Shown here: piece by piece, positions 1-47,458 of the stretch | Numbering within the stretch: the first letter of the stretch is position 1 | Layout: the number at the start of each line of letters is the position of its first letter | Assembly: GCA_007121535.1 (NCBI GenBank) | Contig: SKKK01000387.1 | Coordinates: 1 to 47,458, forward strand | Reading direction: 5' to 3' | DNA length: 47,458 nt | From: Planctomycetaceae bacterium | GTDB taxonomy: Bacteria; Planctomycetota; Planctomycetia; Pirellulales; Pirellulaceae | Program-made: the position numbers and the translations under genes | Notes under the pieces: generated by a model | The model's input: only the letters and a program-made list of their open reading frames with translations | Told to the model about the DNA's origin: nothing | Database searches by the model: none

Positions 1-968
1 CTGGGTCAGGTGACGAAGATGATGACGAAGGCCATGCCGAAGATGATGCCGAAGACGAAGATGAAGACGATCAGCTTCCGCCTCCCGCGGGTCCTGCCAC
101 GCGTCGCCTGGCTCGCAAGCTGGATGTCGACCTGCATGAGACTCAGGGCAGCGGGCCGAGGGGACGCATCACGCAAGAAGACGTCGTGCAGGAACACGAC
201 CGAGCGAAGGCCCCCAGCACGCCCGGCGGCATGTCGCAACCGGCTCTTCCCGATTTCAGCAAATTCGGGCCGGTGGAACGGCAACCGCTGAACAAGATCG
301 CCCGCACGGCCAGCAAGCGTCTTTCCATGTCCTGGGCGACCGTGCCGCACGTGACGCAGCACGACCTGGCGGACATCACCCAGTTGGAGGCTGCTAGACG
401 CCGCTATCTGGAAGACAGGGGCAAGTCGGACCCGAAGATCACCCTCACAGCCATCACTGTCAAAGCGGTGACCACGGTGCTGAAGGAGTTCCCCAGAGCG
501 AACTCATCTCTGGACGCCGAACGGGAAGAGTTGATCCTCAAGAACTACTATCACATCGGTGTGGCGGTGGACACGGAAAGCGGTCTGTTGGTCCCCGTGA
601 TCCGCGATGCGGACCAGAAGACCATCCTGGACTTGGCGGTCGAGTTGAGCGAGTTGGCCGAACGGGCGCGGGGCCGAAAACTGGGCGCCGAGGACATGGA
701 AGGCGGCACGTTCACCATTTCCAACCAGGGGGGCATCGGGGGCACCGCGTTCACGCCGATTGTCAGTTTCCCGCAGGTGGCGATCCTCGGGATGTCTCGA
801 GCACGCACGGAAGTCCAATTGAATGATGGGCAGCCCGAATCTCGGCTCATGCTGCCGCTGTCGCTTTCGTACGACCATCGGGTGCTCAACGGCGCGGACG
901 CTGCTCGGCTTCTTGTCCGGCTGTCGACGGAACTGTCCGACAGTTTTCAATTTTTGATTCGGACTTGA
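1..968 (+). CDS. aceF: Dihydrolipoamide acyltransferase (E2) of a 2-oxoacid dehydrogenase, 5'-truncated
   Basis: The reading frame (codons starting at base 3) is open from the window edge, so the N-terminus with the lipoyl domain(s) is missing. Visible in order: a very acidic Asp/Glu-rich linker (bases 12-76), a peripheral subunit-binding domain (ATRRLARKLDVDLHETQGSG, followed by GRITQEDV), then the catalytic acyltransferase domain ending with the active-site motif DHRVLNGADAARLL. The enzyme moves the acyl group from lipoamide to CoA in the pyruvate or a related dehydrogenase complex. The DHRVxNG form, with Asn instead of Asp, is as I recall also found in pseudomonad-type pyruvate E2s, which favours E2p. 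An internal GTG at 186 is not the start, because the binding domain lies upstream of it. E1 and E3 genes are not in the window. Confidence 0.9.
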   Translation, partial: GSGDEDDDEGHAEDDAEDEDEDDQLPPPAGPATRRLARKLDVDLHETQGSGPRGRITQEDVVQEHDRAKAPSTPGGMSQPALPDFSKFGPVERQPLNKIARTASKRLSMSWATVPHVTQHDLADITQLEAARRRYLEDRGKSDPKITLTAITVKAVTTVLKEFPRANSSLDAEREELILKNYYHIGVAVDTESGLLVPVIRDADQKTILDLAVELSELAERARGRKLGAEDMEGGTFTISNQGGIGGTAFTPIVSFPQVAILGMSRARTEVQLNDGQPESRLMLPLSLSYDHRVLNGADAARLLVRLSTELSDSFQFLIRT

Positions 969-975
969 GTCCTGT

Positions 976-1260
976 TTACGGGAACCTGCGACCCCGTGCT
1001 GAAATCAGGCTCAGCACGGCGGCAAACAGGGCGCCGCCGATGATCGACCAGATGATCGGGAAACTTTGTCCGCCGACGCTGATGGCAAAGATCTCGGGAA
1101 GTTGCAGCATGCGTGCCAGCCAGGTTCCCAACAGGGCGCCGATGAAGCCCAAGGCGATCGCAACAAAGCAGCCGCCCCGCGAAAAACCCACCAAAGACTG
1201 AGCGATCGCACCACAGATGCCCGCGATGATCAGCAGAATAATGAAATCGACAATGGTCAT
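976..1260 (-). CDS. GlsB/YeaQ/YmgE-family small membrane protein
   Basis: A 94-residue hydrophobic protein with about three membrane segments and the glycine-rich pattern of the transglycosylase-associated/GlsB family (IAGICGAIAQSLVG, then GFIGALLGTWLARML). The ATG at 1260 is preferred over an upstream GTG at 1314, because a GGGGGAA ribosome site lies just before it and the extra residues are charged and unlike the family. Homologues are small stress-induced inner-membrane proteins without a settled biochemical function. It faces the E2 gene tail to tail, 7 bases apart. Confidence 0.8.
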   Translation of the reverse strand: MTIVDFIILLIIAGICGAIAQSLVGFSRGGCFVAIALGFIGALLGTWLARMLQLPEIFAISVGGQSFPIIWSIIGGALFAAVLSLISARGRRFP

Positions 1261-1303
1261 TGGTATTCCCCCTTTTTCATCCTGTTGTCTTTTCGGTTCG
1301 CAT

Positions 1304-2359
1304 CTAATCCACAAAGCATCCGCGCAGCACCTTGTCCTGGTCGATCATCGCGGCGACCTCATCAACGCAGTCCCGGGTCGACAGGACGGTGAATCGTTCC
1401 GGTTTGACGGCCGGAGCTTCCCGGACCGCCTGTAACCACTCGTGCCGCGAGAAGGGGTCGTTGCGGATGCCCTGCCAGAAACCGGTCTTGTCTAACACAT
1501 CCGCGATCAACTCGGCGTTGTCGCTCTGCAAACGGCTGACCAGGTACGCAGCCACGCCGACCTGCAGACCATGAGATCTGGGGTGTTGAACGATCTTGTC
1601 CAAGGCATGGGAGATCAGATGTTCGGCGCCGCTTGCCGGCCGCGAGGAACCGCACATGGCCATCGAGACGCCGTTCAACATCAGCGCGGTAGCCAGCAGA
1701 CGGATCCCTTCCAAATCGCGCGTGGGCCGCGCAAGGAACTGATGCACCGTGGCGTTGGAAAGCAGAGCCGCCAAATCATCCACAGGCTCACCGCACTGAT
1801 GATAGGCTAATTTCCAGTCGCGAATGGCGGTCAGCTTGGCCACCAGGTCACCCACGCCCGACCACCAGAGGAGATCGGGGGCTTGCAGGCAGGCTTCCAT
1901 GTCGACCACAACGCCGAAGGGCAATTGGGCCGGCAACGACCTGCGACGGCCGCGCAACGTCAAACTGGACTGCGGCGCGCAGAAGCCGTCGTTGGACAGC
2001 GATGTCGGGACCGCATAGTAGGGCCAACCGGCCAGCGTCGCCACATATTTCGCCACATCCAGGCACTTGCCGCCGCCCAGCCCCAAGAGGGCATCGCAGT
2101 CGCTTGGCAATTCGGCCAACAGGTTCGTCGCAACATCAAAGTCTGCGCCGTCCACCTCGATCCACCGATGGATCTTGATCCCCTTGGCCTCGAATCCTTC
2201 GAGCACGGGTTGGCTCAGCGTTTCCGGCAGACCGGCGCTGACAAGGAATACCGGCTTTCGATAGGCTTCGCGTTGCGCGTAGATCCCCAATCGCCCCAGC
2301 GCTTGGGGTTTGATGCGGACGAACGACGGGATACCGACTTGAGACGCTCTCCAATACAT
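1304..2359 (-). CDS. Glycerol-1-phosphate dehydrogenase (AraM/EgsA-like)
   Basis: Member of the iron-/zinc-dependent alcohol dehydrogenase fold. Visible are the nucleotide loop GLGGGKCLDVAKY, the substrate/metal segment VPTSLSNDGFCAPQSS and the histidine segments SGAEHLISHALD and HPRSHGLQVG. These match sn-glycerol-1-phosphate dehydrogenases, which reduce dihydroxyacetone phosphate to G1P with NAD(P)H, better than glycerol or butanol dehydrogenases. I chose ATG 2359, which has a GGAAGG site about nine bases upstream and does not overlap the phosphatase gene; ATG 2386 is the alternative and overlaps it by 11 bases. It follows the HAD gene closely and is probably co-transcribed with it. Confidence 0.82.
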   Translation of the reverse strand: MYWRASQVGIPSFVRIKPQALGRLGIYAQREAYRKPVFLVSAGLPETLSQPVLEGFEAKGIKIHRWIEVDGADFDVATNLLAELPSDCDALLGLGGGKCLDVAKYVATLAGWPYYAVPTSLSNDGFCAPQSSLTLRGRRRSLPAQLPFGVVVDMEACLQAPDLLWWSGVGDLVAKLTAIRDWKLAYHQCGEPVDDLAALLSNATVHQFLARPTRDLEGIRLLATALMLNGVSMAMCGSSRPASGAEHLISHALDKIVQHPRSHGLQVGVAAYLVSRLQSDNAELIADVLDKTGFWQGIRNDPFSRHEWLQAVREAPAVKPERFTVLSTRDCVDEVAAMIDQDKVLRGCFVD

Positions 2360-2375
2360 GGGCAGGGACCTTCCG

Positions 2376-3047
2376 TCAAGGAACATTTTCTTGAGACAAG
2401 GCCGCCGTCACTTCGGTCCATTGCTCGAAAGGGCGAAAGGCAAGGCCTTCTTCCCGGCAGGCGGCTGCCAGATCGTCTCGAGCGAAACGGTGATGTGCGG
2501 CGACCAGGCGGGCGGCTTCGAAATCCGGAAAACCGTCCCCAGCAAACGCGACCGTGTGCGTTTCCTGCTGGAACGTCCGCACCACCGCGGCCTTGTCGAT
2601 GCCCGTCTCCCGACAAGAGTGGGCTGAATCGGCGGGGCGTTCCATGATCAGACGGCCGTCGACGACACGACCGGGATTGGCAAAGATGGGCATTTGCACT
2701 CCCGCACGGCCAAGCAGTTCTTGGATGTACCAAGAGCAACCGGCTGAGACAATGACGATCTCCCAACCAAGCTCTCGCAACCGCTCAACGTGCTCGGCCA
2801 GATCCGCCGGTACTTCCATCCTGTCGATCATGTCGAGCAGCGCCGACTGGCCGCCCTGGGCCGCCGCGAAGAACGCATCCAGGGCATCGAAATGCGTCAT
2901 CGTACCCTCGCGGTATTCACGCCAATAATCGGGCGTGCCTGGGGGAACCAGATGCTTGCGGACTAACTGATAGAAATTGGGGCGAGCGAGCGTGCCGTCA
3001 AAGTCGGACACGAAGACAGCACGCCGCTGGGCTGGGATATGAGGCAC
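2376..3047 (-). CDS. HAD-IB family phosphatase (MtnX/SerB-like)
   Basis: A 223-residue haloacid-dehalogenase phosphatase with motif I VSDFDGTL (nucleophile Asp15, acid/base Asp17), motif II IVSAG and motif IV AFAGDGFPDFEAA. The length and the cap inserted after motif I fit subclass IB (phosphoserine phosphatase, MtnX). The start is GTG 3047; no better ATG is seen. It lies 16 bases upstream of the glycerol-1-phosphate dehydrogenase start on the same strand. A plausible but unproven role is dephosphorylation of the dehydrogenase product or of a related polyol phosphate. A 99-bp mobile element and a weak sigma54-like site lie upstream. Confidence 0.78.
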   Translation of the reverse strand: MPHIPAQRRAVFVSDFDGTLARPNFYQLVRKHLVPPGTPDYWREYREGTMTHFDALDAFFAAAQGGQSALLDMIDRMEVPADLAEHVERLRELGWEIVIVSAGCSWYIQELLGRAGVQMPIFANPGRVVDGRLIMERPADSAHSCRETGIDKAAVVRTFQQETHTVAFAGDGFPDFEAARLVAAHHRFARDDLAAACREEGLAFRPFEQWTEVTAALSQENVP

Positions 3048-3075
3048 GGTTTGTTCTCGCTGGAAAGCCGGGTTA

Positions 3076-3174
3076 GCACCGTTCGAGAAATAACTGACGC
3101 ACTTTTTGCCCCCTCACCCTGCCCTCTCCCACGAGGGGCGTGGGAACATCGGACAGTTATTTCTCGAACGGTGT
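3076..3174 (+). mobile_element. 99-bp palindromic element, copy A
   Basis: Terminal inverted repeats CACCGTTCGAGAAATAACTG (3077-3096) and its complement (3154-3173) enclose an asymmetric core rich in CCCTCACCCTGCCCTC. The element is flanked by TTA on both sides (3073-3075 and 3175-3177), read as a 3-bp target duplication. It has the same length and core as copies at 5783 and 16267. It has no coding capacity, so it is MITE-like. It lies in the leader between the HAD gene start and a possible sigma54 site. Confidence 0.85.
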
Positions 3175-3267
3175 TTATCGGGATCTTCGGATCACGGAGA
3201 TTCACGGATCTTGATCTGATGGTTCATGTTGAATTCGTTGAATTCGCGTGTTGTTGCCGTTATCAGT

Positions 3268-3284
3268 GCATCTGGAGTGCCAAA
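3268..3284 (-). promoter_or_regulatory. Weak sigma54-like promoter for HAD-G1PDH
   Basis: On the minus strand TGGCACtccagATGCA has a perfect -24 half and correct GG-to-GC spacing, but ATGC instead of TTGC at -12. It faces the HAD gene and shares the TGTCG dyad at 3404-3425 with the divergent usp promoter, which raises its credibility. Confidence 0.35.
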
Positions 3285-3403
3285 GGACCCGTCAAGTGTC
3301 TTGGGGGAAGACGAACTGGCTCGGCGGACCGTGAATGCACGCCGGATTCCGCTGTCGCGTCCCGCATTGGATGGCCGGAAGCGGCAAGCCAGGTTTCTGA
3401 ATA

Positions 3404-3425
3404 TCTGTCGCAGCGGCACGACAGA
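3404..3425. promoter_or_regulatory. Perfect dyad, candidate activator binding site
   Basis: TCTGTCG, an 8-base spacer, then CGACAGA: a perfect inverted repeat of 7-bp halves. Its centre is about 111 bases upstream of the predicted usp start of transcription and about 157 upstream of the divergent HAD one, a normal distance for an enhancer-type activator site. The left half (TCTGTCGCAGCG) recurs in front of htrA. Confidence 0.6.
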
Positions 3426-3498
3426 ATGACGCGGTTCGATGGATCGCCGTTCCAGGCCGCCAACGCCCCGTGATGTTTGTCCCCATCGTTGGCATCTC

Positions 3499-3515
3499 CT
3501 GGCATGCAGTTTGCA
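3499..3515 (+). promoter_or_regulatory. Sigma54 (-24/-12) promoter of usp-tal
   Basis: CTGGCATgcagtTTGCA matches the consensus YTGGCACGNNNNTTGCW with one change (C to T) and exact 12-base GG-to-GC spacing. Transcription would start near 3526, leaving a leader of about 140 bases before the universal stress protein gene. Confidence 0.65.
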
Positions 3516-3666
3516 ATCAGGTTTGTGGGAGAGGCCGGCTGCCGTTGTCTTCCATCATTCGGTGGAAGATCGAAGGACCACCGAATTCGCCGCTGACGAC
3601 GTGACGCAGCGGCTGGATCAAGCGACCGCAGCCCAGGGACTGGACACCGAAGAGAAACAAGAAACT

Positions 3667-4113
3667 ATGAAAGCCGACACGATTCTGGTTGCCATCGACT
3701 TTTCCGAATACCAGGAGACCGTACTGGGCTTGGCGACGTCCTTGGCCAGTGCGTGCGGAGCCCGGTTGGTGATCGTCTATGCTGCGGACCCGGCGCTGAC
3801 CTACGGAGAGAGCACGGTTTTCTCCGGGGAGTCCGACCCCCAGCGCGAGGTGATGGAGAAGATGCTGCTCGACGTCCGGCCGACCCTACCGAATGTGCGG
3901 TACACCCACCGCTATCTGACGGGCGTGCCTGCCGAAGCCATCGTCGAGTCGGCCAAGGAGGAGAAGGCCGACTTCATCGTCATGGGGACCCACGGCCGCA
4001 CCGGCATCTCCCGCGTACTGATGGGCAGTGTGGCCGAGGCGGTGGTCCGCACGGCGCCTTGCCCGGTCATCACAGTCAAAACCGGCAAGCAGCAGATGCA
4101 GGCCGACGACTGA
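3667..4113 (+). CDS. Universal stress protein (UspA family)
   Basis: A 148-residue single Usp domain. It starts TILVAIDFSEY with the conserved Asp11 and carries the nucleotide-binding pattern GTHGRTG (107-113) followed by GS at 120-121, so it is probably the ATP-binding type. The frame is open further upstream to 3439, but those residues have no family similarity, so ATG 3667 is taken as the start. Transaldolase follows 32 bases later on the same strand and is probably co-transcribed. The promoter region carries a strong sigma54 site and a perfect upstream dyad. Confidence 0.88.
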   Translation: MKADTILVAIDFSEYQETVLGLATSLASACGARLVIVYAADPALTYGESTVFSGESDPQREVMEKMLLDVRPTLPNVRYTHRYLTGVPAEAIVESAKEEKADFIVMGTHGRTGISRVLMGSVAEAVVRTAPCPVITVKTGKQQMQADD

Positions 4114-4145
4114 TCACGAAGGTTCTTGCCACAGGGAGTTTTGGC

Positions 4146-5456
4146 ATGTTCGCATTATCCTCGGATAACATCCCCAGCATCGGTAATTTCATTCATCCGC
4201 ATTCGCCTTTAGCCGACGACTTGCAGGATTTCGTCCGGCAAGACATCGACCTGGAAACGCCGCCCGAAGCGGCGCGTGGCGAGTCCCTGTGGGAAGAGCT
4301 GCGGGAGCAGGGCAGTGAACTGTGGCTGGACACGGGGGATGTCCAAGCCATCGAGTCCCTTTGGAATGAGGATTTTTCGGGGCTGACCACGAACAATTCC
4401 TTACTGAACGACCAGGTACAGCGTGGCGTCTACGACGATCTGATCCGACGGACCGACCGCATGCTGCAGGAACTGCCGTTGTCGCAGCGGGTTCGCGAAA
4501 TCGCGTTTGTCTTGAACGCGCGTCATGGCCTGCGTCTGGTGCAACGGTTCGGGTGTCGGGTGAGCGTCGAATTGCACACGGATTTTGCCTTCGACTGTGC
4601 GGCGACCATCGCCAACGCCCGCCGTCTGCATGGCATCTGTCCGAACCACTTCGTGGTCAAGGTTCCGTTGACCCCGGCGGGCCTCCTGGCCACCGGAATG
4701 CTTCGCCAGGAGGAAATCCCTGTTAATATGACGCTGGGCTTCAGCGCCCGGCAGAACTATCTGGCGACCGCTCTGGCCAACCCATCGTTTGTGAATATTT
4801 TCCTCGGTCGGCTGAACTCCTATGTATCCGACAATCAATTGGGCGACGGCTACCTGGTGGGAGAAAAAGCCACGTTGGCCAGTCAGCGCGAGGTGAGCGT
4901 GTTTGCCCGTGCATTGCCGGAATCTCAGACACGCCAGATCGCCGCCAGCTTGCGGGACGCGGAACAAGTAGAACGGGTCGCCGGCGTCGACGTCATCACC
5001 ATGCCGCCCTCGGTGGCGAAGCAGGTGCGGCAGCAACCACCTGCGTCTTGGAATTCGCGGCGCAACGAGGAATATACAATCGATCAGACCACCTATGTGT
5101 CCGACGCGACGCTCCACCTGGATACGTTGTGGTCCATTTCCGCCGAGGTGCAAAAGTTGGTAGAGACGATGATTCTGGAGCCTCCCAAGAACGCGGAGGA
5201 ACTGGTTCAGGCGGCACGAAAACAGGGTGTGACGGACCTGTTTCCCCAGCTATCGCGCGAGGAAGTCGCGGAGCTCGCCAACGAGAGCAAGATCCCACGC
5301 CACGCCAACTGGCAGGAGAAGATCGCGCAGGGCGATCTGGCAATCGACAGCCTGCTGACATTGGCCGGTCTGGCGCATTTTGCCGGATCTCAACAAGCGT
5401 TGGACGAGCGGATCGAAAGCAGCATCGCGCAGGACTACGGATCGGCAAAGAAATGA
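4146..5456 (+). CDS. tal: Transaldolase
   Basis: A 436-residue protein of the transaldolase/fructose-6-phosphate aldolase family. It moves a dihydroxyacetone unit between sugar phosphates in the non-oxidative pentose phosphate pathway. Visible are LWLDTGDVQAIESLW, GLTTNNSLLN, the Schiff-base lysine in FVVKVPLTPAG (Lys172), and NMTLGFSARQ. It is longer than the 220-residue TalC/FSA enzymes. ATG 4146 has AGGGAG eight bases upstream; the long open frame before it overlaps usp and is a shadow. The last codons (GSAKK and the stop) lie inside a 99-bp palindromic element, so the original C-terminus may have been replaced. Confidence 0.88.
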   Translation: MFALSSDNIPSIGNFIHPHSPLADDLQDFVRQDIDLETPPEAARGESLWEELREQGSELWLDTGDVQAIESLWNEDFSGLTTNNSLLNDQVQRGVYDDLIRRTDRMLQELPLSQRVREIAFVLNARHGLRLVQRFGCRVSVELHTDFAFDCAATIANARRLHGICPNHFVVKVPLTPAGLLATGMLRQEEIPVNMTLGFSARQNYLATALANPSFVNIFLGRLNSYVSDNQLGDGYLVGEKATLASQREVSVFARALPESQTRQIAASLRDAEQVERVAGVDVITMPPSVAKQVRQQPPASWNSRRNEEYTIDQTTYVSDATLHLDTLWSISAEVQKLVETMILEPPKNAEELVQAARKQGVTDLFPQLSREEVAELANESKIPRHANWQEKIAQGDLAIDSLLTLAGLAHFAGSQQALDERIESSIAQDYGSAKK

Positions 5457-5537
5457 CTGTCCGATGTCTCCTCTCCCACGGTGGGACAGGGTACGGTGAG
5501 GGGGAAGAAAATGCGACGGTTATTTCTTTGCCGATCC
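5439..5537 (-). mobile_element. 99-bp palindromic element, copy D (variant tips)
   Basis: Exactly 99 bp, with arms GGATCGGCAAAGAAAT (from 5439) and ATTTCTTTGCCGATCC (to 5537). The inner part (AGAAATGACTGTCCGATGT and the CCTCTCCCAC core) aligns with copies A-C, but the outer ten or so bases of both arms are different and still complementary to each other. Flanks are TAC and TTA, so no clean duplication is seen. It overlaps the end of transaldolase and may act as its terminator hairpin. Confidence 0.7.
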
Positions 5538-5605
5538 TTAGTTCCAGTTTTGCACTAAGTGGACACTACCCAGCGAGCGTCGCCAAGTAGGTCAGCAGGC
5601 CGATC

Positions 5606-5650
5606 GAATTATCGTGGGGTGTCGCCGTAGGCGACACCCCACGATAATTC
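5606..5650. repeat. Perfect 21-bp hairpin
   Basis: GAATTATCGTGGGGTGTCGC plus C (5606-5626), a GTA loop, then the exact complement (5630-5650). It overlaps the 3' end of the transposase remnant and may mark its truncation point or act as a terminator, although no T-run follows. Confidence 0.75.
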
Positions 5651-6748
5651 ATCTTTCCAGCTCTTTCGGCGTAATGTTGTCAGCATGTCTGCGAAACTTG
5701 GCTCTGACTTCCACCAATACCAAAAACGATCGGGAATCCGCCATTCCGCGTGTCCTTCGGTCGCGTACCATACGATGGTTAAGCACCGTTCGAGAAATAA
5801 CTGTCCAATGTCCCCTCGCCCCTCGTGGGAGAGGGCAGGGTGAGGGGGCAGAAAGTGCGTCAGTTATTCCTCGAACGGTGCTAAGCTGTAGAGAAACATG
5901 GCCATGGGGGCTGTACGCCGGACTGCCTTGGGGGCACGGCTGGCGGGATCTTCCAGTCCGAGATGCTGCTTGCAATCAAAGTGTGTGACCTCGATCGCTC
6001 AACGCAACGAGAAAATCGAAAGGATCTTCAGCGGATCCAAGCTCTCGTCGGTGTTGTAGAAGATGCGCGTCGGTCGACCGCCGACGGTATGTTGCGAGAG
6101 AACAAATCGCAGCAACCGATCTTTGCCTGCTTTGTAATACAGGCCGGTTTGCGTCTTTACGCGATACGACCCATGCAAGCCGTATTGGTCGAAGTGCATG
6201 ATCTTCCAGCGGGTACCATCTTTCTCCCAAGCTCCGAGACTCTTCAGCCGATCACCCTTTTTGCGCCGTGGACCTCGGCGTACTTTGGTCTCTGGTGGGG
6301 CCGGCGCATAGAGCGCCGCTCCGGCATGAACGGGACCGATCAAATCAAAGTTGTCCGGCAGCGTCGACAACACACTCGCGCCACTGTAGAGGCTGTCAAC
6401 GACCAGAACGAACTTGCGATCGGGAAACCAATCGGCCACCAAGGCCACCATCTCAGCCATCAGTTCGGGCCGTGTTTTGCGGGGTGTCTTGTCGGATTGG
6501 TGAACCGCACGCACGTTGGCGGCAGCTTTCCTCCTTGCTTCGGCGGCCCGCTTGGCCTTGTTCGAAGCGGCCTTCCTTTGGTTGGCGGTGGGCTTCTTAC
6601 CGGCTTTACGTTTACCTTTGGCCAGTCCCTCCCGATTTCGATACAGACGCATGCTGATGGGCAGCGCGAAGACTCTGCTGGGTGCCCACCGGGGATGGGC
6701 AATCACGATCGAAAGATTGACCCAGTCATGGCCCCAATGACGACTCAT
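5609..6748 (-). pseudogene. IS701-like (DDE_5) transposase remnant
   Basis: The frame from 6748 to 5997 carries DDE-transposase features typical of this family (WGHDWVNLSIVIAHPRW, LYRNREGL, a basic Ala/Lys stretch, LVVDSLYSG). It is broken by TGA at 5997-5999, exactly where TGG (Trp) is expected, because the same frame continues AIEVTHFDCKQHLGLEDP and RTAPMAMFLYSL. There copy B of the 99-bp element is inserted. Removing it with one target duplication joins TIVWYATEGHAEWRIPDRF and continues to a TAA at 5609-5611. The N-terminal third of the family is absent beyond 6748. It is therefore a nonsense-mutated, interrupted and 5'-truncated gene. Confidence 0.85.
5783..5881 (-). mobile_element. 99-bp palindromic element, copy B
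   Basis: Same arms as copy A, with the core in opposite orientation, flanked by TAA on both sides (5780-5782 and 5882-5884). It interrupts the transposase remnant. Deleting the 99 bases and one TAA restores the transposase frame, which fixes both the boundaries and the 3-bp duplication. Confidence 0.9.
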
Positions 6749-6995
6749 CTTGTTCTTGGATGAACTTCGACAATTCTTTACTACTTACTATTCGAATACT
6801 CTTTCATAAAGCGAGGTCTTCGCTATCATTTGCTTATACACAATACACTATCAAGAACCGAGTGAGGTCACAGATAAAATTTCGCCGAAAAGCAGTGCGG
6901 TCGAAGGCTACAGCGATTCCTGAGCTTCGTTTCGATTGTCCTTGGACCCGTGACCGATCCATCCTTCGCATCGCGTGTCAACGCAAGCGTGGCAA
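6749..6995. other. AT-rich intergenic stretch
   Basis: Between the truncated end of the transposase remnant and the htrA regulatory region the sequence is clearly more AT-rich than its surroundings (especially 6760-6880). No convincing gene is seen. Open frames here, including one running 6760-7140, show no family features. Confidence 0.5.
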
Positions 6996-7017
6996 CTTGT
7001 CTGATCGCTGCGACAGA
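6996..7017. promoter_or_regulatory. Candidate activator site upstream of htrA
   Basis: On the minus strand TCTGTCGCAGCG is identical to the left part of the usp dyad. The opposite half after the 8-base spacer is AGACAAG (4 of 7 matches to CGACAGA). The centre is about 108 bases upstream of the predicted htrA transcription start, nearly the same distance as at usp. Confidence 0.5.
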
Positions 7018-7087
7018 TTGTCAGGACGGGAACATCCTTTTTCCGTGCCCGGTGTACTAAATCGCCGATGCGCTGGAATGCAGCTTT

Positions 7088-7104
7088 GCGGCATGGAAAT
7101 TGCA
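7088..7104 (+). promoter_or_regulatory. Sigma54 (-24/-12) promoter of htrA operon
   Basis: CGGCATggaaaTTGCA has correct GG-to-GC spacing (7090-91 and 7102-03). The -24 box differs from TGGCAC at two positions and the -12 box is perfect. The start would be near 7115, about 30 bases before the ATG. Confidence 0.55.
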
Positions 7105-7144
7105 CCACCCAAACTGGAGGCACTCGAACCAATGGAGTAGAAAC

Positions 7145-8866
7145 ATGACCACGTACACCAAACGGCAGAATTGGGCAATCGTTCTCGGACTGGCACTGGG
7201 GGGCTGGCTCGTTTGCGCGGGCTGCGAGCCGAACAATCAAACGCCCGTCCCTCCCGTGGTGCCGGCAGAAGACGAGCCGGCAGAAGACGAGCCGGCGGAA
7301 GACGAGCCGGCGGAAGACGAGCCGGCGGAAGACGACGGGACGGCGGAAACGGACGGAGTCGAGTCTGCCGAGAACGCGCCGGCCGCTGACGACCACGAAG
7401 TGTCTGCCAAACCGCTCCCGGAAGAAATCGCCACGGAACGTCTTACCGCGTTGAGCGATTCGTTTCGAGAAGTGGCCAAGGCGGCCAGTCCAAGCGTAGT
7501 TCAGGTGGCCGTAGAGGTGCGCCCGCGGGCCCGCAGACGCTCCCCGGATCTCTCCGAGGAAGAGCTGGAGGAGCTGCGGCGGCGTTTCGGTCCGCTGCTG
7601 GACCGGCACCCCGAGTTGCAGCCGTTCTTTCGCGGACGACGTCAGCCGCAGCAGCAGCCGAATTACGACCGCTACAACGTGCCCCTGCCCATCGGCAACG
7701 CCAGCGGTTGGGTTTATGACCGGCAGAGTCACGTGATCACCAGCCATCACGCGGTCGTCCAGGCAGAACAGATCACAGTGACGTTGTACGACGATACGGA
7801 AGTCAACGCCCAGTTGATCGGGTCCGACCCGCCGACGGACGTGGCCGTGCTGAAGATCCACACTGAGAATCTGCCTCCGGCAACGCTCGCCGAGCAGCCC
7901 GTGGAGCAGGGCGACATCGTGCTGGCGATCGGCTCGCCGTTTCGGTACGCGTTTTCGGTCAGCCAGGGGATTGTCTCGGCCACGGAGCGTCAGGTAGGCA
8001 TCCTCGGCCCGCAGGGCTATGAAAGCTTCATCCAAACCGACACGGCCATCAATCCCGGCAACTCGGGCGGCCCGCTGGTCAATGCGCGGGGCGAGGTCGT
8101 CGGCATGTGCACGGCCATCGCCAGCCGCACGGGGGCCTTTGCCGGGCTGGGATTTGCCACGCCCGTGGACTTGATCCGCGAAGTGGCCGACGCGTTGATC
8201 CGCGACGGAATTGTGAAACGCGGTTATCTGGGAATGGTCATCAGCGATGATCGGGGAGTTCTCGCCAGTTTCGATGCGGAAACCGGTGTGCTGATCGAAG
8301 ATCTGGTCGAAGGCGGCCCGGCCGATCAAGCGGGCCTTCGACCGGGCGACATCATCAAGGCGATGGACGACGAAGCGTTCGAAGACGCCGGGACGCTCCG
8401 GGAACGCGTCGCACGAAGCGAGCCGGGACAGTCGATTCGTGTTCGGCTGTCGCGCGAAGGCGAACAGGTAGACGTTCAGGTGACCCTCGGACAGCAACCG
8501 GTCGAACCCGAGGACCCCGACGAGCCGGTTCCGGTGGAGCCGCCGGGGCCGGAGGAGCCGGGGGAAGCCGAGGCCCTAGCCAAGCTTGGGTTTCAACGTC
8601 TGGTCGCGCTCACGCCGGAAATCGCTCGCGAGCACGACTTGGATACGTCCCGCGGCATCCTGGTGCTTGGCGTGCGGCGATTCAGCTCGGCGGCCATCGC
8701 CGGTCTCCGCCAGGGCCACATCATCGTCCAAGTGCACGGACAGGAAGTGACCGATATCGACGGTCTCCGCCAGGCGGTCGAGGCGCGCGACCTGGACGAA
8801 GGCGTGCGGATGCGGGTGCAAGCTCCCGGCGGCCCGGCACGCTTTGTACTCCTGTCGTTGGAATAG
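7145..8866 (+). CDS. htrA: HtrA/Deg-type serine protease, lipoprotein, two PDZ domains
   Basis: A 573-residue periplasmic protease/chaperone. The N-terminus is a signal peptide ending VCAGC (Cys27), so the protein is probably lipid-anchored. An acidic linker of EDEPA repeats follows (about residues 41-63). The trypsin-like domain has all three catalytic residues: His202 in ITSHHAV, Asp232 in TDVAVLK and Ser307 in NPGNSGGP. PDZ1 begins near GYLGMVI and PDZ2 lies at the C-terminus. ATG 7145 is chosen because the signal peptide begins there. The glycosidase gene follows after 88 bases and the glycosyltransferase overlaps that, suggesting one operon behind the sigma54 promoter. Confidence 0.9.
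   Translation: MTTYTKRQNWAIVLGLALGGWLVCAGCEPNNQTPVPPVVPAEDEPAEDEPAEDEPAEDEPAEDDGTAETDGVESAENAPAADDHEVSAKPLPEEIATERLTALSDSFREVAKAASPSVVQVAVEVRPRARRRSPDLSEEELEELRRRFGPLLDRHPELQPFFRGRRQPQQQPNYDRYNVPLPIGNASGWVYDRQSHVITSHHAVVQAEQITVTLYDDTEVNAQLIGSDPPTDVAVLKIHTENLPPATLAEQPVEQGDIVLAIGSPFRYAFSVSQGIVSATERQVGILGPQGYESFIQTDTAINPGNSGGPLVNARGEVVGMCTAIASRTGAFAGLGFATPVDLIREVADALIRDGIVKRGYLGMVISDDRGVLASFDAETGVLIEDLVEGGPADQAGLRPGDIIKAMDDEAFEDAGTLRERVARSEPGQSIRVRLSREGEQVDVQVTLGQQPVEPEDPDEPVPVEPPGPEEPGEAEALAKLGFQRLVALTPEIAREHDLDTSRGILVLGVRRFSSAAIAGLRQGHIIVQVHGQEVTDIDGLRQAVEARDLDEGVRMRVQAPGGPARFVLLSLE
7261..7335 (+). repeat. Five 15-bp tandem repeats encoding AEDEP
   Basis: Five in-frame copies of GCCGGCRGAAGACGA, the first two with A and the last three with G at the variable position. 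They encode the acidic linker after the lipid-anchor cysteine of the protease. Confidence 0.9.
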
Positions 8867-8954
8867 CATCGCGATTGCCGCTTTGGAAATCCGGCCGGGG
8901 TGGGCGGCGATGCGATCACCCTCACCCCAAGCTTCACCGACAAACCCGAAAATC

Positions 8955-11219
8955 ATGCTAAGCAAATGGCTGCCCTGGAAATTCTTGGTTCGGCATGCGT
9001 TGCATCGCCATGGGTTCATCGACCCGTTCACGGTGCTGGCCCGGCTGCGACGGTTCGCACAGCCCTCCGACGTGCAGGAGCCCATTGAACTGATTCGAGC
9101 GGGCATCGTTTTCCATGCGCGGGGCGTGTTGAACGCGCGTGCGATCCAACACAACCTGGACTGGGTTTGGCCGTACTGGGTCGAACGTCAGTTTCGCCCG
9201 GAGGATCCGTCGTTCATTCCGCGGGCTTTTTCGTTCAGCCACATCAATTTGAGCCATCGCAACTGGACCGCGGTCGGCCAGCCGGACTGGCCGGCTTACC
9301 CCATCGTCGACCCCCGCGGTTTGGTGACACCGCTGTTCGATGGCTGGTCGCTGGATGCATGGGTGGTGGGCGACACCCAGAGCCTGCTGCCATCGAAGTT
9401 GGCCGAAGCCGAGCAGTCGCTGCAGATGGACGATCAATTGGCCGTGCACACGCGAGCCGAGCGGCGTGGGCAAGTGCTGCAAAGCGACGTGCGGGTGGTT
9501 GTGCTGCAGGACCAACCCGTCCTGCAAGTGCAACTGAAGGCCGAGGCGCCGCCAGGCCAGTGGCTGGCGGTGGCCCTGCGTCCCTACAATCCGGAAGGCG
9601 TTCAATTCGTCGAGGCGATCGATTATTGGGCGGAAGAGCGTTGTCTGGAAATCGAGAAGAAACATCGCCTGACGTTCAGCGAAGCACCGGAGCGTGTGGT
9701 CTTCGCCAATTATCAGGAGGGCGACGTGCTGCAGCATCTGACGGAAGACAATACTCCCAGGACCAGCATACGTTGCGGTGTCGGCATGGCAACGGCCGCG
9801 GCCATGTTCCGTCTGGATCACGACGGCAAACGCAGCCTCGACTGGCGGCTGCCTCTGCCGGTCGAATCCGTGGAGCCTTCCGGTGCACGCCGCTTGAGCA
9901 AGGTGTCGCGCACCTGGCCCCAGACGGTTGAGGGAACCGCCAGGCTGAGCGTCCCCGATTCCCACTATCAGTACCTGTACGAAAGCGCGGTGCGGACGCT
10001 GCTGTTGCTTTCGGCCGACGAGATTGTGCCCGGGCCCTACACCTACCGCCGCTTCTGGTTTCGGGATGCGAGCCTGATGATGAATGCCTTGATTGTGCTG
10101 GGGTTGGGCGAGCGGTGCGTGCGGGCCTTGCAGCGTTTTCCCGAACGGCAAGACCGCCACGGTTGTTTTCGTTCGCAGGAGGGCGAATGGGACTCGAACG
10201 GTCAAGTGCTTTGGATCTATGGCCGCTACCGGCGATGCTTCCACCAGCAGCTTCCCGCGCAGTGGAAGGACGCCATCTACAAGGGTGCCGCGTGGATCGG
10301 CCGCAAACGGCGCGAAACCGGCAGTCAAGGGGCGCATGCCGGGCTGCTCCCACCCGGCTTCAGTGCCGAGCACTTCGGACCTATCGACTGGTACTACTGG
10401 GACGATCTGTGGGGCGTTGCCGGACTGGACGCCGCCGCCGAGCTGGCCGCCGCGCGCGGCGATGCCGAACAGGCTCAACGGTTCCGCGCCGAGCGAAACG
10501 ACTTCATGGCCGCCATCCTGCGCAGTCTGGACGCCGCGGCGGCCGGCCAGGCTCGAGGCGCCTGGCCGGCGGCGCCCTATCGGCGGATGGATTCCGGTGC
10601 GATCGGCCTGCTGGCGGCCGACTACCCGTTACAGTTGGTCCAGGCGGGCCATGAGCCGTTGCTGCGGACCATCGAGTATTTTCGCAAGCATTGCTTCCAC
10701 CGCGGAGCCTTTTTCCAGGACATGATCCATTCGGGAATCAATGCCTACCTGACGCTGACGATCGCCCAAGTCCTGCTGCGCGCCGGGGACGCGAGCTACC
10801 GTGACTTGATCGACGCGGTGGCCGGCATGGCCTCGCCCACCGGGCAGTGGCCGGAAGCGATCCATCCGCACACCACGGGAGGCTGCATGGGCGACGGGCA
10901 GCATGGTTGGGCCGCCGCCGAGTGGATCCTCATGATTCGCAACCTGTTCGTGCGCGAAGAAGGCGACGCCCTGCTGCTGGGCTCCGGACTCTTTCCTCGA
11001 TGGCTGGAGCAACAGGGGGAGGTCGCCTTCGGACCGACGCCCACCCCCTGGGGGCCGATTCATGTACGCTTCACCGCTTGCGCGAACGGCCTGCTGCTGA
11101 CCGCCGACGCCGCTTGGCACGGCGATGCCCCGGAGCTTCGCGTCCAAGTGCCCGGCTATCGGGCGGGGATCGTCCGCGAGCCGGTAAGGCAACTGCTGAT
11201 CGAGAGGAACTTGGCATGA
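8955..11219 (+). CDS. Six-hairpin (GH15-like) glucosidase/trehalase-type protein
   Basis: A 754-residue protein. The C-terminal two thirds resembles (alpha/alpha)6-barrel glycosidases of the GH15/GH63/GDE group: RRFWFRDASLMMNALIVLG, DSNGQVLWIYGRYRR, IDWYYWDDLWGVAGLDAA and the late GGCMGDGQHGWAAAEWILM. The N-terminal part (to about residue 330) is probably a beta-sandwich. I see no signal peptide, so it is probably cytoplasmic. The substrate cannot be told from sequence; storage alpha-glucan or trehalose-like sugars are reasonable guesses. ATG 8955 starts the conserved part but has no clear ribosome site. The stop overlaps the next start (ATGA), which indicates translational coupling with the glycosyltransferase. 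Confidence 0.72.
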   Translation: MLSKWLPWKFLVRHALHRHGFIDPFTVLARLRRFAQPSDVQEPIELIRAGIVFHARGVLNARAIQHNLDWVWPYWVERQFRPEDPSFIPRAFSFSHINLSHRNWTAVGQPDWPAYPIVDPRGLVTPLFDGWSLDAWVVGDTQSLLPSKLAEAEQSLQMDDQLAVHTRAERRGQVLQSDVRVVVLQDQPVLQVQLKAEAPPGQWLAVALRPYNPEGVQFVEAIDYWAEERCLEIEKKHRLTFSEAPERVVFANYQEGDVLQHLTEDNTPRTSIRCGVGMATAAAMFRLDHDGKRSLDWRLPLPVESVEPSGARRLSKVSRTWPQTVEGTARLSVPDSHYQYLYESAVRTLLLLSADEIVPGPYTYRRFWFRDASLMMNALIVLGLGERCVRALQRFPERQDRHGCFRSQEGEWDSNGQVLWIYGRYRRCFHQQLPAQWKDAIYKGAAWIGRKRRETGSQGAHAGLLPPGFSAEHFGPIDWYYWDDLWGVAGLDAAAELAAARGDAEQAQRFRAERNDFMAAILRSLDAAAAGQARGAWPAAPYRRMDSGAIGLLAADYPLQLVQAGHEPLLRTIEYFRKHCFHRGAFFQDMIHSGINAYLTLTIAQVLLRAGDASYRDLIDAVAGMASPTGQWPEAIHPHTTGGCMGDGQHGWAAAEWILMIRNLFVREEGDALLLGSGLFPRWLEQQGEVAFGPTPTPWGPIHVRFTACANGLLLTADAAWHGDAPELRVQVPGYRAGIVREPVRQLLIERNLA

Positions 11220-12511
11220 AAATCGTCATGTTCACCAACACATATCTGCCGCTGGTTTCCGGAGTGACTCGTTCGGTCGAAACGTTCAGCGACGACCTGC
11301 GGACGCTTGGCCACGAAGTCCATGTGGTTTGCCCGACCTTTCAGGGCGCCACCAAGTCGACCGACACGATTCTGCGGGTTCCGGCGATCCAGAACTTCAA
11401 CGGCAGCGACTTCTCGGTGCGGATTCCGCTGCCCGGTGCAATCAGCCAACACCTTTACAAGTTCCCTCCCCACCTGATCCACTCCCATCATCCGTTTCTC
11501 TTGGGCGATGCTGCGCTACGCAAAGCCAGGGAGTTGGGGCGGCCGCTGGTATTCACTCATCACACCATGTACGAAGACTATACGCACTACGTCCCGGTCA
11601 ATCAGCAGCGGCTCCGGCAGTTTGTGATTCGCCTGAGCACCGACTATGCGAACCTGTGCGATCATGTCGTTGCCCCGAGTGAAAGCGTTGCCCATGTGCT
11701 CCGCCAACGCGGCGTCGAATCCCCGATCACGGTCATCCCCACCGGCGTGGATAGGGACTTGTTTGCCAGCGGCAAGGGTCGGGCGATGCGCAAGCGGCTG
11801 GGCATCCCGCCAACCAGCAAGGTGATCGGCCATCTTGGCCGTCTGGCGCCTGAGAAGAATCTCGATTACTTGGCCGAAGCGATCGCCCGCTACCTGGGCC
11901 GCGATGCCGCCGGCGACAGTTGCTGCCTGATCGTGGGCAGCGGTCCCTCCCAAGAGCAGATCGAAAGAATCTTTCGGGATCGCGGCGTTGGCGAGCGTCT
12001 GTATATGGCTGGCAAGCGTGCGGGGCAGGAGCTGGCCGATGCATACGCGGCCATGGATCTGTTCGTCTTTGCCAGCAAGACCGAGACGCAGGGCATGGTC
12101 TTGGCCGAGGCGATGGCGGCCGGCAAGCCGGTCATCGCGTTGGATGCGCCCGGAGCGAGGGAAGTCGTCCATTCGGACGAAGTCGGACGATTGCTGGACG
12201 GCGATGCCGATGCAGAAGTCTTTGCGGAGGCCATCGCCCAGTTCCCTCTGGCTGGCGACGCGTACGCTCGACACGCTCGGGCAGCCAGCGAGCGGGCCCG
12301 CAAATTCAGCCGCGAGCAATGCAGCCGGAGACTGGCCGCGCTGTACGAACAACTCGAGCGGCAAGCGCGGCGCGAAACCGGCGGCGAACAGCACACCGCA
12401 TGGGATTCGCTGTTGGTCCGCCTGCAGACCGAATCGGACTTGCTGGCCGCCAAAACCCATGCTCTGGTCGCCGCAACCGAGGGAGACTCGGACACCAATC
12501 GGGTCCAATAG
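11216..12511 (+). CDS. GT4-family glycosyltransferase
   Basis: A 431-residue GT-B enzyme. The N-terminal domain is KIVMFTNTYLPLVSGV, with HSHHPFLLGD and THHTMYEDYTHYV. The C-terminal nucleotide-sugar domain has HLGRLAPEKNLDYL and the E-x7-E motif region TETQGMVLAEAMAAGKPVIA. The pattern resembles diacylglycerol glucosyltransferases/MgtA-type GT4 enzymes, so a glycolipid product is possible, but polysaccharide synthesis cannot be excluded. The start overlaps the preceding stop by four bases (ATGA) with GAGAGGAAC upstream. The last 60 or so residues are a charged tail outside the usual domain. Confidence 0.83.
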   Translation: MKIVMFTNTYLPLVSGVTRSVETFSDDLRTLGHEVHVVCPTFQGATKSTDTILRVPAIQNFNGSDFSVRIPLPGAISQHLYKFPPHLIHSHHPFLLGDAALRKARELGRPLVFTHHTMYEDYTHYVPVNQQRLRQFVIRLSTDYANLCDHVVAPSESVAHVLRQRGVESPITVIPTGVDRDLFASGKGRAMRKRLGIPPTSKVIGHLGRLAPEKNLDYLAEAIARYLGRDAAGDSCCLIVGSGPSQEQIERIFRDRGVGERLYMAGKRAGQELADAYAAMDLFVFASKTETQGMVLAEAMAAGKPVIALDAPGAREVVHSDEVGRLLDGDADAEVFAEAIAQFPLAGDAYARHARAASERARKFSREQCSRRLAALYEQLERQARRETGGEQHTAWDSLLVRLQTESDLLAAKTHALVAATEGDSDTNRVQ

Positions 12512-12513
12512 TG

Positions 12514-12606
12514 CGTTGTCCAGACTGTGTCTGCGGTTTCGCGGTCATGGACAACCACTTGCACGTTCTGGTGCGGTTGGAGCCGGATGCCGCAAACAGG
12601 AGATGA
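12514..12606 (+). pseudogene. Fragment of REP-associated (IS200-like) tyrosine transposase
   Basis: About 30 codons read CVCGFAVMDNHLHVLVRLEP, the HxH core (NHLHV) of the Y1 transposase/RAYT family, then a stop. The rest of the gene is absent on both sides. Following bases 12607-12723 hold only a 44-codon open frame of unknown value. A cluster of palindromic repeats lies 600 bases downstream. Confidence 0.65.
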
Positions 12607-12723
12607 CCGAAGAGGCAAAAACCGATCTCGACTTCTACCCAGTCGCGGCGCGCCGGACCATCGTGTCAGCGATCCGCCTGCAACTGATGCTGTACTTCTG
12701 GTGCGTGGGAGACAGGTACTACT

Positions 12724-12975
12724 GTGAAAACGATTGATTTGGGACAGCAAGAAGTGGCTTTGTCGACACTAATTGACTGGGCGCGTCAAGAACCCGTGTT
12801 GCTGTTAGCCCCGGACGGTCAAGAATTCTGCTTGGCTGAGGCAGACGATTTCGACCAGGAGGTCAATAGGTTGCGACAGAGCCGCACCTTCCAGGAATTC
12901 CTCGCTGCGCGTTCGGCGTGCTCGCAACGAATCCCGTTGGAGCAGATCGAGCGGGAACTCCAAGAGTTGCCTTGA
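12724..12975 (+). CDS. Phd/antitoxin-like small protein
   Basis: An 83-residue protein beginning MKTIDLGQQEVALSTLIDWA with LLAPDGQEFCLAEADDFDQEVNRLR. This layout is seen in small prevent-host-death-like antitoxins: a short beta-alpha N-terminal DNA-binding part and a charged helical tail. No recognisable toxin gene follows; the next 40 open codons (12972-13094) match nothing I know. It may be an orphan antitoxin or a regulator left after loss of the toxin. Confidence 0.5.
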   Translation: MKTIDLGQQEVALSTLIDWARQEPVLLLAPDGQEFCLAEADDFDQEVNRLRQSRTFQEFLAARSACSQRIPLEQIERELQELP

Positions 12976-13201
12976 AGTGGCTCGCAGTCAGGAGTTACGG
13001 AGGCGCGGTGAATGTGATTCCGCGAAATGGAGCTGGCGTTGATGAGGATGTCGTCTGGCGGTGGTTGGTGGCCGACGAATCTGCAGGTCGGTAACCGCGT
13101 TTTCCAAACAAGAACAGCCTGATTTCTTCCTCCACAACATCGTCGCGGTCTGGCTGCAGCAGACCCAACGCGTGGGCCACAATCGACTCACGCTCATCGG
13201 C
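12976..13201. other. Intergenic stretch without a recognisable gene
   Basis: A minus-strand frame here reads ADERESIVAHALGLLQPDRD and DDVVEEEIRLFLF, which looks protein-like. It has no start and runs into repeat-derived sequence, so it is at most a gene scrap. Confidence 0.4.
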
Positions 13202-13326
13202 AGTAGCAGGCACACTCCGTGTGCCGTACGCCACGGTAGCAGGCACACTCCGTGTGCCGTACGCGGGGGTTACGGCACACTCCGTGTGCAGTCCGGGGGT
13301 TACGGCACACGGAGTGTGCCTACTAC
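13202..13326. repeat. Cluster of four palindromes GGCACACTCCGTGTGCC
   Basis: The 17-base palindrome occurs at 13209-13225, 13242-13258, 13274-13290 (last base changed) and, in inverse form GGCACACGGAGTGTGCC, at 13304-13320. The outer flanks GTAGCAGGCAC and GTGCCTACTAC mirror each other. It is a REP-like cluster, and may also act as a terminator for the convergent dehydrogenase gene. Confidence 0.8.
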
Positions 13327-13347
13327 TTTGTTGTTTTGGTGCCGTGC

Positions 13348-14367
13348 TTAGGCTGTTATTGCCGCCTGATTGACGATGTTTTGGCCTTCGCCTCGAATGT
13401 ACGATTCGATGTTGTCCACGGTTGTTTCCAGGATGCGTGAAACGGCTTCCCGCGTGTTGAAGGCGCTGTGAGGCGTGACGACCACGTTGCGCAGACGAAT
13501 GAGCACGTGGTCGGCCAAGAGCGCGTCCAGGTTGTGCTTCCGCTCGTACACAGAACGAAGCAGCTCGGCCTCTTCGCGAATGACCGGTTCCTCGGGCAAC
13601 ACGTCCAGGCCGGCCCCGCACACTTTGCCTTCGGCCAAGCCCCGCACCAGTGCCTGGCTGTCGATCACATTGCCCCGTGAAGTATTGATGATGATCGCAC
13701 AGTCCTTCATCTGCGCGATTTGTTTGTACGAAAGCAAGTGCCGTGTTTCCGGCGTCGAGGGAACGTGCAGACTGATCACATCGGCGCGCTGCAGCAGTTC
13801 GTCCATGTCGACGTACGTGAAACCGATCTGTTCAGCCGCTTCGGCATCGGGTTTCACGTCGCATGCGATCACTTCCATGCCAAACCCGAGCGCGATACGG
13901 ATCACGTGCCGTCCGATGTTGCCGGTGCCGACCACGCCGAACGTCTTGCCCTCCAGATCGAAGCCCTGGAGCCCGCGGGGGGAGAAGTCGCCTTTCCGGG
14001 TGCGATCGATGGCCTGGTCCATTTTGTGGCTGAGCGTCAGCAGCAGCGCGAATACGTGTTCTGCCACCGTATTGTCGCCATAGGTCGGTACGTTGCACAC
14101 CGCCACGTCATGCTGTTCGCAATAATCGAGATCGATGTGGTCGACCCCGGTCGAACGGGTGGCGATCAGCTTCAAGTTGGGAAATTGTTCCAGCACTTTG
14201 CGGTTGAGCCGGGAGTAGATGAACGTCGAAACGGCCTCGGTATCGGCATGCTCGCTCGCGTTCTCGGCCGAGAGCGAGTCGCTGAGCAGCTTGACGTCGT
14301 GTTGCTGGCGAAGGTCCTCGAAGGCCTGGCGTTCCCAGGCCTCCAAGTCAAAAATTGTCATCTTCAT
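13348..14367 (-). CDS. D-2-hydroxyacid dehydrogenase (D-lactate dehydrogenase-like)
   Basis: A 339-residue NAD-dependent dehydrogenase. The Rossmann motif is VVGTGNIGRHV, the substrate Arg is in INTSRGNVID, Glu in VLPEEPV and the catalytic His in VTPHSAFNT. It reduces a 2-oxoacid such as pyruvate to the D-hydroxyacid, or the reverse. The insert ERKHNLDALLADH before the final motif resembles fermentative D-lactate dehydrogenases. ATG 14367 has AGGAG eight bases upstream; a second ATG lies two codons on. A strong sigma54 promoter lies about 65 bases upstream, consistent with regulated redox balancing. Confidence 0.87.
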   Translation of the reverse strand: MKMTIFDLEAWERQAFEDLRQQHDVKLLSDSLSAENASEHADTEAVSTFIYSRLNRKVLEQFPNLKLIATRSTGVDHIDLDYCEQHDVAVCNVPTYGDNTVAEHVFALLLTLSHKMDQAIDRTRKGDFSPRGLQGFDLEGKTFGVVGTGNIGRHVIRIALGFGMEVIACDVKPDAEAAEQIGFTYVDMDELLQRADVISLHVPSTPETRHLLSYKQIAQMKDCAIIINTSRGNVIDSQALVRGLAEGKVCGAGLDVLPEEPVIREEAELLRSVYERKHNLDALLADHVLIRLRNVVVTPHSAFNTREAVSRILETTVDNIESYIRGEGQNIVNQAAITA

Positions 14368-14429
14368 CAGGAAGACTCCTTTCGATCAGTCTAATTTTTC
14401 GTTGTGTCGTTTGTCCTGCTGTCCGCTGT

Positions 14430-14446
14430 TGCAAACCGTATGCCAC
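14430..14446 (-). promoter_or_regulatory. Sigma54 (-24/-12) promoter of hydroxyacid dehydrogenase
   Basis: On the minus strand TGGCATacggtTTGCA has exact spacing and one change from the -24 consensus. Transcription would start near 14419, leaving a leader of about 50 bases. Confidence 0.65.
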
Positions 14447-14507
14447 CAGGCAGGCCGGCGGCAACCACCGCATTCCGCTGTGGAACATGGCTCCACGCCC
14501 GTCAGGC

Positions 14508-14525
14508 TGTCGCATCACGGCGCCA
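14508..14525. promoter_or_regulatory. TGTCGCA half-dyad upstream of hydroxyacid dehydrogenase
   Basis: TGTCG, 8 bases (CATCACGG), then CGCCA: four of five match to the second half CGACA. The centre is about 98 bases upstream of the predicted transcription start. Confidence 0.4.
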
Positions 14526-14582
14526 AGCTGTCATGCACAGCGGGTGCGGCCGGCCTTTGGCGCCGCCATGGATCAGCATGGA

Positions 14583-15800
14583 TCAGGGAACGGCCGGCAG
14601 ACGCTGCCGCGAAACAGGCTGGCTGGGCGGCACGGGGGTATCTGCCGATGATTCGTCAGACAGACCAGGGTCCCTGAGCAGACGATACCCGCCCGGAACA
14701 CCATGCGGCGAAAGCACGATTTGCCATACTTGGTTGACCCGAGCCCGAAAGGCGCCGGCGCAAGACAGCAGATAGTACCGCCACATCCTGTAGAACCGCT
14801 CGTCATACCGATCCTTCAACGATGGCCAGTGCCGGTGAAAGTTATCAAACCAGTGCATGAGTGTCCGATCGTAGTTCGCCCCCAGGTTCTGCCAATCCTC
14901 TACGACAAAACGCCCTTCAACCGCCTGGCAGATCTGCCGTGCCGAGGGAAGCTGGGAGTTGGGAAAGATGTAACGGGCGATCCAAGGATCGTGTCCGGTC
15001 GCAGTCTGTTGGACGCCGATGCTGTGCAGCAGACCCAGTCCCGAATCCTCAAGACACCTTCGTACGACGGCCATGAAAGAGTCGTAGTTCTTCGGGCCGA
15101 CGTGCTCTAGCATTCCCACGCTCAGAAGCCGATCGAACCGTTCGTCCAGGTCGCGGTAGTCCTGGTAGCAAATTTCCACGGGCAGTCCGCGGCACAACCG
15201 GGTGGCAAAGTCGACTTGTTCTTGCGAGACGGTCACTCCCACGACGTCCACCCGATACCGTTCGGCCAAGTAACGCGCGGTGCCTCCCCAGCCGCAGCCG
15301 ATATCCAGCACGCGCATCCCGGGCTCCAACCCCAGCTTACGGCCGATCAGCTCCAGTTTCGCCTCCTGGGCTTCGTCCAGCGTCGCGGCGTGGTCCCAGC
15401 AGCCGCAACTGTAGATCAATCGCCGGTCCAGCATCGCCTGGTACAGTCCGTTCCCGATATCGTAATGGTGTCTGCCGATCCGGAACGCCCGTGACGGCGA
15501 CTGGAGATTCACCAGCTTGGAACTCAGCACGTGGCAGGTGTCGTACCACGAGCCGACCATCCGGTCCAAACGCGCGCGGAGGATCCGGAAGAAGAACTCA
15601 TCCAGCCGTTCGCAATCCCACCAGCCGTCCATGTAGGACTCGCCCAACCCGAGCGATCCTTGGGCCAGCACGCGAGAGAACATCGCGGGGTGATGCACCT
15701 GGATGTCCCAGGGCCGCTGATCGCCCGTATGGACGCCGGCGGCGGCCAGCAGTTTCTCGGCCCGAGCACGCGACTGCCCATTTGCTGACTTTCTCCACAT
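14583..15800 (-). CDS. cfa: Cyclopropane-fatty-acyl-phospholipid synthase
   Basis: A 405-residue SAM-dependent enzyme that adds a methylene bridge across double bonds of membrane phospholipid acyl chains, a typical stationary-phase and stress modification. Visible are LGLGESYMDGWWD, HYDIGNGLYQAMLD, MIYSCGCW-type context (LIYSCGCWDHAATLDEAQ), SAM motif VLDIGCGWGG and SVGMLEHVGPKNYDSF. Length is close to E. coli Cfa with a slightly shorter N-terminal domain. ATG 15800 has a full AGGAGG site. The sigma54 promoter at 15928-15944 faces it and is divergent from that of the exported protein gene. Confidence 0.93.
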   Translation of the reverse strand: MWRKSANGQSRARAEKLLAAAGVHTGDQRPWDIQVHHPAMFSRVLAQGSLGLGESYMDGWWDCERLDEFFFRILRARLDRMVGSWYDTCHVLSSKLVNLQSPSRAFRIGRHHYDIGNGLYQAMLDRRLIYSCGCWDHAATLDEAQEAKLELIGRKLGLEPGMRVLDIGCGWGGTARYLAERYRVDVVGVTVSQEQVDFATRLCRGLPVEICYQDYRDLDERFDRLLSVGMLEHVGPKNYDSFMAVVRRCLEDSGLGLLHSIGVQQTATGHDPWIARYIFPNSQLPSARQICQAVEGRFVVEDWQNLGANYDRTLMHWFDNFHRHWPSLKDRYDERFYRMWRYYLLSCAGAFRARVNQVWQIVLSPHGVPGGYRLLRDPGLSDESSADTPVPPSQPVSRQRLPAVP

Positions 15801-15927
15801 GGCTCCTCCTTTCTATGCGGCTGCCGGTTCGCGTATCTGGGCCAAGGCATAACGCACCATTTGGCTCGCATAGAGGTTTGTCATGCACACATCGCAAGGC
15901 CCCTGTTTCCCCGCTGTATCCCATGAT

Positions 15928-15944
15928 TGCAATTTGCATGCCAA
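15928..15944 (-). promoter_or_regulatory. Sigma54 (-24/-12) promoter of cfa
   Basis: On the minus strand TTGGCATgcaaaTTGCA has exact spacing and one change from consensus (C to T, as at usp). The predicted start near 15917 leaves a leader of about 117 bases. Confidence 0.68.
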
Positions 15945-16044
15945 GATGTTCAGGCTGCCAGGCAACGGGTTAGTAGGTCCCGTTTTGGTGCCAAGCTGAT
16001 CTTGCCAAGCAACCCAGTGACTTACTGACGGCCCAACGTGTCTG

Positions 16045-16053
16045 TCTGTCGCA
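16045..16053. promoter_or_regulatory. TCTGTCGCA site between divergent sigma54 promoters
   Basis: Identical to the first nine bases of the usp and htrA sites. The second half of the dyad is not recognisable. It lies about 77 bases upstream of the predicted start for the exported protein and about 138 upstream of that for cfa, so one activator site could serve both. I see no gene in the remaining 15801-16381 intergenic region. Confidence 0.45.
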
Positions 16054-16104
16054 CTGGAAACGGCCAACAGAGAACGCTACGGTATCCCCAACGCCTCTTC
16101 GCTT

Positions 16105-16121
16105 TTGGCACTGTAGTTGCA
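16105..16121 (+). promoter_or_regulatory. Sigma54 (-24/-12) promoter of the exported-protein gene
   Basis: TTGGCACtgtagTTGCA has perfect -24 and -12 boxes with exact spacing. Transcription would start near 16132. The 250-base leader contains element copy C. Confidence 0.7.
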
Positions 16122-16266
16122 CATGGGTTGTCTTGTTTGGAGATTGCCTGTCGACGCCCAACCCGACGACGACTGGCGGGCGGTGGGCGACTTACAGGCC
16201 GCCGGTGCGACACTCGAAGAAACGGCCCCTTCACAGGACGTCGCGGGAACTTTCGGAAACAAGTAA

Positions 16267-16365
16267 GCACCGTTCGAGAAATAACTGACGCACTTTCTGC
16301 CGCCTCACCCTGCCCTCTCCCACGAGGGGCGAGGGAACATCGGACAGTTATTTCTCGAACGGTGC
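16267..16365 (+). mobile_element. 99-bp palindromic element, copy C
   Basis: Arms identical to copy A, with the core in the same orientation, flanked by TAA on both sides (16264-16266 and 16366-16368). The right TAA runs into GGAG, forming the ribosome site TAAGGAG of the next gene, so the element sits exactly between promoter and ribosome site. Confidence 0.9.
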
Positions 16366-16381
16366 TAAGGAGCCCAGAGTC

Positions 16382-17155
16382 ATGGATCGTTGCCGAATCA
16401 TGTTCGCTGTCTGGATTGCCGGGGGAATGCTTTTGGGGAGCGTCCTGGCGGAGCCGACCTCTATCGACGTCCGCGTGATATCGAAAGGGGCGAAGTTTGT
16501 CGGCACATCAATCGGCGGGGTCGAGGTGGTCATCCGCGATGCCGAGACGGGCCAAATCCTTGCCCGCGGTAAGACGGTGGGTACCACTGGCGACACAAGC
16601 AAGCTCATGACCGAGAAAGCACCGCACCATGCCCCCGTGTCCACGGAAGATGCCGCCGTTTTTCGGACGCAGGTCGAGCTGATCGAACCCCGGCGAATCG
16701 AGGTGACCGCGCGGGGGCCCTTGTCGCAACGCCAGGCGGAGAATACCGCCAGCGTCACGCAATGGATGGTACCTGGCAAGCCGGTGACCGGGGGGGATGG
16801 ACTGGTGCTCGAACTGCCAGGCTTCGCCGTCAACGTGCTCGCTCCACCCGCCCACATGAACCTTGCCGGAACTCCTCAGTCGGTTGCACGGCGGGCCAAT
16901 GTATGCATGATGTGCGGGTGTCCCATCACTCCGGGCGGGCTTTGGGACGCGGACCAGTTTGAGGTGGCCGCCTTCGTTTACCACGATGGCCAGAAGTGCG
17001 GGGAGTTGCCGCTGGAGTATGCCGGACAGCCAAGTCAGTTCCAGGCCACGCTCGAAGTCGATAGAACGGGCCTCTACGAAGTCATCGTCTATGCGTACGA
17101 TCCAGCCAATGGGAACACCGGTGTGGACAAGACCACATTCATCGTCACCGAATGA
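16382..17155 (+). CDS. Exported protein of unknown function with CMMCGCPIT motif
   Basis: A 257-residue protein with a signal peptide (MFAVWIAGGMLLGSVLAEP, probable cleavage near residue 23). I do not recognise the family with certainty. An immunoglobulin-like or bacterial carboxypeptidase-regulatory-like fold is suggested by the beta-rich pattern (VEVVIRDAETGQILARGKTV near the start, LYEVIVYAYDPANGNTGVDK at the end). The middle holds a cysteine cluster CMMCGCPITPGGLWDAD that could bind metal. ATG 16382 has AAGGAG nine bases upstream. It has its own sigma54 promoter and is convergent with the RND pump genes. Confidence 0.7.
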   Translation: MDRCRIMFAVWIAGGMLLGSVLAEPTSIDVRVISKGAKFVGTSIGGVEVVIRDAETGQILARGKTVGTTGDTSKLMTEKAPHHAPVSTEDAAVFRTQVELIEPRRIEVTARGPLSQRQAENTASVTQWMVPGKPVTGGDGLVLELPGFAVNVLAPPAHMNLAGTPQSVARRANVCMMCGCPITPGGLWDADQFEVAAFVYHDGQKCGELPLEYAGQPSQFQATLEVDRTGLYEVIVYAYDPANGNTGVDKTTFIVTE

Positions 17156-17214
17156 CCGTGTGTATCGACGAGCGCGGTCCAAGCAGACGACACGCTCATC
17201 TTGCAGAAGGTGCG

Positions 17215-17243
17215 GATTCTGCCCGCCAACCTGCGGCAGAATC
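17215..17243. terminator. Hairpin between convergent genes
   Basis: GATTCTGCC (17215-17223) pairs with GGCAGAATC (17235-17243) over an 11-base loop, between the stop of the exported protein gene and the end of the RND pump gene. It is placed to act in both directions, but no long T-run follows. Confidence 0.4.
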
Positions 17244-17254
17244 TCGCCATTCAT

Positions 17255-19801
17255 TCATTTATCCTTTTCACCCCGCTTCTTGTCCGGATTCGGAATCCGC
17301 AACAAAAGGGCATAAAGCACCGGCACCGTCGTCAAAGTCAGCAGCATGCCAAACCCCAGCCCAAAGGCGATCACGTTGGCCATATCATAGAACAACACGT
17401 CGCCAGTGAGGATCAGCGGCGCCAGGCCCAGGATGGTAGTCAGCGCCATCATCAGGATCGGCCGCAGCCTCAGTTGGGCGCCTCGAATGAGTGCCTGGAA
17501 ATCCTCCTGCTCCTCCTGTCGTTGCTCATCGATGCTCGAGATGATCAGGATGGCGTAGTTGACGATGATTCCTCCCAGCGACAGGAAGCCCAGGATGGAC
17601 ATGAACCCGAACCAACTGCCGCTCGCCAGCAGACCGATCGCCGCTCCGACAAAGGCAAGGGGAATGGTCAGGGCGATGATCAGTGGCCGCCGGAACGAGT
17701 TGAACTGCCAGACCAGCAGGGCGATGATGGCAAACAGCGCGAGCGGCACATGTTCGAACAACGCGGCCCGCGCCTCCTGGGAAGCCTCCGTCTCGCCGCC
17801 CCATTCCCAAGTGTAGCCGCCGGGTAGATTCGCGAAGAATTGCTGCAGGCGTTCCTCCAATGCCGCCTCGAATTCAACTGCGGTCCAGTGTCGATGCTTG
17901 GCGGCGATCGTGACCGTGCGTTGCTGATTGCGCCGCTGAATGCTCCCAAAGTCCACAACCGGCTCCAACTCGGCCACCTGCAGCAGCGGCACGTTGGCTC
18001 CGCTGCGGGCCGAATGGACGTTGACCGAGTTGAGTCGCTGCAGACTGTGGCGTTCGGACTCCTCGCCCCGAACGGCGATCGGAATGACAATGTCGTCATC
18101 GAGGAATCCGGTCACCGGCTCTTGGTCAAAGAAGGCATTGAGCGACAGGGCGATATCGCGGGAACTGACGCCCGAGCGCCGCGCCCGAGCCTGGTCCACG
18201 ACGACCCTGGCCTTGAAAATGAGATTCTCCCAGTTGTTGTGGATGTCGTATGCGCCCTCGACCTCGTGCATCAAGAACTCCAACTCGCGGCCCAACGCAT
18301 ACAACTGCTTGGCGTCGGGGCCCGATAGTCGCAGCTCCACGAGTCCGGTTTCCACATAGCCCAGAAAAGGGGTCGCTATGCGAACGCGGGCCTCGCCGTG
18401 CTCCCGCAGCATGTGTTCGCGGGTTTTGCGTATCATCGGTTGGACCTGCTCGTGCGAGTCCAGCCCCACCACAAGGAAGCCGCGATGGGGTGTCGGATCA
18501 ATCGGGGCGACGGTGAGAAAGAAACGCGGCCCGCCGATTCCGACGTACGCGATCGTGCGTTCGACTTCAGGATTGACTTCTTCATCGACCAGCCAGTCCA
18601 CCAGGTCGCGCACCGTGCGGTCCGTGTCCAGCAGCGACGCCCCGGCCGGCAAATCCACATAGATCATGAATTCAGCTCGCTCGGACCGGGGAAAAAATTG
18701 TTCGGGCACCAGCGCGATCAGCCAAACGCCCACGGCGATCAGAATCGCCAGTACGACGGGTACCGCGATCCGGAAGCGAAGCAGCAATTCCAAGAGGCGA
18801 CGGTATACCCGAAACATTCTTCTCCCCAGCATTTCGTCCTCCGAGGAAGGGTTCTCGGGCGTCTTGATAAAGTGCATGCACAGCAGCGGCACCGTCGTCA
18901 TCGCCAGCACCCATGAGCCGATCAGGGTGATGGCGATCACCAGGCTGAGCGAGCGAGTGTATTCCCCCGCCTCATCCTGGGTCAGCAACGGCGGCGTAAA
19001 TGCGATCACCGTGGTCAGCGTCGCCACGCTCAGCGGCACCGCCAGAATCCTGCCCGCATCCTTCGCCGCCTTGCACCGCTCCTGGCCGGTGCCCAGCCGC
19101 CGCCGGATCTCCTCGGCGACCGCGACGAAATTGGAGACAAGCATGCCCAGCGAAATGATCATCGCGGCCAGCGAAACGCGATGCAGTTCAACGCCGATGG
19201 CTCGCATGATCACCAGCGTCCCTAGCGTGGTCACCGGGATCATCAGGCCGACGATCAACCCTTCGCGCAAACCCATGAACACAAGCGTCACCACAAGCAC
19301 GATGCCGAGCGTCTGGTAGAGGCTGCGAGTCACGTCGTCGACGGCGTGCTGGACCGGCTCGGGCTGGTAAGTTGCCAATTCAAACCGGTAGCCGACCGGC
19401 AACTGCGCCTCGATCCGCCGCACACGCTCCTTCAGACGCGGACCGAACTGGAGCACATTCTGGCCGGCCCGCATGGTTACGGCCAGCACGATCGTCTCCT
19501 GGCCGTTGAAATACGCCAGCCGCGCGGGTGGATCCCGGTACCCGCGGCGCACCGTGAAGATGTCGCGCAGCGCCACGAGCCGATCCTGCTCGGGAATGCG
19601 AAACCAAACATTCTCGATGTCTTCCAGCGTCCTGAAATATCCGCTCGGCTCGATGAAAATCTGTCGTTGGTCGACGATGATGTGCCCGCCCGGTAGAATG
19701 ACGTTCTGATCCTGGAGCGTGGCGGCCAGCATGGTGACGTCGATGCAGTACTGCGCCAGTCGCGTGTTGCTGGTCTCCAGATAGATACGTTCATCGCGCA
19801 C
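17255..19801 (-). CDS. RND efflux permease, main part (frameshifted from its N-terminus)
   Basis: 848 codons from GTG 19801 carry the bulk of an AcrB-type inner-membrane pump, starting VRDERIYLETSN in the first porter domain and running to the last helices (ALLLRIPNPDKKRGEKDK). With the N-terminal part in the next frame the whole would be about 1025 residues, the normal RND size. The break is at GTGTG (19799-19803): removing two bases joins YGV to RDERIYLE. In TM4 the usual proton-relay pair Asp-Asp reads Ser-Asn (GMLVSNFVAVAEE), and the TM10 Lys position reads Asn (GIIVNYAILI). Either the gene is decaying or it belongs to an unusual subgroup. Confidence 0.8.
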   Translation of the reverse strand: MRDERIYLETSNTRLAQYCIDVTMLAATLQDQNVILPGGHIIVDQRQIFIEPSGYFRTLEDIENVWFRIPEQDRLVALRDIFTVRRGYRDPPARLAYFNGQETIVLAVTMRAGQNVLQFGPRLKERVRRIEAQLPVGYRFELATYQPEPVQHAVDDVTRSLYQTLGIVLVVTLVFMGLREGLIVGLMIPVTTLGTLVIMRAIGVELHRVSLAAMIISLGMLVSNFVAVAEEIRRRLGTGQERCKAAKDAGRILAVPLSVATLTTVIAFTPPLLTQDEAGEYTRSLSLVIAITLIGSWVLAMTTVPLLCMHFIKTPENPSSEDEMLGRRMFRVYRRLLELLLRFRIAVPVVLAILIAVGVWLIALVPEQFFPRSERAEFMIYVDLPAGASLLDTDRTVRDLVDWLVDEEVNPEVERTIAYVGIGGPRFFLTVAPIDPTPHRGFLVVGLDSHEQVQPMIRKTREHMLREHGEARVRIATPFLGYVETGLVELRLSGPDAKQLYALGRELEFLMHEVEGAYDIHNNWENLIFKARVVVDQARARRSGVSSRDIALSLNAFFDQEPVTGFLDDDIVIPIAVRGEESERHSLQRLNSVNVHSARSGANVPLLQVAELEPVVDFGSIQRRNQQRTVTIAAKHRHWTAVEFEAALEERLQQFFANLPGGYTWEWGGETEASQEARAALFEHVPLALFAIIALLVWQFNSFRRPLIIALTIPLAFVGAAIGLLASGSWFGFMSILGFLSLGGIIVNYAILIISSIDEQRQEEQEDFQALIRGAQLRLRPILMMALTTILGLAPLILTGDVLFYDMANVIAFGLGFGMLLTLTTVPVLYALLLRIPNPDKKRGEKDK

Positions 19802-20334
19802 ACCCCGTACAAATCGATGCGGCCCACCCCCTGGACCTCGTACAGTTGATCGCGGGCGTCGCGGGCGGTCTGACGCATCTGGGCGGGCGTGAACCCGCTG
19901 CCGATCAGCGCTATCGAAGCGACCGCCACATCGCCGAAATCATCGTTCACGAACGGGCCCAGCGTCCCGGCCGGCAAATCGGTCGCCGCGTCACCCAGTC
20001 GATGGCGCATGTCGTCCCAGATCGGCTGTAGATCGAAATAGCGCGGATCGATCTGCACGCGGATGAAAGCCACCCCCGTCCGCACGTTTGATTTGATCTG
20101 GTCGACCTCGGGCATCTGCCGGATCGCCTCTTCCAGACGCCGCACCACAAGCTGCTCCATCCGCTCGGGTGGCATCCCCGGTTTGAAGATCGTTACCACC
20201 GCCTCGCGGATCGTGATCTGCGGGTCCTCGCGGCTCGGAAAGTCCTGATAAACCCATAGTCCAACGACGGCGATAGTTGCCGTCAACAACAAGGTCAGCC
20301 TGCTGTACCTGAGGCCGGCGGCGGTCAGATCCAT
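19477..20334 (-). CDS. RND efflux permease, N-terminal part (ends at frameshift)
   Basis: It starts MDLTAAGLRYSRLTLLLTATI with the first membrane helix and the porter segments PGMPPERMEQLVVRRLEEAI and TGVAFIRVQIDP. Real homology stops at LYGV near 19803; the remaining codons to 19477 are out of frame. The start overlaps the adaptor stop by one base (TGATG), so the two were translationally coupled. It should be read together with the 17255-19801 frame as one broken gene. Confidence 0.8.
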   Translation of the reverse strand: MDLTAAGLRYSRLTLLLTATIAVVGLWVYQDFPSREDPQITIREAVVTIFKPGMPPERMEQLVVRRLEEAIRQMPEVDQIKSNVRTGVAFIRVQIDPRYFDLQPIWDDMRHRLGDAATDLPAGTLGPFVNDDFGDVAVASIALIGSGFTPAQMRQTARDARDQLYEVQGVGRIDLYGVCAMNVSIWRPATRDWRSTASTSPCWPPRSRIRTSFYRAGTSSSTNDRFSSSRADISGRWKTSRMFGFAFPSRIGSWRCATSSRCAAGTGIHPRGWRISTARRRSCWP

Positions 20335-21443
20335 TATCGTTCTCCCGGCTGGTCATTCGGCTGGAGGCGGACCTGCTGTCCGTCGCGGAGGAACTCGACC
20401 CCCGCCGCCACAATGAGGTCCCCCGCCTGCACGCCGCTGCGAACCTCGATCCGGTCGGCGTGAATCGTGCCGATCTCAACAGACGCCCGGTGAACGGTCG
20501 AGTCTTCTTTGTCCACGAGCCATATCGCGGCCCGGCCGGGCCCCTCCGCCAGCACCGCCGCCGCGGGTACGAGAAACCCCGTCACGCCCGCCTCAAGTTC
20601 AAAGCGGAAGGCCACCTCGACCGTCATGCCCGCCCAGACGTCGTATTCGTTCTCCAGTGCAATCGTGACGGGAAAGGCATTGGCGGCGATCGAGCTTCGG
20701 CCGATCTCGATGACCCGGCCCGGCAGGTCCGTCATTTCGCGGGCAGGAACATCTACCGTGACGGTATCGCCGACCCTGATGTTGTAAACCAGCGTTTCGG
20801 GCACCAGCACGGTTACCTCGGCCTCGCGCTCCACTTGCAGCCTTAGGATCGGTCGGCCCGCAGCCACCTCCTCGAACTCCTCGACCATCCGGCCGGCGAT
20901 GACGCCCTCATAGGGGGCCGTCAGGCGGGTATTGTCCAGGTCGTGTTCGGCAAGGCCAAGACGCTGCCGGGACACCTCGACCTGCTCATGAGCCGTCTTG
21001 TACTGCGCACGCGCCTCGTCATACTGCCGTGTGCTGATCACGTCGCGCTCGAACAACTCGCGCTGCCGCTGGTAGGCTCGCTCGCTTTGTTCCAGGGCCG
21101 TCTGCGCCTGCTCCAGTTGTCCGCGCCGGACATCAACCGTCAACTCGTATGGCTCCCGATCCAGGACCGCCAAGAGCTCGTTCCGCTTGACCAAGTCGCC
21201 CAAGTCCACCTCGATCGATTCGATCGTGCCGTCGACGGAGAAAGCCAAGTCCGCTGTCTCGGCAGGCTCGACCACCCCCGATAGACGGGCTATCCGCGCT
21301 GGTGCGTATTCCTCGATCGAGAACGTGCGGACGGTTTGCACCAGCGCGATCACGGGCTCATCATCGGCCCGCTCGCAACCTGCAGGCAGGATCGTCAGGG
21401 CGGTAACCAAGAGGGCCATGAGCATCGAAATCTTGCATCGCAT
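20334..21443 (-). CDS. RND efflux periplasmic adaptor (HlyD/AcrA family), lipoprotein
   Basis: A membrane-fusion protein linking the pump to an outer-membrane channel. The lipobox is LPAGC after a short hydrophobic segment. A split lipoyl/barrel-sandwich domain follows (GTIESIEVDLGDLVKRNELLA, then TAPYEGVIAGRMVEEF), around a coiled-coil hairpin (RGQLEQAQTALEQSERAYQ region) and beta-barrel domains. I prefer ATG 21443 because the signal peptide begins there. ATG 21524 has a better ribosome site (AAGGGT) but would add 27 residues before the signal. No outer-membrane channel gene is nearby. It lies downstream of atpG on the same strand. Confidence 0.83.
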   Translation of the reverse strand: MRCKISMLMALLVTALTILPAGCERADDEPVIALVQTVRTFSIEEYAPARIARLSGVVEPAETADLAFSVDGTIESIEVDLGDLVKRNELLAVLDREPYELTVDVRRGQLEQAQTALEQSERAYQRQRELFERDVISTRQYDEARAQYKTAHEQVEVSRQRLGLAEHDLDNTRLTAPYEGVIAGRMVEEFEEVAAGRPILRLQVEREAEVTVLVPETLVYNIRVGDTVTVDVPAREMTDLPGRVIEIGRSSIAANAFPVTIALENEYDVWAGMTVEVAFRFELEAGVTGFLVPAAAVLAEGPGRAAIWLVDKEDSTVHRASVEIGTIHADRIEVRSGVQAGDLIVAAGVEFLRDGQQVRLQPNDQPGER

Positions 21444-21597
21444 TGGATCACGGATCGGAATTTTGAGTATCTGTCTCTCGTTGCGGCCGCCGACCCTTCT
21501 TAAGTTGCTTGTTCTAAGATTCATATCAACGACCCTTGTAAAGAATCAGACGGACTTTCCTCCATGCTATGTCGATGTCAAGGCCATCGCGCGCCGG

Positions 21598-22485
21598 TCA
21601 GTCCCCGGGGCTCAGCAATTCAAAGCCGGCGGTGACGTCCAACAGTTCCTCGGTAATGGTGTTTTGGCGGCGGCGGTGGTATTGGGCTGTCAGTTCGTCC
21701 AGCCGTTCCTCGACGTTCTTCTCCGCTGCTTGCATGGCGGCCAGACGAGCGGCGTTTTCCGACGCCAGCGACTCGGCCAGCCCCCGGTAGAACGTCGTGA
21801 ACAGGTACTGCCGCGTGATGGACGAGAACAGCGTCTGTGCATCCATGGTGAACATGGGCAGCATCCGGGTGGGCCACGGTCGGCCGCGCAGCGAATCCAG
21901 CCATGTAGCGTCGAGCGGAACGACCTGCTGGAAATGCGGCTCGTACGAGGCTCCGCCTAACGGCCGCTGGTGGAACAGCCACACCCGGCCCGCGCGGCGC
22001 TCCTCGCGCCAGCGATCGATTCTCAGCAGCAACTCTTCCACTCGGCGAGTGATTTCCGCCACGGACCCCGGGACGTTCAGCGCGACGTTTGTCCGCGTCC
22101 CGGAGGCCTCCCACTCGGCCGCCGCGCGCATGCCGACCACCAACGCCGCCGTCTGGTCCGGTCCAGTCCCGCTTTCCTCAAGTCGGGCCGCGGCGTGGGT
22201 TACGATCCGCCCGTTGAACTGGCCGCACATGCCCTGGTCGGACCCCAGAACGACGATCGCCACCGGCTGGTCGGAACCGGAGGGGGTGAAGCCCCAGGCG
22301 CCCGGCGCCTGCTGTAACACGATCTGCATTCCCAACTCGAGGCTTCGGGTATAATCCTGCAGGGCGTCGACCGCTTGCTCGTACTGCCGAATATTCACGG
22401 CTGCCAGCCCTTTCATGGTCTTCACCACCGATTGCAGGTCCTGGACCGATTGGATGTGGCGTCCCAGCGACTCAAGCGTTTGCAT
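21598..22485 (-). CDS. atpG: N-ATPase gamma subunit
   Basis: A 295-residue central-shaft subunit. It has the N-terminal helix [26 protein letters not shown] and a C-terminal helix including [23 protein letters not shown], the two parts of the rotor coiled coil. ATG 22485 has GGAGG upstream and overlaps the alpha stop by 14 bases, so the much longer open frame to 22644 is a shadow. It is the last gene of the atpDCQRBEFAG order. Sequence is more divergent than ordinary F-type gamma, as is usual for N-ATPases. Confidence 0.88.
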
Positions 22486-24022
22486 CGGCGGCCTCCTGCC
22501 CGCGTTCCCGCAGGACTTCCTTCGCCACGCGGCGGAGCGACTGGCGGTCCTCGTCGGTAAGCTTCTCGCCCGCATCGATCCGTCGCACCAGGTCTTGGAG
22601 TTCGTCGCCGACGGCCCGGACGATGGCCGTTTCGGTCTCGGCAACCTGCCCCGTCGACAGGTCGTCGAACAGGCCGTCGCTGGCGGCCACCAGGACGGCG
22701 ATCTGCTGCGCCGCGCTCAAGGCGGCATTTTCCGGTTGCTTGAAGACTTCGCGGATGCGGCGGCCGTGTTCCAACGAGCGGCGGGTGTCTTCGTCGATGC
22801 GGGTCCCATAGCGACTGAATCGCTCCAACTCCTCGAACTGGGAGTAGGCCAGGCGGAGCTGACCGGCCACGGCTCGATAGGCGGGCAACTGCGCATTTCC
22901 GCCCACGCGCGACACCGATCGTCCCGCGTCGACCGCCGGCAGCAGGCCCTGCCGGAAGAGCCGCGGCGAAAGGTAGATCTGCCCGTCGGTGATGGAGATC
23001 AGATTCGTCGGGATGTACGCCGAGATATTCTGCGCTTGGGTTTCGATGATCGGCAGGGCCGTAAGCGATCCGCCGCCCAAGTCGTCGTTCAGGTGCGTCG
23101 ACCGTTCCAGCAGACGGGAATGGATGTAGAAGATATCGCCGGGATAGGCCTCGCGGCCGGGGGGCCGGCGCAGCAGCAGCGATAATTCGCGATACGCCCG
23201 CGCGTGCCGCGTCAGATCGTCATAGACGACCAACACATCGCGGCCTTGCTGCATGAAGTATTCGCCCATGCTGGTGGCCGCATAGGGCGCGGCGTAGCGC
23301 AGTCCGGCGGGATCGTCGCCGCTGGTGGCCAGCACCGTGCAGTAGGACATGGCCTGTTCGCGCCGCAGCTTTTCCACGACTCGAGCAATGGCCGAACTGC
23401 GTTGTCCAATGGCGCAATAGATGCACACGACGTCGCGGCCTTGCTGGTTGACGATCGTGTCCACGGCGATGGTCGTCTTGCCGGTTTGGCGATCGCCCAC
23501 GATCAACTCGCGCTGCCCCCGGCCGATGGGGATCAGCGCGTCGATGACCTTGATGCCGGTCTGCAGCGGCGTTTGGACCGGCGAGCGTTGAAGGACCTCG
23601 GTGGCCGGACGCTCGATGGGCAACCGCTCGGCTCTCCGGATGGCGCCGCGGCCGTCCCGGGCGCGGCCGGTGGCGTCGACAACGCGGCCCAGCAGGGCTT
23701 CGCCGACGGGAACGTCCATCACGCGCCGGGTGCGTTGAACCCGATCGCCTGCCTGGATCGCCGCTCCCGGATCCATCAGCATCACCCCTATTTGCTCTTG
23801 GTCCAGATTAAACGCCAAACCGCGTCGTCCGCCGGGAAAGCGGACCAGTTCTTCCGCCTGCACGCCGGGCAGTCCGTCGGCCAGCGCGAAGCCCTCGCCG
23901 ACCTCGATCACCCGGCCGACTTCGGCCAGGACCAATTCGGCGCGCTGCTGCCGCAGAGCCTGCTGGACGGCGGTCCGAAAAGCGGTAGCGGCTTGCGTCA
24001 AGAAGGCCTCTTGCTGCGGCAT
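22472..24022 (-). CDS. atpA: N-ATPase alpha subunit
   Basis: A 516-residue non-catalytic nucleotide-binding subunit with P-loop GDRQTGKT (176-183), [19 protein letters not shown] before it and [17 protein letters not shown] near the C-terminus (the usual SVSRVGG region). ATG 24022 follows the b-subunit stop by two bases and has GGAGGAG upstream; the upstream open frame to 24211 is not coding. It forms the hexameric head with the beta subunit. Confidence 0.93.
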
Positions 24023-24024
24023 GA

Positions 24025-24813
24025 TTAAGACTCCTCCGAAGGCTGGTCCGATGGCAATTCGTCGCGCACCGCTGCGTTGATGGCTTCGCCAAAGTCGTCC
24101 AGGTACTGCCGCAGGGTCCAGTTCAGGGCGTGACCTTTCGAGCGGACTTCCAGCCCGGCGATCAATTCGGGCGCGGTTTCGAACTTGGGGGTGATATCTT
24201 GCCCGAGGCACCGTCCCAGTGCTTCCACGATCTGGCTTCGCAGGTCCTCGGGCAATTCGGACGCCGAGGCGACGACGACTTCTCCATCGGCCGACCTTGC
24301 GGCCTCGGCCAAACCCTCCAGCTTTCCCTCCCCGTCGTCGTCCAACCGGCGCAACAGCGCGTGCGCGGCGGCTTGTTCAACCTTAGTATCGGCCAGATCC
24401 ACAAGCGCCCGCTCGACCGAACGATGGAGCGCTTCGCCGGCCTCCTGGCTCAACTGGCGCAGGAACTGCTCCCGCTCGTGTTCGACGTCCTCCCGCCAGC
24501 CGCGCCGCATCTGCTCGACTTCCTCCCGAGCGCCGCGCACCCATTCGTCGCGCTGCTGGCCCGCTTCCTGGCGAGCCTGGTCCAGCATCTCCTGACGCTT
24601 CGCATCCAACCGGCGGCGTTCTTCGGCAAGCGCCTCTTCCTGTCTGGTCGCTTCCGCCTGCTTGCGCTCCGCCTCGTTCAAACGGCCGGCGATCGTTTCT
24701 TCCCGTTGATCCATCGCCCGGACGATGCGGTCGAACAGCAACCATTTCAGCAGCACCACCAGGATCAGGAAGTTGACAATCTGCGCGCCAACGGTGAACC
24801 AATCGATCAACAT
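24025..24813 (-). CDS. atpF: N-ATPase b subunit with delta-like C-terminus
   Basis: 262 residues. It has one N-terminal membrane helix ([15 protein letters not shown]), then a long charged coiled coil (about residues 30-140), then a C-terminal region ([40 protein letters not shown]) resembling the delta subunit. That fits N-ATPase operons, which have no separate delta gene and use a longer b. It is separated from atpE by a 108-base gap holding a nested hairpin, while its spacing to atpA is two bases. Confidence 0.88.
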
Positions 24814-24854
24814 GACATATTACTCCGAAGCCCACAGGGCCTATTTCCTGCCGG

Positions 24855-24912
24855 AAAAGGGGGCTGAACCTCATTTCAAAGGGTCTGACCCCTTTTCTGA
24901 CAGCCCCCTTTT
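24855..24912 (-). terminator. Nested hairpin between atpE and atpF
   Basis: The outer 12-bp stem AAAAGGGGGCTG (24855-24866) / CAGCCCCCTTTT (24901-24912) encloses an inner stem AAAGGG (24878-24883) / CCCTTT (24890-24895). Read on the minus strand the outer stem ends in CCCCCTTTT, like an intrinsic terminator or attenuator. It could set subunit stoichiometry by partial termination or by stabilising upstream RNA ends. The inner GGGTCTGACCC motif also occurs at 31258-31273, so a dispersed repeat is the alternative reading. Confidence 0.55.
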
Positions 24913-24921
24913 TGACAATCG

Positions 24922-25200
24922 CTAATTTGCTGCCTGGTTGATGAAGTGGTTCCAGAACGGATTTGCGAACAGAACGATCATCAACACAACAAAACAGTAA
25001 ATGGCCGTCGATTCGATCATCGCCAGGCCCACGAACAGGGTGCGTACGATGGTCGAGGTTTCGTCCGGTTGCTGGGCGATGGATCGGAGCGCTTCGGCCA
25101 AGGCGCGGCCTTCGCCCAGTGCCGGGCCGATCGCGCCGATCCCGATCGTCAAGCCGGCGGTGAATATGGAGATGGCGGCGATCCAAGCTTGGGATTCCAT
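24922..25200 (-). CDS. atpE: N-ATPase c subunit (rotor ring)
   Basis: A 92-residue two-helix proteolipid. The ion site is AMIESTAIY: Glu63, Ser64, Thr65 and Tyr68 match the ligand set known from Na+-type c-rings. Helix 1 has PALGEG with a second carboxylate, Glu30, where Na+ rings usually have Gln. This double-carboxylate signature is typical of N-ATPases; whether such rings use Na+ or H+ is debated. ATG 25200 with GGGAGA upstream gives the family length; the open frame to 25341 is not coding. Confidence 0.93.
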   Translation of the reverse strand: MESQAWIAAISIFTAGLTIGIGAIGPALGEGRALAEALRSIAQQPDETSTIVRTLFVGLAMIESTAIYCFVVLMIVLFANPFWNHFINQAAN

Positions 25201-25231
25201 GAGGGGTGTCTCCCTTGAAAGGGTGGGGTTG

Positions 25232-25954
25232 TCAAGTACCGGGCGGCGAGTCGGATTCCGCGCCTGCGCTGTCGCTCTGGCGACGAGCCTCCGATCCCGA
25301 GGCGATATACACTGCGGCCAGCACAGCGAAAATGTAGGCATGAATCAGGCCGGTCAACAGACCGAGCATCTGCATAAGAATCGGGAAAAACAAGGGCACC
25401 ACGGCCACCAGGATGGCGACGATCTTCGTCGCACTCATCACATTGCCGAACAATCGCACGGCCAAAGCCAGCGTCCGCGAAAGCTCGCCAATGATATTAA
25501 ACGGCAGCATGATGACGCTGGGTTCTATGTAGTGCCGCAGGAATCCACCCACACCCTGATCGAGGATGCCGTAGACGGGAACGGCCACGAACACGCAGAT
25601 CGCCAGCGCGGCGCCCGTGGACAGCGAGGCGGTGGGAGGCACATAGCCCGGAACAATCATCAGCGCGTTCGACACGGCGATGAACAGAAACAAGCCGCCC
25701 AGGAACGGCAGGTAGGGGCTCGGCGACTGGCGCATGATCTGGCGAGTTTGGTCGCGGGCATACCCGACAATCACCTCCAACAGATTCTGCCAGCGCGACA
25801 CCGACGGGCCGGTCGACAGGTTGCGCGTGATCGCCCAGGCGCCGCCCACCATCAAGGCCATGAGAACCCAGGTCCACAGGAGCGTGGCATTCAGGCTGGC
25901 GAATCCCCACTGCCAGAAGATGACTTCGTCCGGGCTGATGTGCGTCATGTCCAT
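25232..25954 (-). CDS. atpB: N-ATPase a subunit
   Basis: 240 residues with five or six membrane helices. The essential arginine lies in LAVRLFGNVMSA, preceded by IMLPFNIIGELSRTLAL, the stator half-channel region that works against the c-ring. The last helix is GLIHAYIFAVLAAVYIASG. ATG 25954 has AAAGGA upstream; it lies 11 bases after atpR. The C-terminal tail after the last helix is Ser/Asp-rich and probably disordered. Confidence 0.92.
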   Translation of the reverse strand: MDMTHISPDEVIFWQWGFASLNATLLWTWVLMALMVGGAWAITRNLSTGPSVSRWQNLLEVIVGYARDQTRQIMRQSPSPYLPFLGGLFLFIAVSNALMIVPGYVPPTASLSTGAALAICVFVAVPVYGILDQGVGGFLRHYIEPSVIMLPFNIIGELSRTLALAVRLFGNVMSATKIVAILVAVVPLFFPILMQMLGLLTGLIHAYIFAVLAAVYIASGSEARRQSDSAGAESDSPPGT

Positions 25955-25964
25955 GCGACGTCCT

Positions 25965-26285
25965 TTACGGTGCGTTCTGTACTTGGTTCTCAACCCGACC
26001 GCCTCGTCCGGCGGGCGACGCAACGACGGCCCGCACGAGGCACACGCGGACCACCAGATAGCCGGTCAAGGCGGCCAGCGCCAGTACCCAGTGTCGACTC
26101 GCCAGCCAGAACATACCGGCCACTACCGGTGCCGCGCGGACCAGGAAACTGCCGAACGCCAATGCCAGCGGATGCCGAGCGTCGGGCAAGCGGCGGACGG
26201 TCCAAAGCAGCCCGCCGAAGAAGACGATTCCCAATCCAGCACCAACCGCTGCGGCCAGGGCCAATTCCGAAATGGAGACGTTCAC
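25965..26285 (-). CDS. atpR: N-ATPase AtpR-type membrane protein
   Basis: A 106-residue protein with three predicted membrane helices (LALAAAVGAGLGIVFFGGLL; LAFGSFLVRAAPVVAGMFWL; HWVLALAALTGYLVVRVCLV). It is in the position and of the size of AtpR, found only in N-ATPase operons and proposed to help assembly of the c-ring. The conserved Arg in SFLVRAAPV and in VVRVCLVR is visible. The start is GTG 26285 with GAGGGA upstream. Confidence 0.82.
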   Translation of the reverse strand: MNVSISELALAAAVGAGLGIVFFGGLLWTVRRLPDARHPLALAFGSFLVRAAPVVAGMFWLASRHWVLALAALTGYLVVRVCLVRAVVASPAGRGGRVENQVQNAP

Positions 26286-26300
26286 GATCGAGATTCCCTC

Positions 26301-26613
26301 CTATTTCCGTTCACTTTCCCGCTTGACCCAGAACCACGCTGTCCAGCAGCCCACGCCCACTCCGACCAACAGCATGGTCAGGGTCCATGACACCTGGCCG
26401 CCCAGATGCCGGTCCATCCCCGCGCCGATCGCGATGCCCAACAAACTGGGGATGGCTACCGACCAACCGACCAGGCCGAACATGCCCAGCCAGAACCAAG
26501 GGCCGCGGTCACCTTCGCGCCGGGCGCGCAGCTTGCGCTTTTCTTTGCGGGCCACCGAGTGGCGAAAATCTCCGGCCGCCGAGGATCGGTCTGGCGGCTT
26601 CTTCGGCCGTCGG

Positions 26614-26621
<8 letters not shown>
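26301..26621 (-). CDS. atpQ: N-ATPase AtpQ (AtpI-like) protein
   Basis: A 106-residue protein. It has a long basic N-terminus (about 40 residues) followed by two membrane helices, GLVGWSVAIPSLLGIAIGAG and LTMLLVGVGVGCWTAWFWV, the AtpI/AtpQ pattern. Family members are thought to assist rotor assembly or Mg2+/Ca2+ handling. ATG 26621 overlaps the end of atpC by eight bases. Confidence 0.8.
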
Positions 26622-28487
<1,866 letters not shown>

Positions 28488-28503
28488 CTACGATCGATTC
28501 GGT

Positions 28504-28520
28504 TGCAATTCACGTGCCGC
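28504..28520 (-). promoter_or_regulatory. Sigma54 (-24/-12) promoter of N-ATPase operon
   Basis: On the minus strand CGGCACGtgaaTTGCA matches the consensus except the first T, including the G after GGCAC, with exact spacing. The start would be near 28493, 69 bases before the atpD ATG. Confidence 0.65.
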
Positions 28521-28606
28521 GCAACGTGTGCCATGTCCGGAACGGGCCTCTCACAACCATCGAGTGCCCGTGCATACATCCTGGAAGGCGCGCCGACGCC
28601 CAAGCG

Positions 28607-28613
28607 TGTCGCA
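28607..28613. promoter_or_regulatory. TGTCGCA site between atpD and the PRC-barrel gene
   Basis: TGTCGCA followed by ATGTCCGGCA; only the first half of the dyad is clear. It lies about 122 bases upstream of the predicted N-ATPase start and about 235 upstream of the weaker divergent promoter. I see no gene in 28521-28820; the minus-strand open frame there has no family features. Confidence 0.4.
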
Positions 28614-28820
28614 ATGTCCGGCATATGCGTCACCTTGTCGGACCTTGGCCCAGCCTGCGTGGTGAACGAACCGTAAGCACCCGGCCAGGGGTTTCTTGTC
28701 AATGAAAGTAGCCGTGCATGGGGGACGCAACGGGGTCGGGAGTCGTTTTCGGCTGACGATTCACCATATCGAAAGCGGCTCACCCCTGATTGATGTTGGC
28801 AAAGCCGTTTTGGGGCGTTA

Positions 28821-28837
28821 CGGCGCATGATTTGCTA
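28821..28837 (+). promoter_or_regulatory. Weak sigma54-like promoter of PRC-barrel gene
   Basis: CGGCGCatgatTTGCT has a perfect -12 box and exact spacing but two mismatches at -24. The start would be near 28848, 96 bases before the gene. Confidence 0.35.
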
Positions 28838-28943
28838 AATCGTTGAATCACGTGTTCGGGTAAACCGGACTTATTTGGATGGTTCGCTTGCCGCGACGTG
28901 GCGGCGGGCGAGACGAGTTGTTAGCAAGAAGAAGGAGAACGAA

Positions 28944-29789
28944 ATGTTTCGGAATCTTGGCTTGGTATCAGCCTTGATCGCTTTGGCCGTCGCTGCTGAG
29001 GGTCACACCGACGAGCACGAAGAAAACGGCCGCCTCGCGAAGGCTTCCGCTCTGATGGGGCGGAATGTGATCAACACTCAAAACGAAGCCCTCGGCGACC
29101 TCTACGATCTGATCATCGATCAGCAAGGGAACCGGATCTCCCACCTGGTGCTCGCTGAAGGCGGCGTCCTGGGAATTGGCGCCACCTTGCGTCCGGTTCC
29201 GATCGAAGCCGTTAAACTGACAAGGGCCCCCGACGCAAGGGTCGCTGAACTCACGCCGGCCCCACCCACGCCGGCGCCAAGGGCAGCCCGCCGTCCAGGA
29301 CGTGGGCCATGGGTATTGCAAGTGGACATAACCCAAGAACGATTCCAGGAGGCTCCCAGCCTGGAAGACGATTGGAGCGTCGTCGAGGATCCGGAATGGG
29401 CTGCCAACCTTGACGTGCATTACGGCATGGAAGACATCGAACGACCTGATGAGCGGCAGACTTATCGGGTCAGCCAACTGAGCGGCACTCGAGTACGCGA
29501 CCGAACGCGTATGCGTGATCTCGGCAATTTGCGGGAAATCGTGTTTGAGATGGGAACGGGCGACATCCGTTATGGTGCCTTGGCGCACGGCGGGTTCCTA
29601 GGGTTCGGCGAGACGCTTGTTGCGGTACCCTGGCCGGCGTTCACCATCCAGGCAATCGAGGGCTGGACCGAGTTCCAATTGGTGCTCGACGCTTCACAAG
29701 AGCAAATCCAGCAAGCTGCCGGCTTCGACCATGACCACTGGCCAACGGTCGCCAATCCGGGATTGGCGGAAGAACTTGATGCGCTGTAG
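28944..29789 (+). CDS. Exported protein with two PRC-barrel domains
   Basis: A 281-residue protein with a short signal-like N-terminus (MFRNLGLVSALIALAVAAEG). PRC-barrel 1 spans about residues 32-90 (LMGRNVINTQNEALGDLYDL, VPIEAVKLT). A Pro/Ala/Arg-rich linker follows. PRC-barrel 2 spans about residues 175-245 (YRVSQLSGTRVRDR, FGETLVAVPWPAF). PRC-barrels are small beta-barrels used for protein or RNA contact and are common in stress proteins of this kind. ATG 28944 has GAAGGAG seven bases upstream. Confidence 0.75.
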   Translation: MFRNLGLVSALIALAVAAEGHTDEHEENGRLAKASALMGRNVINTQNEALGDLYDLIIDQQGNRISHLVLAEGGVLGIGATLRPVPIEAVKLTRAPDARVAELTPAPPTPAPRAARRPGRGPWVLQVDITQERFQEAPSLEDDWSVVEDPEWAANLDVHYGMEDIERPDERQTYRVSQLSGTRVRDRTRMRDLGNLREIVFEMGTGDIRYGALAHGGFLGFGETLVAVPWPAFTIQAIEGWTEFQLVLDASQEQIQQAAGFDHDHWPTVANPGLAEELDAL

Positions 29790-29948
29790 CGAATGGACCG
29801 TCGGCGTTGGCATCGCGGCGGCGTCGACGTGCATGTTGGTGTCGGCGGGGTGGACGTTCACGTCCACCCCGCCGGCCCAAGACGATTTGGCGAACCAGGC
29901 CGGACCGGTCGCTTTCCCAACACTACGTTTCACGTGGAGGTGCTTAGC

Positions 29949-30119
29949 ATGTTGTATTGGGCATTGATGTTTTTCATCATCGCAATTGTTGCCGCCGTCT
30001 TCGGGTTCGGCGGGATCGCCGCCGGGGCGACGCAGATCGCGCAAATTCTGTTCTTCGTCTTTCTGGTGCTGTTCATTGTCAGCCTGATCGCCGGACGGCC
30101 GCGTCGGCCGACTGTCTAA
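29949..30119 (+). CDS. DUF1328-type small membrane protein
   Basis: A 56-residue protein [20 protein letters not shown] with a second hydrophobic helix ([17 protein letters not shown]) and a basic end, the YtjA/DUF1328 pattern. ATG 29949 has GGAGG upstream; the open frame back to 29793 is Gly/His/Val-rich and not family-like. It is convergent with the AI-2E permease gene, 4 bases apart. It is often found among stress-induced envelope genes, but its function is unknown. Confidence 0.8.
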
Positions 30120-30123
30120 CCTA

Positions 30124-31224
30124 TCACCGTTCCAGGCTCTGGTCGCCGAGAATGTCCTGGACGTAGATCATCTTGACGGATTGAAGGATCACCGCCATCA
30201 GCGGGAATGCCAGCACGAAGCCCAGAAAACCGAGCAAGCTGCCGAAGAGGATTTGGCTGACCACGCCGAGAGCCGGGGGGATGTGTGCTGTCCGGTGGAA
30301 TACGATGGGCATAATCACGTTTGCTTCCACGTTCTGGACTACCATGTACAGAAGGAACACATACAGGGCCAGCTGCGGCGACTCAAGAAAGGCGACCAGT
30401 AGGATGGGCACCAGGGCAATCAGCGGCCCCAGGTACGGAACGAAAGTCATCATCCCGGTGATCAGGGACAGGATTAACGCCTGAGGCACTCCCAGCAAGG
30501 CCAGCAGAATCCATGTGCTGATGGACAGGATAACCATAGAGATCAGTTGCCCAAGCAACCACCAGCGCAAGGTAAGACCTACGGCTGCCATCACTTCGGC
30601 GGCACGAGCGCGATGGGGGAGCGGGACCAGGTGGAGGACTCCCTGAACGTGCATCGTCGGGTTGTACGCGATGAACACGCCGACCACCAAAATGATCGCC
30701 ATGCCCGTCAGGGCATCTCTTGTCGTGACAAAGATTCCGGTCACGCCGGTCCACAACTCGCCGAGGGCAGGCAACTGTTCTTCCACAACCGAAAAATCGT
30801 TCACCGGAAGATTTCCGTCGGCGTGCTCTCGCACCCACTCCGCAAGCTGCTGGATGGACTTCTCCAACTGCTCGGCCAATTGGCCACTTTCCTCGACGAC
30901 GAGCGGGATTACCAGATGGACCACGAAGACGAGCATGCCCATGAGAAGCATCAGCACGATGGTGACGGCAAGCCAGTGAGGCATCGCAGGCAGACGGGTG
31001 AGTTGCCGGGCGAAAAACACAAGCAGCACGGCCAGCAAAATACCGGCGAAGACGAGCAGAAGGATGTAGACCGCCGCCTTCGCCAGAAGCGCCAAGCCGA
31101 CAACCGCGAGAATGGTGATCGCTTGCACGAGGCACTTGCGAAAGACCTGCCCAGACCCTTCCTTCGAGTCGTAAAGCCCTGGACGCTCCGCCGCGTCCCC
31201 TTCATGCTCGCGTTTCGCATCCAT
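30124..31224 (-). CDS. AI-2E family (PerM/TqsA-like) permease
   Basis: An integral membrane protein of about 366 residues with seven or eight helices. Visible are the family features: paired N-terminal helices, an extracytoplasmic loop (ESGQLAEQLEKSIQQLAEWV), and the conserved end region GMMTFVPYLGPLIALVPILL and VVSQILFGSLLGFLGFVLAFP. Some members export autoinducer-2, others drive Na+/H+ antiport; the substrate here is unknown. I prefer ATG 31224; starting at 31290 would include the repeat at 31258-31273. It is the last gene of the CsbD gene run. Confidence 0.82.
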   Translation of the reverse strand: MDAKREHEGDAAERPGLYDSKEGSGQVFRKCLVQAITILAVVGLALLAKAAVYILLLVFAGILLAVLLVFFARQLTRLPAMPHWLAVTIVLMLLMGMLVFVVHLVIPLVVEESGQLAEQLEKSIQQLAEWVREHADGNLPVNDFSVVEEQLPALGELWTGVTGIFVTTRDALTGMAIILVVGVFIAYNPTMHVQGVLHLVPLPHRARAAEVMAAVGLTLRWWLLGQLISMVILSISTWILLALLGVPQALILSLITGMMTFVPYLGPLIALVPILLVAFLESPQLALYVFLLYMVVQNVEANVIMPIVFHRTAHIPPALGVVSQILFGSLLGFLGFVLAFPLMAVILQSVKMIYVQDILGDQSLER

Positions 31225-31257
31225 CTCGTTCACCGAGCCGATGTTAGGCTCTGCCAG

Positions 31258-31273
31258 AAAAGGGGTCTGACCC
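31258..31273. repeat. Short palindromic motif AAAAGGGGTCTGACCC
   Basis: GGGTC-T-GACCC is the same motif as the inner hairpin between atpE and atpF (24878-24895). Two copies suggest a dispersed intergenic repeat. Confidence 0.5.
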
Positions 31274-31309
31274 TCTCCGGGCATGGGCATGGTTCCACAA
31301 GGGAACGGC

Positions 31310-31498
31310 TCACCAGATCTTCAGCTTCCACCCCAAGGCGAAGCCAAGGCCGAAGCTCCACAGCGCCACAACTTCCGGCCGCTGCTTCGCGTATTCTTTG
31401 AACAGGACCCAGGCGGCCTCGGAGGCCGTCAGCTCCTGGTCCGCGGCGATCTGGGCGTAACGTTGTTGTTCTTCGTGTTCGGTCGGTGACTGAGTCAT
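31310..31498 (-). CDS. Small single-helix membrane protein, unknown
   Basis: A 62-residue protein. It has a charged N-terminal half (EEQQRYAQIAADQELTASEA) and a C-terminal hydrophobic segment VVALWSFGLGFALGWKLKIW with small residues spaced as in a glycine zipper. ATG 31498 has AGGAG upstream. It lies in the CsbD operon, 28 bases after the holin-like gene. No family is recognised. Confidence 0.65.
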   Translation of the reverse strand: MTQSPTEHEEQQRYAQIAADQELTASEAAWVLFKEYAKQRPEVVALWSFGLGFALGWKLKIW

Positions 31499-31525
31499 GC
31501 CAGATTGCTCCTCTCTTCATCAAGT

Positions 31526-31975
31526 TTATTGGATTCGTTGGCGTTTACTGCGGTCGTGATAAGGATTGGCCAGCGTCGTCTTGAGCCAGGCAAAATTCTT
31601 CTGAAATTCGGTCTTGCTGCGGTCGAACTTGGACAGAGCCTTGCAGGTGAGTTTCCATCCCAGCAGGGCCGAGCCGGCGGCGAACAGCAATCCGAGGACG
31701 CTCGCGGTAAAGAGCGCCAAGGTCGCCGACCATCCGGCCCATTCGTTCAGCAGCGCCGCCACCGTCAGCAGCAGGACAAAGATGGCTCCGAAAGCAGCGA
31801 CCAGGCCGCCGCCGATCAAAATCGCCGGGGGGACGAGCGATCGGAAGCCTTCGCGCGTGTCGACGTTCAGCAATTCGACCTGCAATTCCATCAGTTCCAG
31901 CAGCCGATGCAGCAGTCTGCCCACATCCACGCCAGGGGATGTCTCGGTGCCATCTTGGGATGCGTTTCGGTTCAT
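31526..31975 (-). CDS. Phage-holin-X-like (DUF1469-type) membrane protein
   Basis: A 149-residue protein. It has an amphipathic N-terminal helix (VGRLLHRLLELMELQVELLN) and two membrane helices (AILIGGGLVAAFGAIFVLLL; LFTASVLGLLFAAGSALLGW), the layout of the Actinobact_holin_X/YqjE group, followed by a basic tail. In enterobacteria YqjE is encoded beside YqjD, as here beside YqjD-like genes. The start overlaps the previous stop (ATGA). Confidence 0.72.
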   Translation of the reverse strand: MNRNASQDGTETSPGVDVGRLLHRLLELMELQVELLNVDTREGFRSLVPPAILIGGGLVAAFGAIFVLLLTVAALLNEWAGWSATLALFTASVLGLLFAAGSALLGWKLTCKALSKFDRSKTEFQKNFAWLKTTLANPYHDRSKRQRIQ

Positions 31976-32184
31976 CTTCGTTTCACCCACCATCCAACAG
32001 CCAAGCCGACAGCGACCGCAGCACCGAGCGAGGCGGCGGGATGGTCTGCGATGGAGTTGCCCGCCCGAGCGGCGGCCCGCTTCGCCCAACCCTGCCAACC
32101 CGTTTTCAAAGACAGGCTGTGCCGCCCAGATTTGCTTTCATCCCGGCGTGCAGCGTCCCATTGTTCTGTGAGGCAATTGACCAT
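31972..32184 (-). CDS. Short YqjD-like membrane-anchored protein
   Basis: A 70-residue protein. It has a basic soluble part and a C-terminal Gly/Ala-zipper helix HPAASLGAAVAVGLAVGWWV followed by KRR, the end pattern of YqjD/ElaB (DUF883) proteins that anchor ribosomes or other partners to the inner membrane in stationary phase. AAAGGG lies ten bases before the ATG. It is translationally coupled to the holin-like gene (ATGA). Confidence 0.62.
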   Translation of the reverse strand: MVNCLTEQWDAARRDESKSGRHSLSLKTGWQGWAKRAAARAGNSIADHPAASLGAAVAVGLAVGWWVKRR

Positions 32185-32190
32185 CGATGG

Positions 32191-32598
32191 CTATTCCCTT
32201 TCGTCTGCCGCGCTTGTATCTCTCACTGCCAATTCACCCAATGTCTGCCCAAGTTGGGTCAGAGCGCTTCGTCCTGCTGCATGCAGAAAAGTTCGAATCG
32301 CGGTGCTCGCAAGCCCTGCTCGTTTTTGAGGCGACGGGTTGGCTTCTACAACCAGTTGATTTGTCTTCGCCAGCTCCAAGAGGGCGTCGGCATCGGGGCT
32401 CTCCAGCTCCACGCGTGAGGGCACGACCAAGTAGCCGATCGCCGCCGCCACGCCGACGCAAGCCCAGGGATAACGTCTCACGTACGTGCGCCAGTCGGTG
32501 AACTCCTTGGTCGAATCGACGACGTCTTCGACATCGTCGTCCAATTGCGCACGCAGGTCCTGCATCCGCTGCTGGATGCGCTCGGCAACGCTGCTCAT
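32191..32598 (-). CDS. YqjD/DUF883-like protein
   Basis: 135 residues. The N-terminal helix is AERIQQRMQDLRAQLDDDVE; then DWRTYVRRYPWACVGVAAAI with a short membrane helix ending in LVVPSR, and a soluble C-terminal region. The arrangement of helix, Tyr/Trp-Pro-Trp turn and Gly/Ala helix is that of DUF883. It lies 2 bases downstream of the stop of the next gene in the run and 6 bases upstream of the short YqjD-like gene. Confidence 0.62.
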   Translation of the reverse strand: MSSVAERIQQRMQDLRAQLDDDVEDVVDSTKEFTDWRTYVRRYPWACVGVAAAIGYLVVPSRVELESPDADALLELAKTNQLVVEANPSPQKRAGLASTAIRTFLHAAGRSALTQLGQTLGELAVRDTSAADERE

Positions 32599-32600
32599 CG

Positions 32601-32828
32601 TCAGTCCTTCGCGACCGAACTCGGAAAGGCCTTCGAGATGGCGTCGAGCACTTGTTTGGTAATGGTCGCTTCCTGCTGTCGCTGCCTGTCGTCTAACAGC
32701 AACACCCCCAGAAATCCGACGCCTACTCCCACGCCGAAAGCAGTCAGCGCCGAAGGCAGCGGGTGTTCGCCGATAACCCGCCCGGTTTCTCTGTTGACGT
32801 CTCTTGTCGTTTCCCGAATGGTTGGCAT
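32601..32828 (-). CDS. Small glycine-zipper membrane protein, unknown
   Basis: A 75-residue protein with MPTIRETTRDVNRETGRVIG, then HPLPSALTAFGVGVGVGFLG (a Gly/Val zipper helix) and a charged tail. It resembles the C-terminal half of YqjD-type proteins. ATG 32828 has GGGAGA upstream; residues further upstream in the frame are not protein-like. It lies in the CsbD operon. Confidence 0.62.
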   Translation of the reverse strand: MPTIRETTRDVNRETGRVIGEHPLPSALTAFGVGVGVGFLGVLLLDDRQRQQEATITKQVLDAISKAFPSSVAKD

Positions 32829-32895
32829 CACATTATCTCCCGGATGGCTGTGCCTTGCCGTTGCGGCGCTGGTTGTTGCACAAGGACTCGTTTGT

Positions 32896-33318
32896 CTATT
32901 TCGCACGCGTGAGCAGACCGATGACGACGCCCGTGATCAGCCCGGCACCGAAGCAGACAGCCAGGGATTCCAGGGGCCGACTCCGGACAGCTCGTTCCGT
33001 TTGCATGTAGCCAGCCCGCGCGGACTGCGTCGCTCTGTTCGCCATTTCCTGGCTGCTCTCACATGTTCGTTCAGCCGCATTGGCGACCGCCTCTTTGGTT
33101 CGATCCATCATGGACGCTCCTGCGGATGCGGCGTCCTCCAGAAAGGCTTCGATCTCACCCTGCGTTTCGCCGGTGCGCTGCTGAATCATCCCGACCAGTT
33201 GATCGGCGTCGCCGCGAGCCTGTTCCCACTCGTCCTCGGTAACCTGCCCCCAGCGCTCGCGCAGCTTGCCCTTGATCTGGTTCCAGGAGCCCTTCAAAAC
33301 TTGCTCATTGACCGCCAT
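32896..33318 (-). CDS. CsbD domain fused to a YqjD-like membrane anchor
   Basis: A 140-residue protein. The first 60 or so residues are a CsbD domain (VLKGSWNQIKGKLRERWGQV, TEDEWEQARGDADQLVGMIQ), known from general-stress proteins. A helical linker follows, then a C-terminal anchor LAVCFGAGLITGVVIGLL ending TRAK, as in DUF883. Canonical CsbD proteins are about 60-70 residues and soluble, so this is a membrane-tethered fusion. ATG 33318 has AAAGGAG. It is first gene of the seven-gene run and sits 66 bases after a predicted sigma54 start. Confidence 0.82.
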   Translation of the reverse strand: MAVNEQVLKGSWNQIKGKLRERWGQVTEDEWEQARGDADQLVGMIQQRTGETQGEIEAFLEDAASAGASMMDRTKEAVANAAERTCESSQEMANRATQSARAGYMQTERAVRSRPLESLAVCFGAGLITGVVIGLLTRAK

Positions 33319-33394
33319 TTCATGCTCCTTTGGGAGAGGTGGTTCCGAAAAAGCCGAACGTTGTTCCCTGAGATTCGGCTCGGTCAGAGAATGT

Positions 33395-33411
33395 AGCAAG
33401 TCAGGTGCCAA
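33395..33411 (-). promoter_or_regulatory. Sigma54 (-24/-12) promoter of the CsbD operon
   Basis: On the minus strand TTGGCACctgacTTGCT has perfect -24 and -12 boxes with exact spacing. The predicted start is near 33384. Confidence 0.7.
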
Positions 33412-33577
33412 CCGCAGGAAAAGCTACGCAAAGGAATGGGCAACGCGGGACGATACGAACCGACGACCGCACGTGCAAAGGCAGGCGGCGAAAACCCGGG
33501 CGGCGGCGTCTTTGGCCGCGCGGGGCACGGCCGTCCCGGCTCGTGGACAAGTCAGATTGGCGGGCCATTGCGTCATC

Positions 33578-33585
33578 CTGTCGCA
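33578..33585. promoter_or_regulatory. CTGTCGCA site upstream of CsbD promoter
   Basis: CTGTCGCAG lies about 200 bases upstream of the predicted CsbD operon start. The second dyad half is poor. It is the most distant of the sites and the weakest case. Confidence 0.3.
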
Positions 33586-33607
33586 GTCATGCCGGCGGGC
33601 GCACCAT

Positions 33608-34282
33608 CTAGGGGGTCGCCCCGTTGGGCTGGCCGCACTTCTCTTCGATCACCCAGCGGATGGCTGCTTGGGTCAGTTCCGAGGCCGTTGCCAGCCCCAA
33701 CTTCTCTTTGATTCGCTGTTTGTGAGTATCGATCGTGTGCCGACTCAAATGCAGTTCGGCCGCGAGCTGAATCGGGCTCAAGCCCTGGCCAATCAGGCGA
33801 AAGACCTCCAGTTCCCGGTCGGAAAGCGCCTCGATCGGGGACAGCTTTACCGATTCGGCCCCACCGACAGCGTGATGCAGCAGGGCTTCGGCCATCTCTT
33901 CGCACAGATAAACCTTGCCCTCCCGCACGCGGCGGATCGCTTCCACGATCTGGCTGGTGGAGTAGGCTTTGTTGATGTAACCCAACGCACCCGCGTTCAA
34001 CGCCCGCCGGGCGTAAAGCTTGTCGGGATACACCGACCACACAAGGATCCGAGCCGCGCTGTCACGGGCCTTGATCCGCTTGACCAAATCCAATCCGTCA
34101 CCCTTTTTCAGTTGGATGTCGACCACGATGACATCCGGGCAAGTCGTATTCAACAGCTTCAGTGCATTGACCATGCCGTCCGCCTCGCCGCAGACTTCCA
34201 TGTCCTTCTGGCAGGCGATCCGCATGGCAAGTCCCTCCCGCGTCGCAGGATGGTCGTCGACGATCAGAATTCGTGTGGCCAT
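33608..34282 (-). CDS. NarL/FixJ-type response regulator
   Basis: A 224-residue protein. The receiver domain has the acidic pair in LIVDDHP, phospho-acceptor Asp55 in VVDIQL and Lys in INKAYS. The C-terminal LuxR helix-turn-helix has LSDRELEVFRLIGQGLSPIQ and LSRHTIDTHKQRIKEKLGL. A likely partner is the PAS/GAF histidine kinase at 36062, whose dimerisation domain is of the NarX/DesK type. ATG 34282 has no strong ribosome site. It is the only gene in the regulator block that could bind DNA through a LuxR domain. Confidence 0.9.
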   Translation of the reverse strand: MATRILIVDDHPATREGLAMRIACQKDMEVCGEADGMVNALKLLNTTCPDVIVVDIQLKKGDGLDLVKRIKARDSAARILVWSVYPDKLYARRALNAGALGYINKAYSTSQIVEAIRRVREGKVYLCEEMAEALLHHAVGGAESVKLSPIEALSDRELEVFRLIGQGLSPIQLAAELHLSRHTIDTHKQRIKEKLGLATASELTQAAIRWVIEEKCGQPNGATP

Positions 34283-34816
34283 GATGCTGCTTGTCCATTG
34301 TGATCTGCGATAGTTCCCTGGCCGCCTGGCATCAATCCCCCCGGGATCGTTTCGTGCCCCGCGGTCGGTCGCGATTCGACAGACAGCCTAGCATCCGATA
34401 AGGCGCTCGACTAGTCCCCATGACCTGCATGCCGGTAATTCTGCAATGCGGTACCGCCATTTGCTACAGATAAATGCATCGAGAGACCTGGTAACCTGAT
34501 GCGCGCGCCCTGCTGCTGAAGGTCCTGGCTTCCTCGGGCAGGGGGTATAGTGGGTGGTCGACGGTGGTTGAGCCACCCGCACGGGTGCCTTCGTTTGCCA
34601 CTTTTCTATGTAACGACTTCCACCACTTCCAGTTCAACAGAATTAGTAATTGGCGCTGCTTGCTGATATGTGACAATCAACCTCGGTCTGGGAAACGAGT
34701 CGTTTTGCCTCATCGTGCGTCCCGCGATGCTGGTCTGGTGTGCGGCTCCGCCAATTTTTTCTCTCTCCGTTAACGAGGTGAAAAAAATCAACATCAATTT
34801 CGTCAGGAGGATCGCA
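34283..34816. other. Intergenic region between divergent regulators
   Basis: 534 bases separate the response regulator and the sigma54 activator. I see no gene, no -24/-12 site and no complete TGTCG dyad; CGACAGA occurs once near 34375. An AT-rich part (34610-34800) just before the activator gene is the likely place for its promoter. Confidence 0.5.
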
Positions 34817-35794
34817 ATGCAGACACTCGAAGGCAAACAACCAAGCAAGTTGAAGTTTGAGAAGATCGTAACTTCTTCCGACCTGATGCTGCCCGTATTC
34901 GACCGGGTCAGTCGAGTGGCGGAGTTCGACACCACGGTGTTGATCCGGGGCGAGTCGGGCGCGGGAAAAGAACTCATCGCCGAAGCCATTCATGCCAACA
35001 GCCCGCGGCGACGTAAACCGTTGGTGGTCATCAACATGGCCGCCGTGCCCAAGGACTTGCTCGAAAGCGAACTCTTCGGACACATCGCTGGCGCTTTCAC
35101 CGGTTCGACAGTGACGCGGGAAGGACGGTTCGAGGCGGCCGACGAGGGGACCTTGTTCGTCGACGAGATCGGCGACCTGGCGCTGGAATGTCAAGCCAAG
35201 TTGCTTCGCGTCCTGGAGAATCACTGTGTCACGCCTGTCGGCAGCAACCAGGACCGGCATATCGACGTGCGAGTGATCGCGGCCACGAACCGCAATCTGG
35301 AGAAGATGGTCCGCAAAGGCGAGTTTCGCGAGGAGTTGTACTATCGGTTGAACGTTGTGTCGGTCACTTTGCCTCCGTTGCGAGAACGGCCTGAGGATAT
35401 CGAGATCTTGTTCCAGCACTTCCTGGACAACTTGTCTCGGACCTACTCACGGCCCGCGCCGGTGCCCGACGCGGAACTCATGCGTTACCTGAAATCCTAT
35501 CGTTGGCCCGGCAACGTCCGCCAATTGCGCAATTGCGTCGAAAGCATGTTCGTACTGGCGGATTCGCCGACGCTGACCATGAACGATCTCCCGGCAATGA
35601 TCCGCAACGACAGGCAGCAGGAGGTTTTGATCGACATTCCCGAAGGCCTGACACTGAAACAGTTCCAATCGGCGATCGTTCGCCAGACACTGGACCGTTG
35701 CCGGGGAAACCGCACGCACGCGGCGAAGTTGCTCGGCGTCTCGGTGCGGACGCTTCAGCGGCAACTGAACCGGTGGGAACGCGTTCCCGCATAA
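34817..35794 (+). CDS. Sigma54-dependent transcriptional activator without receiver domain
   Basis: A 325-residue enhancer-binding protein. The AAA+ domain starts near residue 13: Walker A GESGAGKE (45-52), ELFGHIAGAFTGS (86-97), Walker B LFVDEIGDL, sensor VRVIAATNRNLE, arginine-finger region LYYRLNVVSVTLPPLRERPE, and RWPGNVRQLRN. The C-terminal Fis-type helix-turn-helix is NRTHAAKLLGVSVRTLQRQL. No N-terminal sensory domain is present, so control must be by expression or by partners (PspF-like layout). The sigma54-contact loop reads GAFTGS, not GAFTGA. ATG 34817 has TCAGGAGG upstream. It is the best candidate to act on the nearby -24/-12 promoters. Confidence 0.92.
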   Translation: MQTLEGKQPSKLKFEKIVTSSDLMLPVFDRVSRVAEFDTTVLIRGESGAGKELIAEAIHANSPRRRKPLVVINMAAVPKDLLESELFGHIAGAFTGSTVTREGRFEAADEGTLFVDEIGDLALECQAKLLRVLENHCVTPVGSNQDRHIDVRVIAATNRNLEKMVRKGEFREELYYRLNVVSVTLPPLRERPEDIEILFQHFLDNLSRTYSRPAPVPDAELMRYLKSYRWPGNVRQLRNCVESMFVLADSPTLTMNDLPAMIRNDRQQEVLIDIPEGLTLKQFQSAIVRQTLDRCRGNRTHAAKLLGVSVRTLQRQLNRWERVPA

Positions 35795-35824
35795 GACCAT
35801 CGCGTTCTCCTTGCAGGATCAACG

Positions 35825-36061
35825 TCAAAACCAGATCGCCCGCATCAGCCAGATCATGGTCGGGACCGTTACTATGCTGGCGAGTGTACTGACCAAGATG
35901 GCGTGCGAGACGAGCGGCATCTGCAGACCCGCCATGTCTGCCAACCAGAGGACCAACATCAGCGCTGCCGGCACGGCGATCAGCCGGATGGCCGAGCTGG
36001 TGATGACGCGGCGGTTCCATGCGCCGCGGGTTCCGGCATCTGCCAGCAGCGCTCCCGTCGG
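35825..36061 (-). pseudogene. C-terminal remnant of a membrane permease (AEC-like)
   Basis: Directly after the kinase stop, in the same frame on the minus strand, 78 codons read PTGALLADAGTRGAWNRRV, then AIRLIAVPAALMLVLWLADM and HAILVSTLASIVTVPTMIWL before a TGA. The hydrophobic helices and the STLASIVTVP ending resemble the last helices of auxin-efflux-carrier family transporters, with part of the middle missing. No start codon context is present. I read it as a gene remnant, with modest certainty about the family. Confidence 0.45.
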
Positions 36062-39163
<3,102 letters not shown>

Positions 39164-39188
39164 TGCTTGGTTTCCCCAGTCCCCGGGT

Positions 39189-40823
39189 TTACTCGATGCT
39201 TGCCCCACGTTTGTCCGTCACGTCTTCGATTGCCAGCACAATCATGGCGGGCAGCGTCATGCTGCGCGCCATGCGCCGGGCGTTGAGCAGCATTTTGCGT
39301 CGGCCGATGGTGGGGAAGTCGGCTTTGACTTCATAATCAGTCAATGATGTGTTTTCCGGCAGAATCTCCTCTAACAGCTTTCGCAATTCGGGGATGTCCC
39401 ATTGGCCGTTTCCCAGCTCGTAAATCACCCGGCCCTCGGTTTCGTCCCGCCTCGTCTGGAACTTGCCACAAAAGATGTCGTTGGCGAACATCACGCGCAA
39501 CTCCTTATCTAGCATCAGTATCGGGTGGCGCATCGTTTGTACGATGTGTTTGAAGGGATCCCCGCTACGTTCGGTTTCACGCGCCGCCCGGATCAAACGT
39601 TCGATGTCCACAAACGTCAGAACCAAGCCGTCGATCACGTTTTCCGTTGTGCGGTAGGGGACGCCCCGCATGAGATGGACGCCGCCGCCGGTGGTATGCA
39701 CAATGCGTTCCTTGCACACCAGTGTCCTCAGCACTTCACGGCAATCCGCGGCGCGGTCCTCGTCTTCCAGGTTGGAAGCCAGTTCAAAGATCGGCCGGCC
39801 CACGTCGGTCGGGCGCAGCATCACCAGTTGTGTCGCTTCCTCGGTATACCGCCTGATGTTCAAATCAACGTCCAGAAATATCGTCGCGATGTCGGTGCTG
39901 TTCAGTAGGTTCTGCAGATCGTTGTTGACTTCAATAAATTCCTCCAACTTGGACTGGAGTTGAGCGTTCACCATGGTCAGTTCTTCGTTGACCGACTCCA
40001 GCTCTTCGTTCAATGTCTCCGATTCTTCGATCGTCGCCCGATGCGCTTCCTTGACGTGTTGCAGTTCCATCTCCAGTTGTTCCGTCCGCTGGGCGTCCGG
40101 GGTCTTCTTACGCCTTCGCCGTGATTTGCCAAGCGAGTCAGGCACATTTACGGGCATCGGATAAAACGTGACCAAGAGCAAACCGCGCACGGCCTCCGGC
40201 TGGTGGAGTTTCGCGACCGTCAGCCTTATGTCGGAAAACTCGCCGTTCGTCTTGACGCAGACACCCTCGCGCACAACCTCCGAGTTGCTTGCGACGCATT
40301 GTCGCATGGCGGAGGTCAGTTCGAGTTGCAGGCCTTCGCGGGCCATCTCGAAGATGTTGTTGCGCGGCTGCCCTCGCGACGGTTCCAGATACATGCCGGT
40401 CCGACCGTGAGTGTAGAGGATGTCGCCACGCTCGTTCACCACAACGCTGGGTGGCGCGAAGTGCTGCAGCAGCACCCGCTCGATCGTCGTCTCTTGCGGG
40501 GGTTTGTTCACGGGCGGCGCGGTGCGCGCAGCGTTCCTTGCGCCTTCGTCGCTGGGCTTGACTTGCACGGGAAGCTTCGGCAGCGCGTACAAGTCGGCGA
40601 CGCTTTCCTTGCGGCGGAAGATCTTCCACCGCTTGTCCAGCGTCTCGAACAGATGCTCGGACGAACCAACCGTCTCCGAAGGTCCCAGAAACAACAGGCC
40701 GTCGGGCTTCAGCGCATAGTGAAAGATCGGCAACAGCTTTTCCTGCAACTCCGACTTCATATAGATCAGCAGATTCCGGCAGGAAATTACGTCCACCTTC
40801 GAAAACGGCGGGTCCTGGATCAC
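39189..40823 (-). CDS. CheR C-terminus, coiled coil and PAS domains (downstream half of a frameshifted CheB-CheR-PAS gene)
   Basis: 544 codons begin inside the CheR methyltransferase domain (VIQDPPFSKVDVISCRNLLI, YALKPDGLLFLGPSETVG). A basic linker follows (KSRRRRKK), then a long coiled coil (ESETLNEELESVNEELTMVN) and two PAS domains; no kinase domain is present. It is the continuation of the 40820-42052 frame: adding one G to the GGGG run on the coding strand at 40856-40859 joins ITKG to VRDTAIFAVRNVIQDP. The start codon at 40823 is therefore probably not a real start. The kinase gene begins 25 bases after its stop. Confidence 0.82.
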   Translation of the reverse strand: MIQDPPFSKVDVISCRNLLIYMKSELQEKLLPIFHYALKPDGLLFLGPSETVGSSEHLFETLDKRWKIFRRKESVADLYALPKLPVQVKPSDEGARNAARTAPPVNKPPQETTIERVLLQHFAPPSVVVNERGDILYTHGRTGMYLEPSRGQPRNNIFEMAREGLQLELTSAMRQCVASNSEVVREGVCVKTNGEFSDIRLTVAKLHQPEAVRGLLLVTFYPMPVNVPDSLGKSRRRRKKTPDAQRTEQLEMELQHVKEAHRATIEESETLNEELESVNEELTMVNAQLQSKLEEFIEVNNDLQNLLNSTDIATIFLDVDLNIRRYTEEATQLVMLRPTDVGRPIFELASNLEDEDRAADCREVLRTLVCKERIVHTTGGGVHLMRGVPYRTTENVIDGLVLTFVDIERLIRAARETERSGDPFKHIVQTMRHPILMLDKELRVMFANDIFCGKFQTRRDETEGRVIYELGNGQWDIPELRKLLEEILPENTSLTDYEVKADFPTIGRRKMLLNARRMARSMTLPAMIVLAIEDVTDKRGASIE

Positions 40824-42052
40824 GTTTCGAACCGCAAAGATCGCCGTATCGCGGACCCCTTTGTGATGCTGTACACGCCGTCTTCTTGGGTGAAGTACTT
40901 TTCCAGCCGCCGCGGCACGACGTCGGCGTGAATGCCCTCCGGGTATCGGGCGATGCGGGCGGCTTCGATGGCTTTGGCGTCCAAATCGGTGCCGAAGATC
41001 TGCAGGGCGAGGGAACGCTGGAGTTCATCCAGGCACTCCCGCAAGAGGATGGCCAGGCTATAGGCTTCTTCTCCCGTGGCGCAGCCGGGAATCCACGCCC
41101 GGAGGGTGTGGGTGTCGGGTCGTGATTGGATGACATGCTGAAGAGCCGGGCCGTGTGCGTCCCATGCGTCCGGGTCGCGAAAAAAACTGGTGACACTGAT
41201 CAATAGCTCCTTGAACAGGAGTTCGATCTCGTGCGGATTCTCGTGCAAGTAGGCTAGATACTGGTTGGGCTCGTCGATCAGATGTACGTTCATCCGTCGT
41301 TCGATGCGGCGGTGGAGCATATTGCTCTTGTAGGAAGAAAAATCGTGGCCCGTGCGGGTGCGCAACAACACGAGAACCTTCTGCATTAGCTCGGTGGAAA
41401 CGGCCGGTGCTTCTGCCGCCGCTTCGGCGCCTTGCAAATACGGTCCCTTGGCATACGCGATCAACTGATCCGACATCGCCGCTGGCGGCAGGACGTAGTC
41501 GACCAGTCCCGTGGCGATGGCGCTGCAGGGCATACTGGCGTACTTGGCCGATTCAGGCTGTTCGACCATGCCCATCCCGGACTGGGCCTTGATCTCCCGT
41601 AGCCCCAGTGTACCGTCAGTGCCGGCACCGGAGAGCACGATGCAGATTGCCCGCTCCTTCTGATCTCTGGCCAGTGACCGAAAGAAATGGTCGATCGGCA
41701 ACCACGGCGATTCTTTCCTGTCGGTCTCCATCGGAAGGAGCGTACCGTTGAGGATCGCCAGATTAACGCCGGGTGGGGCGACGTAGACGTGATTGGCCTT
41801 GACCTTCGTTCCTTCGGCCACCTGGAGGACCGGCATATAGGTCGTTTTCGTCAAAAGTTCCGGCAACATGCTGGTATGCCCTGGATACTGATGCGTCACG
41901 ACGACAAACGCCAGCCCCGTGTCGGCCGGCATGCTTCCGAACAGTTTGCCAAGTGCTTCCAACCCACCGGCCGAGGCCCCGACGCCGACGATGGGAAACG
42001 CGGGCCTGTCCGTATCGCTCGTGGCAGGCTTGGACGCTTTCTTCTTGGCCAT
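40820..42052 (-). CDS. CheB methylesterase plus CheR N-terminus (upstream half of a frameshifted CheB-CheR-PAS gene)
   Basis: 410 codons. The CheB catalytic domain has Ser in VGVGASAGGLEAL, His in VVTHQYPGHTSML and Asp in SGAGTDGTLGLREI, with no receiver domain. CheR follows: the N-terminal helical domain (SSYKSNMLHRRIERRM), SVTSFFRDPDAW and the SAM motif WIPGCATGEEAYSLAI. The frame is lost at a run of four C (plus strand 40856-40859). With one base restored the whole is a 954-residue CheB-CheR-PAS fusion of the kind found outside classical chemotaxis clusters. No chemoreceptor or CheA gene is in the window. ATG 42052 has AGGGAA upstream. Confidence 0.85.
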   Translation of the reverse strand: MAKKKASKPATSDTDRPAFPIVGVGASAGGLEALGKLFGSMPADTGLAFVVVTHQYPGHTSMLPELLTKTTYMPVLQVAEGTKVKANHVYVAPPGVNLAILNGTLLPMETDRKESPWLPIDHFFRSLARDQKERAICIVLSGAGTDGTLGLREIKAQSGMGMVEQPESAKYASMPCSAIATGLVDYVLPPAAMSDQLIAYAKGPYLQGAEAAAEAPAVSTELMQKVLVLLRTRTGHDFSSYKSNMLHRRIERRMNVHLIDEPNQYLAYLHENPHEIELLFKELLISVTSFFRDPDAWDAHGPALQHVIQSRPDTHTLRAWIPGCATGEEAYSLAILLRECLDELQRSLALQIFGTDLDAKAIEAARIARYPEGIHADVVPRRLEKYFTQEDGVYSITKGSAIRRSLRFET

Positions 42053-42154
42053 TGTGCCGTTCCCTCTGCGATCCTGCTGCTTGCGATGAAAACGGCTTCA
42101 TCCTATCACGGCCGAAGAATCCTTCAAATAGGCCCGCATGATTTCCATTTGGCA

Positions 42155-42514
42155 CTAAAGAGGCGCTCTGGGGTGCCATGATCTTCGCATCAATTGCCCG
42201 ACTTCGTCGGCCTCGCCAAACAACTCGACAACCGCCCGGACTGCCTCGTCCGCCTCCGGTCCAGTCGCTGACAGCGTCAGCGGCGTACCCTGCGTAGCGG
42301 CCAACAGCATCAGCCCGAGAACGCTCGCGGCGTCCTCCGAGTGGTCGCCCTTCTGCAGCGTAACCCTGGCTTGGTACTGCCCCACCAGTTCCGCAATGGC
42401 AGCACACTTCCGCAAGTGGAGGCCTTCCGGGGTGTTCACCCAGACCGTTTGCATCACCTTGGTTTCACGCGAGTCTGCGTACTGGACGGCAGCCGGATAT
42501 TGCGCTTCGGGCAT
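42155..42514 (-). CDS. HPr-like phosphocarrier protein
   Basis: 119 residues, with an HPr fold from residue 21 (MQTVWVNTPEGLHLRKCAAI). The phosphorylatable His is present (His33), but the usual HARP reads HLRK. The regulatory-serine region is DAASVLGLMLLAA (Ser64), where HPr has a serine before IMGLM. The 20-residue N-terminal extension depends on the start: ATG 42514 has AGGA nine bases upstream, while 42454 would give the standard length. No EI or EII genes are nearby, so a regulatory rather than sugar-transport role is likely. Confidence 0.75.
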   Translation of the reverse strand: MPEAQYPAAVQYADSRETKVMQTVWVNTPEGLHLRKCAAIAELVGQYQARVTLQKGDHSEDAASVLGLMLLAATQGTPLTLSATGPEADEAVRAVVELFGEADEVGQLMRRSWHPRAPL

Positions 42515-42927
42515 TTCAAGGATCCTGCATGCGGTTGGAATTAGGGAGTTGCATGATTTGGCCGGGAACTTCCGTTACGGCGACCGCCGATGACTTGCCC
42601 CTGGCCGAAGGACAAGCGACACGTTCTCGCGATATCCTTATCAACTTATAGCACCGTGCGAGTGTTTGGGTATCCCGCAAATCTTGGTTCCTGTGTAACG
42701 AAAATCACCTCCCCCCAATAGGTGGGCTTGTCGCACAGGATCGGCCAAGTGAGCTGTCGCACTGCTAGGCGCCGAGACACCCCACTTCGGCTATGCCGAA
42801 GTCGTCTGAAAAGAGGGGCGCTATCGGCCCGGGTTGGCTATGCTCGGAGGTTAAGGGGGCGCGAAGTCAAGGGCGCGCGGGGTTCGACGCCGCCGGATGC
42901 ACCGCCGGTCCTCAAGCGGTTCATTCT
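42515..42927. other. Intergenic region, no gene seen
   Basis: It contains a small hairpin ACTTCGGC-TAT-GCCGAAGT (about 42783-42801) and two TGTCGCA motifs (about 42729 and 42755), but no -24/-12 promoter and no convincing open frame. A GGGGTTCGACGCC stretch near 42880 looks like a tRNA T-arm but has no cloverleaf. Confidence 0.5.
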
Positions 42928-43082
42928 GTTTAGAGCTGTGTCCCTACGCCCCGTTTAGAGCTGTGTCCCTACGCCCCGTTTAGAGCTGTGTCCCTACGCC
43001 CCGTTTAGAGCTGTGTCCCTACGCCCCGTTTAGAGCTGTGTCCCTACGCCCCCCTACGCCCTGAGCTGTGTCCCTACGCCCT
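42928..43082 (+). repeat. Tandem array of a 25-bp repeat
   Basis: Five perfect head-to-tail copies of GTTTAGAGCTGTGTCCCTAC plus GCCCC (42928-43052), then a partial unit CCCTACGCC and a truncated copy CTGAGCTGTGTCCCTACGCC (to 43080). There are no spacers between units, so it is not a CRISPR array. Confidence 0.95.
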
Positions 43083-43530
43083 ACTGTATTCTCGCTGGAA
43101 GCAGCGATCTTTCTGTGGGCCTTTTGCCGGACTGATCGGTGCCGCTTTGAGCTTGACCTGGCAAGAGGGATGACCATAAAATACGACAAAATGTCGCAGA
43201 GTGTCCTATTCCTTATGAGCCGGGCGGCGACGGTGATGAACGAAGGGACCGAACTGTGCCGCCAGGAAGACGCCTGGCGACTTTACGAGGAAATGAGCCG
43301 CAGCAGGGAAAGTGGATGATGAACCGGAAACCTTGGAAAATCGGGCGGAGGATGCGGTCCTGAGCGGGGCGATAGGCTCGTTCCTAGCGGCGCTCGCCGA
43401 ACGCTGCACGGCGGCCATCGTCAACGGACGCGACCGCCGAGATGCAGAGGGGAGTTTGCCATCGCGGTGCATGACCGCGATGTCGGCAGCACCCAGGAAA
43501 TCGGGGAGATCGAGGAAGGAGTATCAAATA
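43083..43530. other. Region upstream of the nucleoside hydrolase, uncertain coding
   Basis: A 49-codon plus-strand frame (43170-43319, MTIKYDKMSQSVLFLMSRAA) and a frame continuous with the next gene (from 43312, containing ENRAEDAVLSGAIGSFLAAL) are open, but neither is recognisable. They may be gene scraps. The true hydrolase start at 43531 has its own ribosome site and signal peptide. Confidence 0.35.
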
Positions 43531-44169
43531 ATGAAGGCAACATTGAGAATGAATCTGAGTGGAATGATTGCGGCGGTCGCGCTCCTTGTGGGCCTTGCGC
43601 TGCCCACGCAGGCACAGGATCGGGTCAACGTGATTCTTGACACGGACATGGCCTCGGACGTGGATGATGCGGGCGCGCTGGTGACCCTGCTCAACCTGGA
43701 GGATCTGGGAGAGGTGAATGTCCTGGCCGTGGGGGTAAGTATGCCTCATAATTGGTCCGCGCTTTGCGTGGATGCCATCACCACATACTATGGGCGTCCG
43801 GATATTCCCATTGGGACCGTAAAGAAATCCGTCCTAGACCACGGCAGCCGTTATGCCGAAGGCATCGCAACTGAATACCCCCGGTCTCGGGGCTGGAATT
43901 CCATCGATGACGTGCCGGAGGTGATCGGGGTCTACCGGGAAGTGCTGGCTCAGCAGCCGGATAACAGCGAGGACGATTCTCGTCACGGATACGTCGGATA
44001 CACTGGGTTTCGTTTAGATCCCAATGGTTTGCAAAAAATGAAAAACCAAAATCCGGACACGTTTAATCAAGACATGATCGCCTCGGAGCTTTACGAGCTG
44101 ATGAAACGCAATCCGTACGGCAAAGAACCGGGAGATCCCCGTGTTCCGCTAGCGGCCCCTCCGGGCTAA
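43531..44169 (+). CDS. Exported nucleoside-hydrolase-like protein, shortened
   Basis: A 212-residue protein with a signal peptide (MIAAVALLVGLALPTQAQ) and the Ca2+/ribose-binding motif of inosine-uridine nucleoside hydrolases, VILDTDMASDVDDAGAL. After about residue 150 (GVYREVLAQQPDNS) the similarity stops. The remaining 60 residues (DPNGLQKMKNQNPDTFNQDM and a Pro-rich end) do not look like the family, whose members are usually over 300 residues. It is probably a truncation joined to unrelated sequence, so activity is doubtful. ATG 43531 has AGGAAGGAG upstream. Confidence 0.65.
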   Translation: MKATLRMNLSGMIAAVALLVGLALPTQAQDRVNVILDTDMASDVDDAGALVTLLNLEDLGEVNVLAVGVSMPHNWSALCVDAITTYYGRPDIPIGTVKKSVLDHGSRYAEGIATEYPRSRGWNSIDDVPEVIGVYREVLAQQPDNSEDDSRHGYVGYTGFRLDPNGLQKMKNQNPDTFNQDMIASELYELMKRNPYGKEPGDPRVPLAAPPG

Positions 44170-44212
44170 GCGCGACGGCGATTTCCTTCAACTATCCATT
44201 GGGCCTTGTCTG

Positions 44213-45037
44213 CTACGATGGGGACGAATGGGCGTTTTCAGTCGTCACAGGCAGGGTGCTGAAGCGAACCGATAGACGGCGGAGCGCCGCTTTGCCGCGA
44301 ACCGTCAGATCGGACACGAAGCGGAACTGCTGCCGGGGGTCGACCGGATAGGCTCGGATGCGGTAGTGCGTTCCCCAGGGTTGCTCTTGCGCGATGACGG
44401 CGATCGGCTTGTCGAATTTCAAGTAAGCACTGGTCAGCGCGACATCCCGGAGCGTTTCCCAAACCTGCGCCGCATCGTGGTCGGGATGCAGGTAGAAATG
44501 AGCGACGCACTGCAGGCTGTCGCCTCCGTTGTTGGCGTTGTAGATCGGTGTGTTCCAAAGCTTCGAGTGCGGGATGTGTACCAGATCGTCATCCGCGGTG
44601 ACGATCTGGACCGTTCTGACGCCCACGTGGGTGACTTCGCCGTAGGCATCGTCGACTTCTATCCAATCGCCGGGCCGGTAGGGCAGTTCCACGGCCGAAA
44701 CCACGCCTGCGATCAGGCTGCTGCCATAGTCCTTCAGGGCGAAGCCGATCGCCAGACCGGCGGCACCCAACAGCGCCACCATGTTCTGCAGCGACGGTTC
44801 GATCACAATCGGAACGATCAGACTGACGGCGCCGATCAAAATCGCCAGCCGCGCGATGGGAATCGTCAGAAAAATTCGAAACCGGTATCCACCATGTACC
44901 CGGTTGGCGATCCAGTACAGTAGCCGCTGGCTGAGCACAATCAACAGAATCGTGCAGGCGACAATAGCCGCCAATTCCATCCACGCGGAGGCATCCAGCG
45001 TTCGGAACAATCGAGAGAGTTCGGTTTTGTCGGGCAT
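44213..45037 (-). CDS. mscS: MscS-family mechanosensitive channel
   Basis: A 274-residue protein with three membrane helices; the third is the glycine/alanine-rich pore helix (LQNMVALLGAAGLAIGFALK). It is followed by the beta domain (LPYRPGDWIEVDDAYGEVTH, VHIPHSKLWNTPIYN) and the vestibule. It opens on membrane tension to release solutes after hypo-osmotic shock. ATG 45037 has GGAGG upstream. It lies 16 bases after the 45054 gene and is probably in one operon with it. Confidence 0.9.
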   Translation of the reverse strand: MPDKTELSRLFRTLDASAWMELAAIVACTILLIVLSQRLLYWIANRVHGGYRFRIFLTIPIARLAILIGAVSLIVPIVIEPSLQNMVALLGAAGLAIGFALKDYGSSLIAGVVSAVELPYRPGDWIEVDDAYGEVTHVGVRTVQIVTADDDLVHIPHSKLWNTPIYNANNGGDSLQCVAHFYLHPDHDAAQVWETLRDVALTSAYLKFDKPIAVIAQEQPWGTHYRIRAYPVDPRQQFRFVSDLTVRGKAALRRLSVRFSTLPVTTENAHSSPS

Positions 45038-45053
45038 TGCACATCGGCCTCCA

Positions 45054-46256
45054 TCAGAAGCTATCCGTCAAATACTGGTGCTCGGCCAGCAAATCGCGTA
45101 CGGCCGCATAACCCAGCGCGGCGACGCGCCAGCAGCCATCGCACGATTCGACCAGTCCCAGCGACTCCAATTGCAGCAGATTGGACACGATCTGGCTGCG
45201 CAGCATCGGCAACAACTCGGACAACCGTTCCGCTGGCAAACCGTTGTGCACCAGCAGCGCATGCAGGACGAAAAGCACCTCCTCTCCGGTTTCAGCAGGC
45301 AAGACCGGTTCGGTGGGGTCGTCGGCCAACCAAAGAACGTAGTCGTTGCTCGCCACCTCATCGCTTGTCTCCGCATCACCTTCGGTTCGCAATCGGGTGC
45401 GCCAATACTTCCAGGCAGTGCCGAGATTGCCGCGGCAATGTGCGGCGAGTTGACGCAGTTCGATACTTGCCTCGAAATCATCCTCTGCCAACGTTTCCTC
45501 GTCCGGCAGTATGCTTCTGCCGGTCGTTGCGCTGCAAACTCGAGGCCGTGGCTGGACGGATCCGCGAGTCAATTGGAAGAAATAACGGGCCAGTCGGTAC
45601 CCGTCGAAAGCTTGCAGTGTCAGCGCCGGTGGGCCGGAGATCGCCAGCACCCGCTGCAGGTACGTCCACGCCCAACTGTCGCAGCCGATCATCCCTTCGC
45701 CCCAAGCTCCGCTCAATGCTTGATCCAGGAAGCGCCGGACGACCGCCAAGCCATCCGCGTGACGCAAAAACCAACGCTCCAAAGCCGGTACTGCCCAAGG
45801 TTCACGGTCCAGCCGGTGCTTTTCGAACCACCGATCGTCTCTCGCGAGGATGATGTCAGGTGACGGTGCAGGGATGACCACCGCATTGCGGCCGGCCGCC
45901 CAGTGTTCGACAATCTCCGTGTGTCCGCAGTAGGGTTGGCCGATCAAGAAGCAAACCGCAGGGACCGCACGAAGTCCCGTGTCGCCATGTCGGATTACCC
46001 GGTCCAGCGCACGAGCGGCGGGTGCCCAGTCGATCGGTGGAACCCAATGCTCCAGACGGATAGCAGGCAAGGCGCGCAGTTCCTTTTCCGTTCGCACCCG
46101 TGACTGAGCCTCGGTTCGTGCCGGTCCAAACAGCCGTCCCAAAGTGCGCCGCTTTTTGCGCACCCAATTCTGCGTATCACCCGGGATCACGTACCGCTCG
46201 AGGGGCACAAATTCCCACAATTCACGAGATGCTGAAACGGTGAAGCGTTGTTTCAT
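45054..46256 (-). CDS. Unknown protein with P-loop-like motif and C-terminal winged-helix-like region
   Basis: About 400 residues, family not recognised. A hydrophobic strand leads into a loop (AVCFLIGQPYCGHTEIVEHW) that resembles a degenerate Walker A (GxxxxGHT in place of GxxxxGKT); HADGLAVVRRFLDQALSGAW and DSWAWTYLQRVL follow. The C-terminus (MLRSQIVSNLLQLESLGLVE and DGCWRVAALGYAAVRDLLA) looks like a winged-helix domain. A STAND/AAA-like regulator or accessory protein is possible. ATG 46256 is chosen; an upstream GTG at 46316 would overlap the LapA-like gene. It lies between lapA-like and mscS genes on the same strand. Confidence 0.6.
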   Translation of the reverse strand: MKQRFTVSASRELWEFVPLERYVIPGDTQNWVRKKRRTLGRLFGPARTEAQSRVRTEKELRALPAIRLEHWVPPIDWAPAARALDRVIRHGDTGLRAVPAVCFLIGQPYCGHTEIVEHWAAGRNAVVIPAPSPDIILARDDRWFEKHRLDREPWAVPALERWFLRHADGLAVVRRFLDQALSGAWGEGMIGCDSWAWTYLQRVLAISGPPALTLQAFDGYRLARYFFQLTRGSVQPRPRVCSATTGRSILPDEETLAEDDFEASIELRQLAAHCRGNLGTAWKYWRTRLRTEGDAETSDEVASNDYVLWLADDPTEPVLPAETGEEVLFVLHALLVHNGLPAERLSELLPMLRSQIVSNLLQLESLGLVESCDGCWRVAALGYAAVRDLLAEHQYLTDSF

Positions 46257-46293
46257 GATCGAGTCGAAGCAGTTGCCGGAGTCCAAGTTGGGG

Positions 46294-46518
46294 TCATTTC
46301 TTCGCTTCTGTCGCACGGCGGAGCGACCTTTTTAGGAAAGATAGCAGGCCCCATCCGGTGACCATGCCAAGCAGGTACACGATGACGACCAGCAACGCCA
46401 CGGGAATCATGGCTTGCCAGCCCAGGTAGTTGATGGCAACAGATCCAAGGTTCTGAACACAGAAGACGGCCGCGGCCATCACGAAAAGCAGCAGTACGGC
46501 TGCATAGATCACTCGCAT
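46294..46518 (-). CDS. LapA/DUF1049-type small membrane protein
   Basis: A 74-residue protein with two membrane helices (IYAAVLLLFVMAAAVFCVQN and MIPVALLVVIVYLLGMVTGW) and a basic tail. The segment VQNLGSVAINYLGWQAMIPV is the hallmark of LapA-domain (YciS-like) proteins, which in E. coli work with LapB in lipopolysaccharide control. ATG 46518 has GGAGA upstream. The longer frame to 46680 is a shadow of the next gene. Confidence 0.82.
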   Translation of the reverse strand: MRVIYAAVLLLFVMAAAVFCVQNLGSVAINYLGWQAMIPVALLVVIVYLLGMVTGWGLLSFLKRSLRRATEAKK

Positions 46519-46535
46519 TGCAAAGTCTCCATGGA

Positions 46536-47458
46536 TCACGTCTCTGTGGGGAGTTTTCTTCGATTGCTGACACGGGACGCTCCGGGCGGCACGGGCGGTG
46601 ACGACGCTGTCTGCGCGATGCCGCGCAGCAGGCGTCCCAGGATGTCGGTGCCGGTGACGAGCCGCGGACGCTCGTTCCACAACAGGATGACGTCTTCCTC
46701 GACAATATCTTCCGACTTGCCCGCCGGGAGCTGGAATTGCTGGATGAGATCGCCCAGCTTTCGTTTTGACTGACGCACAATAATCGGGCGATGGCAGTGC
46801 CGATGCGGATTGAGCCGCTCGAAGGCGAATAACGCCTCGCGGAGAAAATCGTCGGCGTGCAGCATCAGACGCGGTTCGCCGGCTGGATCGGTGATCGTGA
46901 TCCAGCTCTTGCCCGAGCGGTTCACTCGCTGCAGGAACTCATCTTCGGTGCTGGCGGTTATCGACGGAAACACCGGGCGATTGTCCACGAATTCCAGTTG
47001 CAGAATGCTTTCCGGATCGATCGACTCGCCTTCCTCATCGATCGAAACATCATCAATGTCCAGGAAATTGAGCGCCCCCTGTCCCTCCATGCGGGCGATG
47101 TCGCTTTCCGTCGCATCCATGTGCAATTGAATGACGCGGCGCAAATCTCGCTCGCGGAAGTAGCGGATCGCTTCGTCGCCCAGCCAAGCGTCCAGGATCC
47201 AGGCGGTGGGCCGGGCGATCGGATAGAGCAGCACTTGGTAAACCCGCAACACCGGCGACAGCAGCGAAGCAACGCTCAACGCGTGGCGAGAGAAGTAAGC
47301 CTGCGGCAAGATCTCGGCGAACACGGTGATCACAACAGTCGAAAACAGGAAAGCCGCCACGCCGCCCAGCACGCTGTCCGACAGCAGGGCCAACAGCACG
47401 TTGACGCCGACGTTGCCCCACAGGATGGTGACCAGGGCGAAATTGGCGTCCCTGCGAA
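46536..47458 (-). CDS. CNNM/CorC-HlyC family membrane protein, 5'-truncated
   Basis: The frame is open to the window edge, so the N-terminus is missing; the visible part begins RRDANFALVTILWGNVGVNV, the DUF21 transmembrane module. Features in order: membrane helices (SVLGGVAAFLFSTVVITVFA), the family's EILPQAYFSRHAL (usually EIxPKxxx), an IRYFRERDLRRVIQLH acidic-helix region, then a soluble part that would hold CBS-like repeats (LNFLDIDDVSIDEEGESI). Relatives export or sense Mg2+/Co2+. A GTG at 47399 is internal. It lies 17 bases upstream of the LapA-like gene. Confidence 0.8.
   Translation of the reverse strand, partial: RRDANFALVTILWGNVGVNVLLALLSDSVLGGVAAFLFSTVVITVFAEILPQAYFSRHALSVASLLSPVLRVYQVLLYPIARPTAWILDAWLGDEAIRYFRERDLRRVIQLHMDATESDIARMEGQGALNFLDIDDVSIDEEGESIDPESILQLEFVDNRPVFPSITASTEDEFLQRVNRSGKSWITITDPAGEPRLMLHADDFLREALFAFERLNPHRHCHRPIIVRQSKRKLGDLIQQFQLPAGKSEDIVEEDVILLWNERPRLVTGTDILGRLLRGIAQTASSPPVPPGASRVSNRRKLPTET

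Follow-up and report, generated by a model that had tools for sequence, protein, structure and literature searches.

A TGTCG-N8-CGACA dyad as a candidate sigma54 enhancer of stress genes in a planctomycete genome

The usp dyad and its surroundings

The window, by which we mean the whole stretch of 47,458 nucleotides that was analysed, is contig C554 of a 9.32-Mb Planctomycetaceae genome in 706 contigs. It makes up 0.5% of the genome length yet carries 5 of the 54 perfect sigma54 sites of the genome, and its sigma54-rich cluster takes in usp, htrA and the CMAS-type methyltransferase, F-type-ATPase-like, CsbD, MscS-type and HPr genes. The features discussed below are collected in Table 1.

Table 1. 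Features of the window in order of position; a point in the strand column marks a dyad.
Feature	Position	Strand	Remarks
HAD hydrolase gene	2376..3047	-	possible divergent target of the usp dyad
Weaker sigma54-like site TGGCACTCCAGATGCA	3267..3282	-	opposite-facing; 121 bp from the usp dyad
Perfect dyad TCTGTCG-N8-CGACAGA (TCTGTCGCAGCGGCACGACAGA)	3404..3425	.	proposed usp enhancer, from sequence and promoter linkage
sigma54 -24/-12 promoter of usp, TGGCATGCAGTTTGCA	3500..3515	+	starts 74 bp past the dyad end
usp, universal stress protein	3667..4113	+	Pfam Usp, 4.7e-33
Imperfect htrA dyad CTTGTCTGATCGCTGCGACAGA	6996..7017	.	core TGTC-N10-GACA
sigma54-like htrA promoter CGGCATGGAAATTGCA	7089..7104	+	71 bp past the dyad
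htrA/DegP-type protease	7145..8866	+	Trypsin_2 + PDZ; 573 aa from ATG 7145
D-2-hydroxyacid dehydrogenase	13348..14367	-	
sigma54 promoter TGGCATACGGTTTGCA	14430..14445	-	60 bp from the degenerate dyad
Degenerate dyad, minus strand CTTGGCGCCGTGATGCGACAGC	14506..14527	.	contains the TGTCGCA of 14508
Bare TGTCGCA	16047..16053	+	without second half; unsupported as a site
sigma54-like site	28504-28519	-	before the F-type-ATPase-like operon
Bare TGTCGCA	28607..28613	+	upstream of the preceding site; unsupported
Bare TGTCGCA	33579..33585	+	upstream of the CsbD gene; unsupported
Gene of the 34817 protein (P0001)	34817..35794	+	orphan sigma54 activator, 325 aa; Sigma54_activat + HTH_8, no receiver

Both seven-letter arms of the dyad ahead of usp are perfect, as an earlier note on this DNA had read them. 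The same note placed the dyad about 110 bases before the start of usp, a distance that holds for the inferred transcription start only, the end of the dyad lying 241 bp before the ATG. On the other side, the weaker sigma54-like site stands at a gap equal to that found at another dyad of the genome (C512, see below) and would serve the HAD/Fe-ADH genes as a promoter. A repeat of ~105 bases at 5780-5886 occurs in dozens of copies, mostly 87-99% identical, in two sister genomes (G511 and G009), and a related piece lies in inverse orientation at 3100-3177.

The 12-mer TCTGTCGCAGCG of the usp dyad has one further copy, on the minus strand at 7006-7017 ahead of htrA. The long usp/htrA match on which the earlier note had relied is real and extends further than was noticed then, the copy at htrA being part of an entire dyad core (TGTCTGATCGCTGCGACA, TGTC-N10-GACA, 6998-7015) with both halves present; the htrA dyad as a whole ends 127 bp before the htrA ATG. 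The htrA promoter and dyad region aligns with G009 at 82%, but the core letters are altered in both halves there (TTTGGC...GGCAAA), and no dyad stands upstream of G009's best usp match; judged by these alignments, conservation of the dyad at htrA and usp is poor. In G009 (L318 1788-2660), ~870 bases separate the htrA promoter from the htrA start region, which are neighbours in the window.

The heptamer TGTCGCA has 18 copies in the window against 9.68 expected and, since 3 of 100 shuffles also reach 18, is only mildly enriched, which agrees with the earlier remark that the heptamer alone is not rare. That note had also proposed several upstream heptamers as sites. The copy at 14508 belongs to a degenerate dyad, but those at 16047, 28607 and 33579 lack a partner half that would give a dyad score. 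TGTCGCA alone was rejected as an activator site save at 14508, and the bare heptamer would by itself mostly not be a site. Three same-direction copies (42729-42735, 42755-42761 and 43192-43198) lie in the stretch that separates the HPr gene (42155-42514, minus strand) from the ORF at 43312, and the search found no sigma54 site close to this trio.

Linkage of the dyad to sigma54 promoters

The perfect dyad occurs twice in the genome (C512:2067 and C554:3404, the latter at usp), whereas 12 simulated genomes contain 0.17 on average. With up to one mismatch there are five places (additionally C202:8640, C439:3475 and C443:11356) against 3.3 simulated, and with up to two mismatches 38 against 67 simulated and 14 in the reversed control; these simulated counts come from genomes trained on 337 kb of retrieved loci, many of them chosen for dyads or promoters. 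Further letters on which the places agree were used to build a strict pattern, YTGTCGYR-N4-YRCGACAR, with seven exact places in this genome and none in the reversed control, a count that is inflated because the pattern was tightened on six of its seven places. Among other genomes of the order, 65 of 395 have any exact place, with a maximum of three per genome. Allowing one mismatch raises the count to 16 places, and that of the reversed control to 15. Since loose dyads are not in excess, raw abundance is weak evidence, and it is the linkage to promoters that is strong.

Linkage was scored as a match to TGGCAYN5TTGCW at 40-130 bp on either side of the 16 places; a single mismatch was tolerated, but none in GG or GC. 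Five of the seven strict dyads have such a promoter in range, at gaps of 73 bp (C202), 74 bp (usp), 75 bp (C439b), 94 bp (C439a) and 121 bp (C512), against a background of 52 in 7613 positions (0.68%) sampled in 20 loci. As a spacing control, the dyad with N10 instead of N8 has 17 places (6 in the reversed control), and none of the 15 with retrieved loci has a promoter in range. The binomial probability is 3e-10 for five of seven and 3e-8 for four of six without usp; for the dyad as originally described, with at most one mismatch and usp excluded, three of four places are linked (1e-6). No promoter with at most one mismatch was found at 40-130 bp from the strict dyads C196 and C443:11357, nor from any of the nine one-mismatch places, one of which (C149) has a promoter with two mismatches at a gap of 60 bp. 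By position, the same five of seven strict dyads lie within ~200 bp upstream of a -24/-12 promoter, as is expected of an upstream activating sequence. This excess over background lends good support to the earlier proposal of an upstream activator site for sigma54 promoters. As a separate observation, C439b (BON; L161 3572) and C512 (NfeD; L162 1945) have identical 16-base promoters (TGGCACTCGATATGCA) at their different dyad gaps.

The earlier note had set enrichment at all sigma54 promoters as a test. Regions upstream of the genome's 54 perfect sigma54 sites were scored with a leave-one-out dyad matrix, with downstream regions as control. Strong dyads stand upstream of two sites (usp and C439a), and weak dyads at 59-61 bp upstream of five, scoring 12.1 (window 14445-), 9.3 (C221), 8.5 (C512:3131), 6.3 (C160:24019-) and 4.8 (C160:26323), with two of the five no higher than the best downstream control (7.3, followed by 6.2). 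These amount to four independent cases, because C221 and C512:3131 share one duplicated region; three of the five combine a TTGGCG half with a TGCGACA half, which is TGTCGCA on the opposite strand. In its plain form, the enrichment was not found. Few dyads among 54 promoters are expected of one activator regulon among many, and we therefore do not count this result as a refutation.

The genes behind the five promoter-linked strict dyads encode Usp, a six-fold BON protein related to OsmY, a cation-transporting ATPase (N-terminal part only), NfeD and a lipoprotein-like protein of 203 aa (assigned by eye). Other genes preceded by a dyad are htrA, the hydroxyacid dehydrogenase gene and the C149 operon; a ferric-reductase-like protein gene also has a dyad, and no sigma54 site was found there. 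Taken together, the targets suggest a regulon for general, envelope or osmotic stress, and it is from these predicted gene products that we infer a stress signal.

Candidate regulators and related systems

A Fis-type activator, suggested earlier as the reader of the dyad, is a fitting choice, as the candidates carry Sigma54_activat and a Fis-type HTH. Among the activators identified in the genome, four are closely related, namely the 34817 protein, a twin on C668 (88% identical to it, likewise without receiver) and two regulators on C149 and C443 (481 and 485 aa, 85% mutual identity, 56-58% to the 34817 protein), each of whose genes adjoins a kinase gene. Close relatives of the 34817 protein occur at 88% identity in PLM2.Bin2 and at 68-72% in five further Pirellulales/Planctomycetaceae MAGs. 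With Response_reg, Sigma54_activat and HTH_8 domains, the C149 regulator (P0002) is an NtrC-type response regulator; the C443 regulator would be one too, by its 85% identity over the length, and the 34817 protein, having no receiver, is not. All four share the recognition helix SVRTLQR (SVRTLQRQL in the 34817 protein), and some other activators of the family have different helices, e.g. GARTLYRR and DRKTLYRK. The motif of the sigma54-contacting loop is GAFTGA; it deviates to GAFTGS in the 34817 protein and to GSFTGA in the C149 regulator (L157 1324-2769).

The apparent C149 operon runs usp, small protein, SpoIIAA-like, usp, kinase, regulator, and the dyad 60 bp from the two-mismatch promoter described above stands upstream of it. 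At a C149-type usp promoter in a sister genome (G511:C52), the promoter and one half-site are conserved. On C443, 388 bp separate the dyad from the kinase ORF downstream of it. Kinase homologues in the sister genomes (G009:C18 and G511:C252, 75-78% DNA identity) are preceded by the block CGCTRCGGCARAYTGTCGYGGCGGYANGACRRWTTGACGGC, which they have in common with C443 across the dyad; outside this block C443 diverges from both, while G009 and G511 are alike over a wider stretch. No good sigma54 site was found beside these three kinase-gene footprints. Because the footprint stands upstream of kinase genes, the kinase-regulator pair is favoured as binder. The C149 and C443 regulators, whose own genes have the dyad upstream, are better candidates than the 34817 protein. 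The latter, proposed as binder in the earlier note, is a possible one by its shared recognition helix, but not the best.

It is worthwhile to set the dyad beside known systems. The accessible text of one source gives TGTC-N10-GACA as the site consensus of QseF/GlrR (PMC8745638), and the core and spacing of the glmY enhancers of E. coli are identical to those of the usp and htrA dyads. Upstream of glmY in E. coli K-12 we read three TGTC-N10-GACA sites in the sequence, one of them TGTCGCTTTCTGGCGACA; the sigma54 promoter lies ~90 bp from the nearest GlrR site, an enhancer-promoter layout as found here, and GlrK-GlrR is a kinase-regulator pair as at C149 and C443. A cell-envelope role of GlrR/GlrK is described in the part of PMC6075780 that is available. 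The candidate readers differ from GlrR in several respects. The C149 regulator and the 34817 protein were both rejected as GlrR (351 and 286.5 bits against an NCBI equivalog cut-off of 763), and the recognition helix is NRTEFYKLLSR in E. coli GlrR and SVRTLQRKLK here. Gene order differs as well (glmY-glrK-qseG-glrR in E. coli), and GlrR targets glmY, whereas here the targets are usp, htrA, BON and others; no Rfam family reached the gathering threshold in the four regulator/kinase loci, so there is no glmY in them. Judged from these comparisons, the site would work like a GlrR enhancer with candidate readers that are not GlrR.

NmpR of Myxococcus xanthus, an NtrC-like regulator of an oxygen-utilisation regulon, has dyad enhancers before sigma54 promoters, counts a usp gene among its targets and binds ahead of the operon of its own kinase, as far as the accessible text of PMC11841059 goes. 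Its sites, as given in that text, are GCGCA-N5-TGCGC and paired, unlike TGTCG-N8-CGACA, which is mostly single, and by eye the usp and htrA sites do not fit the NmpR consensus. The best models for the C149 kinase (AtoS 174.8 bits, ZraS 174.7 bits) and regulator (AtoC 419 bits) come from AtoSC/ZraSR; all three scores are below the NCBI curated cut-offs (646, 479 and 714), and the gene neighbours of these systems differ from the usp and SpoIIAA-like genes at C149. In Planctomycetia, sigma54 promoters are enriched before usp (UspA), MscS and chaperone genes, according to the available portion of PMC12316311. A named enhancer code or regulator for planctomycete sigma54 stress genes was not found in the accessible passages of open-licence papers. 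PMC12316311 also cites a study devoted to the sigma54 regulon in Pirellula sp. strain 1.

Proposed mechanism and alternatives

We consider it likely that the dyad is a sigma54 enhancer of a stress regulon whose probable reader is an autoregulated kinase-regulator pair. The dyad would serve sigma54 RNA polymerase as an upstream activating sequence, and we infer that its two half-sites, TGTCG(Y), which face inward, are read through the Fis-type HTH of a dimeric activator of the NtrC family. The activator would then assemble to a hexamer, loop to the -24/-12 promoter 60-121 bp away and open it by ATP hydrolysis. The predicted activator is the response regulator of the pair on C149, duplicated on C443, and the receiver-less paralogues, the 34817 protein included, may recognise this site or a variant of it. 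The putative regulon would comprise Usp, HtrA, the BON/OsmY-like protein, the cation ATPase, NfeD, the lipoprotein-like protein and the sensor-regulator itself, in keeping with general, envelope or osmotic stress. The regulon is new and built on the known sigma54-enhancer principle. These results name a concrete enhancer code, its targets and candidate regulators, and so open a planctomycete stress circuit to experiment.

The binder might instead be the receiver-less 34817 protein with its C668 twin, acting constitutively or via another partner, while the two-component regulators control something else. We regard this as a possible but less probable reading. The 34817 gene shares a cluster with usp and htrA, and its recognition helix matches that of the C149 and C443 regulators. 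G009 has a close 34817 orthologue (88%), and at one G009 target the dyad GTTGGCG...GCGACAAT lies ~109 bp from a perfect sigma54 site. However, none of the 17 plain TGTCG-N8-CGACA places of G009 fits the strict dyad, no matrix dyad (score of at least 7) stands before the 34817 gene itself, and the loci of the 68-72% orthologues (L031, L032, L034, L164 and L165) hold weak matrix matches or none in the retrieved stretches. The conserved footprints, moreover, stand upstream of kinase genes. Among the matches listed for G009, which is a fragmented MAG of 91% completeness, the best to the C149 regulator is the 34817-protein orthologue (57%); a genome with this orthologue, no strict dyad and no closer match to the C149 regulator fits the kinase-regulator pair as binder.

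A dyad of this kind would suit any dimeric regulator, and no sigma54 site was found close to two of the strict dyads or to the kinase footprints, as would be the case if the dyad were the operator of a repressor, or a site of some other factor, of the same stress genes at an incidental distance from the sigma54 promoter. We hold this to be improbable. Gaps of 60-121 bp upstream are typical of enhancers rather than of repressor operators; the promoter linkage is ~100 times the background, and the core equals that of a known sigma54 enhancer. Still further down we would place a chance palindrome of a GC-rich genome, which is very hard to credit: plain dyads at one to two mismatches are not above simulated genomes and the heptamer excess in the window is modest, but chance has to face the promoter linkage of 3e-8 without usp, the conserved footprint and the position of this genome as a count outlier among 396 genomes.

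Returning to the enhancer with its kinase-regulator pair, a wider version of this reading can be put forward as speculation. A genus-wide sigma54 response to envelope or osmotic stress might be run by paralogous activators, two with receiver and kinase and two receiver-less, with one helix and one code, TGTCG-N8-CGACA; the code would have been reached independently of GlrR, in that it is equal although the reading helix differs, and in genus g10, which belongs to the same family, the half-site TGTCGCA would be otherwise arranged before the activator. It would be a possible case of one enhancer code with two different reading helices.

At the level of the family, a loose composite (TGTC-N10-GACA, 62-92 bp, GGCR-N7-TGC) was scanned over 100 genomes and has a match in 70 of them. 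A hand count gave 144 matches against 59 for the reversed pattern (~2.4 times, the reversed pattern being of different make-up), and in this genome 9 against 6; most of the listed matches are without the further letters of the dyad, and the excess over the family may reflect composition bias as well as a broader role of the core. Near same-helix activators of genera g10 and g53, no dyad of this form (score of at least 10) was found in 19 loci from 15 genomes, taken with ~1.5 kb on each side, some shorter, and including one locus with the helix variant SIRTLQR. In the same-helix loci of these genera (n = 15), TGTCGCA occurs 22 times against 11 simulated (maximum 20 of 200) and close TGTCGC pairs 9 times against 1.5 (maximum 5); at loci of other activators the counts are 13 against 20 and 3 against 4. 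The half-sites there have other arrangements, e.g. everted GTGCGACA-CCG-TGTCGCAC, before sigma54-like promoters. TGCGACA repeats lie ahead of the activator gene in four of nine aligned loci (L268, L271, L272 and L273), which suggests that the g10 activator may be autoregulated through another arrangement of half-sites. At ~1240-1280 of these four loci, the g10 SVRTLQR activator gene has TGCGACA-like repeats together with a sigma54-like promoter upstream.
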